From assembly GCA_963924555.1 (NCBI GenBank), contig OZ004593.1, forward strand, positions 744,001 to 808,000: a stretch of DNA of 64,000 bases, in the 5' to 3' direction. Under the pieces are notes generated by a model. The model was given only the letters and a program-made list of their open reading frames with translations. It did no database searches and had not been told where the DNA came from. The translations under genes and the position numbers were made by a program. This document shows positions 1-64,000 of this stretch, one piece after another. Source of the DNA: Crambe crambe. Lineage: Eukaryota; Porifera; Demospongiae; Poecilosclerida; Crambeidae. Within the stretch, counting starts at the first letter, position 1; each line of letters opens with the position of its first letter.

Positions 1-507
1 GGTCTGCTGTATCATTCTGAACCCTCCATGGAGTGCTATTGTAAATGGCCTCTCTCCATTAATCTAAATGTCAATAACTTCAGTTAGAGTTCTTGGAAGA
101 AGTCATCTCACCTCAAGCTATGTTCCCATCTGTAGAAGCCTATCCTTCAAGGTGGGCAGAATCCTTCCATCTGCCGTATCCAGCAAGTTCCCATTGCAGA
201 TGGACGGAGGACACCAGTTGCATCAAAAGTTGTGTAACATTGCTAATATCCAAATATTGCACACCTTCACTATTTTTAAATAATGCACAGCTATGACGAA
301 TTAACCACCTGCAGACCACATCAAAGTCTCGTGGGTCCGACCCTAGTATCAACCAGTACTGCTGGAGACCAGTCATCGGAATGAATTAGATCAGCTACTA
401 CTTTATCTGGCCAGTGGTACCTATTCCAGTCAGAAATGTGAGTAATCAGAGCTCATTTACATTGCATTAATGTTGGTTTAAATGTCTTAGTGGAGTTCTC
501 TTGCCAG

Positions 508-2843
508 TGGAATTAATAAGGGAATCCAGCTGGTTGGCCATCGCTACTGTGTGGAGTGCAAGGACATTTATTCTGAACTGAGCAAAATCATCCATAGTGT
601 TCTTGCATCGAGGAAGGACCTGATGAACACAAGGGAGAAAATGGCTGACAGAGGTAGATCAAGAGGATGGTTCTCATCTCCTCTCCCCCACATCACCTTC
701 CATCACTCCATCTGTTATGAGAGTGAGTCCCTGTTACTATTATTCCTAAACTCCATTTCCCTGTCCAATTGACCACACCTCCAACCACACCCCTTTGTGC
801 CTCCTACAGAACACTGCATTACTCTGCTCAAGGCCCTCACCTTCCAGACCAGCACCTGTCGTCCGCTGGTACAGGAGAGAATTGGTGGAGGTCAGTTTGA
901 AGTCAGGCAGTCCCCAGATGCAGATGAACATAAGGAAACTGCTGTGTCAGCTCACCAGGTGGGTGGAGCCAGGGGTGTGGTTATTTTTATTCATTGGAAT
1001 TTCCTTTGGATTGATAAATTATAGAGATGATGAAAGTACTACAGCAGAATTGAACGAGTTGCTTTACTCTCGAATTATGGACCATCTCAAGTCAAATCAC
1101 TTGTATCCAAATTTGGTAAGAGAGGGGGAAAATATTACTTGTGATGCCGTGTTTCCAGGCCTCACTTGTTTGACCAGAAATGCATTTGCTGATGGTCTCC
1201 CTGGACATGGAGGATTCTTGAGGACAGGTAAGCTGTGGAGTGTAACTTTATCCACCCACTTGCAGTGGTCCGGCTTTTCAGGAAGTCTCAATCTAATACC
1301 AGTCCAGCTGTGATGTTGGGAATCACTATGATATGCCTCAAAATAATGCACACCTTGATCCATCCTCGTGACTTGGCGAATAAGAATGTATGCTAGCAAT
1401 AAGAAACTCAAATAGTGTTTATTTTGTGTCTCTCCATCTTTTTCCTTATTCAGAAACCTCCAGCAGTTGCTAACGCTGAACTACAAAGTGATCAGATCTG
1501 CATGCATGTTTCAGAATGGCTCTCTAATGACCCCCGGGCCTCGTTTGAGAACTGGAATATATCTTGCCATTCAACAGTACAGATTGACATGACAGAGAGA
1601 CAGCTTCTTGAGGTAATGTAGAGCATTCTTCCCAATGAAAAGTGGTCAGAGGGTGGAAGATATCCATTTATACTGAAGAACGTCATCAGTAATTACTAAC
1701 CTTTAAACCTTCCAATAGGTAAGGATTGTTAACAAAATGGCCGAGATTGAGAACAGTGTGCTTTTAAGGAGAAAGCTAGGCCTAAAGAATACACCTCCAG
1801 AACAAGGAATCTCTCAGGATGAAGACGCCAGGACTTTTTGCCGCCATCTGCAGTGTGCGCTGGAGCTACTAGAGGTAGAGGAGACCGAACGTCACAACTC
1901 TCACACCTACTGAAAGGCGGTGGATACATCTTTGGTCTCCTGAAAATAAAAGACCATTTTTTGATATTTCCCCAAGAACAGTATGTTCCTCTGCTCCCAT
2001 CAAGAAGTGAGTGATGGTACACAGAGTGGGTATAGTTGGGAAACTTGAAAGATGTACTTTTCATTCCTTTTAGCTTGCCCTCTTCTGATCCTGCTGACTT
2101 TGCAGTTTACAAGCCTTTCCTGATTCTATTTGGAATGGTTGATGATCTTCAAAATGCCTTAAAGGTAACAATGATGACCAGTCCTTCAGTCCCAAGTAGA
2201 ATCTAATGTTACGCATTCATTTTCGGCTACTCTTTAAACTTTGGTTCACCAACTCATGACTACTGGTGGCCATGGTCTAGACATTTGGTGGTAACTGAGC
2301 AAATTCAATAAAGTTTCTATAATGATTGTAATTTCCCCTCAGGAGGCCAGCTCTGTGTGTGGTGCTGACATTCCCCCTGCCATGCTGGAGTTTATTAGGA
2401 ACAATGACGTAGCTGTGATGGAAGTATGTGACAAGGTAGAGTGAAATCTCCTGTCATTATTACACGATAATGATCCATTGATGTTCCAGGTGTTGACCCT
2501 TTACCAGGAAACGTTACTAACTGTAGACTCCTTTGGGGTATTCTGTCAAGTTATAGGTAAGATACCTGCTGGATAGAAAGGGTGTGTCTGAAGAACTCAA
2601 CCTGTATTATGTAACAGCTCCATTCTATACTGACACCAGTGAATGCACTACATAATTAATATGTGTAGATCCATAAGTGAAATTTCTGTGTTACGGTATA
2701 TGCTTGGCATCCATTGGTCACCAGAGAGATGACTTGATTTGGACCAATCACCTTGATGAGTGTGTTTTTGTATTACTGCAGGCATCGATGCTATTGCTAA
2801 CCAAGAGAACTTTATTATTGAACTGATAGAATCTTTAGTTTAG
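508..2843 (+). pseudogene. UBR4: UBR4 C-terminal region, internally deleted copy A
   Basis: Exons read as the C-terminal third of UBR4 (p600), a giant N-recognin E3 ubiquitin ligase. The first begins at 508 after a cag acceptor (VECKDIYSELSKII). It is followed by the TEHCITLLKAL exon near 810-958, the LNELLYSRIMDHL exon near 1023-1115, and the EWLSNDP exon at 1455-1612. The last exons are at about 2074-2164, 2342-2436, 2490-2557 and 2782-2843, ending ELIESLV plus stop. Compared with copy B, all exons between about 16600 and 22030 are missing, and an unrelated exon lies at the junction. One exon (about 1159) has TGA where copy B has CGA, and the same exon has lost the segment around EDSCW. It cannot encode a normal UBR4 C-terminus, which includes the catalytic hemiRING module. 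Confidence 0.85.
1718..1915 (+). other. Unidentified exon at the UBR4-A deletion junction
   Basis: After an acceptor-like tag at 1715-1717 an open frame reads VRIVNKMAEIENSVLLRRKL and continues to a TGA ending about 1915. It would be in phase with the preceding exon, which ends TERQLLE before a gtaatg donor at about 1613. The sequence is charged and probably helical. It has no counterpart in cassettes B or C, and I do not recognise it as UBR4. It may be part of a third gene captured when the intervening UBR4 exons were lost, giving a chimeric transcript with a premature end. Confidence 0.4.
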
Positions 2844-2924
2844 TGAGACATTCTTATTTAATGTTCCATTTTGTTGTGGCTTTCATGAGTGTATAGAATT
2901 AGAAGAAGATTGACTGTTAGTACA

Positions 2925-3430
2925 ACTGCAGCAATGTGAAGGTTTTATAACGTGCAGTGGGCACTGCACTGGGACTGAGGCATCCACACAAAGATGCAGA
3001 CCTTGCATGTGGAAGATGAAGTGATGGACACCAGTATATGTTCCCACCTGGTTCAGTTATAATCCCTTGGGTATTTATTGAGCAACTATAATACCTTGAG
3101 ACATTGCCTCTGCAAATGAGCAGATCCTCTGTCAATGCATGCAAGTGATTGTTTCACAGTCCCAAGGGGTAGACATGCAAGGATTGTGTTTGTGAACACT
3201 CATTGATCTGGAGCACAAATGCATTGAGTTAAGGAGGAAAGAATCGGAAGGTAATAGAGATGGTGAAGTCATACTCCAGATAGCCCCGAGGTGTCATGTG
3301 GTCCGCCAGCTTGCCACAGTCTCCAAGATGGGAGATGAGCTGGTGTGTACCAAGGGTCGTGTAAAAAGGATATAGTTGTATCTCGGGGTGGAGATCTTGT
3401 AGAGGCAAGTTTATATACTCCACACAGTTG
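2925..3430 (+). pseudogene. Degenerate relic of the GTPase/Death-domain gene (spacer A)
   Basis: The spacer between UBR4-A and GTPase-A contains out-of-frame pieces matching the neighbouring GTPase genes. Near 2955-3060 there is a stretch like the Death-domain exon (ctgggactgaggcatccac). Near 3115-3265 there is a piece matching cassette C around the THRDLE motif (57530-57680). Near 3275-3360 there is a piece matching the end of the large exon (tctccaagatgggagatgag). The pieces are rearranged and carry stops, so this is a dead earlier copy. The same relic recurs in spacers B and C. Confidence 0.7.
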
Positions 3431-3589
3431 TTATTGGGTCTGAAATCGAAGTAGTGGAGAGTGACTCCATGCTATTAGCAGATAGCTACAGAAGTCACGT
3501 GGTATCTTACGTTGTATTTGTGGAGCCCCACCCACCAAGGGATAACTTTCTGCACCACACCCAGTAATAGTTTCGCCCCACTGCTTCGT

Positions 3590-3614
3590 GTAGTCTGGCT
3601 TAAAGCCAGACTAC
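3590..3614 (+). promoter_or_regulatory. Perfect hairpin immediately 5' of the GTPase-A start codon
   Basis: Two 11-base arms (GTAGTCTGGCT and AGCCAGACTAC) flank a TAA loop and end one base before the ATG at 3616. Cassette B has the same hairpin with a one-base loop change. Cassette C has a longer GC-richer variant. If transcription starts upstream, the hairpin would sit in the 5' leader next to the start codon. A regulatory role is inference; it could be a transposon footprint. Confidence 0.5.
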
Positions 3615-3615
3615 G

Positions 3616-6600
3616 ATGGCAAGTAAGGAATTAGAGAAAGTAAGTTGTAATACTGATGTTAATGATAATTGATATGGATCCATGATCAACACCTTGCTAG
3701 CTATAGGCGGTTAAGTTTGCAGCTGCATACAGACAAGTAGCAACTAACTGTGGCAGCTGCCGGTCGTAGTTTTAGCTTTATTGAAACTTGTACTTGGTAG
3801 CTAGCATAGGTCTATAAAAACTGGATAGCAGCTATTTTAACTTGCCTCTAGGCATAATTTTAGTGCCTATAGACTTTGCTTTTGAAAATAGCTAGTTAGT
3901 TACTGTTTAGCTATTGTTAGTTGTATCAGGTGGTGAGCTAATTTATCTATCCTCACAGATAAGGAAGATTATCAAGTATAATGAAAAGGTGAGTTAGTGC
4001 TGTGTGTGTGTGTGTGTGGTAAACCTTCTAGTGACCAATATTCATACCATGCCATATTTGGTTAGTTCCCATAATTCATGGCACTAGAGTCATGTTATCA
4101 TGTGTAGATAAGGACTTATGGTGAAAGGTTCATATCCTGCTATACCATCACCCTCATTCTATGCCCACTCATAACCCTGGGAGTGAAAGCAGGCCGTGTG
4201 CAGTGAGGGGTTGCTCATTGGCCCACTAAACTACATGACCTTCAAGTAGATGTTACCAGCATATTGTCCTCCATGTTTGGTGGACGTGCCTCATTCAGTG
4301 TCCATGCAGGACCCCTGCTTCAGTTTCGTCAAAAAATGCTGACTCAGCACTTAAAGATATACTCCCCAGCCGAGGGAATTGTGTGGGTCCTAGAGACTCA
4401 TGGACCCCATGGCTGTATAGAGCATAGTTCACTCTATATATTTGGAATCTACAACTCAAATGCCTTGCATGCTAGACCCCTGCTCAATTTTCTGCAAGCC
4501 ATTTTTGACATACAAATGTCCACTCAAGTGTGCCGAGGGAAGTGGGCGTGGTCTATTGAATCATAGACCCCTTGACCTTATAGAGCATGATTCACTCTAC
4601 AAGTTCTCCAAGTTTGGAGGCCGTAGCTCACATGCTGTGCGTGTGGTGATTTTTTTTTGTGGTGCATGATGGCTGTCTTTGTGTGTTGGTTGTATGGTTG
4701 TCTCACCTTCTCTCTCTCACTCCTCACAGAGGAAGGCAATCTGTCAGGGGGCGATAGAGGTCTATGAACAGGTGAGTGATGAGTGTAGCAGTGGTGTGAT
4801 GAGGGCGTGGCATGTGGCCCAGTCCATACCTGGTGTGTGTTCCATGTGTGCAGAAGATTGCTGGATGGCAGAAAAGCATCAATGACCCCTCCACTGATGA
4901 GAGTGAGAGGGAAAGGCTGAAGGGGGAGGTGGAGGAATATAAGGGAGCGATCCAGTGGTGTAAACAAGAAATTAATGACTATGATAAAGCAATTATTGCC
5001 TTAGGGGAAAAAGAAGGTAAGTCACAATAATAATTATACAAAGTACAAAGAAGTCATGTAATAGTGATGTTGTGGTTAATTAATTTTAACATGATGATGT
5101 AATTAATGTAGAATTAAATTTAATACGCATGTCACACGTAAGTAAGGTTAATTAGTATGAAAATTAATTAATTAAAAGGAGGTGAAATTAATTAATAATG
5201 TCTCAGGCCATAACTTTAGAATGCAATGAGCTATCAACTTCAAACAAAGTGCATTCTGTTCCAAAAAATTATTTCTTTCAGTCCTTGTGACTCAGTTGTG
5301 ATGTAATTAAGCATGAGTATGAGCTGTATAATTGTCCCTATAACATTTATACAATACTTGAGTGTATTGTAATTGTACTGACCTTTTTTATTCTTTTTCA
5401 GCTGATATCTTAGTCACCTTAGCCATTTCTGATGTGAAAAATCGAGACCTCTTCAAAGAAGCCATGCAAGGTGGCCACATCAAGTTCATACCTTTGGGAA
5501 TAGGCATATTTGGTTATGCTGGTTCTGGGAAGAGTCACGTTTTGGCGCTGATGTTAGGGGAACGCCCTCCTCGATTGCGTATCAGCACAGCCTGTGCCAC
5601 GAAGCCCGTACGAGCCATATCCCACAGTAGGATTGGGAGAGGTGGCAGGAAATTCAAGAGGATATGCGACAAGGATTACTCAAAGATGATGATGAAGACA
5701 GCAAGGGACAGTGTTGCTGGATGCAATGAGCCAACAGAATGCAGTGAGCCAACAGTTGTCAAGCTTAAGTGGAGTGAGAAGCTACGCAAGTTTTTCGAAA
5801 GGTCCCCCAAGTCCACTCCCCCCACTGCTCCCCCTGACCCCACTGACCAGGTAGAGAAGGATTTAATAGTAGACTTCCACCAACCAGGAGAGGATGTGGA
5901 GTCGTTGGAAGACCAGACTGTTGGAGACGTAACTGACAGTGGTGGACAACCCCAGTTCTTGGAAATACTGCCAAGATTTATCGATGATCTCTCCCTCGGC
6001 ATACTGGTGACCGACCTCAGCCAACGTCTGGACGACTATCCCGTGAATTACTACTTCAACGACCAGGGGCAGTCTGTTGGAGAAGGAGTGAAGTCATCAC
6101 TCACCAACGAGCAGATTCTCCGTCGTTTCATGCAGATGATCGTATCCAAATCTCAGGGAAGTAAACGTGTGAGGTTCGTATTTGTGGGCACACATCGGGA
6201 TTTGGAACACGTGTGCACCGAGTCGAGAGAGGAGAAGAATCGTAAGCTGAAGGACATGGTGAAGTCCTTTGGTCTGGAAGATAGTGTCATTTACCAGGAT
6301 CAGCATGAACTGATCTTTGCCCTCAATGCCAAGGAGCCTGAAGATGTGGATCATCAGAGAGCTGATGAGCTGGTAGATCTGATGATGGATGCTTCTTGTG
6401 CTGATTCCATCGCCATCCCAGTCAGCTATTATGGTGTGGAGTTAACTCTAAAGCAAAAGGTGCAGGAGTCAAATCAGATAGCATTCCCTGAATCAGAAAT
6501 CCTGAGCAAAGTAGCCCACTACCACTTCAACGAGGAGTCTCTGAAAGAAGCTTTGAGGTATCTTCACGACATTAAACGGATCTTCTACTTTGAGGAGGAT

Positions 6601-7892
6601 TTCCCTGGCGTGGTGATTGGAGAGCCTCAGGCCGTCCTCGATAAGCTGACCGAGTTAGTGGCATACCACATTGAGCTGACCACCAACCCCAAGAAGCAGA
6701 AAGCACTGGAAGGGAAGTGGAAGAAGTTCAGTCAGTGTGGGATCCTCGACATCGACTGTCTGAAGAAGTTCCCAGACCAGTATGTGGAGGGTGTATTCTC
6801 TCCTGCCGACATGATGAAGTTGTTTGAGAAGCTGTTCATTGTGTCAGAGGTGAATCAGGGGGAGTATTTGATGCCGTGCGTCTTACCCATGGATCCTCAA
6901 ACCAGCTGCAATCCAGAATGCGAGACACAATCGGTCCCACCCATGGTCCTCCACTTTACCAGAGGTGTGCCAAGACATGGGGTCTACTGTGGCACCATCT
7001 GCCACGTGATGACTGAGGCCAAGTGGAAGTTGTTAGAAGATCCCACGACTGGCGAGCCATTTCACATCACCAGAAATAGTGTCCATTTTTCTATTCCCGG
7101 CTATCGAGGGAAGGTCACCATCAATGACAGCCTCGACTCCTTCTTCCTGGTGTCTCTCCACATCCCTCGTGATGTACTGTCTTATTCTCAAACTCTATCT
7201 CAAATGTGCATAGAGGTCCGAGATACCCTCATCAAGGCAATCAACGACGTCACAGAGAAGCTAAACTACACTCCAGACAGCCCCGAGGTGGCCTTCCTGT
7301 GTGAGCAACACAAGGACCTTCCCCTCCATCCTGCCACAGTCTCCAAGATGGGAGATGAGTTGCTGTGTACCAAGAATAATGACAAAGGAGGAACTGTAAC
7401 TGACCAGCACAGGGTCTGGCTCAAAGGTGAGTGAAGTTAGTTGCATTCTTTTTGTAATTCATGAATTCATGATTGGGTGTTGACTGTATATGCACCTCCA
7501 GAAACTATATCTGCTTCTTCCAAAAAAGCCACTTCCCATAACCTATCAACAGCTGACCACTTCAAAGTTGCTAAAATCCTTGAGGATCTGAATAATGTGC
7601 AGCTGATACGCCTGGGCACTGCACTGGGGCTGAAGTATCCACACTTGCAGAGGATGCAGACCTTGCCTGACGATATGGTGTTTGCGTGGTTGAACATGGA
7701 AGACGAGGTGATGGACACCAGTGGTATTCCCACCTGGTCCAGTTTGATCAAAGCCCTAGAGGACACCGACCAGAAAGGGGTTGCTTCACGCATCAGGAAA
7801 GGTAAGTTTGGACCACCCTATTGTGTTGATGATTGTGTGATGTATTGTATCTATAATCCCTCATAGAGCAACACAGTAACCACCACAAGTGA
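3616..7892 (+). CDS. Roc-COR-like GTPase with variable helical N-terminus and C-terminal Death domain, copy A
   Basis: Predicted exons are 3616-3639, 3959-3988, 4730-4771, 4854-5016, 5402-7426, 7502-7801 and 7867-7892. Splice phases agree throughout and give 869 residues. Residues 1-86 are charged helix with variable positions. Residues 87-761 lie in one large exon. This exon carries Walker A GYAGSGKS (about 124-131), a G3-like DSGGQ (about 265-269), a G4-like GTHRD (about 349-353) instead of NKxD, and a COR-like segment (about 425-600, FYFEEDFP...VVIGEPQAVLDKL). Residues 762-861 resemble a Death domain (VQLIRLGTALGL, LRYPHL-type core, IPTWSSLIKAL). GTPases of this Roc-COR kind act as switches, and Death domains recruit signalling partners, so an intracellular sensor or adaptor is inferred. 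The start is the ATG of a tiny exon directly after a hairpin. It could be called a ROCO or NLR-like protein; the exact family needs a profile search. Confidence 0.8.
3959..5016 (+). other. Variable mini-exon segment of GTPase A (exons 2-4)
   Basis: Exons 2 (30 nt), 3 (42 nt) and 4 (163 nt) are all helix-forming. They read IRKIIKYNEK, RKAICQGAIEVYEQ, and KIAGWQKSIND followed by a conserved middle and EYKGAIQWCKQEINDYDKA. Cassettes B and C have the same exons and near-identical introns, but differ at exon 3 codons 1, 4, 5, 7, 8, 11 and 12 and at similarly spaced codons near the end of exon 4. The introns between them (741 and 82 nt) and the 385-nt intron after exon 4 are essentially unchanged between copies. 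Confidence 0.8.
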
Positions 7893-8151
7893 ACCATTCA
7901 CATCACATAACAGTTTGATCCTTTTTGTGTACGTGTATATATGTTTTGTTGACGACCTTTTACCAAATATTATTGCACTCACGCGCGCGCGAGACCAGAC
8001 TATAGTAGTCTAGACAGCCAGATTAATAATCTTTCTGCAGGTGGACCGAGGTGAGTGCTGGGATATGTGTGTCTTTGAGTGTAATATCGATCCTCCTCCT
8101 ATACACTAACAGCACTATCATAACTCTGGGAGTGCGCTTTATTCTGCTGTT

Positions 8152-11100
8152 ATGGAGGATGGAGAGCACACAGTATGTCACATTAGTGATGTGGTGGTGG
8201 AATTTCCCTTTCAACCTTACTCCTGTCAGCTGGCCTACATGGAGAAAGTCATCCAGGCCCTGCAAAAGGCAAGTCCTCATGGACACCTCCTGAGCTAAAC
8301 TAATCTCTTCCTTTCTAGAACACTGACGCCATTTTGGAGTCACCTACAGGGACTGGGAAGACACTGTGTCTGCTGTGTGCCACTCTCGGGTGGAGGGAGA
8401 ACCTGGTGGAAAAACTGAGGCAGCAATCTGGGGATCCAGGGGACATGGGAGGAGAAGGGGAGGAGTTAGATCCATGGGACTGTCCCCTACCCTCAGGTGT
8501 GTGTGTGTGTGTGTGTAGAGTAGGTAGCAGGGATAGTCATCAAGTCATCATCATCAAGGGTGAGAAGAATTTTTGATATCTTTTGATGCAGGTAGGAGTG
8601 GAGTAATGTCCAACGTTCTAAAGATTATTTATGCCTCTAGAACTCACTCACAACTCTCACAAGTCATCCAAGAGCTCAAGAACACCAAATACAGGTAGCT
8701 ATGGTAACAGGGTACAGATTGCCGAGTCCACTCCTTTTCTTCTTTTGGAATACAAATATCAGCTGTACTAAGTATGATCATCCCATTCAAGATGTTATTG
8801 GTTTCAGATATGGAACTGCTTTCCTTTGTCCCATTCCCAGACCCAGAGTCGCCATCATTGGTTCCAGGGAGCAGCTATGCATCTATGGAGAAGTATCCAA
8901 GAAGGAGACTAATGCAGAGAAGGTACTCTCCTTTGAAGCCCCCCCCCCCCAATTACCTTCATAATCAATTTTTCTCTGAGGTTCACTTATGCCGAGCAAA
9001 AGTGAAGAACCACAGCTACTTCTACTACAACAACACTGATGGTGAGTTTTGCTGACATGGCACTTATCGGGTGGTATTACTTTCACAATGCAGTGAGGAG
9101 ATTGAGTGGGATTGAACAGGTGATGGACGTGGAGGACCTGGTGCTAGTTGGTAGCAGGCAAAAGTAGGTGTGGCCTTCATATTACATGGAGGAGATGAAG
9201 TAATCCTCTTCCACATACAGAATGTGTCCTTATTATCTAGCAAAGGAGCTGAAATCCAATGCAGATGTGATATTCATTACATACTAGATTTAAAGGTCAG
9301 AATAGAGTCATGTGACTGTCATATGATGTGGATTAGTCCCTTTTTTTTGTTTGTTTGTTGTTGTTTTTTTGCAGACTCAGCAGATGCATGGTGTGGATGT
9401 GGAAGGGACTGTGGTGATATTGGACGAGGCTCACAACATAGTGAGTATTGGATGTGGAGGGTGACCTCTGTCTCACTGTTAGTGATTGTTGCACTCATGT
9501 ACGTAGGAGAGGGTGTGTGAGGACTCTGCATCCTTTGACCTCACGTCTAGTGACATTGCCCTGTGCATAGGGGACATCAGCCACATTCTCCTCAAGTACA
9601 AGCCGGACACTGATAGTCCCCAGGAGGAAGGTGGGTGTGGCAAAAAGGGGCAGGCCCTCAGTTACTGTTGCTATGCATGTTCTTTCAGGAGAGGAGGAAG
9701 ACATTCAAGATTATGTGAACTTAAAAGGTCAATTTAATAGTTTGTGTGGTGGTTGATGCTATTGCCCTGAATCTCTTTCAAACCCTCCATGTTTTGGATA
9801 CTTTGTAGCATCCTTACCCTTTTATGAAATGCCTTGCCCTTTGACCCTTCATGGTATTACCCTTGCCCTTTGACCCTTTATGATATCTGCAGAGTTTTTT
9901 CTGGCCATTGAGAGGACACTTGATAAAGTCACTTTTCCTAGTGGCAAGAAACAGGAGGTAGTCATGCCTGGAGAGTGAGTGTTGGAAATGTATCTTATGT
10001 TAGTCATCAGTCTTGACTTCTTCCTCCAGTTACATTTTCAAGTTCTTTGGTTCTGCTGGTCTGAGACAGGACACATGCAGCATGTTGCTGGACCAGTGTG
10101 CCAAGGCCATCACTTTCCTCACCACCGACCCTCACTCCGTCCACAGAAATGGAAACAACATACAAAAGTTTGTGGATGCTGTCAAGTAAGAAAAAGCTTT
10201 AAAATATTAGCATATCAATAACTGCCTTGTAGAGTGTTGGAATATTTGTTTCTTTTCTTAGATTGCGTTCAGCTCTGCCTCCACCCCCTCAGGCCGGAAT
10301 GCCTCCCATCACTATAAAGTGTTCATCAAGTCTGAAGAGAATCCATACAAGAACAAGAAGACTAACACATGGACTGTGTCTCCATCAGACACAACAAAAA
10401 GAGAAAGTAAATCCAAAAAATATTATGTCTTGTTGAAACTATTTCTTGTTGCAGTTCGTACCATTAGTTACTGGTGCTTTAGTCCTGGACATGCCTGCAG
10501 TTCGTACCATTAGTTACTGGTGCTTTAGTCCTGGACATGCCATGGCAGATTTAGTGAGACAAGGAGTACGATCTGTCATCTTGACCTCTCTCCCCTCAAC
10601 TCCTTCTCCTCAGAACTTCAAATGTATGTTCCTTCTTCAAACCTCCTCCTATTAGGTTCAATTTTCTACCCCCTTCTACTACTGCTGCTGTACGTAGAGA
10701 TTTCCCCATCAGCTATGAGGGTCCTCACGTCATCACGGAACAGCAGATCTGGGTGGGTGTGGTCTCAAAGGGATGTGACGGCATAGCTCTCAACTCGTGT
10801 TATAACAACAGGTAACTAACTTGTTAACAATATCAATATGGTGGTGTATTCTTTCTTCTTTTCTTTCAAAGGACAAATCTCTCCTACCAGAGTAGCCTTG
10901 GAAACACTCTTGGTAAGTTTATGGATAAGAGTCATGTGCCAGTCACATGTGCATGGACGAGAGTCATGTGCCAGTCACGTTATGATTGTTCTATGCCTTT
11001 CATTATAGTGAACTTCTCTGGTTCTGTACCCCATGGTCTCCTTGTCTTCTTCCCCTCCTACCCAGTCATGCATGGCTGTGTGGAAAAGTGGCAGGTGAGC

Positions 11101-12044
11101 TCTTGTATCACATGACCCTGTCACATGACCACATGCACCTGAGGCACCATCATCATGTGCTATGTACATTTTATCACATGACTTGATAGGAGAGTGGAAT
11201 TATGCAAAGGATTGAGCAAAATAAATCTGTCTTCCTGGAACCAAGGAGAAAGGCTGAATTCAACCCAGTGAGTTGTTATTTGTGTTTGTTTGTTTGTTTG
11301 TTTGTTTGTTTGTTCATTGTTTGTTGGTTGTGTTTCTAATTGCAGACGATGGATGCATTCTACGAGCATATCACTGATCCAGCTCAGTGTGTCGAGGGAA
11401 GGTGAGTTGGGCAAGTGTCATCATATTTTTCATCCTCTCTTTTTCTCTCTTGAAGGTGAGTGAGGGTTAGGACTTTGAAGACATGAATGGAAGAGCAGTG
11501 GTGATCACTGGTCTTCCCTATCCTCCGAGAATGGACCCAAAGGCAAGTGTGTGTATCCATCCTTACCAATCCTAGCCTCGTACCAAGGCTTTATCTTTTG
11601 TGGGGAGGAGGAAACTAAAAAGTGTAATGGAGCCCAAGGCATACACATGCAATGTATGCCACATCCTTTTCCTCTTCCTGTTTGAGGGATACAAGTTAGC
11701 ATTATGTAATCCATTCCCTATGGATGTAATACATGTCATGGTTTGAAACTCACTGGATTTTTTAATTTTTGGCAGGTGATGTTGAAGATGGAATACTTGC
11801 AAGACAATAAGCATTGTTATGATGTAAGTCTCTATCAACTACCATTAACATACCACATCACACACTGTCCACCAAAGCACGTGTGATGATTGTTGACATC
11901 TCCTGTCTCAGGGTCTGAGTGGGGAGGAGTGGTACAAGCAGCAAGCATCCCGTGCAGTCAACCAAGCCGTGGGGAGAGTCATTCGACATAAACATGACTA
12001 TGGTGCCATCATACTCTGTGACGAAAGGTACTTGAAATTGAGAA

Positions 12045-12113
<69 letters not shown>

Positions 12114-12971
12114 CACTTCTAGGTGTCATGGAAGTCCTGGATTCTATATTATGGGGAACCCCTCTCTATTCATGCATGTAGATTTGGGTCGTCCAGTGCT
12201 GTGAAGCAGCTGCCTCAGTTGGTGAGACCTAATGTGAAGACCTACAGCAAGTTTGGAGTGGTGCAACGCGACCTCAACCTTTTCTTCAAGAATGCAGAAA
12301 AGGAGGTGAATTAGTGTTACTGTCCCTAATTAGGGGGACAGCCTCATTGATTGTGGTAGCTTCTAAACACCTTTCATTTTGTTGTTCAGTTTTGGTTCCA
12401 AAATTGCAAGTAGGAAGCTTCCAGCTGATACTACTTCAACAACAGTCACCAATGATAAAGGGTGTGGCAGTGGCCACGCCCCTATCCGACTTCCTGTCAT
12501 GCTGAGGGACTCCTCTCACAGTTATAGAGAGGCACTTGACAGTGCACAGTATGCCAGTGTGGTGGACGTCCATCTACCCAGCAAGGTCCCCAGAAGTATG
12601 TATGTATGTATGTATGTATGTGGAGCCGAGTCACTGGTTTGGGCTTGTGAGTGGGAGACCGTGAGATGGAGTCCCACCAGTGACACATTCTTTTCACCAG
12701 CATTATTTGCTAGCGAATATCCGTCAACACCCAATTTTCCATGTACATGGAGGATGGAGTCCTACCAGTGACGTCCATTCTTTTCTCACTACCATTAATT
12801 CCCCCACATAATAATCATTGTGTTGTGTGTCCTCTATTAGAAGTTCCATTATAACTAATGTACTTACTTCCCATTCACTATTCAGTGTCTCTCATCAATA
12901 TCAAGAAGAGAGAAGCCAAGGAAGCAGCTTCCAAGAACCTCTTTTCCTCTGACCCTTACCCATATGAATAA
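8152..12971 (+). pseudogene. RTEL1: RTEL1-like XPD-family DNA helicase, damaged copy A
   Basis: RTEL1 is an iron-sulphur SF2 helicase that unwinds T-loops and D-loops in the nucleus. The start ATG at 8152 begins MEDGEHTVCHISDVVVEFPF. Motifs follow in order: Walker A SPTGTGKT (exon 8319-8496), YASRTHSQL (about 8590-8694), GSREQLC, the Cys-bearing HLCRAKV exon, DEAH box VILDEAHNI (about 9375-9439), [36 protein letters not shown], and QAVGRVIRH with Q-x-x-G-R-x-x-R. A short tail ends at TAA 12971. Damage relative to copy C: a 10-nt deletion after 9274, a 10-nt deletion near 10587 that removes the SGTLSP motif, and TTG to TAG in the SEGLDF motif near 11473. A 46-bp direct duplication (10450-10541) repeats an exon start and its acceptor. 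The protein would also lack the long C-terminal extension of vertebrate RTEL1. Confidence 0.85.
12046..12111 (+). repeat. (AG)n microsatellite in RTEL1-A intron
   Basis: An uninterrupted AG run lies within an RTEL1 intron. Copy C has the same site at about 63468-63494 but much shorter and interrupted by a C, so it is length-variable between duplicates. Confidence 0.95.
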
Positions 12972-14877
12972 CCCATGGATATTGACCTATGGGTGCATAT
13001 TTGATACCACAGTTGGGCTCTCTCACAATCATCTGGTACATGTCTTTAGAATGTGTTGTGAAGACGGAGGCTGGTGAAGTGGTGGGATTAGAAGATCCGA
13101 TGATTTTTTCTCTGGCACGAAAAAAGAGCCTCCCTTGGGCTGCCAACCCTCGAATTTACTGGCCACATCCAGTACCTGTCTCCCAAATTTGAGAATCCCG
13201 ATAGACCATTCCATATACTCCAGTTTCAAGTACTATATGACTCTCTCCCTAATGTGACAAAATGGTTTTGGTTCTATTCAAGTTCATGTTTTGTGTGTGT
13301 GTGTGTTAGTGGGTGCTGGAGGAGATCCTCCCCTTAACCGAATCGCTGGACCCCACTGGGACTGGTGCAACAATTTCAAGTTCAATAATTCTGAGTCGTC
13401 AGGCGCATTTGCTGTGGCTTGAATTATGGCAGGGGTGCATGGGGTTAAATTATGGGTGACCTGGCTGTTCACTGCAGAGAGTTGGTCTCAAGAGTAGTCA
13501 TCGGGATGACCTAATCTGCATAGTAATTAATGCTATGACAGTGATTGGTAATACCTTATGATCTTCAGGTTGCTCATCTGAACTTGCATCACTGCTCTGC
13601 TCAGACCCTCCACTGCAATGAGGTAATAATTAGCCATGAGATGAGTAGTGGCTGCATGATAAACACCTGCAGATATCTTGTATCGATCTTGACAGGTGCA
13701 AGAACTGCTAATATGTTTCTATTTTGAGTAGCATTAAGTCTAGGTTCACCATCTGTGATGGTAAAATTAATTTTGATGATTGGATGCAAGAGTGTGTAAG
13801 GAATTATTAGCTAATACCCTTAAATGGCACATCCTTTGGATACCACGCAGGCCTATTCTGCTCCATAAAAAAGTTGGAGTGCAATATCAAATGTGGTTTG
13901 GATTTCATTGCTGGCTTGGCTATATCAAACGTGGTTTGGATTTCATTGCTGGCTTGGCTATATCAAATGTGGTTTGGACTCCATTGCTGGCTTGGCTATA
14001 TCAAATGTGGTTTGGACTCCATTGCTGGCTTGGCTATATCAAATGTGGTTTGGACTCCATTGCTGGCTTGGCTATATCAAATGTGGTTTGGACTCCATTG
14101 CTGGCTTGGCTATATCAAATGTGGTTTGGACTCCATTGCTGGCTTGGCTATATATACTTACTAGGTAAAAATAAGTGGATACTGTGATGGAAGAGCGACT
14201 CAAACTTGAATTTTTCCAATATTATGAAATTTTGCTCATAATGATCTGGTCCTGAGTTAGCAGAATTAGAAAAATTAACAATCCTTTATGAAAAAAAAAC
14301 CACTGTCATACCTTCCCACACAACCTGACTTCAACCTTTAGTCCATTATGACGAAACTTGGTTGGTATGGGTAGTCTTTTGTAACCACTTTTGGGACTAC
14401 ACATGACGTGTTCATACATACGTACATACTCCATGAAAAATAAGATTTTTATACCCTGTGAGCAATCTGTTTCCAGTGACGAGTATTAGCTTTTCTAACT
14501 CTATCCATGTCAGATGATTTTTGGCTTCTGGAATCAATACCTAAGTCACTTCAACATGCATTAATTTGGCATACCTTCTTTATTTCTTCATCTTGAGGAT
14601 CCATTTATTGGTAACCTCATTATAACACTTACTATTTGTAGGAGCAGCCATTACTATCACTTGCTATACATGTGATGGTGGTTTGCAGCTGACCTCATTC
14701 GTAGACTTCCTTGGTCTCTTTTCCCCCTAATATGATAGCAATATGTTACAACACTGAGATTCTACCCGTGGAGAATCACTGGGGACATCCTATAGCATCA
14801 AGAAACCAACTTGGATGAAAGTGAAGTCATTACTAGTTAACTCTAACTTACTTTTGAAGCAGTGTACCATGTCATCT
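12972..14877. other. Spacer between cassettes A and B, no gene recognised
   Basis: About 1.9 kb separates the RTEL1-A stop from the start of cassette B. It contains short open frames without recognisable domains, a 38-bp satellite (13886-14153), and AT-rich sequence. No splice-linked coding series was found. Confidence 0.6.
13886..14153 (+). repeat. 38-bp tandem repeat, about 7 copies
   Basis: The unit contains tatatcaaatgtggtttgg followed by a ttgctggcttggc-type half. The first two copies differ from the rest (tttcattg rather than ctccattg). The unit length is not a multiple of three and has no stop, so all three forward frames stay open across the array. The apparent proteins are therefore artefacts. 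Confidence 0.95.
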
Positions 14878-15391
14878 GGTCTGCTGTATCATTCTGAACC
14901 CTCCATGGAGTGCTATTGTAAATGGCCTCTCTCCATTAATCTAAAACGTCAATAACTTCATGGAAGAAGTCATCTCACCTCAAGCCATGCTCCCATCTGT
15001 AGAAGAAGGTGGGCAGGATCCTCCCATCTGCCGTGGTCCAGCAAGTTCCCATTGCAGCTGGACGGAGGACACCAGTTCAGTTGCATCAAAAGTTGGGTGA
15101 CATTTGGTTCTACCATGTACCTGTACCGTAGTCTAACATCCAAATATTGCACACCTTCATTATTTTTAAATAATGCACAGCGATGACGAATTAACCACCT
15201 GCTGCATGCAGACCACATCAAGTATCAACCAGCTGCTGGAGAAAGTTGACAGACAGTCATCGGAATGAATTAGACCAGCTACTACTTTATCTGGCCAGTG
15301 GTACCTATTCCAGTCAGAAACGTGAGTAATCAGAGCTCATTTACATTGCATTAATGTTGGTTTAAATATCTTAGTGGAGTTCTCTTGCCAG

Positions 15392-18300
15392 TGGAGTTAA
15401 TGAGGGAATCCAGCTGGTTGCCCATCGCTACTGTGTGGAGTGCAAGGACATTTACTCTGAGCTGAGCAAGATCATCCAGAGTGTTCTTGCATCGAGGAAG
15501 GAGCTGGTGAAGTATGACACACACAAGGGAGAAATGGCTGACAAAGAGGTAGATCAAGAGGATGGTCCTCATCCACACAATCACCTTCTATCACTCCATT
15601 TGAGTGAGTCCCTGTCATTATATCATCATTATATCCATTCCTAAATTCTACTCAATTCCAGTTCCCTGTCCAATTGACCACAATTCCAACCACACCCCTT
15701 CTTCCCTTCCAATCCCTGCACCACCAGGGGAGGTGTTATGGTTGTGCCTCTGCAGCTACAGAACACTGCATCACTCTGCTCAAGGCCCTCACCTTCCAGA
15801 CCAGCACCCGTCGTCCGCTGGTGCAGGAGAAACTCATACGAGAGTTGGTGGAGGTCAACTTGAGGTCGGGCAGTCCCCAGATGCAGAGGGATATACGGAA
15901 ACTGCTGTGTCAGCTCACCAGGTGGGTGGAGCCAGGGGTGTGGTTATTTTTATTTATTGGAATTTCCTTTAAATTGTAGAGATGATGAAAGTGCTACAGC
16001 AGAATTGAATGAGTTGCTTTACTCTTGAATTATGGACCGTCTCATGTCAAATCATTCGGATCCAAATTTGGTATGTAGATTCAGAGAGGGAAATAATGTT
16101 TTTTAATGACTTGTGATGCTGTGTTTCCAGGCTTCGCTTGTTCGACCCGAAATGCTTTTGCTGATGGCCTCCCTGGACATTGAGGATTCTTGTTGGGAGC
16201 AGAGGCTCAGGACAGGTAAGCTGTGAATGGGTGGAGTTTTATTTTAACTTTCGATGTTTTATCCACCCACTTGCAATGGTCTGGCTTTTCAGAAAGTCTC
16301 AATCGTACACCAGTCCAGCTGTGATGTCGGGAATCACCATGATATGCCTCAAAATAATGCACACCTTGATCCATCCTCGTGACTCCAAGTCAAACAAGAA
16401 TGTATGCTAGCAATAAGAGACTCAAATAGTTGAAAACTCTTTTATTTTTGTGTCTCTCCATCTTTAGAAGCCTCCAGCAGTTGCTAACACTGAACTACAA
16501 AAGTGAATGCATGTTTCAGAATGGCTCTCTAATGACCCCCGGACCTCGTTTGAGAACTGGAAGGAGTTGTCACGACAGAAGAAGTTGGAGCTAAACTCAA
16601 TGGACAAGGAGAAGATGCATCAGTTTCAGACTCATGGAGAAGTATGCAAAGATTTGGAGGGAACGAACAAAGAAAGGTTAGAGATTGAGTGAATCTTTGT
16701 TTTGATTCCTTCCTTTCCTTCTTCCACAGTGTCTCAGTTCCGTTCCTCCTTGCGCCAAGCATCCTGGCTGCATTCCATGTTCAACCCCTCCAGTCAGCCT
16801 GCCAGACGTTCCACCTGCAGCATGATAGCCTCTCTTAGTCATGGGGAGGCAAGGCATCGGCAGATCCTCGATCTCCTGTGTGGGTCAGTTTATGTAACGA
16901 ACTACACGGTCTAGAAATAAGGGAGCAAAGTTGAAATTTTATTCAAAATGGTCAGTGACCTGTTTTTTCCTCTAACCTCCGAGTAACGTACACTTTGGGA
17001 TCAGCCACTTTGTCCTTTGTCAGGAGATTGTCCTTTTCTTGGAGGGTCCTTCATTGGAGGTTTCGTATAGTATTAGCAGAACAAGCAACTGTTGATAGAC
17101 TGATGGAGTACAGTTCTAATTATTCTGTATGATAATTATGTTGCAGTTTCCTTGACGATGTTGGTTCAGCTGGTGAACATGCTCAAGAATTCTTGGAGCT
17201 GCTGAAGGCCCTGACGGAGGATTCTGATGGAAAGTGGAAGTCCTACCTTGCCATGAGGGGCGTGCTCCCTCGTATCGGGGCACTCATCACCTCCTCACCT
17301 CCGAAATAGAACACCTCCAAGACCTGGAGGAAACCACACTTAGTTCAGACCTCTCTCAAGGCTATGCCCTCAAGATGCTTACTAGTAGGTTGCTATGGTT
17401 AGGGGTCACATGACAATCAATCATCTCTTTTTCCCTTTCTAGCTCTACTCCAATCCTTCCTCTCTGTTGATCGGATCAAGCAACTGTTTAAAGGAAGGCT
17501 TGTGGGTATGGTCCTCAATGGATACCTCTCCTTGAAACGGTAAATATGGTTATTGGAAGATTTGTGGGTGGGGCATGGGAACATCTTCTCCTCCCTTTCC
17601 CCTCGTCTAGAGGTCTTTTTGCTAGCATCCCAATAACCAAAGCCTTGTTTGAGGTAAGTCTTTGATATATACATGAAGTTTGACCTACCTCCTGTGTCCT
17701 TCCAGCCACTCTCAAATCTCCTTTCCCTCGTATGGTACTCACCTCCTTTACCCCTCACCCTCTTGTCTGATATTAACATCATGTTAGTTACCCATGCTCC
17801 ATCCCTTCCCCCTCCCCTTAAATATCATCTCCATCTTCTTTGATAGTTTGAAGAGTTTACCATGTATGTTGAGTATTCTCCTCCCTCCCCTCTCAGCCTG
17901 GTGGTGCAGAGGACTAAGAGAGTGGACGAGAGTCGTGACCTCCTGCTGGCAATGTTGGAAGACCTGACCTCTGGGACTGAAGAGGAACGTCAGGCCTTCA
18001 TGGCTTCCTGTGTGGAGACCCTCAACCACTTCAAACAAGTTGACCTCATCACTCCCATATTCGTCTTTGAACAACTCTGCAATATCATACGTCCTGTAAG
18101 CAATACATACCCTCTAGTATACTGAATCAGCATGTGGAGTATACTGAGTTTCATGTGGAGTTTACTGAATTGATATGTGAAGTATACTGAATATACATGT
18201 GGAGTATACACAGAGTCTTTGTATACTGAATTGATATGTGAAGTATATACATGTGGAGTATACTTGATATGTGGAGTATACTTGTAGGAAGAAAATGATG

Positions 18301-21300
18301 TGGGTGAGTTCTACCTCTCCTTGGAGAAGGACCCTCAGCAGGAAGATTTCCTCCAGGGACGCATGCAGGGGAACCTGTATCCTTCCTCCTCCCCCGGCCT
18401 CGGTCCTCTCATGAGAGATGTCAAAAATAAGATATGCACAGGTGAGTGGGAGTGTCAGAACGGGACATATCAAACTGTGTTACTATGATGAATCATCACA
18501 CATCACGACGGTCTTCTGACCTACTCACTCTGTGGAGAGAGTTTTGTGTGTCTGAGCTGTCTCTGTTCTATTTATAGTATCAAGGGTTGCTATTAATAGC
18601 ATATTACATCATGTATGTCTTCTCCCTTAGACTGTGAATTGGTTGCCCTTCTGGAGGATGATACTGGAATGGTGTGCAACAAGATCATCTCCCTGGACCT
18701 CCCGGTTAAGGAGGTGTACAAGAAAATATGGTGTGCTCAACAAAATGTACGTAAGAGATTGACTGATGTAACTTAACAAAGACAATCTTACCCTAAGAGA
18801 TGGCAGCCTTTAACTATTCTAAGGAATGTCTGTTGAACTAAGACTATAACTCTGTCCTGACTGATCTTTCCTTCAGCACAATGACTGCATGCGTGTGATC
18901 TATCGTATGCGTGGCCTCCTTGGGGACGCCACTGAAGACATGATTGAGCAGTTGGACGACGGCAAGGATAAGGACACCAATGAAGAAGAAGAGTACAAAA
19001 TGGCCGCCATTTTGAGCAGCTGTGGAGGGCTGGATTCCATCTTGTCCAGGCTGAGTCATGTCAAGGACTTCATACAGGGTCATGGTCTGATATCGGCTGC
19101 TCTCAAGTTGCTTGGTTTCTGTGCAAAGTTGAAAGTGAACAGACAGTATTTGCTACACCCTCGACTCAACACACTCAATGTATTGCTTGGGACATTGGAT
19201 CAGGTATGGATAATGACTTCAATACATTTGATATCAAATAAGATATATTGCTGATCCTGGTACCCCAGGCCATACACAGACAGTGTAACGATAGTATCCT
19301 ATTTTCCCGAAATTCAGGGGAAAATGGCACTGGCGCTGCCCCCCAACCCCCCGCAATAAAAAAATAGGACTGGGTACGAGGTTAAGCAAATCGAGTAAGG
19401 GGTGTACCTTATGCAAAAGTATCACTGCACTAGGATCAGCAATGTTGATCACCCTTTACCCACCCTCCACTCCCAGGCCCTTCACTACGAGGAGCGTTTT
19501 GGGAATGGCATAGGAGCACTGGTGGCAGAGAGTGTACTCAGAGTGACCGAGCGTATCCTCCAAGAGGCAAGCAGCACCAAACAGATCCTCGTTCGCTCTA
19601 CAAGCCAAGAAGTAAGTTGAGAGCTTGCTACTATGGTAACATAGCAAAAACAAACATGTTTTTCTTATTCCATTGTAGGGATTCATCTCTGCCCCAGAGA
19701 ACCAGATGGAAGGAGATGACCAACTTCAAGTGTTCCTGAAGCACATAGAGAGTCCCTTTGTGCAGTCGAACCTGACCCTCCGAGAGGGTCTCATGCACAT
19801 CATTCCTTTCCTCACCTTTGGAGTCACCAAACACATGAATGTTCTCCTCCAACACTTTGCCCCATATCTGAACTTTGAAAAGCGAGCTACCAACTGTGCA
19901 TGTCAGAGAGTGGTAAGATTCTAAAGAGAATCTATTAGTATGGGGACATGCCTGGTAGACACATTCATGTCTTGGTTCATTCTTCACCTCTCTCCTCTAG
20001 ATTTGATAGTGAGTGATCGCCTGAAAATAGACTTTACTTGGACTGTTTCTGTGTGGTGGCCAGAGGCATAGGGGTGAGTCTCAATACAGGGTGTGTGTGG
20101 CTTATGGTATTAATAAGTATAGGGTGGGTGTGGCTTGTGATTACTTTGATGAGTCATCATACATCATGACAGTCTTCTGACCTACTCACTCCATGGAGAG
20201 AGTTTTGTGTCTGAGAAACCAAAAAATCAGGTTTCCATATCGGTGTTTTACTATATTTACCATCTGCCTACAGAAAGACGCAAGTGGAGAGAAGCTAAAG
20301 GACCTGGCCATAGAGATGAACATAACTCCCTCAGCTGTCACTTACCTCAAACAAAAGGTTCCCCAGAAATTGTAAGCTGGTGGTTCATTATAGTAGTCTC
20401 TTAGCTTGTCTTGACTGCACGTTGATTTCTAGCACTTCACTGGATACTCCCGAGTGGAAGTCCACCATTGCACAACCAAGTCTCCCATACGTGCTGAAGA
20501 TGCTGACTGGCCTCTGCCATTGGCACTCCAAGACCCAGGAAGCCTTACTCACTGTCGTTGATGAACTACACTTGTTGGAACAGGTGGCATCGGACCAGCA
20601 CATAGGAACACTAGCTGAGAACCTACTGGAGGCAATGATGGAAAACAAGGCTTGCCAAGATGAGGTATTTCTATGGAGTTAACCTCACTCTAATTATAAG
20701 AATATATTTACAATTTTCTCTTACTGTCACGCTAATTACAATGTTTAGATTAAACAAGTACGGAAAAACATTCGTCAGGAAAAGAAGAAACGAGCCATGG
20801 CCATGCGTACCAAGGAACTGGGTTCTCTGGGGATGGAGGTGAATGAGAAAGGTCAGGTGATTGCAGCCAAGTCCACTCTGGTGAAGGAGATGGAGAAAGA
20901 ACTGGTGGATGAGGTCGGTCTCAAGTGCTGCATTTGTCTGGAGGGATATCGCAACCAGCCTAACAAGGTGTGGGAATTGATGTCAAAATAACGACTTTTC
21001 TTTTCTTATGTTGACCTTTGATCTTTCTCTTCTGTAGATTTTAGGAGTTTATACTTACACACGGAAAGTGACATTAGACGAGTTTGAGAACAAACCAAAG
21101 AAGACCAAAAGTTATTCAACCGTATCTCACTTCAATGTCGTCCATTACGAGTGCCATTCTTCTGCAGTAACGTCAGTATTCTAAGAATTTACTAGTCCAT
21201 AATAGTAACCATTATAGTAATATGGGTTCAAAGGTCATTATTAGGTGGTTCCCCTGTTACACCTCAATAGTACCAACCAAGTGTGATCATTGGTCACCCT

Positions 21301-21658
21301 TTCATCGTTAATTATTTTAATCATGTGATTTAGGTTGGCCCGCAGTCGTGATGAGTGGGAGAGTGCTATGTTGCAGAACGCCAACACCAAATGCAATGGA
21401 CTCCTCCCGATCTGGGGCTCAGAAATCACCGAAACAAACTTCTCCAGCTCCTTAGCCAGGCACAACAACTTTCTGCAGGAGTGTACAGGACTCTTTGACC
21501 ACTCCTACCACATACTAGTCCATGATATCAGGCTCCTCCTACTGCGCTTTGCATACGAGAAGTCTTTTAGTGCTGAGAGTGGTGGAGGAGGTCCTCAGAG
21601 TAATCTCTACCTCCTTCCTTATGTCATGCATGTGGCCATTTATGTTCTGAACACGTGA

Positions 21659-21715
<57 letters not shown>

Positions 21716-22938
21716 AACTACAAAGGTAATGTGATTGATGCAGGACTCGATGTTACCAACGTGAAGAAAAGAATTTGGACACTTTCTTGTCGGCACCATC
21801 GGACAAATGGGTGTCTTCATCTTATGAGGTTGGAAGGAGGTGCATATTATTGCGAACGAGTTCAGGTTATGTTCCTCTCATCTGTAGCTTGATGGTCCCC
21901 AGCATGCTGTGGTCCAGTCCTTGTTCCTCCACTCCTTGGCACAATGGAAGCAGCATCGACTCACTTTCCTTCGTCGTCTCCTTGTTCTAGCTCATTCACG
22001 CAGCATCAGTTCTGCTCCCATCAAAAAGTGAGTGATGATACACAGTAGTTGGGAAACTTGAAAGATGTATTTTTTATTTTCCTTTTAGCTTGCCCTCTTC
22101 TGATCCTGCTGACTTTGCAGTTTACAAGCCTTTCTTGATTCTATTTGGAATGGTTGATGGTCTTCAAAATGCCTTAAAGGTAACAATGATGACCAGTCCT
22201 TCAGTCCCAAGTAGAATCTAATGTTACGCATTCATTTTCGGCTACTCTTTAAACTTTGGTTCACCAACTCATGACTACTGGTGGCCATGGTCTAGACATT
22301 TGGTGGTAACCATTATAGAACACATGATGGAAGTTTGGAAGAAAACTGAGCAAATTCAATAAATGATTGTAATTTCCCCTCAGGAGGCCAGCCTGGAGGA
22401 CTCTGTTTGTGGTGCTGACATTCCCCCTCCCATGCTGGAGTTTATTAGGAACAATGACGTAGCTGTGATGGAAGGATGTGACATGGTAGAGTGAAATCTC
22501 CTGTCATTATTACACGATAATGATCCATTGATGTTCCAGGTGTTGACCCTTTACCAGGAAAAGTTACTAACTGTAGACTCCTTTGGGGTATTCTGTCAAG
22601 TTATAGGTAAGATACCTGCTGGATAGAAAGTGTGTGAGTTTGTGAGTGAAAAGTGTGTGTTTTTCAGAGATTAAAACTACTAAATGCTATGGGAAAGGGG
22701 CCCAAAAGCTTTGTTGGAAGGTCACCTTTCTTGGCAGGTCCTTTATCGGAGGTCACACAGTAGATCCATAAGTGAAATTTCTGTTTTACGGTATATGCTT
22801 GGCATCCATTGGTCACCAGAGAGATGACTTAATTTGGACCAATCACCTTGATGAGTGTGTTTTTGTATTACTGCAGGCATCGATGCTATTGCTAACTAAG
22901 AGAACTTTATTATTGAACTGATAGAATCTTTAGTTTAG
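15392..22938 (+). pseudogene. UBR4: UBR4 C-terminal region, most complete copy B, with several disabling changes
   Basis: About twenty exons follow the UBR4 C-terminus in order. They include VECKDIYSELSKII (15392-15548), TEHCITLLKAL (15728-15921), EMLLLMASLDIEDSCWE (about 16131), EWLSNDP (16467-16675), LVVQRTKRVDESRDLL (17899-18096), [15 protein letters not shown] (18287-18440), IYRMRGLLGDATED (18876-19203), IGTLAENLLEA (20432-20664), the CCICLEGY hemiRING start (20749-20967), VVHYECH (21038-21170), LQNANTKCNGLLPIWG (21333-21655) and ELIESLV (22877-22938). UBR4 normally ubiquitinates N-degron substrates. Disabling changes: TGA at 16026-16028 (CGA in copy A), TGA at about 16504, an 8-bp tandem duplication (tcacctcc twice, 17287-17302), a frame shift near 21833, and TAA at 22897-22899 (CAA in copies A and C). 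The N-terminal bulk of UBR4 is absent. Confidence 0.88.
21662..21710 (+). repeat. (AG)n microsatellite in UBR4-B intron
   Basis: An AG run of about 49 bases lies directly after the YVLNT exon. The reverse-strand poly-Leu/Ser frame across it is a repeat artefact. Confidence 0.95.
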
Positions 22939-23014
22939 TGAGACATTCTTATTTAATGTTCCATTTTGTTGTGGCTTTCATGAGTGTATAGAATTAGAAG
23001 ATCGACTGTTAGTA

Positions 23015-23760
23015 CAACTGCAGCAATGTGAAGGTTTTATAACGTGCAGTGGGCACTGCACTGGGACTGAGGCATCCACACAAAGATGCAGACCTTGCAT
23101 GTGGAAGATGAAGTGATGGACACCAGTATATGTTCCCACCTGGTTCAGTTATAATCCCTTGGGTATTTATTGAACAACTATAATACCTTGAGACATTGCC
23201 TCTGCAAATGAGCAGATCCTCTGTCAATGCATGCAAGTGATTGTTTCACAGTCCCAAGGGGTAGACATGCGAGGATTATGTTACTGGGACTGAGGCATCC
23301 ACACAAAGATGCAGACCTTGCATGTGGAAGATGAAGTGATGGACACCAGTATATGTTCCCACCTGGTTCAGTTATAATCCCTTGGGTATTTATTGAACAA
23401 CTATAATACCTTGAGACATTGCCTCTGCAAATGAGCAGATCCTCTGTCAATGCATGCAAGTGATTGTTTCACAGTCCCAAGGGGTAGACATGCGAGGATT
23501 GTGTTTGTGAACACTCATTGATCTGGAGCACAAATGCATTGAGTTAAGGAGGAAAGAATCGGAAGCTAATAGAGATGGTGAAGTCATACAGTCATACTCC
23601 AGATAGCCCCGAGGTGTCATGTGGTCCGCCAGCTTGCCACAGTCTCCAAGATGGGAGATGAGCTGCTGTGTACCAAGGGTCGTGTAAAAAGGATATAGTT
23701 GTATCTCGGGGTGGAGATCTTGTAGAGGCAAGTTTATATACTCCACACAGTTGTTATTGG
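23015..23760 (+). pseudogene. Degenerate GTPase relic (spacer B), internally duplicated
   Basis: Same composite relic as 2925-3430. Here a segment of about 230 bp containing ctgggactgaggcatccac and the ctcaca/ccaaggggtagacatg stretch is present twice in tandem (about 23050-23275 and 23283-23510). The pieces resemble parts of the Death-domain exon and the region around the G4-like motif of the GTPase genes. Stops occur in all frames. Confidence 0.7.
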
Positions 23761-23883
23761 GTCTGCTATTAGCAGATAGCTACAGAAGTCACGTGGTATC
23801 TTACGTTGTATTTGTGGAGCCCCACCCACCAAGGGATAACTTTCTGCACCACACCCAGTAATAGTTTCGCCCCGCTGCTTCGT

Positions 23884-23908
23884 GTAGTCTGGCTTATAGC
23901 CAGACTAC
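23884..23908 (+). promoter_or_regulatory. Hairpin 5' of the GTPase-B start codon
   Basis: The same 11-base arms as in cassette A, with TAT instead of TAA in the loop, end one base before ATG 23910. Conservation of both arms between copies is seen. Function is inferred only from position. Confidence 0.5.
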
Positions 23909-23909
23909 G

Positions 23910-26900
23910 ATGGCAAGTAAGGAATTAGAGAAAGTAAGTTGTAATACTGATGTTAATGATAGTTGATATGGATCCATGATCAACGGCTTGCTAGCTATAG
24001 GCGGTTAAGTTTGCAGCTGCATACAGACAGGTAGCAACTAACTGTGGCAGCTGCCGGTCGTAGTTTTAGCTTTATTGAAACTTGTACTTGGTAGCTAGCA
24101 TAGGTCTATAAAAACTGGATAGCAGCTATTTTAACTTGCCTCTAGGCATAATTTTAGTGCCTCTAGACTTTGCTTTTGAAAATAGCTAGTTAGTTACTGT
24201 TTAGCTATTGTTAGTTGTATCAGGTGGTGAGCTAATTTATCTATCCTCACAGATAAGGAAGGAAATTGAGAGAAAGAAAGAGGTGAGTTAGTGCTGTGTG
24301 TGTGTGTGTGTGTGTGATAACCTTCTAGAGACCAATATTCATACCATGCCATATTTGGTTATTTCCCATAATTCATGGCACTAGAGTCATGTTATCATGT
24401 GTAGATAAGGACTTATGGTGAAAGGTTCATATCCTGCTATACCATCACCCTCATTCTATGCCCACTCATAACCCTGGGAGTGAAAGCAGGCTGTGTGCAG
24501 TGAGGGGTTGCTCATTGGCCCACTAAACTACATGACCTTCAAGTAGATGTTACCAGCATATTGTCCTCCATGTTTGGTGGACGTGCCTCATTCAGTGTCC
24601 ATGCAGGACCCCTGCTTCAGTTTCGTCAAGAAATGCTGACTCAGCACTTAAAGATATACTCCCCAGCCGAGGGAATTGTGTGGGTCCTAGAGACTCATGG
24701 ACCCCATGGCTGTATAGAGCATAGTTCACTCTATATATCCTCCATGTTTGGAATCTACAACTCGAATGCCTTGCATGCTAGACCCCTGCTCAATTTTCTG
24801 CAAGCCATTTTTGACATACAAATGTCCACTCAAGTGTGCCGAGGGAAGTGGGCGTGGTCTATTCACTCATGGACCCCTTGACCTTATAGAGCATGATTCA
24901 CTCTACAAGTTCTCCAAGTTTGGAGGCCGTAGCTCACATGCTGTGCGTGTGGTGATTTTTTTTTGTGGTGCATGATGGCTGTCTTTGTGTGTTGGTTGTA
25001 TGGTTGTCTCACCTTCTCTCTCTCACTCCTCACAGTCGAAGGCATACCATCAGAGGATGATAGAGCGCTGGGAACAGGTGAGTGATGAGTGTAGCAGTGG
25101 TGTGATGAGGGTGTGGCATGTGGCCCAGTCCATACCTGGTGTGTGTTCCATGTGTGCAGGAGATTGCTGGATGTCAGAGAAGCATCAATGACCCCTCCAC
25201 TGATGAGAGTGAGAGGGAAAGGCTGAAGGGGGAGGTGGAGGAATATAAGAGATGGATCCAGAGTAATAAACGATCAATTAATAGAATCGATAAAGCAATT
25301 ATTGCCTTAGGGGAAAAAGAAGGTAAGTCACAATAATAATTATACAAAGTACAAAGAAGTCATGTAATAGTGATGTTGTGGTTAATTAATTTTAACATGA
25401 TGATGTAATTAATGTAGAATTAAATTTAATATGCATGTCACACGTAAGTAAGGTTAATTAGTATGAAAATTAATTAATTAAAAGGAGGTGAAATTAATTA
25501 ATAATGTCTCAGGCCATAACTTTAGAATGCAATGAGCTATCAACTTCAAACAAAGTGCATTCTGTTCCAAAAAATTATTTCTTTCAGTCCTTGTGACTCA
25601 GTTGTGATGTAATTAAGCAGGAGTATGAGCTGTATAATTGTCCCTATAACATTTATACAATACTTGAGTGTATTGTAATTGTACTGACTGTTTTGATTGT
25701 TTTGATGCTTTTTCAGGTGATGCATTAGCCACCTTAGCTATTTCTGATGTGAAAAATCGAAACCTCTTCAAAGAAGCCATGCGAGGTGGCCACATCAAGT
25801 TCATACCTTTGGGAATAGGCATATTTGGTTATGCAGGTTCTGGGAAGAGTCACGTTTTGGCACTGATGTTAGGGGAACGCCCTCCTCGATTGCGTATCAG
25901 CACAGCCTGTGCCACGAAGCCCGTACGAGCCATATCCCATAGTAGGATTGGGAGAGGTGGCAGGAAATTCAAGAGGATATGCGACAAGGATTACTCAAAG
26001 ATGATGATGAAGACAGCAAGGGACAGTGTTGCTGGATGCAATGAGCCAACAGAATGCAGTGAGCCAACAGTTGTCAAGCTTAAGTGGAGTGACAAGCTAT
26101 GGAAGTTTTTTGAAAGGTTCTCGAAGCCTACTCCCCCCACTGCTCCCCCTGACCCCCCTGACCCCACTGACCAGGTAGAGAAGGATTTAATAGTAGACTT
26201 CCACCAACCAGGAGAGGATGTGGAGTCGTTGGAAGACCAGACTGTTGGAGACGTAACTGACAGTGGTGGACAACCCCAGTTCTTGGAAATACTGCCAAGA
26301 TTTATCGATGATCTCTCCCTCGGCATACTGGTGACCGACCTCAGCCAACGTCTGGACGACTATCCCGTGAATTACTACTTCAACGACCAGGGGCAGTCTG
26401 TTGGAGAAGGAGTGAAGTCATCACTCACCAACGAGCAGATTCTCCGTCGTTTCATGCAGATGATCGTATCCAAATCTCAAGGAAGTAAACGTGTGAGGTT
26501 CATATTTGTGGGCACGCATCGGGATTTAGAACACGTGTGCACTGAGTCGAGAGAGGAGAAGAATCGTAAGCTGAAGGACATGGTCGTGTCCTTTGGTCTG
26601 GAAGATAGCGTCATTTACCAAGATCAACAGTTTAACAAGCTTATCTTTGCCCTCAACGCCAAGGAGCCTGAAGATGCGGATCGTCAAAGAGCTGATGAGC
26701 TGGTAGATCTGATGATGGATGCTTCTGCCGCTGATTCCATCACCATCCCAGTCAGCTATTATGGTGTGGAGTTGACTCTAAAGCAAAAGGTGCAGGAGTC
26801 AAATCAGATAGCATTCCCTGAATCAGACATCCTGAGTGAAGTAGCCCACTACCACTTGAACGAGGAGTCCTTGAAGGGAGCTTTGCAGTATCTTCACAAT

Positions 26901-28539
26901 ATTAAGCGGATATTCTACTTTGAGGAAGATTTTCCTAATGTGGTGATTGGAGAGCCTCAGGCCGTCCTCGATAAGCTTACCGAGTTGGTGGCATACCACA
27001 TCGAGCTGACTACCAACCCCAAGAAGCAGGAAGCACTGGAAGGGAAGTGGAAGAAGTTCAGTCAGTGTGGGATCCTCAACATCGACTGTCTGAAGAAGTT
27101 CCCAGGCCAGTATGTGGAGGGTGTGTTCTCTCCTGCCGACATGATGAAGTTGTTTGAGAAGCTGTTCATTGTGTCAGAGGTGAATCAGGGGGAGTATTTG
27201 ATGCCGTGCGTCCTACCTGTGGATCCACAGACCAGCTGCAATCCAGAATGTGAGACACAATCAGTCCCACCCATGGTCCTCCACTTTACCAGAGGTGTAC
27301 CAAGACATGGGGTCTACTGTGGCACCATATGCCGCGTGATGACTGAGACCAAATGGAAGCTGTTCAAAGATCCCATGACTGGCGAGCCATTTCACATCAC
27401 CAGAAATAGCGTCCATTTCTCTCTCCCACGTGACCAAGTCAAGATCACCATCAACGACAGTCTCGACTCTTTCTTCTTGATCACTGTCCATGTCTCTCCA
27501 GAAGCATCCTACAATGCTGAAAGTATCTCTCGCATGTGTACCATGATTCGCAACACTCTGGTGGAGGCCATCGCTGAAGTAACGAAGAAGCTGAATTACA
27601 CTTCAGACAACCCCGAGGTTGCCTTTCTCTGTGAGAAGCACAAGACCACTTCCCTCCATCCCGCTGTGAAGTCTGAATATGGCAGTGATCTGACCTGCAC
27701 TAAACATCACATCAAAGGAGGGACTCTAACTGACCAGCACAGGGTCTGGCTCAAAGGTGAGTGAAGTTAGTTACATTCTTTTTGTAATTCATGTGCCTGA
27801 ATTGATTAGGAGTTACTTCCTCTTCCACCCCTGTCCCTCAAACAGGGGTCACCTCCCCTCGTCCTCCACCCCCTGACTCCACCCCAGTTCATCATATCCA
27901 ATCTTCCTCTTACAGTAAGTCTAGTTTGAGTGAAAAAAAGTCACGTGCTTCTTTTTACAGGTATTACTTTGTCTACATTCATACCTCCTGACTCTACCCA
28001 AACAGCCCATGTTCCTCAAGCAGGGGGCACCTCCCCTCCCCCTGACTCTACCCCTGTTCATCATATCCCATCTTCCTCTGGTGGTAAGTCTAGTTTGGGT
28101 TGGATTAGGAGTTTGACTGTATCTTCACTCCAGATTATGCACCTCCACAAACTACATCTGCTTCTTCCAAAAAAGCCACTTCCCATAACCTATCAACAGC
28201 TGACCACTTCAAAGTTGCTAAAATCCTTGAGGATCTGAATAATGTGCAGCTGATACGCCTGGGCACTGCACTGGGGCTGAAGTATCCACACTTGCAGAGG
28301 ATGCAGACCTTGCCTGACGATATGGTGTTTGCGTGGTTGAACATGGAAGATGAGGTGATGGACACCTGTGGTATTCCCACCTGGTCCAGTTTGATCAAAG
28401 CCCTAGAGGACACCGACCAGAAAGGGGTTGTTTCACGCATCAGGAAAGGTAAGTTTGGACCACCCTATTGTGTTGATGATCATGTGATGTATTGTATCTA
28501 TAATCCCTCACAGAGCAACACAGTAACCACCCCAAGTGA
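23910..28539 (+). CDS. Roc-COR-like GTPase with variable helical N-terminus and Death domain, copy B
   Basis: Predicted exons are 23910-23933, 24253-24282, 25036-25077, 25160-25322, 25717-27756, 27810-27914, 27961-28083, 28134-28448 and 28514-28539. All are in phase and give 955 residues. Walker A GYAGSGKS is at about 124-131, followed by DSGGQ and GTHRD. The COR-like segment and Death-domain exon are as in copy A. Two features are special to B. Two Pro/Ser/Thr-rich linker exons (residues about 767-842; both contain PDST and PVHHI) are apparently duplicates of each other. The end of the large exon also diverges from A and C (SPEASYNAESISRMC in place of PRDVLSYSQTLSQMC). The mini-exons read IRKEIERKKE and SKAYHQRMIERWEQ. 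No internal stop was found. The likely role is an intracellular signalling sensor, by inference from domains. Confidence 0.8.
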
Positions 28540-29137
28540 ACTATCACATGACAGTTTAATCCACATAAACCTTTCTCTCTCTTTTTTTTTCTTTTTTCGT
28601 GTGTGTGTATATATTAATTTTTCATTGATGACCTTGTACCAAATAGTATTATTCCAATAACCTTTTCCCCTAGTTACACCAGGCTACCTTTCCCCAATAA
28701 TCTTTCTGATCTGCCCACGAGATGAGAAGGTGGAGGAGAGTGTTGAGTTGTAATTGTGTGTCTTTGAGTGTACTAGCTAGTGGTATCGATCCTCCTCCTG
28801 CACATTATCACTCAAAGTCTTCTCCTCAAAGTAAGATGACTGGAAATCTGGGGGTGGGCAGGAGGGAAAGTGGTATTGATTCTCCTCCTGCACATTATCA
28901 CAGTCTATTCCTCAAAGTAAGATGACTGGAAACAGTCTGGGGGTGAGGCAGGAGGGGAAGGAAATCAAGAAACAACCCATAATTCTATTGGCATGGGCAG
29001 TTATACTTTTTGTACCTGTTATAGATCTGTTGAAAACTTCATGATTTTGTATTAGTGCTGAGCTATTAATGATCTACTAATTTCTAATCAAAGACATCGT
29101 GCAAGTTGTGTATTTAACATGCAAAATTATGCCTCAA
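28540..29137. other. RTEL1 leader remnant and 90-bp duplication, no gene
   Basis: The part near 28740-28800 matches the leader upstream of RTEL1 in A and C (tgtgtctttgagtgt, tcgatcctcctcct). A unit of about 90 bp (28778-28868, 28869-28957; cctcaaagtaagatgactgg) is then repeated twice. The remaining 180 bases to the inverted-repeat tip are AT-rich with no coding signal. Confidence 0.6.
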
Positions 29138-30041
29138 GGTTGTCATGTAAACTGGACCTTGATTACATCATTCTATTACATCTGCAATATGATTACATCA
29201 TTATGGAATAACATCCTAAACAATACAGTCTCTCTAGTCTCTACCAGTCCCCTCTAGTCTCTGATGATCTTCTTCTTTCTTTCAGTCTTTCTATGGACTG
29301 CACTGGTCTCCCCTAGTCTCTCTAGTCTCTACCAGTCCCCTCTTCTCTCTGATGGTCTCTCTCTTCTTTCTCACAATCTTTTTATGGACTGCACTGGTCT
29401 CCCCTAGTCTCTCTAGTCTCTACCAGTCCCCTCTAGTCTCTGATGGTCTTCTTCTTTCTTTCAGTCTTTCTATGGACTGCACTGGTCTCCCCTAGTCTCT
29501 CTAGTCTCTACCAGTCCCCTCTAGTCTCTGATGGTCTCTTCTTCTTTCTCACAATCTTTCTATAGACTGCACTGGTCTTCCCTAGTCTCTCTAGTCTCTA
29601 CCAGTCCCCTCTTCTCTCTGATGGTCTCTCTCTTCAATCTTTCTATGAACTGAACTGGTCTCCCCTAGTCTCTCTAGTCTCTACAAGTCCCCTCTTCTCT
29701 CTGCATGATGGTCTCTCTCTTCAATCTTTCTATGAACTGAACTGGTCTCCCCTAGTCTCTCTAGTCTCTACCAGTCCCCTTTAGTCTCTGATGATCTTCT
29801 TCTTTCTTTCAGTCTTTCTATGGACTGCACTGGTCTCCCCTAGTCTCTCTAGTCTCTACCAGTCACCTCTTCTCTCTGATGATCTCTCTCTTCTTTCTCA
29901 CAGTCTTTCTATTGACTGCACTGGTCTCCCCTATACCAGTCCCCCTCTAGTCTCTCTCTTCTTTCTTTCAGTCTTTCTATATAGACTGCACTGGTCTCAC
30001 CTAGTCTTTCTAGTCTCTACCAGTCCCCTCTAGTCTCTGAT
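29138..30041 (+). repeat. Left terminal inverted repeat: unique tip plus ctagtctctaccagtcc minisatellite
   Basis: After the tip, imperfect units of roughly 80-105 bases run from about 29227. They contain tctctagtctctaccagtcc, ctctgatggtctctc, tctttctatggactgcactg and gtctcccctag. The array is interrupted at 30042 by a nested MITE and resumes briefly at 30883. It is the reverse complement of the array at 52630-53395. Confidence 0.85.
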
Positions 30042-30882
30042 CAGGCCTGTAGCCAGCAGGCGGTTCAGCGGGCTTGAGCCCCCCCCCCCCCCCCATTTGA
30101 TTCATTATAGCATAAGAATAGTAGCTAAGGAAAATGCTTGCCTTCCATATGCTCAATAAATTATTGACTAGAGTGCTAGTGATGCATAATTCTGAGATAG
30201 ATGAATTGCTAATGTTGATTCCACTTAGCATACTGGAAAGTTGAATCAATTCATCTATCACAGATGAAATACCCTTAACACTTCAGTTGCTTCCATTAGT
30301 TCCTCAAGAGACCTCAAGGGACAGACCAAACCCATCAACTATCATTATACACACTCTCCTGAGGGTTTCGTGGTGAGCACTAGGCATGATCCCTGGATTA
30401 TAATACCCGCCTTATCAGACCACTTTCTGGTCCTTTTATTTATCCTTTTATTATAGAGACCACCTGCAATTAATATAAAACCACTTTCCACTTCCTACCA
30501 TCCCAAGGGGTGGGGAAAGCAATAGCCATTTCCCAGTATCACACCATTATCATCTCTTTCTATATTCTATAGCTATGATTATTATAGGTTCAAAAGTGGT
30601 GTACTGATTTACCATATCACCACTTTCTCGGCCTATAGCTAACTTAATTCCCTCTACCTCTAAGTAAATGTGACACAATTTATACAAGGAAAATGGCACA
30701 AACTGAATCACTCAAACAAGGCAATGAAGCAAATCTAGATATATAATCTACATAATACCATCCAATGATATGATGCATAAAAAACCGAGAGGTAATTAAG
30801 GTGTGGTTAGGCAAAAGTGGGCATGGCCATATTCCTGCACACAGTCAGCCACCCCTTTTCTAAAATCCTGGCTACAGCCCTG
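30042..30882. mobile_element. hAT-like non-autonomous element (MITE), 841 bp
   Basis: The 15-base terminal inverted repeats are CAGGCCTGTAGCCAG and CTGGCTACAGCCCTG, with one mismatch. They are flanked by direct repeats CTGAT at 30037-30041 and 30883-30887. The host minisatellite continues on both sides. The interior has a long C run (about 30078-30094) and no coding capacity. The CAGG...CCTG termini are typical of hAT elements; the short visible target duplication leaves the superfamily tentative. Confidence 0.75.
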
Positions 30883-31035
30883 CTGATGGTCTCTCACTTC
30901 TTTCAGTACTCGTGGTATACTCTTCTCCCTCAACAGAATGAAATACTATAAAATTTGATGATTGAATTAGTTAGGTTTTAAAATTGATTTTCTTAATCAA
31001 AGGTGAAGTAGGGATATAGTCTTCGACTGGCGTGC

Positions 31036-31490
31036 AGTCATATATAGTTAGCTAGTACATATTCCAGTCATATATAGTTAGCTAGTACATATTCCAGTCA
31101 TATATAGTTAGCTAGTACATATTCCAGTCATATATAGTTAGCTAGTACATATTCCAGTCATATATAGTTAGCTAGTACATATTCCAGTCATATATAGTTA
31201 GCTAGTACATATTCCAGTCATATATAGTTAGTTAGTACATATTCCAGTCATATATAGTTAGCTAGTACATATTCCAGTCATATATAGTTAACTAGTACAT
31301 ATTCCAGTCATATATAGTTAGCTAGTACATATTCCAGTCATATATAGTTAACTAGTACATATTCCAGTCATATATAGTTAGCTAGTACATATTCCAGTCA
31401 TATATAGTTAACTAGTACATATTCCAGTCATATATAGTTAGCTAGTACATATTCCAGTCATATATAGTTAGCTAGTACATATTCCAGTTA
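31036..31490 (+). repeat. 30-bp satellite, about 15 copies
   Basis: The unit catatatagttagctagtac followed by atattccagt is nearly perfect. A few copies have gttagt or aactag in place of gctag. The three aactag variants alternate with standard units near 31290-31420, suggesting 60-bp higher-order expansion. Confidence 0.97.
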
Positions 31491-32275
31491 GATTTTGGGG
31501 CCATATGGCTTTGTTTGATATGATGCTGCAGCCTAGCTAGATTTTTGGGTATCATAATTATAGCTACTTCACATTTTTATTTAGAAGAAATTTTTTTGCA
31601 TTCATGCACTTAGACCGTCTTCATAGATCACCTTGAAAAGGTCATGTAGCGAGCTATAAATTGCATATCATTTCATTTTAAAACCTGCAAGCCCTTTATG
31701 GATTTTCAATACTTATATATGCAGCTTCTATTCAGCTGATGATGAAAACATCCATGCATATTATTAATAGTATTCTAGCTTTATAGCTATATATATGCCT
31801 CTAAAATGAAATGGTCAAACATGTACTTCGAAGTGTCAGAATGTGATGTATTCCAGATCAAATTTGGCCCTTTTGTTCAAATGCTTTGTAGACATTACTG
31901 CTAGGTAGCTAAGCCTAATACTAGCTATGTAGAGTGATATCTAATTGATGGATAAGTCCATAACAAATTGGAGAGGTTCTTATTTCCCTACACATAGTAT
32001 ACGTGTATAGATCCTGCTTATATGGTCCCTTTTGATTGATAACAACAGCAAACAAAATGCATGCATGCTCTACAGTTGCCATTTTCACTTCCGTTACTCA
32101 GCACTTGCTGAATTGAAAGCAGTGATAGCCAATTATTCTTAATGAACTGCATGTTGACAACTCTCTTGCTCTAGCCTTAGCTTCATTCCCTACAGTGCAT
32201 GACTCTATGGACCCTTTTGAAGCAAACATCATAAAAGAATTAATGGAAGAATCAAAATGTACAGTAGTCAAGCAA
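31491..32275. other. AT-rich interval without recognised gene
   Basis: No exon series or domain was seen on either strand. A tttatttagaagaaattt motif near 31579-31597 resembles the end of the foldback element at 46148-46359, so part may be a diverged relative. Confidence 0.5.
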
Positions 32276-33082
32276 TTATTTGTCATATGGAGAAATTCCT
32301 TTACATATTTTCTTTGAAAGCTCGGGTGCTGGGCCTTTTGACCGAGTACTATATCGCTTTCTTGATGATGTGCTGGGAATGGTGGGCTGAGGGCAGTGAG
32401 GGGGACCATCAGTGACCTTCTTGGGGGAGCAGCCTGTTTTAATCTGCATGTCAGCTTGAGCTTCAACAAGTAGATGGATTTGTGCAAGATTATTCAGCAT
32501 TATCTCATCTGAAAGAAATGTTTCCATAAAGTCATCACTTTGCAGTAAGTAAGGTGAAAATGGTGTAGAAGTAGGTGGTGGAGATGGAATATCTTGAGCA
32601 GGTGGTGGAGATTGAACAGGTGGTGGAGATGGAATATCTTGAGCAGGTGGTGGAGATTGAACAGGTGGTGGAGATGGAATATCTTGAGCAGGTGGTGGAG
32701 ATTGAACAGGTGGTGGAGATGGAATATCTTGAACAGGTGGCGGAGATGGAATATCTTGAACAGGTGGTGGAGATGGAATATCTTGAGCAGGTGGTGGAGA
32801 TTGAACAGGTGGTGGAGATGGAATATCTTGAACAGGTGGCGGAGATGGAATATCTTGAACAAGTGGTGGAGATGGAATATCTTGAGCAGGTGGTGGAGAT
32901 TGAACAGGTGGTGGAGATGGAATATCTTGAACAGGTGGCGGAGATGGAATATCTTGAACAGGTGGCGGAGATGGAATATCTTGAACAGATGGCGGAGATG
33001 GAATATCTTGAACAGGTGGTGGAGATGGAATATCTTGAATAGGTGGTGGAGATTTCTTTGTGGTTGCTGTATGCATGTACAT
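32276..33082 (-). CDS. Proline-rich repeat protein or 3' exon, function unknown
   Basis: The open frame on the minus strand is built of two alternating units, SPPPVQDIP (27 bp) and SPPPVQ/A (18 bp), for about 155 residues. A non-repetitive tail follows with TPFSPYLLQSDDFMETFLSD, a Ser/Thr/Lys-rich basic stretch (SSRKRYSTRSKG), and the end ISPYDK. A possible acceptor (cag) lies just upstream of the codons for TTKKSPPP, so it may be the last exon of a larger gene rather than start at the first Met. The unit lengths are multiples of three, so frame is kept through expansions. I do not recognise a family. It lies inside the inverted-repeat block downstream of the decayed helicase gene. Confidence 0.45.
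   Translation of the reverse strand: MYMHTATTKKSPPPIQDIPSPPPVQDIPSPPSVQDIPSPPPVQDIPSPPPVQDIPSPPPVQSPPPAQDIPSPPLVQDIPSPPPVQDIPSPPPVQSPPPAQDIPSPPPVQDIPSPPPVQDIPSPPPVQSPPPAQDIPSPPPVQSPPPAQDIPSPPPVQSPPPAQDIPSPPPTSTPFSPYLLQSDDFMETFLSDEIMLNNLAQIHLLVEAQADMQIKTGCSPKKVTDGPPHCPQPTIPSTSSRKRYSTRSKGPAPELSKKICKGISPYDK
32575..33045. repeat. Coding minisatellite, 27-bp and 18-bp units
   Basis: On the plus strand the units read ggtggtggagatggaatatc followed by ttgaaca or ttgagca, and ggtggtggagattgaaca. About twelve 27-bp and five 18-bp units alternate irregularly. On the minus strand they encode the SPPPVQDIP and SPPPVQ repeats. Confidence 0.95.
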
Positions 33083-33439
33083 ATATAAAATAGACTAGCA
33101 ATTACTTTCATGATAATTATACAGAAGTTTAAAATAAACACACAGTAAAATCAGTACACAATTCACACTTCTTTATCACAAGAACTTCTTTAAAAAATAA
33201 GTATAACACTAGGGTATGTTCATGTAACATTCAATCGGTGAGCGAAGCAGTTGGTGAAAGTCATTTGTACTTTGAACTTTGATTATTGGGCTAAGATATT
33301 GCAGTGGTTGTGGCAGCTGAGGCTTAACACAAACACTTAGAAAGCCAAGTGCCTCAATCTACTTAGGTCTCTATGACAAAATGCTGTAGAAAGCAATAAG
33401 CTCTAGGTGTTTGTTCTAAGTGCTATCATTTGTGGCTAG

Positions 33440-36400
33440 CTATGGACTACCAAATATATATCGTGAATCTCAATTTGCATCACAAGTGTGTGGCTCACTC
33501 GTTTCACTTGTTCACTGAGTATACCTTTTATAATCACATCCTTCAATTCTGGTGGTATCATGTCCAGCCATACAACTGCACACTTCCTTGAACGGCTGTT
33601 ATTTGGACGTCTGATGTTTACATCTGTACTACCCAAAATCTTTCTTCTTTCCAGAATTTGTACTTTTTAAATATTTTCTAATTAAGTCAGAGGAGAAAGG
33701 TAGATCCTTAGTGAGATCATTTAAACGAATTCCCATTGCATCTCTTCCTTCACATGTGATTCCAGTTTGCACACTTTGAAGAACCTGCAAGTATATATAT
33801 AGCCATCATGGTGCTTCACCTTCATCAACTATACTGTGATTTACCTCATGCAATGCAGTTTTTCTATCTGCCCAACAAACGACTGCCTGGATGAACTGAA
33901 TTATCTTATCAATATCTCCTGCAGATGTGGGTAATTGATTTGCTTCTTCCTTGTTTGAAGTGAACTTATGTAGCTATATCTGTGAGAAAGTCGAGCACTT
34001 CTTCCATTAAACATTCTTTGCCAGCTATACTGATTAGCTGGAAAAAAAAATGCTGATGATAATAGCCAAGAGCAACATGGAGCTAGTGTATGATAGCCTA
34101 CATAAGGCCTTGGATACAAGGCTAGTTTACTTCAGCTGGAGCATTATTAATGCTAGCTCAGCACACAATGTGTGTGGTCTGAAGTTATAAACAAAATTGA
34201 AGTCCAGCATGTTAAATTTAATAAAAATTTAATGGGCGTGTTTAATAAAAAGTGGGTGTGGTCAAGAAAATGTTCGTGCTGTGGCATGCATAAACTGTCC
34301 CTATATTCCATTTCCGGCAACTATGCACCATACCCCCGAAGTAAAAATCTATCACTCAATGAAGCAATAGAGGCAGCAGTATCTTTTTAACAATGTGGTC
34401 TTGGAGTTATACCATATATAAGAGTAGGTAAAAAGTACACCATTTGAAAGCTCTCTTTTGAGACTACCATCATGGAGATATGGACGGAAATAAAAATTGG
34501 GTAATCCCCTTAATTATTAAGTATGCAGATCATACATAAGTGTAGAGAACTTGTACTAACCTTAGAGACACAATATACAAGGGTATTATAACCTTAGAGA
34601 CACAATATACAAGGGTATTATAAGCTGTGCATAGTCTTGGCTCAACACCAGGTAGTCTAGATTTCACTTTGATGAATAGGCCATCCTCAAAATGCTCTTT
34701 CCTTTCTAGCACACTGCCCAAACTGATTGCCCATCCCACAGAACTGGATACATTTTTCATCGTTTGGGTAAGTTCTGAGAAATATTTAGCCTCCTCATCA
34801 TTAGATGGTCCAATTGTAGGAAGATGAAATGGTATGACAAGAGATCTAGAACTATATCTAAATATAATCATTATGGTTATACTCATAATCTTGGTGTTAT
34901 AGTTAGCTATTTTTTACCTCTGTATCGTGTTCATGGAGAAGTTGCAACATATTAAGGGGATTGAACGTGGTTTCCTCAGTCCTGTTCTCATATTGCCTGA
35001 TAAACCCCCATCATATGTTGCAATCAGAAGCTCCCCAATGTCTTCAGGGTTCTTAGGGTCATCAAGAATGAATGGAAGACTTGATTGAACCATCCTCTCA
35101 GTACACATACTATCAGATGTACCATGGGTCTTCATAATGTGTCCAATGTGAGTTTGACCAAATAAAGATAGAGCGCACCGTGCTGCTGTAGATTTTCCTG
35201 CATTATCATAAAGGATTGAGAACCTATAACAGTCACCGAGTGGTTAATGTAGGATAGCTGCACATATTAATTGCACCTAATAAGATCACATACCTGTCTC
35301 GGGTTCACCTACAAGCATTGGTATTGGACATTTACCTTGACATTCAGTTATGACTTCAAAATGAAGTGCCATAATTGCTGCTGAAATGGCACATACACCT
35401 GATTATAGGAGAAAAAACCTGTATGAATGATAGTGTTTTTGTCAAATTTAAGTTATCAGTCACTCACCAGGAATGAAATTATGCTTAAATGTTTTCCCCA
35501 TGATTGCAAGTAGTTCGCTCAAGGGGGCAGTAGATAATGGAGTCTTGATTTTTGACCTGATATCTATCTGACTTGAACTCTTTGCATATGCTGTCTCAAT
35601 GCAAGGACCACCTATGGGCTGCCATACATATCTAAGGGTATCTGAAGCCCACTTTCATCGATCTGCACTTTTTCATTCAGGATCCATATTTTAGTAGACA
35701 CAGGTTCAGTATTTTGCTGTCTTCCTATACAATTGGCACCCTTCTTTACTCTCCCTGGTTCTTCATTATGGAAAACTCTTCTCTAAATGATTGTGGAAAT
35801 CGGATAGTTCCCTTTCAGAAAATGAACAGTTCAGTCCTCCATAGCCAAATGTCTTGCGAATTTCAGTGAGAAATCGCTGCTTAAACTGAAGGCTTTCCAT
35901 AGTGTAATAGCAAAGCCTGAATGAAAAAAAAAAAAAAAAAATTTGCAGTGCTAATAAAAATTTCAAGAAAGTAGGAAATAATTATGAAATTGTTTGCATA
36001 GCTATTAGAGGTTATGCTCATAGGGTCATGGGTAGCTACAGCCATTCCAAATTCAGTGTCAGGCTTTTCTACTTAGCTAAATAATAACTAAGATATTTTT
36101 TTTCCAAACTTGGAAAAATAACATTTCCAAAAAAAAAAAAAAGGTATGACAGGGGGCCCTAGCATGCTCATCGCCAAAAATTCTAATGTAACCGGATCAT
36201 GGAATACAGAGACATAATAATGAATGTGTGTATTATGTATAGGAGAAACATGAGTGGTACCTGGGACTGTTGCCAGATATGTACAAAAAGAAAACAAAAT
36301 GCATGAAGTATATAATTCAGTTATTGGGCTTCTATTGCCTCTTCAATGCATCTGCAATGACTCTAGTGGATGACATGAGGTGGGAAATTATTATTGATTG

Positions 36401-37061
36401 ACTGACCAAAGGGGATACGGATTATGATGGGATCTTGCAAGCATGCGTAATAAATAAAAAGAATGTCCTAGAGTTACTGGTTAGAGTACAAAGAATAATA
36501 TAACATCTCAGTTATGTTACAACATCAAGGATGTATATGACTAGTGCTTGAGCCCTAACAGGCTAACTGACTGCAGTTTCTGTCCTACAGGGAGGCATTG
36601 TGCTTCCATCATTATTATCGAAGCCAGGTATTTTACATCGAGTTCGGAAATAGAAGCTGTCAATATTTTTAATGGAAAATATCATGTAGTTAGAATGCCA
36701 CTGTATTCATAGGCCAAATGCTTTAGCCTAATTTTTTTTTGGTAGTAAATAATAATTGCTAACTTTCACTCACTTTTTCAACCTGTCATTTCTCCTGGTA
36801 ACATGTACAAAATATCCACTGCTGCTTCCTGCTTCAACATAAGTGGCCAGCTCCATGATAAAATTGGATTTCGGCTTATAGTGTCCCTTAGCTGTCAATA
36901 GCCCAAAGGTGCAGTCTTCTTCATCAACTTTGAATAACTGCATTTAAAAAGTGACACTTATTGAGCTCAAGAGCCTCAAGGATATAGCTACTTACATCCT
37001 TAGTTGTGATAGATGCATCCACTGGTAGCTCTGCATCCAGGCTTGTCAGAGAATCATCCAT
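33440..37061 (-). pseudogene. Decayed P-loop ATPase/helicase-like gene of a mobile element
   Basis: Minus-strand exons can be traced: MDDSLTSLDAEL (36996-37061), GYFVHVTRRND (36774-36937), a long exon (about 35465-35925) and ALHFEVITECQGKCPIPMLV (about 35295-35400). The Walker A motif GEPETGKST is split by the next intron. Then follow CALSLFGQ...LPFILDDPKNPEDIGELL...RTGLRKPRS (about 34918-35210), VIPFHLPTIG...SSVGWAISLG (about 34545-34870), and later pieces to about 33440. The layout (Walker A, an acidic DDP after a hydrophobic run, then GELL and R-T-G-x-R) resembles the DUF927-type helicase/primase-associated ATPases seen in transposon-linked animal genes; that assignment is from memory of the family and needs a profile search. 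Frame breaks occur in the 35465-35925 exon (at least two), near 33980, and near 33650, so it is not expressed as one protein. Confidence 0.5.
34548..34620 (+). repeat. Short direct duplication, about 33-36 bp twice
   Basis: The stretch aaccttagagacacaatata followed by caagggtattat occurs twice head to tail. On the minus strand it duplicates the end of an exon of the decayed helicase-like gene and its donor region. Confidence 0.85.
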
Positions 37062-37391
37062 CTTGAGCTATAACTAAAATGGGTTGTGGCAGTGCATCAA
37101 ATTCACACTCACATGGGAGACCTTTATCATCACATGAATTGTTAATGAAGTGTTGCAATTCATACTAGAGACCATCTAGAGACCATTGTTGCAATGCACA
37201 CTAAAGTCATCAGCACAAAAAATGAAAGAAGTTGAAGTGTAATTAGGTGTAAGATCATAATCAGTATCGCTATAATATGGTAGTCAGTGGTAGCATGTAT
37301 TCATAATGATTTGTAGCTATAGTTTATGACGATCCGTCTATGGATTGTAGTGCAATTTGTACTTGTGCAGTACAGAGAGCAGTAAATGCAC

Positions 37392-37814
37392 TTAGTCATG
37401 CTCCCTTAAAAAAACATCAATTTCTGTAATACTTTTCTTCCCCGTAGGTAGGTCCTCTTGCACCAATGATTCTACCACATCCACAATTGCATTATATAGA
37501 GAGTGTAAGGTCTCGTTATCACTTTCCAAATCATGATGATTAATGAATGATAACACTTCCTCCAATATGAAAAATTCTAGGATAGACCTATTGCCCAAAT
37601 CCATGTCTTCACCTTCCTTACGTCCGAAAACTGCACTCTTGTCTATTGTAATCTGGTGAGAGTGTGGGCGCCTTTTCCGTGTGATTGGTTGTTTATCATT
37701 ATCACAGTTCTTACAACGGCAAAGGGCTTTCTTGTTCTTCAAACAGGGACATCGAATTGTTGAACCATACTTTGGTAAGCAATGAGGGTCAGTGGATATT
37801 TGGGCCAATGCTAT
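37392..37814 (-). CDS. Cys-rich ORF (C-x-C and CRCxNC cluster), possible C-terminal exon
   Basis: The minus-strand frame runs into the palindrome at its 5' end and stops at 37392. It contains IRCPCLKNKKALCRCKNCDN, a zinc-binding-looking cluster reminiscent of CXC/TSO1-like Cys-rich motifs that end several transposon-associated animal proteins. An acidic helical tail follows, ending EIDVFLREHD. An upstream start would be encoded by the palindrome itself, so the true 5' end is probably missing or cut by that insertion. It lies 330 bp upstream of the first exon of the helicase-like gene on the same strand. Function unknown. Confidence 0.4.
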   Translation of the reverse strand: MALAQISTDPHCLPKYGSTIRCPCLKNKKALCRCKNCDNDKQPITRKRRPHSHQITIDKSAVFGRKEGEDMDLGNRSILEFFILEEVLSFINHHDLESDNETLHSLYNAIVDVVESLVQEDLPTGKKSITEIDVFLREHD

Positions 37815-37890
37815 ATCAATAATCATGAAGGATGCGCCGAGCCGCCTGCGGCGGCTCGGCGCATCCTTCATGATTATTGATTAATAGCAT
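37808..37890. repeat. Perfect 32-bp-arm palindrome, GC-rich core
   Basis: Arms 37815-37846 and 37850-37881 are exact reverse complements around a TGC loop (core gccgcc tgc ggcggc). After a 2-base bulge, another 7 bases pair (37808-37814 with 37884-37890). It is far more GC-rich than its surroundings. It would form a very stable stem in RNA or a cruciform in DNA. It may be a tiny foldback element or a resolution/packaging-type site; neither is proven. Confidence 0.9.
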
Positions 37891-38007
37891 AGTAGCACAC
37901 TCTTATTTAATAGCCTGTATGATACTGCAGTTTTGCTTCATGCTTTGCATTTTAATACGAATAGAAAATTGAAAATTAAAAATTGACGACTATTACCAGG
38001 TGCAACC

Positions 38008-38064
38008 TGGCGGCGTTGACCCTTTACCTAAGGAAAATGAGGTAAAAGGTCGACGCCACCAGAC
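38008..38064. repeat. Imperfect inverted repeat
   Basis: Arms of about 22 bases (cctggcggcgttgaccctt, then tacct, against aggtaaaaggtcgacgccac) pair with a few mismatches around a short AT loop. It lies 120 bases from the GC-rich palindrome. No coding signal. Confidence 0.7.
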
Positions 38065-38864
38065 TATCGCAATGTGATAAGCTAAGCTAGCTTATGCACC
38101 TTGTGAACTTTACCTGATCGGAATGTTGAAGAAGAAAGTATAGTATTAGCCTTATGGTCCCTAGCTACAGATGAGTAGGCTGCTGAGATTGTTTTTTCCT
38201 AAAATCTGGTCCCCACACAGCATTCATCTAGTTAGCACAAATAAGCATGCTCTAAGGCCCCGGTATCACAGAACCCCTAGCATCCCTCAAGAAATTTGGA
38301 TCTAGGATCCTCTACTTGCAAGACTAGCATGCCTGCTCCTTTCCTTTCCTTTTTTGTATGACAGCAATGACTATAATTTATATAGCAAATGAAACAGGAT
38401 CACATAATTATGTCCTCCATTTATGTTTTAAACCTATCATATCTATATACTGCTGAACAGTAGAATTCCATGGAAAAATGAAGGGAGTTGACTTGTCAGC
38501 AAGAATCAGTCACCCAGGGGTATATTTATATAATTCATCTTCAGCTGTCCTAGGGGATTGGACACCTAGCACCCCCTCAAGGAATGTAGCAACCATGCAT
38601 GGGGTGTGTGATAATACTTATTACTATAGACAGGGCAAGACATACGATTTGATCATATAGCTACTCCTAGCCCATAGCCTGAAATTCATTGGTCTTTCAG
38701 TATCATTATATTCACACACAATATGCAGGCTCCAAAACTTGGGCATGGCTTTGAAGGAGAAGAAAAGGAGAATAATAATATGACTTGAGCATAATCGGCT
38801 CCACCTTAACTGCATGGGACTGGAGCCGTTGCATGCATGCATGCATGCATATCTTCAGGGACTG

Positions 38865-39740
38865 GGCTGGAATGATTGGAATATCTTCACTCTCCGGAAA
38901 GGACTGGAGTGATTTATAGCTACTCTATGAATGATTGGAATATCTTCACTCTCTAGAAAGGGACTGGAGTGATTAGCTACTCTTCATGCACGCAGGGACT
39001 GCAGGCAGTATGTAGCTACAATGTAGGGTTGCATGTATTCAAGGATTGGCATGTCCCTCCCCCCTTTCCTTCTCTCTGGAGTGATTGCATCCCTCTACTC
39101 TTCTCTCTGCATGCAGGAACAGGAGTGATTGCATATCTGACTCAACTGGAACGATTGCATGTCTCACTCTCTACATGCCAGCAGGAACTGGAATGATTGC
39201 ATGTCTCACTCCCCACATGCAGGAACTGGAATGACTCACTCTCCACATGCATGCAGAACTGGAACAATTGCATGTCTCACTTCCTACATGCAGGAACTGG
39301 AACGACTCACTCTCCACACGGATGCAGAACTGTGCATGCCTCACTCCCCACATGCACAGGAACTGGAACACTTGCATGCCTCACTCTCTACATGCCAGCA
39401 GGAACTGGAACGATTGCATGTCTCACTCCCCACATGCAGGAACTGGAATGACTCAATCTCCACATGCATGCAGAACTGGAACAATTGCATGTCTCACTTC
39501 CTACATGCAGGAACTGGAACGACTCACTCTCCACATGGATGCAGAACTGTGCATGCCTCACTCCCCACATGCACAGGAACTGGAACACTTGCATGCCTCA
39601 CTCTCCACATGCATGCAGAATTGGAACAATTGCATGTCTCACTCCTCACATGCAGGAACTGGAATGATTGCATGCCTCACTCTCCACCTGCATGCACTGG
39701 AACGATAGCATCTCTCACTCCCCAAATGCAGTGATTGCAT
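38865..39740 (+). repeat. Complex tandem repeat array with 217-bp higher-order period
   Basis: Short units (ggaactggaacgattgcat, gtctcactctccacatgcat) of about 40-45 bases run from about 39109. A larger block recurs with a 217-base spacing (39171 and 39388 positions correspond). A simpler pair of gattggaatatcttcactct units precedes it near 38875-38985. Long open frames here in several frames are repeat artefacts. Confidence 0.9.
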
Positions 39741-40001
39741 GCATGTACGCATGTCTCTTCAATCAAGGCAATCTTCACAAGGGGCTGTAAGTCGCTGAAT
39801 GTCTTCATTCTTCACAACAATAATCTTTATTCTTCAGGGTCTGGCATGATGTATGTCACTTTGTCTTCAGAACTAGATTAAGTGATTGTATGATAGCTGC
39901 TATAGCTACTACCATAACTGTTTTTCTGGACACTTGAATTAATAACCCAGCAGCTATACTGAAATTGCCAACGAGGGAAAAAAAATTATCATCAATAAAG
40001 C

Positions 40002-41894
40002 TTAGCTATGAGAGAGTCTAAAAGTAACATCAATAAAAAATTTGAGAGCATCAATAAACATGGTAGCATTTCCATTAACCACACCATGAAAAATGGCATC
40101 AATTGATGGAAATCTTTTATTAAATGAAACGAGACGAATATCCATTTTTGAGGGGTCATCAAATAACGGATCCTGAATGTGCTGTTCTGGATCTGTGATA
40201 CTGCCACCTTTCAATCGGTACTGATCGATAGCTTGCTGTGGATGCAGAATGAGGTCAGCGTTAATTACTGAAGCTTTATTGTTCACTCTCATAACTTGCA
40301 CTGGGATATGAGCTGGCATTCTACCCTTCCTCCTACCTGCAGATGAACATGACAAGCTGACAGGTATACCATTTCCTCAAGGCAAATGGACTCTATACCC
40401 AGCTATAATAAGCATTGTCTTTATATTCTCACACTCACAGTTCAACTTACCTGGGATAGGATGATTGTTCCAAGACTTGATAAATAACTCAATTCCAACA
40501 AAAGAAACTCTTGTACATAACCAGGAAATGCAAAAATAATGAAGAGAATAATCTGGATTGATTTCACCTTTGTCAACCAGATCCACTAGAATGGATTTAA
40601 TTGGGTAGTTCACTCTAACATTAATTTCGCTCCACATCCTTTCAACTATATGGTTCTGCAAATAAATCCTGTTTGTTGAAATAGTTTGGAAACAGTACTG
40701 ATACTAACCTTCTTTGATGAAGTTTGAATATATGGTGTTTTTGCTACATTATTCCTTAATCCAGCAAGTGCCTGTTGTACTGACAACATCAAGAACCATT
40801 CCCGCCCATAGTCCACACGAATTTGGTCCCACATTCCAAACTGGGATATAACTTTCCTAGGTACAATAAGTTAATTATATTGAACTGTATGGTGATCTTG
40901 AAACTATTATTTTCATTCCTATGGAGTAATAATATGCTACATAGAAACGATAGTTAAATCAATTTCACCACTAAAATTATGTACACTCAATCAAAACTAG
41001 TCATCAAAGAATAACCACATTTAAACTTGTGATCAATAAGCCCTAAAAGTAACCACTCACATGTATAGGGATTCATATATAATTCTGTTGTTCTTGATTG
41101 GCATGGTGACGAAGCCAACAATCATGCCACTAAAGCCATCCACGGCACAGACATGAGTTACACCAAATTGGACCATTTTCTCGTTTTGATCAATGTGTAG
41201 TTTCTCGCCAAAATATTTAGCAGAATAAGGAATAGGATTAATCAAAGACTGTGTAGATGCTACTCTCCTATTATGGTAAGCAGAACACACTTTCTTGAGA
41301 GAAACTCCCACTCGTTTTTCAGCAACCTTGAAACCATCAGCAGCCAGTAAACCAGTCATGGTCTTGCGACCATATGTTGGACCAACCTTAACAATGAAAA
41401 AAAAAAAATTGGTTAGCCAGACTCTTTTCCTTTTTACATGGGAATTTGGTACTGTTCCATGGGTGGCCTTGTATAGCAATGAGCAAACTAACTTTATGCT
41501 AATGTTCATAGAGTACTAGAGCACCACACATCAACAAGTCTAGTACCTTCTGAGTGCATGCATTATTTAGCTACTGATCAACATTCAATGGCCCACTGCA
41601 ATCCAGTCAGTAAAAAAAAAAAAAAAAAAAACCTGATAGATCTAGTCACATTGTTCTTACCTTCTGTATAGCTGTTCTGACAATTCTGTCCACTGCACCA
41701 CCTTCTAATCTTGATGTCCTATGGATGTTGTGAGTTTTGCAAAATCTCCTCACAGTTCTAGAGCTCAGCCCTTGGGATAGATAGGGGAACTTTTCCTTCA
41801 AGATTACGCTCACATCTTGGTGACTGCGTCGCTCTTCGACTATCAGCTTTCTAATGATAAGTGTTGCAGCAGGAATTGCCTCCAAGACAGCCAT
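40002..41894 (-). CDS. DDE integrase/transposase, intact five-exon gene
   Basis: Predicted minus-strand exons are 41661-41894, 41061-41386, 40709-40856, 40451-40655 and 40002-40336. Phases agree and give 415 residues with no stop. Residues 1-78 look like a helix-turn-helix DNA-binding region (SHQDVSVILKEKF, SSRTVRRFCKTHNI). Then comes an integrase-type core: LHIDQNEK (D144), CAVDGFSG (D161), IRVDYGREW (D202), and NHIVERMW (E241). D161-x40-D202-x38-E241 fits the DDE spacing of rve-type integrases. The remaining half holds an LHYFCISWLCTRV segment and a basic GRRKGRMPAH start of the last exon. Such proteins cut and join DNA ends during transposition. It is divergent from the RING gene 178 bp away. 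Ginger-like or another integrase-bearing DNA transposon is possible; subfamily not decided. Confidence 0.75.
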
Positions 41895-42072
41895 TCCACT
41901 TCTCGTCGCCAGTCACGGTGTGCCTGCACATGCGCAAAACTTTTCTGCAGCACGAGCGGCTCTATCTCTGCATCTGCCGGTAATAGCAAAAAGCTCACTT
42001 CTGCTATTTTGTTGCGTTATCTCTGTTATTTATAGCTACTTCTTCATCTGTGTGTGTGTGGAGAGGACCGGA
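41895..42072. promoter_or_regulatory. Putative bidirectional promoter between integrase and RING genes
   Basis: Only 178 bases separate the two divergent start codons. The interval is less AT-rich than its surroundings and includes CpG-containing stretches (gtcgccagtcacggtg, gcacgagcggc). Both transcripts must start within or near it. No precise initiator was identified. Confidence 0.45.
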
Positions 42073-43713
42073 ATGAGTCTCGATCCCTTAGAAGGTACTA
42101 GTGGGATCCCTTCGCCACCCAGATCCCAAGACTTGGTCACCCTATGTAGGGATGGCCATGATAGTGTAGACTTGCAGGTGGAGCAGATCACTCCTACTGT
42201 AGTTGCTAGGATATTTTCAGTAAGTATGCTAGCTTTGGATGTCTAGCTAGACGTCTAGTTGTGTTTATAATAGCTGACGTGTTATAGCAAGTTATTTTAT
42301 ACAGCATGATTCTGTTGTTTCTGTTGTTGCAGCTAAGCTTGGACAGTGTGTGGCTGCGGGAGTCGGGTGCGGGTGGAGGGCGAGCATCATTTTTCCCAGA
42401 TAATCGGAACAGACATTTTGATTTCTCAGCAGATGTTGGGTTTTTAATTCAAAGGCTGACAGTTGAAGGTTCGGCAGCTAGTGGAAGCAGTAATCGCATA
42501 TTTTCTTCTTCCTCAATTATTGGAAGTCAAAGACCTCCATCTACTGTGGTCCCAGTCGGAAACAAGAAGAATTCCATTAGTGTAAAAATTGTTCAAGCTT
42601 CAGTAAAGAAGAGTGCCAGTGGGGGACGACCTGACTTCAAGCCATTGAGTCAAGCATTTGTTGATATCACTGAGTCGACAGCTAATGTGATGTACTTGAG
42701 TCACATTATAAAAGAAAAGTGGGGTGCTGACTATGTTTTGATCACTGCAGATGGAATGAGGATTGAGGATGGTTCAGGCACCCAAGGTAAGCCCTCTCAA
42801 ACTGCACTTGAGGTTTCTCATCAAAATATCTGAGCTTGAGTTTGAAATTAATACACACTTTATTTAATTTTATCACAAGTTTGAGCTTCAAATTTGACTT
42901 GGTCGTTATTATAGGCAGCCCTATACTGAGAAAGTGTCCTGATTAGACAAGGTGTCATGATACCAGGGTGTCAATATTATACAATTTAGCTAGGGGTTCC
43001 ACAACAGTCACCCTTGGGGCGGATAGACAGCACAGACACTATAGGGTCATTTGGGACTTGTCCCCTGCTTATGTACAGTGACCATTATAAACAGGTTCCA
43101 ATGTAGTTTATAGCCTATTAGGATTTCTGCATAATTATTATAGTAGTTTCTACTGTAATTTATCACTTGATAGCTACTACAATAGACTTGAGAATTTGTT
43201 TCCCATTTAGGGCTAAAGTTCTGGAAAGTGGGAAGTCGCAAAATATTTGCAGTATCTTCTTCTGACCTCAAAAGGATTCATCATGCTGCTGACTCTTCTT
43301 CTTCCGACAGTGAGATGGAACGACCACCGAGAAAAATTGCCAAGATGAGCAGTGTTGAGTTTATGGCACTGGATAAGAACATTCAAGGACTCAGAAATCA
43401 AGTAGACTCCCTTGTTAGTGTACAGACTACTTTGAAGATTCCTCTTGCACTCAGGAAGTTGTTGCTGGAGAACTTCAAATGTATTATATGCCATAGTGTT
43501 ATGACTCCACCTATAATATTTGCGAAGTGCTGTAAACGCCTCTTAGGATGTGAAGCCTGCATTGATACTTTGTACAGGGGAGAAGGAGGAATGTCCAAAA
43601 ATTGTCCTCAGTGCAGGAGTGAGAGGGCTTATGCTGATACTTGCCGTGTCCATGGGATAGACGAGTTTTTGAACGGTGTAATCAAGATTATTACTACTGA
43701 TGGTGCTGAGTGA
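42073..43713 (+). CDS. RING-type zinc-finger protein paired with the integrase
   Basis: Exons 42073-42219, 42333-42786 and 43211-43713 join in phase to 367 residues without a stop. The N-terminal two thirds is Ser/Gly/Pro-rich (SLDPLEG, SVWLRESGAGGGR, QAFVDITESTANV) with a short basic patch (ERPPRKIAK) and a possible coiled coil (ALDKNIQGLRNQVDSL). The C-terminus holds a RING-like cluster: FKCIICHSV, FAKCCKRLLGCEACIDTLY, KNCPQCRSERAY. RING proteins usually act as E3 ubiquitin ligases. In this context it may be an accessory factor encoded by the same transposon as the divergent integrase, which is inference from pairing and shared integrity. It does not resemble UBR4, whose fragments flank the block. 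Confidence 0.75.
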
Positions 43714-46147
43714 TAACTTCCAGTTTTTGAATTCCCTCTTTAACAATTTACAATTATTTGTGTGCAACAAGATTTGGCCATTGCCCATGCATCTTACGTT
43801 TTGATCTTTGATCTTTGCCCTTTACGTATCACACGCATGGCGCGTGATACATCACGTGCAGCGAGCGAGGAGCTAGCTAGCTAGCTTGTTGAGTTCTTCA
43901 GTTTGTTGTTAGCTGGGTGGCTTCTGAATGTGAGGGTTTCCAGCTGGGCGTTCTAGTCACTAACTTTTTGTAGGATACGAATGGCCATACGATGATGTGG
44001 AACTGCTGAGTCAGCATGTGACATGTAAGTTCTGTGTTCAGCATACATGTATGTATCTGTACTGTGTGAATGACAGTCTATGTGAGGGAGATGACTAAAG
44101 ATCTGGGATGCAGGCTGGTTATCAAATGCCATACCTATGTTTTGTGGTTACTCCTTGGTGGTAGCGTAGCAAGTTTGCCAAATTGTTCACCTGCCTAGTG
44201 GAAGGTTGTTTTCCTCACTTAAGGAGCCAAGCTATATTTGCCATTTTGGGTGACAGGGGCCAGGGTTAACCTTTGACCCTAAACTATCATCAATTGGGTA
44301 GGGCCCTGCAAAACATATAATCAAATTGGTGTGGCCTAATGGGAGGGGTTATGTGTCTAGTATGGTTGCTCACTAGGCATGGGGCTAATATGCTGGCATA
44401 ATAATGGGAATAATAGGGCCTCACTGGAATAGCAGCATAATAGGCTAAAGAACCAGAATGATAGGCTTCAGTCATTGTTATAGCTCACTCCCTTGCCTAC
44501 ACATGGGTGCTTTTGAGTGCTAATATTGCATTCTGAGCAAAAAAATTTTTACATCCTTTTGGGAATCAGCAGGAAAACTGTTAAATGCTACACACAGTTA
44601 ATGTACTCTTTCAGGACATTTTTGTTGAGAATAATAGGTTACTATGAAAAGAATAATGGGTCTGCTGGAGGAGCACTGCAGAATAGGCCAAAAAAGAGCA
44701 TATTAGCCCCATGCCTATTGCTCACCAAGTGTTTACTAAGTTAGTGATGGAGACAGACCCTTTGGGAATTTAGCCACAAAAATGCTATTGTAGGAATTAA
44801 ATTTTCTATGTAACATCCTATGGATGTGACTATGCTCCTAGCTGATGATGAAAGACTGCATAAATTATCTCACTTGCAGATAAGTTTGGTCAAGCCAAGT
44901 TAGCTAGTGTAAGTTGGCTAGTGTAGCCAGCATTATGGTTCCCAAAACTATGCCAGTCCCTAGATGTGAGGAGTCCTATGCAATCCATGCATTTGTGTAA
45001 ACCATAGGACACCTATTCCCCTAACTTTCCTAACAACCAACCTGCAATGGTGGATTGAGACCTTGACCAAGTCTGCACAGGTTTTGCTTAATTAACACCC
45101 TTTCAGACAGCCAGGTAATCACCAGGCACTATGGGTCCACCTACCATTCAATCTGGAACCTCCTAGTCTGCTCTGTGGTGTGCTTTGATCAATCTTCACC
45201 TATCTGCTGAAAGATTTATATTTGTTCTTGTTTTGTTTTTGATACTATGGGCAAGGAAGTTATTTATTTGTGGTTGGTCATTATCTGGTGGATGAAACCC
45301 TGCCATATTAATGAGCACAATAGCGTGCTTTAGCACTGCTTACCATTTACACAGGCAAATGTCATGAATAACCTTTGCTTGCTGTTTTCATTGACAATTT
45401 GAAACTAAAACATGCACTGCACAGCTGTTGTGGGTATGTGATGTCCATCCAGAGTCTGGTTGTGGTTTCTTTGATGGTTCAGCAAAATCTTAGTACAGTC
45501 CATTGCAGGTTGGTTATCAGGAAGTTTGGGGAATAGGTGGATACAACTGCATGGGATCAGGTTTCTTACCTATTTCTCATTCCTTATGGACAACCATCCT
45601 GAAATCTACAGTAGTTCAGAAGTAGGTTGTATTTGCAACAGATTTTTTTAGTATGCTATACTACATAGGTTACCACATTTCATTGATGTAGCCAGAGTTT
45701 TGGGTTAACCACTGGCTGTTGCAAGTTTTACTAAAGCAACTGCACACTGCTTCTGCTTTTAGGCCTTGGTACATTATGCCAGCATAATTCTGAGCATAAT
45801 AACATTGATTTGTAAGGCAAGCATAATCGTCTCATTTCCAAAAATTCATTTTGAATAGCTATTTAATAGCATATGACACTCAATTCCACATAGTCTTGCT
45901 TGTAAAATGTCTTTTTAGCATTGAAAAAACTCTTCCAGTATTACTGATCACAAGCAGTGAACACAATTACTACAAACCCAGGATCAGATTACTGAGGTTA
46001 AAGGTCAACAATACCAGTGCACATGAGCATAATGACATGAATAGCATAATAGCCAATTTTTTGCTAAGGCCTATCTGCTTTGCATCCCCACTCCACCCCT
46101 AAATTGTTGCATGGTGGTTTACTAACAAGCATGTTCCTAATTATAAA
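43714..46147. other. Gene-poor interval
   Basis: No supported exon on either strand in about 2.4 kb. A small palindrome gtatcacacgc/gcgcgtgatac lies at 43826-43850. Repeated phrases such as aataatagggcc and agcataata near 44395-44480 and 44640-44710 are partly complementary to each other, suggesting a decayed foldback element. Confidence 0.5.
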
Positions 46148-46359
46148 CGCAAAAAAATTCTTCTAAATAAAAAGTTAAGTAGGGATAGCCTCTGTATAAT
46201 GTACTGCAGCCTCGTATGAAAACAATCCCTACATTTACATCCACTACCTATAGCTAGCTATAGGCCGTTGTAAAAGTAGGGATTGTTTTCATACGAGGCT
46301 GCAGTACATTATACAGAGGCTATCCCTACTTAACTTTTTATTTAGAAGAATTTTCTGCG
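46148..46359. mobile_element. Foldback/MITE-like element with about 83-bp inverted arms
   Basis: Left arm about 46148-46232 (ttcttctaaataaaaagtta, agtagggatagcctctg, tcgtatgaaaacaatccct) is almost perfectly complementary to the right arm at 46276-46359. The centre is only about 43 bases (ccactacctatagctagcta). The arms differ mainly in an A run near the outer end, so it is recent. No coding capacity. Confidence 0.9.
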
Positions 46360-47727
46360 TTCACTTGTTTCTATCCTTTTTTATGCTTGAAGTTGAAGAA
46401 TTGAGGGTGGCAGTATTGATCGTCACTTCAACTGAGAGTATGCAGTGATTATTAGGCTACAGTACAAAGCCAGCTCTACATAAACCTATCTTTTGTAGGC
46501 ACATACACAGTCTCTGGAAGAATTTATTAGCTATTTAAGTTAGTTTTGTCTATTTAATATAAAACTTTACAGCAACAGCAATGTAAATGACATGTGCATG
46601 GCATGGTAAAGTGAGCTGACTATACACTACAGCCAAGTACTGGCTCTATAGGATGAGCATCTGTACTGCAATGCAGCAGGGAGTGTCAGGAAGATCATCA
46701 GATAAGAATAAATAGCTAGCTAAACGATTAAACTGAAGACCTAGCTTACTAAACTTAAGAGGATTAGGCTGCACTGTACACTTATACGTGGCCACGCCCA
46801 CACGCTCTGCCCCCTACCGACTTGCGCTTCAAAATGGCATAGAAAGATTAGCAGAGTGCTATCGATATCACTGATTTGTGAAGTAGCGCTTTAGTTAAAA
46901 CTAATAGCAAAAGATCAGCCTCTAGGTGCCGCTCTAACAGATGGCCAAAGCAGAATTTTGATGACTATAGCCAGTAAGTCGGTACATCGATCTTATATTT
47001 ATTATCCTTATTATTATAAAGAAAAAGAACAAAAATCAATTTTAGAACTCATTTTTTTCTTATGTTAGCGAATGAATTTTTGGTTTTTGAACATTCTCCT
47101 CTCTTCTTTGTAGATGTAATAATTCACTGTAGCCTTCTGAGAACCTGTAGAGTAAGGGTAGAAGAGAAGAAGAGTTTTTAGTTTATACAGTCTTATGACC
47201 TTTGACCCGCCATCCCTACTTACTCTCGATATTAATGAGCAGAAAAAAAAAATTCTTCATGTTATTTATAAATCTTGCTGGCCTTGTATGAAAATATCAT
47301 TTACATCCACTGAGAAAGCTATGCTTTAAAAAGAGCTAACTGTTCAAAGCCATTCAGGCTCTCAGCTCAACATCTATTCAAGTACACTGGGATCTTTACC
47401 ATTAGTAACCAAGCATAGGAGTTTCTTCATGACAAACTAGCTATCACCTTGGTAAAGTATATCAGTTAAAAAAAAAGAGTCCAATGGAGAGATCCAGTGG
47501 ACTAAAGTACTTCAGATTGACAATATACATACACACAGTTCCTTAAACTTGCCTGTTGTACTTCCGATACTAAAACTCTTTCTAGTTGATTCCACTTCAT
47601 TTCCACAATGTTCCTGAATCCCCATAGCCACTTTAAATTGTATGTCATAGGTGTTCATTCCCTGTATTAATTCAGCAATCTGGGTGGAGTCAGCTGGTTT
47701 GGGTTATTTAACCATCAGCAAAAGGTC

Positions 47728-47762
<35 letters not shown>

Positions 47763-49027
47763 ATTCCACCACACTCCCAGTAGCAATTAGAATTCAGCCA
47801 TAACAATGTCTAGGCAATACTCTCCAGTGAAAAGGGCAAGATTTCCAGCTCTGTATTATAATATACTCCATATGATGCACACTCAGTGCTGCTGACCATT
47901 TACCTACTCTATCTGAAAGGCACAAGACTTAAGAGGGGTTCCTTGGGTCCAAAACTCGCCACTTTACAAATGTATTAGTGTGACTCTGCCCATTTTTTTA
48001 CTTCCTGTCTTAGCCCTTCCCTTCCTCCATACCAATGTCCGTATAACCCAGATAAAAAAATTCATTGCTTAGTTTCATGCTATAGCTAAGTCCAAGCCAA
48101 ATTTGAAGCCTCTATCACATGATTAACAATTTTTAATTCATTTTTTTTTTAATGACCACTTATGAAGGCACTATGAGAGTAGCTGTATACCCTAAAGAGT
48201 TAAAAATTTGCTTCTTGGGACAATGATAACTTAATTTAAAAATTTAAGATATCATTTGAATCTTCTTTAGAAGCTCTACAAAATGTGGCTCTCTATATAG
48301 GCACTGTAATCCACGTTAAATGACTTAAAGTACTGAAAGGTACTTTAAAACATTAGTGAATCACTTAAAAGATGATTTAAAAATTTTATGTGTGTGTTGC
48401 TACGGAAAAAGGAAAGCCGCATTTTGTAGTCCTACATAATGTGTAAAGTGATGAAATTTTATCCTGAGTTATTACTGTCCCTAACAGTGGTCTTCATTTT
48501 TTGCTTGAACACAATATTTTGGGGCCTCAATTCTTAAGCCACATCCACTTTTTGGTTTGTAAGTACTCCAACTATCATTGAAATAGCATACTTAATTTCA
48601 TGCGAATACACATTATGGTTAATGAGTAATCCAATATTTTTTAGTGCAGATTTTTTAGCCAGGGAACCCCCCCTTATTGTGTCTGTGGACTAGTGTAGAG
48701 CAACAGCATACCCAGCCGGAGTGTTTTTAAGTGACAGGTCTAGGTGGTACTGTTTTTATACCTGCATGTTTAATCATAATTATCTGTGCAGTTCTCCATA
48801 CATGCAAAATGAGAACATGGACTCAGTAGTATTGAATGCACATGCCTAGATGATTCAATTACTATACTCCAGAGTGATAATTTGATAACTATTATTTGTT
48901 TGTTTCTTTCAGGTGGCAAGACAGAAAGCCAGCATCGAAGTTTCATTTGGAACATGTCTTTACTTTTTAATATCATGATGAATTTTTAAAATAGTAATTG
49001 TGATGCTATGTAACTTTTTGGGGTAAA
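46360..49027. other. Gene-poor interval with (TG)n and foldback relic
   Basis: AT-rich DNA without supported exons. It includes a pure TG run at about 47731-47759 and the foldback relic near 47205-47330. Confidence 0.5.
47205..47330. mobile_element. Diverged relative of the foldback element
   Basis: Contains ccatccctacttactct, aaaaaaattcttc and ttgtatgaaaatatcatttacatccact. These match parts of the 46148-46359 element in the same order but with many differences. It probably represents an older, partly deleted copy. Confidence 0.5.
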
Positions 49028-49375
49028 GGGTTGAATGAGTGCTACAGAAAGTGTGCTAGAAATTAAGTTCAGTAATCTCACACAGGAGAAATGTTTGCTG
49101 GGCTTTTGTAGTTGGAGGAGGTGGTTAGACTGGTAGCTATATATGGCTAGTGTTGCCAAATATAGTACTACTTATAAAAAAAACAGCAATATCACAGGCT
49201 CTATGATCAATGAGTGCTATAGAAGGTGTGATAAGAATTGACTTAAGTTTAGTATGCAAGAGAAATGTTTGCTGGTAGTTAGAGGAAGTGCTTAGACTGG
49301 TAGCTATACAGCTAGTGTTGCCAAACAGTACCACTTGTAAGAAACAGCAACATCACAGGCTGTATGATCAATCAC
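49028..49375 (+). repeat. Direct tandem duplication of about 175 bp
   Basis: Two head-to-tail units share aatgagtgctacagaa/aatgagtgctatagaa, gagaaatgtttgctgg, ttagactggtagctata, gctagtgttgccaaa and cagcaat/catcacaggct. They are moderately diverged. No coding signal. Confidence 0.8.
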
Positions 49376-49989
49376 CTTGGGTTGTTTTCTTTCGACCATC
49401 TTCAAACATGCAGTCAGCTGTAGCTCACTTGCCAACACTGCTATTAAAAACAGTTCACTAGAAAGCTGTGAAGTACTTGGGGACGCTTCCTCCATAGTTG
49501 CTGCTTCATCACAGTATGTAGCTAAAGGGTATGCCTCACTCAAATAGAAGATATATATCAGAAGATGGCAGGTACTGGAACTCGAAGTTAGTGTGGTCCA
49601 TGTAGTTTGTGGTAAAGGGTGTTAGTGACAGAGATTGTATGCATATAATGTAGACCTACAGTTTTGGTGATACTGTACCGAATCACATGTACTGCGGCAT
49701 CAGTGTAATCAAAAGACGAGAAAATTAAAAATACATGGTACTGTGGCGTTAGTGGAATCAAGCTACAATATTACAAATGAAAAAAAATGTGATCTTAAAA
49801 GATTTCAGTTGATTTTCACAAATTAAATCCATAAAAAAATTGGTTATTTTTCAAAATTTAATTTTCAAAAAATTGAAAATCAAATTATCTGTGATATTTT
49901 GTTCTTCAATAATAATGAATATTATTTGGACCAAATATCCACTGACCAATGAGTATTGCCTGTGTCTACTGCATTTTCCCACAATTACA

Positions 49990-52248
49990 TTGATTTTTGG
50001 CTTTGGTTACTTCAGGAGATGTAGTTTGTGAAAGACTGGAATCTTTCATTACAGCATCATAATGCCCACAGCCTGTACTAGAGAATGCCAGGTATACTGG
50101 TGCACCACATTTAATTTTACGTGGTGAAATGTGTATAACTGGATGAGAATCTTGTGCAGTAAATACTATAAATTGCATGCCAGTAACATTTGACAAAGCC
50201 ACCAACACTGAGTCTCCCAAGTCAGATGCAAAAAACCCCGATTGATTGAATTTATCAGCTTCTTTTTCGACATCAGAAAAATAAGGAGAATAATAATCAA
50301 TGTTATTTTTCCACTCCCTGACTGCTGCTAAGCGTAGTTGCTGACTTAAAGTTGCTGTGCAATTAAAATCAAATTCTGGGAGAAGAGAGTTCAATGGAGT
50401 CACGTCTGCATTCAAAGATTGCAATCCCATTGGCAACAGAAACAAAACAGCAATTTCCATCCTTGCTAACTGGATATCTCTTCATTTTCCATGAATGGAT
50501 AAGATCATCAAGCTTTGTCAAAGTAAATGTGTCAGCAGTTAAATTGCTGAAATACAGACTAGAAACTGAAGACATAAAAGGAAAAAAATTGTACTGAAGA
50601 ACTGACGATGAGCCTGACATTTTACGTACTACTTCAGTGACATTTGACAAATGAAGAGCTTTCTCAACTATGTCCATGATTTCTTGAACTGAAATCATCT
50701 CTGATACACTTGAACTTAATTCAACAGTTTTAGCTCTATCATCAAAAGACTGTATCAATGAGTAACTTTTAAAGTCATTTTTAGTGACACCCCATAAATT
50801 TTGCTGAACCTCCTTATCAATAATGCCAAAATGGTAGTTAAATCCACTGCCATCTGATTCTGAAGTGATAGGTAGGTACTAGTTTTTATCCCTAATAAGC
50901 GACTGTTGTATTGAAACAGCAAAACAGTCATCAAGGCTAATGCCATAGGTAATCCCATGGGAGTGCGGCTGAAGAGTGGCTTTAGATGTCTATGTAAACG
51001 TTCATTTCTATTAGTGCCTGCTCCTGGAGGCAGTTCCCCTTTAATATGTCTTTTCAAATTTTTTATTTCTTTCAGTACTTTTTGGTTCATTATCTGCCAT
51101 CCATTCAATTCCATCTCATTCCACTTTCTTACAAAATTCTTCATATTTTCAAGTATTTTGCTGGGATCTGGTATTATTTTACGTCTGTGACCCAAGTCAC
51201 TTGGCTATCTAAAAACCAATCGTAAGTCATCAGTACATAACTTATAGAGAGGATGGCGTTTTGATAATTTATTTGTGATCCTCTGTATGGCATGAAAGAG
51301 ATCCAATTTTACATTAACATTTTCCCCAAACACTTCAGAGAGTTTCCCATGTATATTGCAGCAATTATCAGCTAAAATGACTAATTTTTGAAAGTCAGTT
51401 ATTCGATTAATTATACCAAGAAATAGTTGCTTCAACTCATCCATGCCTGTACTTTTAGTAAATTGCCAACCCATCACTTGACCATCTTGGTTCATGACTA
51501 TGAATACAGAATTATACTGTGTAACCCATTTTCCATCACTCCGCAAATATCCTATGTTAGCAGCCACCTTAAAGGTGTGATCAAATGATATTAAGTCTTT
51601 TGCACTTATTTTAGACATAGCAGAGGTGTATTTTTGGTGATTGAGAAGATATTCAGAGAGGAAGCATTTGCAAATTATATCATTGCTTGGACAAGGATTA
51701 ATGATTAATGATAAATATTTGAGATCAGGTGCTGAAGATACTAATCTGGTGCGAATTTGAGCAGCAAGGTTTGTTTCAGTGACCCTTCGCTGATTACGAA
51801 CATATCTTTCAACAGCACAAATACTCAGTCCTTCTTGTATTAATCCAATAACATGATCAATGAGCGACTTTAGGAAACCAGTTTTGTGTAGCAGAACGAA
51901 AGGAATATATTCTGGTGGAATCAGTTGTAATAAACGTGGATCAGTTGTTAGGTAGGCATGGCTATTTAAGCAAATGTATTGGCAAGAAACCAAAAGTACT
52001 ATTGAATTGATATCATGAATAGCTCGCAGTTCTAGGGCTGGTGATTGACCGAGCTTCCATGCTTTTCTCTCAATCTTAGCATTGCACACAACACATGAAG
52101 TTGCCAGAGTTGAAATAGATAAGTATGGATCCCAGATAATTACTGGTGGCAGTATCATGTCAGCAGGGTTAGTGCTATCTATCGAATAGGGTGGTGGTGG
52201 AGGAAGCACAACACAGATACGTGCTCTAAGATAGTAATGCAAAATCAT
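49990..52248 (-). pseudogene. DDE transposase fused to OTU-like cysteine protease, decayed
   Basis: The minus-strand frame from 52248 contains a zinc-like C-x2-C (SCVVCNAKI), SFDHTFKVAAN, VIMNQDGQVMGWQF, LADNCCNIHG and LDLFHAIQRITNK. A later segment at 50758-51195 contains PPGAGTNRNERLHRHLKPLF. The D, D and E in these motifs suggest a DDE transposase core. Downstream (49990-50758), KDGNCCFVSVANG and GCGHYDAV match the Cys and His motifs of OTU deubiquitinase-like proteases. The first two segments are joined in frame through one TAG (about 51216). Frame shifts occur near 50757 and near 50425, so the gene is broken. Domain order transposase then OTU implies one original polyprotein. Similar OTU or Ulp1 fusions are known in some MULE and KDZ-type elements; the superfamily here is not settled. 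Confidence 0.6.
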
Positions 52249-52619
52249 AATTAATTATAACTGTCACCATGAATACATATCACCCATGGTCATTCCTTTA
52301 CAAGAACAAAAAAAAGGCTCAACTGGCAACTTAACTTAAATAGTGAACCTGGAATCCATGCACCTGGATGTGACCTCCCTGATCATATCATAGCTACAAT
52401 ATTAATTAGCCACCTGATAAAATTTTCCACTGATTTTCGTAGATAGGACTGCCATTCGATTGGAATATTCATTGCCACTGACAAATGTGTTCCAATTAGT
52501 AGAATAAAGGCAATAGCGATGAGATTCATGGTTGCAAGTAAATTACACTGATTCAGAACAAAGCTGCTTCAACAAAGAGAGTGTCAAAAACTCAATTGAA
52601 CTAACATGTGACAAATTAA
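52249..52619. other. Upstream region of the OTU-transposase gene, no gene seen
   Basis: About 370 bases separate the first supported codon of the decayed transposase from the right inverted repeat. AT-rich, without clear exon or promoter signals. A 5' non-coding exon cannot be excluded. Confidence 0.4.
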
Positions 52620-53495
52620 CAGGTGAAGGAGACTAGTAGAGACTATAGAGACTAAGTGGAGAGACAAGGACTATAGAGACTAGGAGAGACCAGCAGAAAG
52701 ACTGTGAGAAGGAAGAGAGAGACCATCAGAGACTAGAGGGGACTGGTAGAGAGACTACACGGGAGACCAGTGCAGCATATAGAAAGACTGAAAGAAAGAA
52801 GAAGAGACCATCGGAGACTAGAGGGGACTGGTAGAGACAAGAGAGACTGGGGGAGACCAGTGCAGTCCATAGAAAGACTGAAAGAAAGAAGAGACCATCA
52901 GAGACTAGAGGGGACTGGTAGAGACTAGAGAGACTAGGAGAGACCAGTGCAATCCATAGAAAGACTGAAAAAAAAAAAAAAAAAAAGAAGCAGAAAAGAC
53001 CATCAGAGACTAGAGGGGACTGGTAGAGACAAGAGAGACTAGGGGAGACCAGTGCAGTCCATAGAAAGATTGAAAGAAAGAAGAAGAGACAATTAGAGAC
53101 TAGAAGGGACTGGTAGAGACTAGTAGACCAGTTGAAAGAAAGAAGAAGAGACCATCAGAGACTATAGAGGGGACTGGTAGAGACTTGAGAGACTAGGGAA
53201 GACCATAGAAAAAGAAGAGAGACCGTCAGAGACTAGAGGGGACTGGTAGAGACTAGGGGAGACCAGTGCAGTCCACATATAAAGAAGAAGAGCCCATAGA
53301 GACTACAGAAGACTGGTATAGGGGAGTCCATAATTGTGAGAAAGAAGAGAGAGACCATCAGAGACTAGAGGGGACTGGTAGAGACTAGAGAGACTCTATT
53401 GTAACATAGCTAATATATATTTTATAATGATGTAATCATTATTATTGTGTAATAGAATGATGTAATCAAGGTCCAGCTTACATGAAGAAACAACC
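52620..53495 (-). repeat. Right terminal inverted repeat
   Basis: The reverse complement of the left repeat: ggagactagtagagacta and gagactagaggggactggta units from about 52630 to 53395, then the unique tip with atgatgtaatcaaggtccag and the end caacc at 53491-53495. A poly-A run at about 52969-52986 interrupts one unit. Individual unit order differs from the left arm, so the arrays have diverged by unit gain and loss. Confidence 0.85.
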
Positions 53496-53652
53496 AATAA
53501 TGATGACCAGTCCTTAAGTCCCAAGTAGTACTGGTGGCCATGGTCTGGACATATGGTGGTAACCCTTATAGAACACATGGTGGAAGTTTGGAAGAAAACA
53601 GAGCAAATTCAATTAAGCTTTAAAAAAAAAATGGATTGTAATTTCCCCTCAG

Positions 53653-54162
53653 GCAAGCCTGGAGGACTCTGTGTGTGGTGCTGACATCCCCCCTGCCATG
53701 CTGGAGTTTATTAGGAACAATGACGTAGCTGTGATGGAAGGATGTGACAAGGTAGAGTGAAATCTCCTGTCATTATTACACGATAATGATCCATTGATGT
53801 TCCAGGTGTTGACCCTTTACCAGGAAAAGTTACTAACTGTAGACTCCTTTGGAGTATTCTGTCAAGTTATAGGTAAGATACCTGCTGGATAGAAAGTGTG
53901 TGTCTGAAGAACTCAACCTGTATTATGTAACAGCTCCATTCTAAACTGACACCAGTGAATGCACTACATAATATGTGATAGATGTGTAGATCCATAAGTG
54001 CAATTTCTGTTTTCACGGTATATGTTTGAAATCCATTGGTCACCAGAGAGATGACTTCATTTGGACCAATCACCTTGATGAGTGTGTTTTGTATTACTGC
54101 AGGCATCGATGCTATTGCTAACCAAGAGAACTTTATTATTGAACTGATAGAATCTTTAGTTT
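53653..54162 (+). pseudogene. UBR4: UBR4 last three exons, truncated copy C
   Basis: Exons 53653-53751 (ASLEDSVCGADIPPAMLEFI), 53806-53872 (LTLYQEKLLTVDSFGVFCQV) and 54101-54162 (GIDAIANQENFIIELIESLV then stop) match the final exons of copies A and B. Everything upstream is replaced by the inverted-repeat block. Without a start or the hemiRING module it cannot be a ligase. The reading frame of the retained exons is intact, including CAA where copy B has TAA. Confidence 0.85.
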
Positions 54163-54229
54163 AGTGAGACATTCTTATTTAATGTTCCATTTTGTTGTGG
54201 CTTTCACGAGTGTATAGAATTAGACTGTT

Positions 54230-54700
54230 AGTACAACTGCAGCAATGTGAAGGTATATCATGCAGTTGATACACCTGAGCACTGCACTGGGACTGAGACA
54301 TCCACACAAGATGCATGTGGAAGATGAAGTGATGAACACCAGTGTGCATTCCCTGGTTCAGTTCAAACAGTTAATATTGAACAACTATAATACCTTGGGG
54401 TATTGCCTCTGCAAATGAGCAGATCCTCTGTCAGTGCATGCAAAGGATTGTTTTGCAGTCCCAAGGGGGTAGTTATGTGAGGTTTGTGTTTGTGGACACT
54501 CATCGATCTGCACTGAGTCAAGGGAGGAAAAGAATCAGAAGCTAATAGAGATGGTGAGGTCCTACACTCCAAATAGCCCCGAGGTGGCCTTCCTGTGTGA
54601 ACAGCACGTGGTCCCTAGATCCCACCAGTCTCCAAGATGGGAGATGAGCTGCTGTGTACCAGGAGGAACTCAGCACAGGGTCTGGCTAGGAGTTATAACA
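54230..54700 (+). pseudogene. Degenerate GTPase relic (spacer C)
   Basis: Fragments resembling the Death-domain exon (about 54250-54360), the G4-region (about 54405-54555; tgagcagatcctctgtcagtg, gatctgcactgagtcaaggg) and the large-exon end (about 54560-54670; agccccgaggtggccttcctg). This relic keeps slightly more of the ccccgaggtggcc stretch than those in A and B. Stops in all frames. Confidence 0.7.
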
Positions 54701-55080
54701 ATACTTTACTCTACATATTAATAGGCTATAGCTTTTGGTACATGCAAATGCAAAGTTGTTGTACTGGTAGGCTACTGCAGGCCCTGAAGGCATTGCACTG
54801 TGCAGCATCTCGGGGTGGAGATCTTGTAGAGTCCACAAGAGACAGTCAGGAAGTAGTGGAGAGTGGCTCCGTACCATATACATTACATCCCCCAGCCACT
54901 TCCGCAGCACAGGATGCAATAATGGTGACGACGAGAATAGCTACAGAAGTCACGTGGTACTTACATATTTGTGGAGCCCCACCCACCAATAGATAACTTC
55001 TGCACCACACCCAGTTTCGCCCGACTGCCTAGCCGCCTGGCGAGGCTAAGTCTGGCCTTAACGCCAGGCTATGCTTCATG

Positions 55081-58000
55081 ATGGCAAGTAATGAATTACG
55101 GAAGGTAAGTTGTAATACTGGTTGATCATGTTAATGACGATTATGGATCCATGATCAACAGCTTGCTAGCTAGTAGGCGGTTAAACTTGCAGCTGCATAC
55201 AGACAGGTAGCAACTAACTGTGCAGCTGCCGGTCGTAGTTTTAGCTTTATTGAAACTTGTACTTGGTAGCTAGCATAGGTCTATAAAACTGGATAGCAGC
55301 TATTTTAACTTGCCTCTAGGCATAATTTTAGTGCCTATAGACTTTGCTTTTGAAAATAGCTAGTTAGTTACTGTTTAGCTATTGTTAGTTGTATCAGGTG
55401 GTGAGCTAATTTATCTATCCTCACAGATAAGGAAGAATATCGAGAGATATAAAGGGGTGAGTTAGGGGTGAGTGTGTGTGTGAGTGTGTGGTAACCTAGA
55501 GACCAATATTCATACCATGCCATATTTGGTTATTTCCCATAATTCATGGCACTAGAGTCATGTTATCATGTGTAGATAAGGACTTATGGTGAAAGGTTCA
55601 TATCCTGCTATACCATCACCCTCATTCTATGCCCACTCATAACCCTGGGAGTGAAAGCAGGCTGTGTGCAGTGAGGGGTTGCTCATTGGCCCACTAAACT
55701 ACATGACCTTCAAGTAGATGTTGCCAGCATATTGTCCTCCATGTTTGGTGGACGTGCCTCATTCAGTGTCCATGCAGGACCCCTGCTTCAGTTTCGTCAA
55801 GAAATGCTGACTCAGCACTTAAAGATATACTCCCCAGCCGAGGGAATTGTGTGGGTCCTAGAGACTTATGGACCCCATGGCTGTATAGAGCATAGTTCAC
55901 TCTATATATCCTCCATGTTTGGAATCTACAACTCGAATGCCTTGCATGCTAGACCCCTGCTCAATTTTCTCCAAGCCATTTTTGACATACAAATGTCCAC
56001 TCAAGTGTGCCGAGGGAAGTGGGCGTGGTCTATTGAATCATAGACCCCTTGACCTTATAGAGCATGATTCACTCTACAAGTTCTCCAAGTTTGGAGGCCG
56101 TAGCTCACATGCTGTGCATGTGGTGATTTTTTTTTGTGGTGCATGATGGCTGTCTTTGTGTGTTGGTTGTATGGTTGTCTCACCTTCTCTCTCTCACTCC
56201 TCACAGACGAAGGCAGTGAATCAGTGGTTTATAGAGTACAGGGAACAGGTGAGTGATGAGTGTAGCAGTGGTGTGATGAGGGCGTGGCATGTGGCCCAGT
56301 CCATACCTGGTGTGTGTTCCATGTGTGCAGTGGATTGCTGGATGGCAGAAAAGCATCAATGACCCCTCCACTGATGAGAGTGAGAGGGAAAGGCTGAAGG
56401 GGGAGGTGGAGAGATATAAGGGATACATCCAGAAGTATAAACAAGGAATAAATCACTATGATAAAGAAATTATTGCCTTAGGGGAAAAAGAAGGTAAGTC
56501 ACAATAATAATTATACAAAGTACAAAGAAGTCATGTAATAGTGATGTTGTGGTTAATTAATTTTAACATGATGATGTAATTAATGTAGAATTAAATTTAA
56601 TACGCATGTCACACGTAAGTAAGGTTAATTAGTATGAAAATTAATTAATTAAAAGGAGGTGAAATTAATTAATAATGTCTCAGGCCATAACTTTAGAATG
56701 CAATGAGCTATCAACTTCAAACAAAGTGCATTCTGTTCCAAAAAATTATTTCTTTCAGTCCTTGTGACTCAGTTGTGATGTAATTAAGCAGGAGTATGAG
56801 CTGTATAATTGTCCCTATAACATTTATACAATACTTGAGTGTATTGTAATTGTACTGACTGTTTTGATTGTTTGATGCTTCCAGCTGAAATCATCTCAGC
56901 CATTTCTGATGTGAAAACTCGAGACCTCTTCAAAGAAGCCATGAAGAAAAGCTGCCTTGAATACCCACAATTAAGAGTAACGATATTTGGTTATGCTGGA
57001 TCTGGGAAGAGCCACGTCCTTGCTCTCATGCTCGGGGAACCTCCTCCTGAAGTACGCATCAGCACAGCCTGTGCCAAGAAGCCAGTACGAACCATATCCC
57101 ACAGTAGATTTGGTGTAGATGAGAAAGTATTAAAGAGAATAGGCGAAGAGGAGTATTCGCAAATGATGATGAAGACAGCCAGGGATGGTGTCTCAAAGTC
57201 CAAATTCCTAAAGTTCAGAGGGAAACTGTACAAGGTTTTCAAATATGTGGCTTCTGAGCCGACTGATGAAGTGGAAAAGGATCTGATAGTTCAGTTCCAC
57301 AAACACGAAGCTAGTGTGGAATCCCTTGAAGGCCAGACTGTGGGGGAGGTGACTGACAGCGGTGGACAGCCTCAGTTCTTGGAAATACTTCCAAGGTTCA
57401 TCGATAACCTCTCCCTCGGCATACTGGTGACCGACCTCAGCCAACGTCTGGACGAGTGTCCCATGAGTTACTACTACAACAGCCAGGGGGAGCCTATCGG
57501 GGAAGGAGTGAGATCGTTACTTACAAATGAGCAGATCCTCTGTCGATGCATGCAAATGATCGTCTCACAGTCCCAAGGGGATAGACGTGTGAGGTTTGTG
57601 TTCGTGGGCACTCATCGTGATCTGGAGCACGAATGCACCGAGTCAAGGGAGGAAAAGAATCGGAAGCTAATAGAGATGGTGAAGTCCTTTGATCTGGAAG
57701 ACAGCGTCATCTACAGCAACCAGCAGTTCAACGAGCTGATCTTTGCCCTCAATGCCAAGGAGCCCGAGGAAGCTGACTACCAAACAGCTGGGATGCTGAT
57801 AGAGCTGATGATGGACAGGTCTGCAGCCAAGACTATTCGCATCCCAGTCAACTACCATGGTGTGGAGCTGACTCTGAAGCAGAAGGTACAAAAGTCCAAT
57901 CAGATCGCATTCCTTGAGTCTGAGATCTTGCAAGATGTGGCCCACTTTCACTTGACAAAGGATACACTGAAGAGAGCTTTAAGATACCTGCACAACATTA

Positions 58001-59318
58001 AGCTTATCTTCTACTTTGAGGAGGATTTTCCTAATGTGGTGATTGGAGAACCTCAGGCCGTCCTCGATAAGCTGACTGAATTGGTGGCATACCACATCGA
58101 GCTGACCACCAACCCCAAGAAGCAGAGAGCAGTGGATGGGCAGTGGAAGAAGTTCAGTCAGTGTGGGATCCTCAACATCGACTGTCTGAAGAAGTTCCCA
58201 GGCCAGTACGTGGAGGGTGTGTTTTCTCCTGTCGACATGATGAAGTTGTTTGAGAAGCTGTTCATTGTGTCAGAGGTGAATCAGGGGGAGTATTTGATGC
58301 CGTGCGTCTTACCCATGGATCCTCAAACCAGCTGCAATCCGGAATGCGAGACACAATCAGTCCCACCCATGGTCCTCCACTTTACCAGAGGTGTGCCAAG
58401 ACATGGGGTCTACTGTGGCACCATCTGCCATGTGATGACTGAAGCAAAGTGGAAGTTGTTAGAAGATCCCACGACTGGCGAGCCATTCCACATCACCAGA
58501 AATAGTGTCCATTTTTCTATTCCCGGCTATCGAGGGAAGGTCATCATCAACGACAGCCTCGACTCCTTCTTCCTGATGTTTTTCTACATCCCTCGTGATG
58601 TACCGTCTTATTCTCAAACTCTATCTCAAATGTGCATAGAGGTCCGAGATACCCTCATCAAGGCAATCAACGACGTTACAGAGAAGCTAAACTACACTCC
58701 AGACAGCCCCGAGGTGGCCTTCCTGTGTGAGCAACACAAGGGCCTTCCCCCCCATCCTGCCACAGTCTCCAAGATGGGAGATGAGTTGCTGTGTACCAAG
58801 AATAATGACAAAGGAGGAACTCTAACTGACCAGCACAGGGTCTGGCTCAAAGGTGAGTGAAGTTAGTTACATTCGTTTTGTACTTCATGAATTCATGATT
58901 GGGTGTTGACTGTATATGCACCTCCAGAAACTATATCTGCTTCTTCCAAAAAAGCCACTTCCCATAACCTATCAACAGCTGACCACTTCAAAGTTGCTAA
59001 AATCCTTGAGGATCTGAATAATGTGCAGCTGATACGCCTGGGCACTGCACTGGGGCTGAAGTATCCACACTTGCAGAGGATGCATACCTTGCCTGACGAT
59101 ATGGTGTTTGCGTGGTTGAACATGGAAGACGAGGTGATGGACACCAGTGGTATTCCCACCTGGTCCAGTTTGATCAAAGCCCTAGAGGACACCGACCAGA
59201 AAGGGGTTGCTTCACGCATCAGGAAAGGTAAGTTTGGACCACCCTATTGTGTTGATGATCATGTGATGTATTGTATCTATAATCCCTCATAGAGCAACAC
59301 AGTAACCACCACAAGTGA
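55081..59318 (+). CDS. Roc-COR-like GTPase with variable helical N-terminus and Death domain, copy C
   Basis: Exons 55081-55104, 55427-55456, 56207-56248, 56331-56493, 56885-58852, 58928-59227 and 59293-59318 join in phase to 850 residues. An in-frame ATG directly upstream (55078) could add one Met. Walker A GYAGSGKS is at about 122-129, with DSGGQ and GTHRD downstream. The region from just before Walker A to about residue 190 differs strongly from A and B (SCLEYPQLRVTIFGYAG; FGVDEKVLKRIGEEE) and lacks their Pro-rich PPTAPPDP insert. The COR-like and C-terminal parts match copy A closely (IPGYRGKV, YSQTLSQMC). Mini-exons read IRKNIERYKG and TKAVNQWFIEYREQ. The Death-domain exon is nearly identical to copy A. 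The same sensor-type role is inferred. Confidence 0.8.
55427..56493 (+). other. Variable mini-exon segment of GTPase C (exons 2-4)
   Basis: Same exon sizes as in A and B (30, 42, 163 nt). The end of exon 4 reads RYKGYIQKYKQGINHYDKE, against EYKGAIQWCKQEINDYDKA in A and EYKRWIQSNKRSINRIDKA in B. The conserved Y-K, I-Q, K, I-N and D-K pairs alternate with variable pairs. Intron sequences on both sides are almost the same in all copies. Confidence 0.8.
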
Positions 59319-59574
59319 ACCTTTCACATCACATAACAGTTTTTGTGTACGTGTGTATATGTTTTGTTGATGACCTTTTACCAAATATTATTGCACTCAC
59401 GCGCGCGCGAGACCAGACTATAGTAGTCTAGCTAGACTAGCCAGATTAATAATCTTTCTGCAGGTGGACCGAGGTGAGTGCTGGGATATGTGTGTCTTTG
59501 AGTGTAATATCGATCCTCCTCCTATACACTAACAGCAGTATCATAACTCTGGGAGTGCGCTTTATTCTGCTGTT

Positions 59575-62500
59575 ATGGAGGATGGAGAGCACACAGTATG
59601 TCACATTAGTGATGTGGTGGTGGAATTTCCCTTTCAACCTTACTCCTGTCAGCTGGCCTACATGGAGAAAATCATCCAGGCCCTGCAAAAGGCAAGTCCT
59701 CATGGACACCTCCTGAACTAAACTAATCTCTTCCTTTCTAGAACACTAACACCATTTTGGAGTCACCTACAGGGACTGGGAAGACACTGTGTCTGCTGTG
59801 TGCCACTCTCGGGTGGAGTGAGAACCTGGTGGAAAAACTGAGGCAGCAATCTGGGGATCCAGGGGACATGGGAGGAGAAGGGGAGGAGCTAGATCCATGG
59901 GACTGTCCCCTACCCTCAGGTGTGTGTGTGTGGAGTAGGTAGCAGGGATAGTCATCAAGTCATCATCAAGGGTGAGAAGAATTTTTGATATCTTTTGATG
60001 CAGGTAGGAGTGGAGTAATGTCCAACGTTTCAAAGATTATTTATGCCTCTAGAACTCACTCACAACTCTCACAAGTCATCCAAAAGCTCAAGAACACCAA
60101 ATACAGGTAGCTATGGTAACAGGGTACAGATTGCCGAGTCCACTCCTTTTCTTCTTTTGGAATAAAAATATCAGCTGTACCAAGTATGATCATCCCATTC
60201 AAGATGTTATTGGTTTCAGATATGGAACTGCTTTCCTTTGTCCCATTCCCAGACCCAGAGTCGCCATCATTGGTTCCAGGGAGCAGCTATGCATCCATGG
60301 AGAAGTATCCAAGAAGGAGACTAATGCAGAGAAGGTACTCTCCTTTGAAGCCCCCCCCCCAATTACCTTCATAATCGATTTTTCTCTGAGGTTCACTTAT
60401 GCCGAGCAAAAGTGAAGAACCACAGCTGCTTCTACTACAACAACACTGATGGTGAGTTTTGCTGACATGGCACTTATCGGGTGGTATTACTTTCACAATG
60501 CAGTGAGGAGATTGAGTGGGATTGAACAGGTGATGGACGTGGAGGACCTGGTGCTAGTTGGTAGCAGGCAAAAGTAGGTGTGGCCTTCATATTACATGGA
60601 GGAGATGAAGTAATCCTCTTCCATATACAGAATGTGTCCTTATTATCTAGCAAAGGAGCTGAAATCCAATGCAGATGTGATATTCATGCCCTATAACTAC
60701 ATACTAGATTTAAAGGTCAGAATAGAGTCATGTGACTGTCATATGATGTGGATATGTCCCTTTTTTTGTTTGTTCGTTGTTGTTGTTTTTGCAGACTCGG
60801 CAGATGCATGGTGTGGATGTGGAAGGGACTGTGGTGATATTGGACGAGGCTCACAACATAGTGAGTATTGGATGTGGAGGGTGACCTCTGTCTCACTGTT
60901 AGTGATTGTTGCACTCGTATGTACGTAGGAGAGGGTGTGTGAGGACTCTGCATCCTTTGACCTCACGTCTAGTGACATTGCCCTGTGCATAGGGGACATC
61001 AGCCACATTCTCCTCAAGTACAAGCCGGACACTGATAGTCCCCAGGAGGAAGGTGGGTGTGGCACAAAGGGGCAGGCCCTCGGGTACTGTTGCTATGCAT
61101 GTTGTTTCAGGAGAGGAGGAAGACATTCAAGATTATGTGAACTTAAAAGGTCAGTTGAATAATGGTGTGTGATTGCTGATGCTGTTAACCTGAATCTCTT
61201 TCAAGCCCTCCATGTTTTTGGATACTTTTGTGGCCTGACCTAGCATCCTTGCCCTTTATGATATGCTTACCCTACTCTTGCCCTTTGACCCTTTGACCCT
61301 TCATGATATCTGCAGAGTTTTTTCTGGCCATTGAGAGGACACTTGATAAAGTCACTTTTCCTAGTGGCAAGAAACAGGAGGTAGTCATGCCTGGAGAGTG
61401 AGTGTTGGATGTGTATCTTATGTTAGTCATCAGTCTTGACTTCTTCCTCCAGTTACATCTTCAAGTTCTTTGGTTCTGCTGGTCTGAGACAGGACACATG
61501 CAGCATGTTGCTGGACCAGTGTGCCAAGGCCATCACTTTCCTCACCACCGACCCTCACTCCGTCCACAGAAATGGAAACAACATACAAAAGTTTGTGGAT
61601 GCTGTCAAGGTAAGAAAAAGCTTAATTTTAGCATATCAATAACTGCCTTGTAGAGTTTTTGAATATTTGTTTCTTTTCTTAGATTGCATTCAGCTCTGCC
61701 TCCACCCCCTCAGGCCGGAATTCCTCCCATCACTATAAAGTGTTCATCAAGTCTGAAGAGAATCCGTACAAGAACAAGAAGACTAACACATGGACTGTGT
61801 CTCCATCAGACACAACAAAAAGAGAAAGTAAATATAAATAAAAAAAGATATGTCTTGTTGAAACTATTCCTTGTTGCAGTTCGTACCATTAGTTACTGGT
61901 GTTTTAGTCCTGGACATGCCATGGCAGATCTAGTGAGACAAGGAGTACGATCCGTCATCTTGACCTCAGGCACTCTCTCTCCCCTCAACTCCTTCTCCTC
62001 AGAACTTCTAATGTATGTTCCTTCTTCAAACCTCCTATTAGGTTCATGTTAACTCAATTTTCTACCCCCTTCTACTACTGCTGCTGTATGTAGAGATTTC
62101 CCCATCAGCTATGAGGGTCCTCACGTCATCACGGAGCAGCAGATCTGGGTGGGTGTGGTCTCAAAGGGATGTGATGGCATAGCTCTCAACTCGTGTTATA
62201 ACAACAGGTAACTAACTGGTTAACAATATCAATATGGTGGTATTATTCTTTCTCCTTTTCTTTCAAAGGACAAATCTCTCCTACCAGAGTAGCCTTGGAA
62301 ACACTCTTGGTAAGTTTATGGATAAGAGTCATGTGCCAGTCACATGTGCATGGACGAGAGTCATGTGCCAGTCACGTTATGATTGTTCTATGCCTTTCAT
62401 TATAGTGAACTTCTCTCGTTCTGTACCCCATGGTCTCCTTGTCTTCTTCCCCTCCTACCCAGTCATGCATGGCTGTGTGGAAAAGTGGCGGGTGAGCTCT

Positions 62501-63817
62501 TGTATCACATGACCTTGTCACATGACCACATGCACCTGCGGCACCATCATCATGTGCTATGTACATTTTATCACATGACTTGATAGGAGAGTGGAAATAT
62601 GCAAAGGATTGAGCAAAATAAATCTGTCTTCCTGGAACCAAGGAGAAAGGCTGAATTCAACCCAGTGAGTTGTTATTTGTGTTTGTTTGTTTTTTGTTTT
62701 TTTTGTTTGTTTGTTTGTTCGTTTGTTTGTTTGTTTGTTTGTTCATTGTTTGTTGGTTGTGTTTCTAATTGCAGACGATGGATGCATTCTACGAGCATAT
62801 CACTGACCCAGCTCAGTGTGTCGAGGGAAGGTGAGTTGGGCAAGTGTCATCATGTTTTTCATTCATAATGTTATCCTCTCTCTCTCTCTCTTGAAGGTGA
62901 GTGAGGGTTTGGACTTTGCAGACATGAACGGAAGAGCAGTGGTGATCACTGGTCTCCCCTATCCTCCAAGAATGGACCCAAAGGCAAGTGTGTGTATCCA
63001 TCCTTACCAATCCTAGCCTCGTACCCAGGCTTTATCTTTTGTGTAGATAGACTACTAAAAAGTGTAATGGAGCCCAAGGCATACACATGCAATGTAAGCC
63101 ACACCCTTTTCCTCTTCCTGTTTGAGGAATACAAGCTAGCATTATGTAATCCATTCCCTATGGATGTAATACATGTCATGGTTTGAAACTCACTGGATTT
63201 TTTAAATTTTTGGCAGGTGATGTTGAAGATGGAATACTTGCAAGACAATAAGCATCAACTACCATTAACATACCACATCACACACTGTCCAGCAAAGCAC
63301 GTGTGATGATTGTTGACATCTCCTGTCTGAGGGTCTGAGTGGGGAGGAGTGGTACAAGCAGCAAGCATCCCGTGCAGTCAACCAAGCCGTGGGGAGAGTC
63401 ATTCGACATAAACATGACTATGGTGCCATCATACTCTGTGACGAAAGGTACTTGAAATTGAGAAGCAGAGAGAGAGAGAGAGAGACAGAGAGACTCACTT
63501 CTAGGTGTCATGGAAGTCCTGGATTCTATATTATGGGGAAACCCCTCTCTATTCATGCATGTAGATTTGGGTCGTCCAGTGCTGTGAAGCAGCTGCCTCA
63601 GTGGGTGAGACCTCATGTGAAGACCTACAGCAAGTTTGGAGTGGTGCAACGCGACCTCAACCTTTTCTTCAAGAATGCAGAAAAGGAGGTGAATTAGTGT
63701 CACTGTCCCTAATTAGGGGGACATCCTCATTGATTGTGGTAGCTTCTAAACACCTTTCATTTTGTTGTCGTTCAGTTTTGGTTCCAAAATTGCAAGTAGG
63801 AAGCTTCCAGCTGATAT
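59575..63817 (+). pseudogene. RTEL1: RTEL1-like helicase, copy C, truncated at its 3' end
   Basis: The same exon series as copy A from ATG 59575: [41 protein letters not shown] with [72 protein letters not shown] and QAVGRVIRH. The sites broken in copy A are intact here, so this preserves the better helicase core. However, about 20 bases including the donor after QDNKH (near 63255) are missing compared with 11815-11835. The exon for the region after the helicase core is also cut at 63817. As it stands the gene lacks a normal end. Copies A and C are complementary in their damage. Confidence 0.8.
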
Positions 63818-64000
63818 TACCCTTTATGAAATGCCTTGCCCTTTGACCCTTCATAGTATTACCCTTGCCCTTTGACCTTTTGACCCTTAATGATATCTGC
63901 AGAGTTTTTTTCTGGCCATCGAGAGGACACTCGATAAAGTCACTTTTCCTAGCGGCAAGAAACAGGAGGTAGTCATGCCTGGAGAGTGAGTGTTGGATAT
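63818..64000 (+). pseudogene. RTEL1: Fourth RTEL1 fragment joined to truncated copy C
   Basis: From about 63818 the sequence matches the RTEL1 intron and exon at 9826-9990 and 61240-61412, including FFLAIERTLDKVTFPSGKKQ and the gtgagtgttgg donor. It has its own substitutions (atcgagaggacactcgat), so it is a distinct copy rather than a repeat of A or C. It runs off the window. Confidence 0.85.

Follow-up and report, generated by a model that had tools for sequence, protein, structure and literature searches.

What process could leave the introns of related genes almost identical and, within the same few hundred nucleotides, give nearly every copy its own version of a short exon? The question is raised by a 64,000-nt window of the genome of the sponge Crambe crambe (positions 744,001-808,000 of the contig labelled C16), in which three genes for putative GTPases (copies A, B and C) lie on the same strand. 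The preliminary description of this window counted 13 (A-B), 14 (A-C) and 11 (B-C) base differences in exon 3, numbers that our scripted recount reproduced exactly. All of these differences fall within codons 1, 4, 5, 7, 8, 11 and 12, as had been stated, and each altered codon is nonsynonymous; the adjoining 82-nt intron 3 differs at 1, 0 and 1 bases in the same three comparisons. Exon splicing is predicted from GT-AG borders and open frames, with exons 2 and 3 in phase 0 at both ends. The features are the following:

3616..3639, + strand: copy A exon 1 (MASKELEK), with an ATG, an open frame and a GT donor
3959..3988, + strand: copy A exon 2 (IRKIIKYNEK), phase 0-0, differing among copies (recount in the window, reading of long loci)
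4230..5260, + strand: core reaching from about -500 to +530 relative to exon 3, where the introns of one chromosome group show few differences (six pairwise profiles)
4650..4829, + strand: island of 0.98-1.00 identity across chromosome groups, except in exon 3 (sliding identity over 54 copies; flank patterns)
4730..4771, + strand: copy A exon 3, a hypervariable 14-codon mini-exon, RKAICQGAIEVYEQ, in which codons 1, 4, 5, 7, 8, 11 and 12 vary (recount, codon statistics)
4772..4853, + strand: copy A intron 3, 82 nt, near-invariant in most clustered copies (border pattern, intron statistics)
4854..5016, + strand: copy A exon 4, predicted end of helix 1, loop and helix 2, with heptad-spaced variable codons (codon tables, AlphaFold2 pLDDT 95)
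5017..5401, + strand: copy A intron 4, 385 nt (sliding identity)
5402..7426, + strand: copy A exon 5, Roc-COR-like GTPase with the P-loop GYAGSGKS (translation, sub-cutoff COR-A match of 18.9 bits, fold search)
7502..7801, + strand: copy A exon 6, likened to a death domain by eye alone (no match in Pfam)
24253..24282, + strand: copy B exon 2 (recount in the window)
25036..25077, + strand: copy B exon 3, SKAYHQRMIERWEQ (recount in the window)
25160..25322, + strand: copy B exon 4 (recount in the window)
55427..55456, + strand: copy C exon 2 (recount in the window)
56207..56248, + strand: copy C exon 3, TKAVNQWFIEYREQ (recount in the window)
56331..56493, + strand: copy C exon 4 (recount in the window)

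The same cassette recurs throughout the assembly searched (143.1 Mb, 119 contigs; the chromosome-level, long-read assembly odCraCram1.1 is described as 143.20 Mb in 124 scaffolds with a QV of 58.1; PMC12166358). A 35-nt pattern spanning the border of exon 3 and intron 3 matched the genome 77 times (64 matches exact, 12 with one mismatch, none with two and one with three), and the reversed pattern, used as a control, gave no matches genome-wide. The 40 nt upstream of exon 3 matched 73 times, 72 of them exactly. Since two of the 77 border matches lie in a single cassette (L063) and three further cassettes were found by the left pattern alone, the census stands at 79, and there are at least this many on five chromosomes (C8, C15, C16, C17 and C18). 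Each cassette has one exon 3, at sites kilobases apart, with a 49-nt partial duplication in L063 as the exception. Exon 3 is 42 nt long in 77 of the 79 cassettes (60 nt in L017, 36 nt in L070), and these 77 exons comprise 74 distinct sequences. Some copies carry defects: one of the 79 (L085) has no GT after exon 3, L085-L087 have indels in intron 3, and there are stops in exon 4 of L018, L037 and L077. What had been noticed in three copies, that is, near-identical flanking introns, differences that almost all change the amino acid, and their position on one face of a predicted helix, holds across the 79 copies genome-wide.

At each of the seven variable codons the 77 exons display 9 to 21 codon types. 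The remaining codons are nearly fixed, third bases included, except for codon 10, where K or R replaces E in 14 of 77 copies; the third base of codons 3, 6 and 13 is the same in all 77. When the 74 distinct copies are compared in pairs, codons at the variable sites differ 15,897 times, and in 58 of these cases the amino acid stays the same; at the seven other codons, 201 of 2,008 differences are synonymous. We relied on these counts of same-amino-acid differences, which are clearer than the NG86 ratio (pN/pS = 3.9 at the variable codons), because multi-step paths inflate pS. Among clustered copies we found neither of the two outcomes that would have spoken against the preliminary description, a partly synonymous variation of exon 3 or introns as diverged as the exon. 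Neither proline nor a stop occurs at any of the 539 variable codons, and tryptophan occupies 63 of them, compared with 108 of 13,087 non-proline codons in exon 5 (a hand sum); by analogy, this excess of tryptophan and absence of proline and stops is as in binding surfaces. Tyrosine and arginine account for another 96 and 69 of the 539.

The use of bases is also restricted. C makes up 6% and 5% of the variable first and second bases, compared with 21% and 21% in exon 5, while A, G and T are all common, and the variation spans more than one template base. Mean heterozygosity at the variable codons is 0.29 for the third base versus 0.58 for the first and 0.55 for the second, with the third base almost fixed at codons 1, 5 and 11, and at most positions of exon 3 there is about one codon per amino acid. 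In simulations that accepted all amino-acid-changing point mutations and no silent ones (200 runs), the low number of synonymous alternatives at codons 1, 4 and 7 was matched in 0 or 1 of the runs and that at codon 8 in 6-7; codons 5, 11 and 12 were compatible with the simulations. Duplicates L026, L062 and L082 were excluded from the synonymous counts, the nucleotide association, the last linkage test and the intron statistics, the latter also being computed without L085-L087.

The variable residues do lie on one side of a predicted helix, as had been proposed from their spacing. Their helical clustering is significant: for exon 3 the mean resultant length is 0.54 (p = 0.0017 by permutation), and exon 4 reaches p <= 0.0008 in all four chromosome groups. 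The alternation of conserved and variable residues noted earlier at the end of exon 4 is real. In the four groups, codons 1, 4, 5, 25, 28, 29, 32, 35, 36, 39, 42, 43 and 46 vary in one or more of them, alongside some synonymous variation at other positions (tables without L017, L018, L077, L037, L049, L079, L082, L045, L046 and L073, for reasons of frame or length). AlphaFold2 predicts for exon 4 a helix at residues 2-10, a loop and a helix at 16-53 (pLDDT 95), and the variability falls on one side of this predicted hairpin; a Foldseek search with the hairpin returned no matches at E<=0.001. Exon 2, recognised in 18 of 20 long loci, is variable among copies as well and, on our reading by eye, would vary in the same register as exon 3.

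Exons 2-4 would encode a helical hairpin at the front of Roco (Roc-COR) GTPases. In all 20 of the 20 long loci exon 5 forms an open frame, of 669-811 codons; one C18 copy, read separately, has 676. Its translation contains the P-loop of a Roc domain. Profile matches fall below the Pfam cutoffs, both for Roc in one C17 copy (E=4.4e-5, 24.1 bits, cutoff 27) and for COR-A (18.9 bits, cutoff 35.3). The AlphaFold2 model (pLDDT 81.7) has a Roco fold: its first four Foldseek matches are LRRK2, LRRK1 (two) and a Chlorobium Roco protein, with E values of 1e-13 to 6e-12 and moderate TMq of 0.42-0.48, and the Roco COR domain 3dpt aligns with a TMt of 0.66. The model also matches Rab proteins structurally. 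With a predicted Roc domain, including its P-loop, followed by a COR domain, exon 5 has the makeup of a Roco GTPase. A first look for relatives of exon 5 gave 461 candidates in the genome, 64 of which were scored; other Roco-like genes lie on C10, C11 and C15. Of 398 homologous proteins, the best 120, those listed, cover at most 81% of the query, approximately the share of exon 5, and four of these 120 carry any Pfam entry or source name. Scanned against Pfam, the N-terminal part of copy A as spliced revealed no leucine-rich repeats (LRR), and the by-eye reading of exon 6 as a death domain was set aside, Pfam giving no family at E<=1.

In the combinations carried by exon 3, descent has left few signs. 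Two copies from one chromosome differ on average at 5.72 of the 7 codons, two from different chromosomes at 5.94; the variable codons barely track chromosome and are close to linkage equilibrium. Exon 3 is identical in 3 of 2,926 pairs. The variance in shared codons was reached by 29 of 200 shuffles when the three duplicate pairs were reduced and by 13 of 200 with duplicates included. On C18, the codons of exons 3 and 4 taken together gave 162 of 500 shuffles, and those of exon 4 alone were associated (5 of 500). Nucleotides are strongly associated inside codons, the mean association is near zero beyond 6 nt, and that between adjacent codons is marginal (z 1.1-2.2), with two exceptions: the third base of codon 4 with the first of codon 5 (z 11.5), and the first bases of codons 8 and 12 (z 5.9). 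Similarity in exon 3 correlates with similarity of the flanks on C17 (r 0.26-0.37, the identical pair L025/L026 included), and no such correlation was found on C18 or C8. There are a few interchromosomal near-matches of exon 3 (L018/L083, L011/L059).

The flanks behave differently. Across chromosome groups (54 copies), the island at 4650-4829 is followed by 20 nt of 0.92 identity, and 20-nt bins outside it range from 0.30 to 0.94 at 4270-4609 and from 0.19 to 0.88 at 4850-5389. Relative to the cluster consensus, identity averages 0.983 in intron 3 (minimum 0.73) and 0.994 in the left 80 nt (70 copies, without L085-L087, L079, L082, L073, L077 and the two exons of other length). Within groups, the six pairs profiled have few intron differences in the core. 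Outside it, divergence rises steeply in L009/L010, where it reaches as much as 32% in a 250-nt bin; L026/L027 and L012/L015 show a steep rise on the upstream side. L009/L011 have little such contrast, and so, on the downstream side, do L012/L015 and L025/L026. L025/L026 show no change over 500 nt, exons 3 and 4 included. We therefore rejected the flanks as a duplication clock: divergence climbs outside the core in several pairs, so that flank identity may reflect exchange.

Exon 3 is decoupled from these flanks. Across intron divergence from 0 to 0.2, the mean difference in exon 3 is flat at 5.42-5.85 codons (814 of 842 within-group pairs, with 28 beyond the bins). Four of the 842 pairs have no differences in 461-481 intron nt, yet differ at 4-5 of the 7 codons; in two of them (L012/L015 and L019/L029) every altered codon differs at 2-3 nt, and in the other two mostly at one. 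Homogenisation has affected the silent sites between variable codons to about the same degree as the introns. A Mantel correlation of the near-left flank with intron 4 (r 0.30-0.64), taken at first as a sign of tracts crossing exon 3, was dropped after a rerun without L073, L077, L079 and duplicates, which gave 0.22, 0.58 and -0.03 with large errors; the left-right correlation that remains is weak (C18, 0.22 +/- 0.16).

Is the near-identity of the flanks required by their sequence, or is it maintained by exchange? With 64 of 77 borders exact, an intrinsic constraint on the flanks was the first suggestion. Relatives outside the clusters provide the control. A search with exon 4, in which all 80 candidates were scored, yielded 47 matches, four of them outside clusters, and in three of these solo relatives a 42-nt exon 3 can be recognised, its frame unchanged (TKAYWQKIIELNNL, RKAWVQGVIDLNEQ and LKTILQGAIEDSVQ); in the fourth, L090, it could not. 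Over the left 80 nt the three are 0.71, 0.56 and 0.65 identical to the cluster consensus, and their third bases have diverged too (e.g. CAA and GCT). L091 has an intron 3 of 54 nt (identity 0.63), L092 one of 72 nt (0.81). The L089 value of 0.12 was set aside, its scripted border (10 nt) being a false early match. Because the solos keep the exon frame while their flanks have diverged, the constraint was abandoned, and exchange among clustered copies is the better explanation of their flank identity. On these three relatives, exchange of the kind implied by the earlier suggestion, conversion homogenising the rest, is favoured over constraint.

We consider it probable that these genes encode Roco recognition proteins in which one face is diversified by very strong selection while the scaffold is homogenised by ectopic conversion. 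The recognition surface would comprise the heptad a/d/e positions of helix 1 (exons 2 and 3 and the start of exon 4) and a matching stripe on helix 2. The clustered genes would form one exchanging pool through frequent ectopic gene conversion around exon 3, with tracts of about 0.2 kb between chromosomes and up to about 1 kb inside a cluster, and this would keep scaffold codons, introns and silent sites alike. Diversifying selection of great strength, probably a rare-type advantage, would swap face residues faster than neutral sites mutate, so that each copy would soon have its own combination. Exchange must pass through exon 3, because the silent sites between its variable codons are homogenised like the introns; conversion should then carry exon 3 along, yet identical pairs are very rare and the codons near linkage equilibrium, which argues that turnover of the face outpaces exchange. 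The order of rates would be face codon turnover, then exchange, then neutral mutation, and we infer that very strong diversifying selection in a large population is sufficient to produce it. Plain mutation and selection do not predict the synonymous deficit at codons 1, 4, 7 and 8 or the depletion of C; mutational bias, or reassortment of codon states of single origin, may contribute. The weak left-right correlation of the flanks and the uneven contrast between core and surroundings, slight in L009/L011, also count against this reading and lower our confidence in it somewhat. Selection with conversion is most likely, and a targeted or mutagenic process is possible.

Other explanations account for parts of these data. 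That the flanks are a conserved splicing or regulatory element, with exon 3 merely an ordinary fast-evolving sequence, would fit the exact matches upstream (72 of 73) and downstream (64 of 77) but is very improbable given the solo relatives, whose left flanks are 0.56-0.71 identical and whose introns are shorter or altered, and given the intron 3 indels of L085-L087. A different objection concerns function: with the same genetics, the face might set the pairing of paralogues (oligomerisation specificity) instead of binding foreign ligands. Roc-COR proteins dimerise, and a helical hairpin with heptad-spaced variation would suit such a role; we nevertheless judge it unlikely, if worth keeping in mind, as the excess of W, Y and R (63, 96 and 69 of 539) and the little covariation better fit an open interface. 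An artefact of assembly or of pseudogenes might be suspected in a multi-copy region with exon 4 stops in L018, L037 and L077, yet it is hardly credible in a chromosome-level, long-read assembly of this reported quality (QV 58.1; PMC12166358), with exon 5 open in all 20 long loci, and errors would not be nearly all nonsynonymous.

The remaining alternatives concern the origin of the face codons. In a mutagenic exchange, or with a codon-targeted mutator, the homogenising copying would also rewrite the face codons, and selection would filter out prolines, stops and broken scaffolds. Such a process would account for the 4-5 altered codons beside unchanged flanks in four pairs, the multi-nucleotide changes throughout L012/L015 and L019/L029, the vanishing association beyond 6 nt, the restricted codon lexicon and C depletion, and a third base less variable than the first two. 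We regard it as rather unlikely, since the variable positions obey helix geometry in both exons 3 and 4 although the exon 4 scaffolds are different, which selection explains directly. Moreover, the unchanged L025/L026 indicate that copying can proceed without mutagenesis, the flank matches included no template standing by itself (79 of 79 read carry an exon 3, with whole genes checked in 20), and the variation is not restricted to one template base. It is quite unlikely, in particular, that the germline couples the ectopic copying of an approximately 180-bp cassette to the rewriting of chosen codons, mostly at bases 1 and 2, as a eukaryotic counterpart of diversity-generating retroelements. 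If it did, such a mechanism would supply an animal with dozens of receptors, each with its own random set of residues on a single face of the helix. Alternatively, old balanced codon states of single or few origins might be shuffled by extremely short patches, neutral sites seeming young because drift fixes them in the pool. In keeping with this are the use, at most positions, of about one codon for each amino acid, the near equilibrium beyond 6 nt and the interchromosomal near-matches (L018/L083, L011/L059), but it requires exchange breakpoints every 3-6 nt, and with association between adjacent codons as marginal as it is we find it distinctly improbable.

If the genes are expressed and spliced as predicted, the family has the look of a combinatorial repertoire for recognition, encoded in the genome of a sponge: a shared helical scaffold, joined to a Roco GTPase, bears a different combination of residues at almost every one of 79 or more loci. 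The arrangement resembles a natural library of binding surfaces, although the binding of ligands, nonself ones perhaps, is an extrapolation from the pattern. Sponges reject foreign tissue and live with a dense microbiota. Face codons are saturated, yet silent and intronic sites at a distance of 1-3 nt are near-invariant; so extreme a contrast makes the question of selection alone versus targeted mutation directly testable by resequencing and in the alternate haplotype assembly of the same specimen (GCA_963924525.1; PMC12166358).

Among the papers listed on sponge receptors, Roco proteins and concerted evolution, titles and opening lines of abstracts mentioned no receptor family of this architecture, and nothing on Crambe was among the literature matches listed for Crambe allorecognition. 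Diversity-generating retroelements are prokaryotic, adenine-specific, and rely on a reverse transcriptase and a template repeat; the sponge family is like them in its identical scaffold and randomised face codons, and seemingly unlike them in that its variable bases are not of one kind. For conotoxins, a targeted mutator has been proposed and introns are conserved. Conotoxins and other venom families likewise have a hypervariable coding segment beside conserved positions and site-specific codon preservation; they differ in being secreted toxins, and we know of no venom family whose dispersed members form an exchange pool in which sites 1-3 nt from the variable codons stay near-invariant. The LRR-ROCO proteins of brown algae combine Roc-COR with a diversified N-terminal recognition part built of small in-phase exons, under positive selection on one face (PMC11378527). 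Their LRR exons are of 72 bp and phase 2, several per gene and shuffled, whereas the sponge genes have a single 42-nt phase-0 exon each and no LRR was found.

The closest known case, by analogy, is the repertoire of NWD genes (het-d/het-e/hnwd) in Podospora anserina, where the WD40 repeats of NLR proteins undergo concerted evolution within and between genes, with diversifying selection on 4 interaction-surface codons over 69 repeats (PMC1805685). In the sponge family, too, units are homogenised across loci, as the flank patterns and island identity indicate, and a few face codons hold nearly all the variation, which is nonsynonymous; that the sponge face binds as the fungal one does is our inference. 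In Podospora the units are tandem repeats within one gene, forming a beta-propeller, in a fungus with RIP, whereas the sponge has one unit per gene, spread over five animal chromosomes, in a predicted helical hairpin. The face codons of the sponge family are near linkage equilibrium.

Within the hypervariable exon 3, the third base of codon 4 is strongly associated with the first base of codon 5, with C followed by T or C, or G followed by A or G, in 64 of the 77 copies with a 42-nt exon 3. CpG avoidance or double substitutions may be the source of this association.

Two pairs of copies, L018/L083 and L011/L059, carry nearly identical exons 3, and in each case the members lie on different chromosomes (C16 and C18). 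It is possible that these near-matches represent recent transfers between chromosomes. A diverged pair on C18, L079 and L082, shares an identical exon 3 in which the scaffold codons are altered, as are the flanks. Four further copies depart from the usual cassette in structure:

L017: exon 3 of 60 nt, with an apparent in-frame 18-nt repeat
L070: exon 3 of 36 nt, two codons missing
L063: partial duplication of 49 nt, carrying a remnant of the exon end
L085: GT donor after exon 3 lost

Other repeats occur in the window:

8016-11146 and 59439-62543: near-identical segment pair, downstream, from repeat matches
30945-31613: array of 30-nt units
32542-33084: array of 9/18-nt units

Both members of the segment pair encode a putative helicase, which by eye we take to be RTEL1-like, and the 9/18-nt array falls within a minus-strand open frame of 272 codons.

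Roco-like exon-5 genes form a very large family elsewhere in the genome (G000), on C10, C11, C15 and others. C11 carries dozens of candidates at a spacing of tens of kilobases (64 scored of the 461 exon-5-like candidates seen genome-wide at first look).
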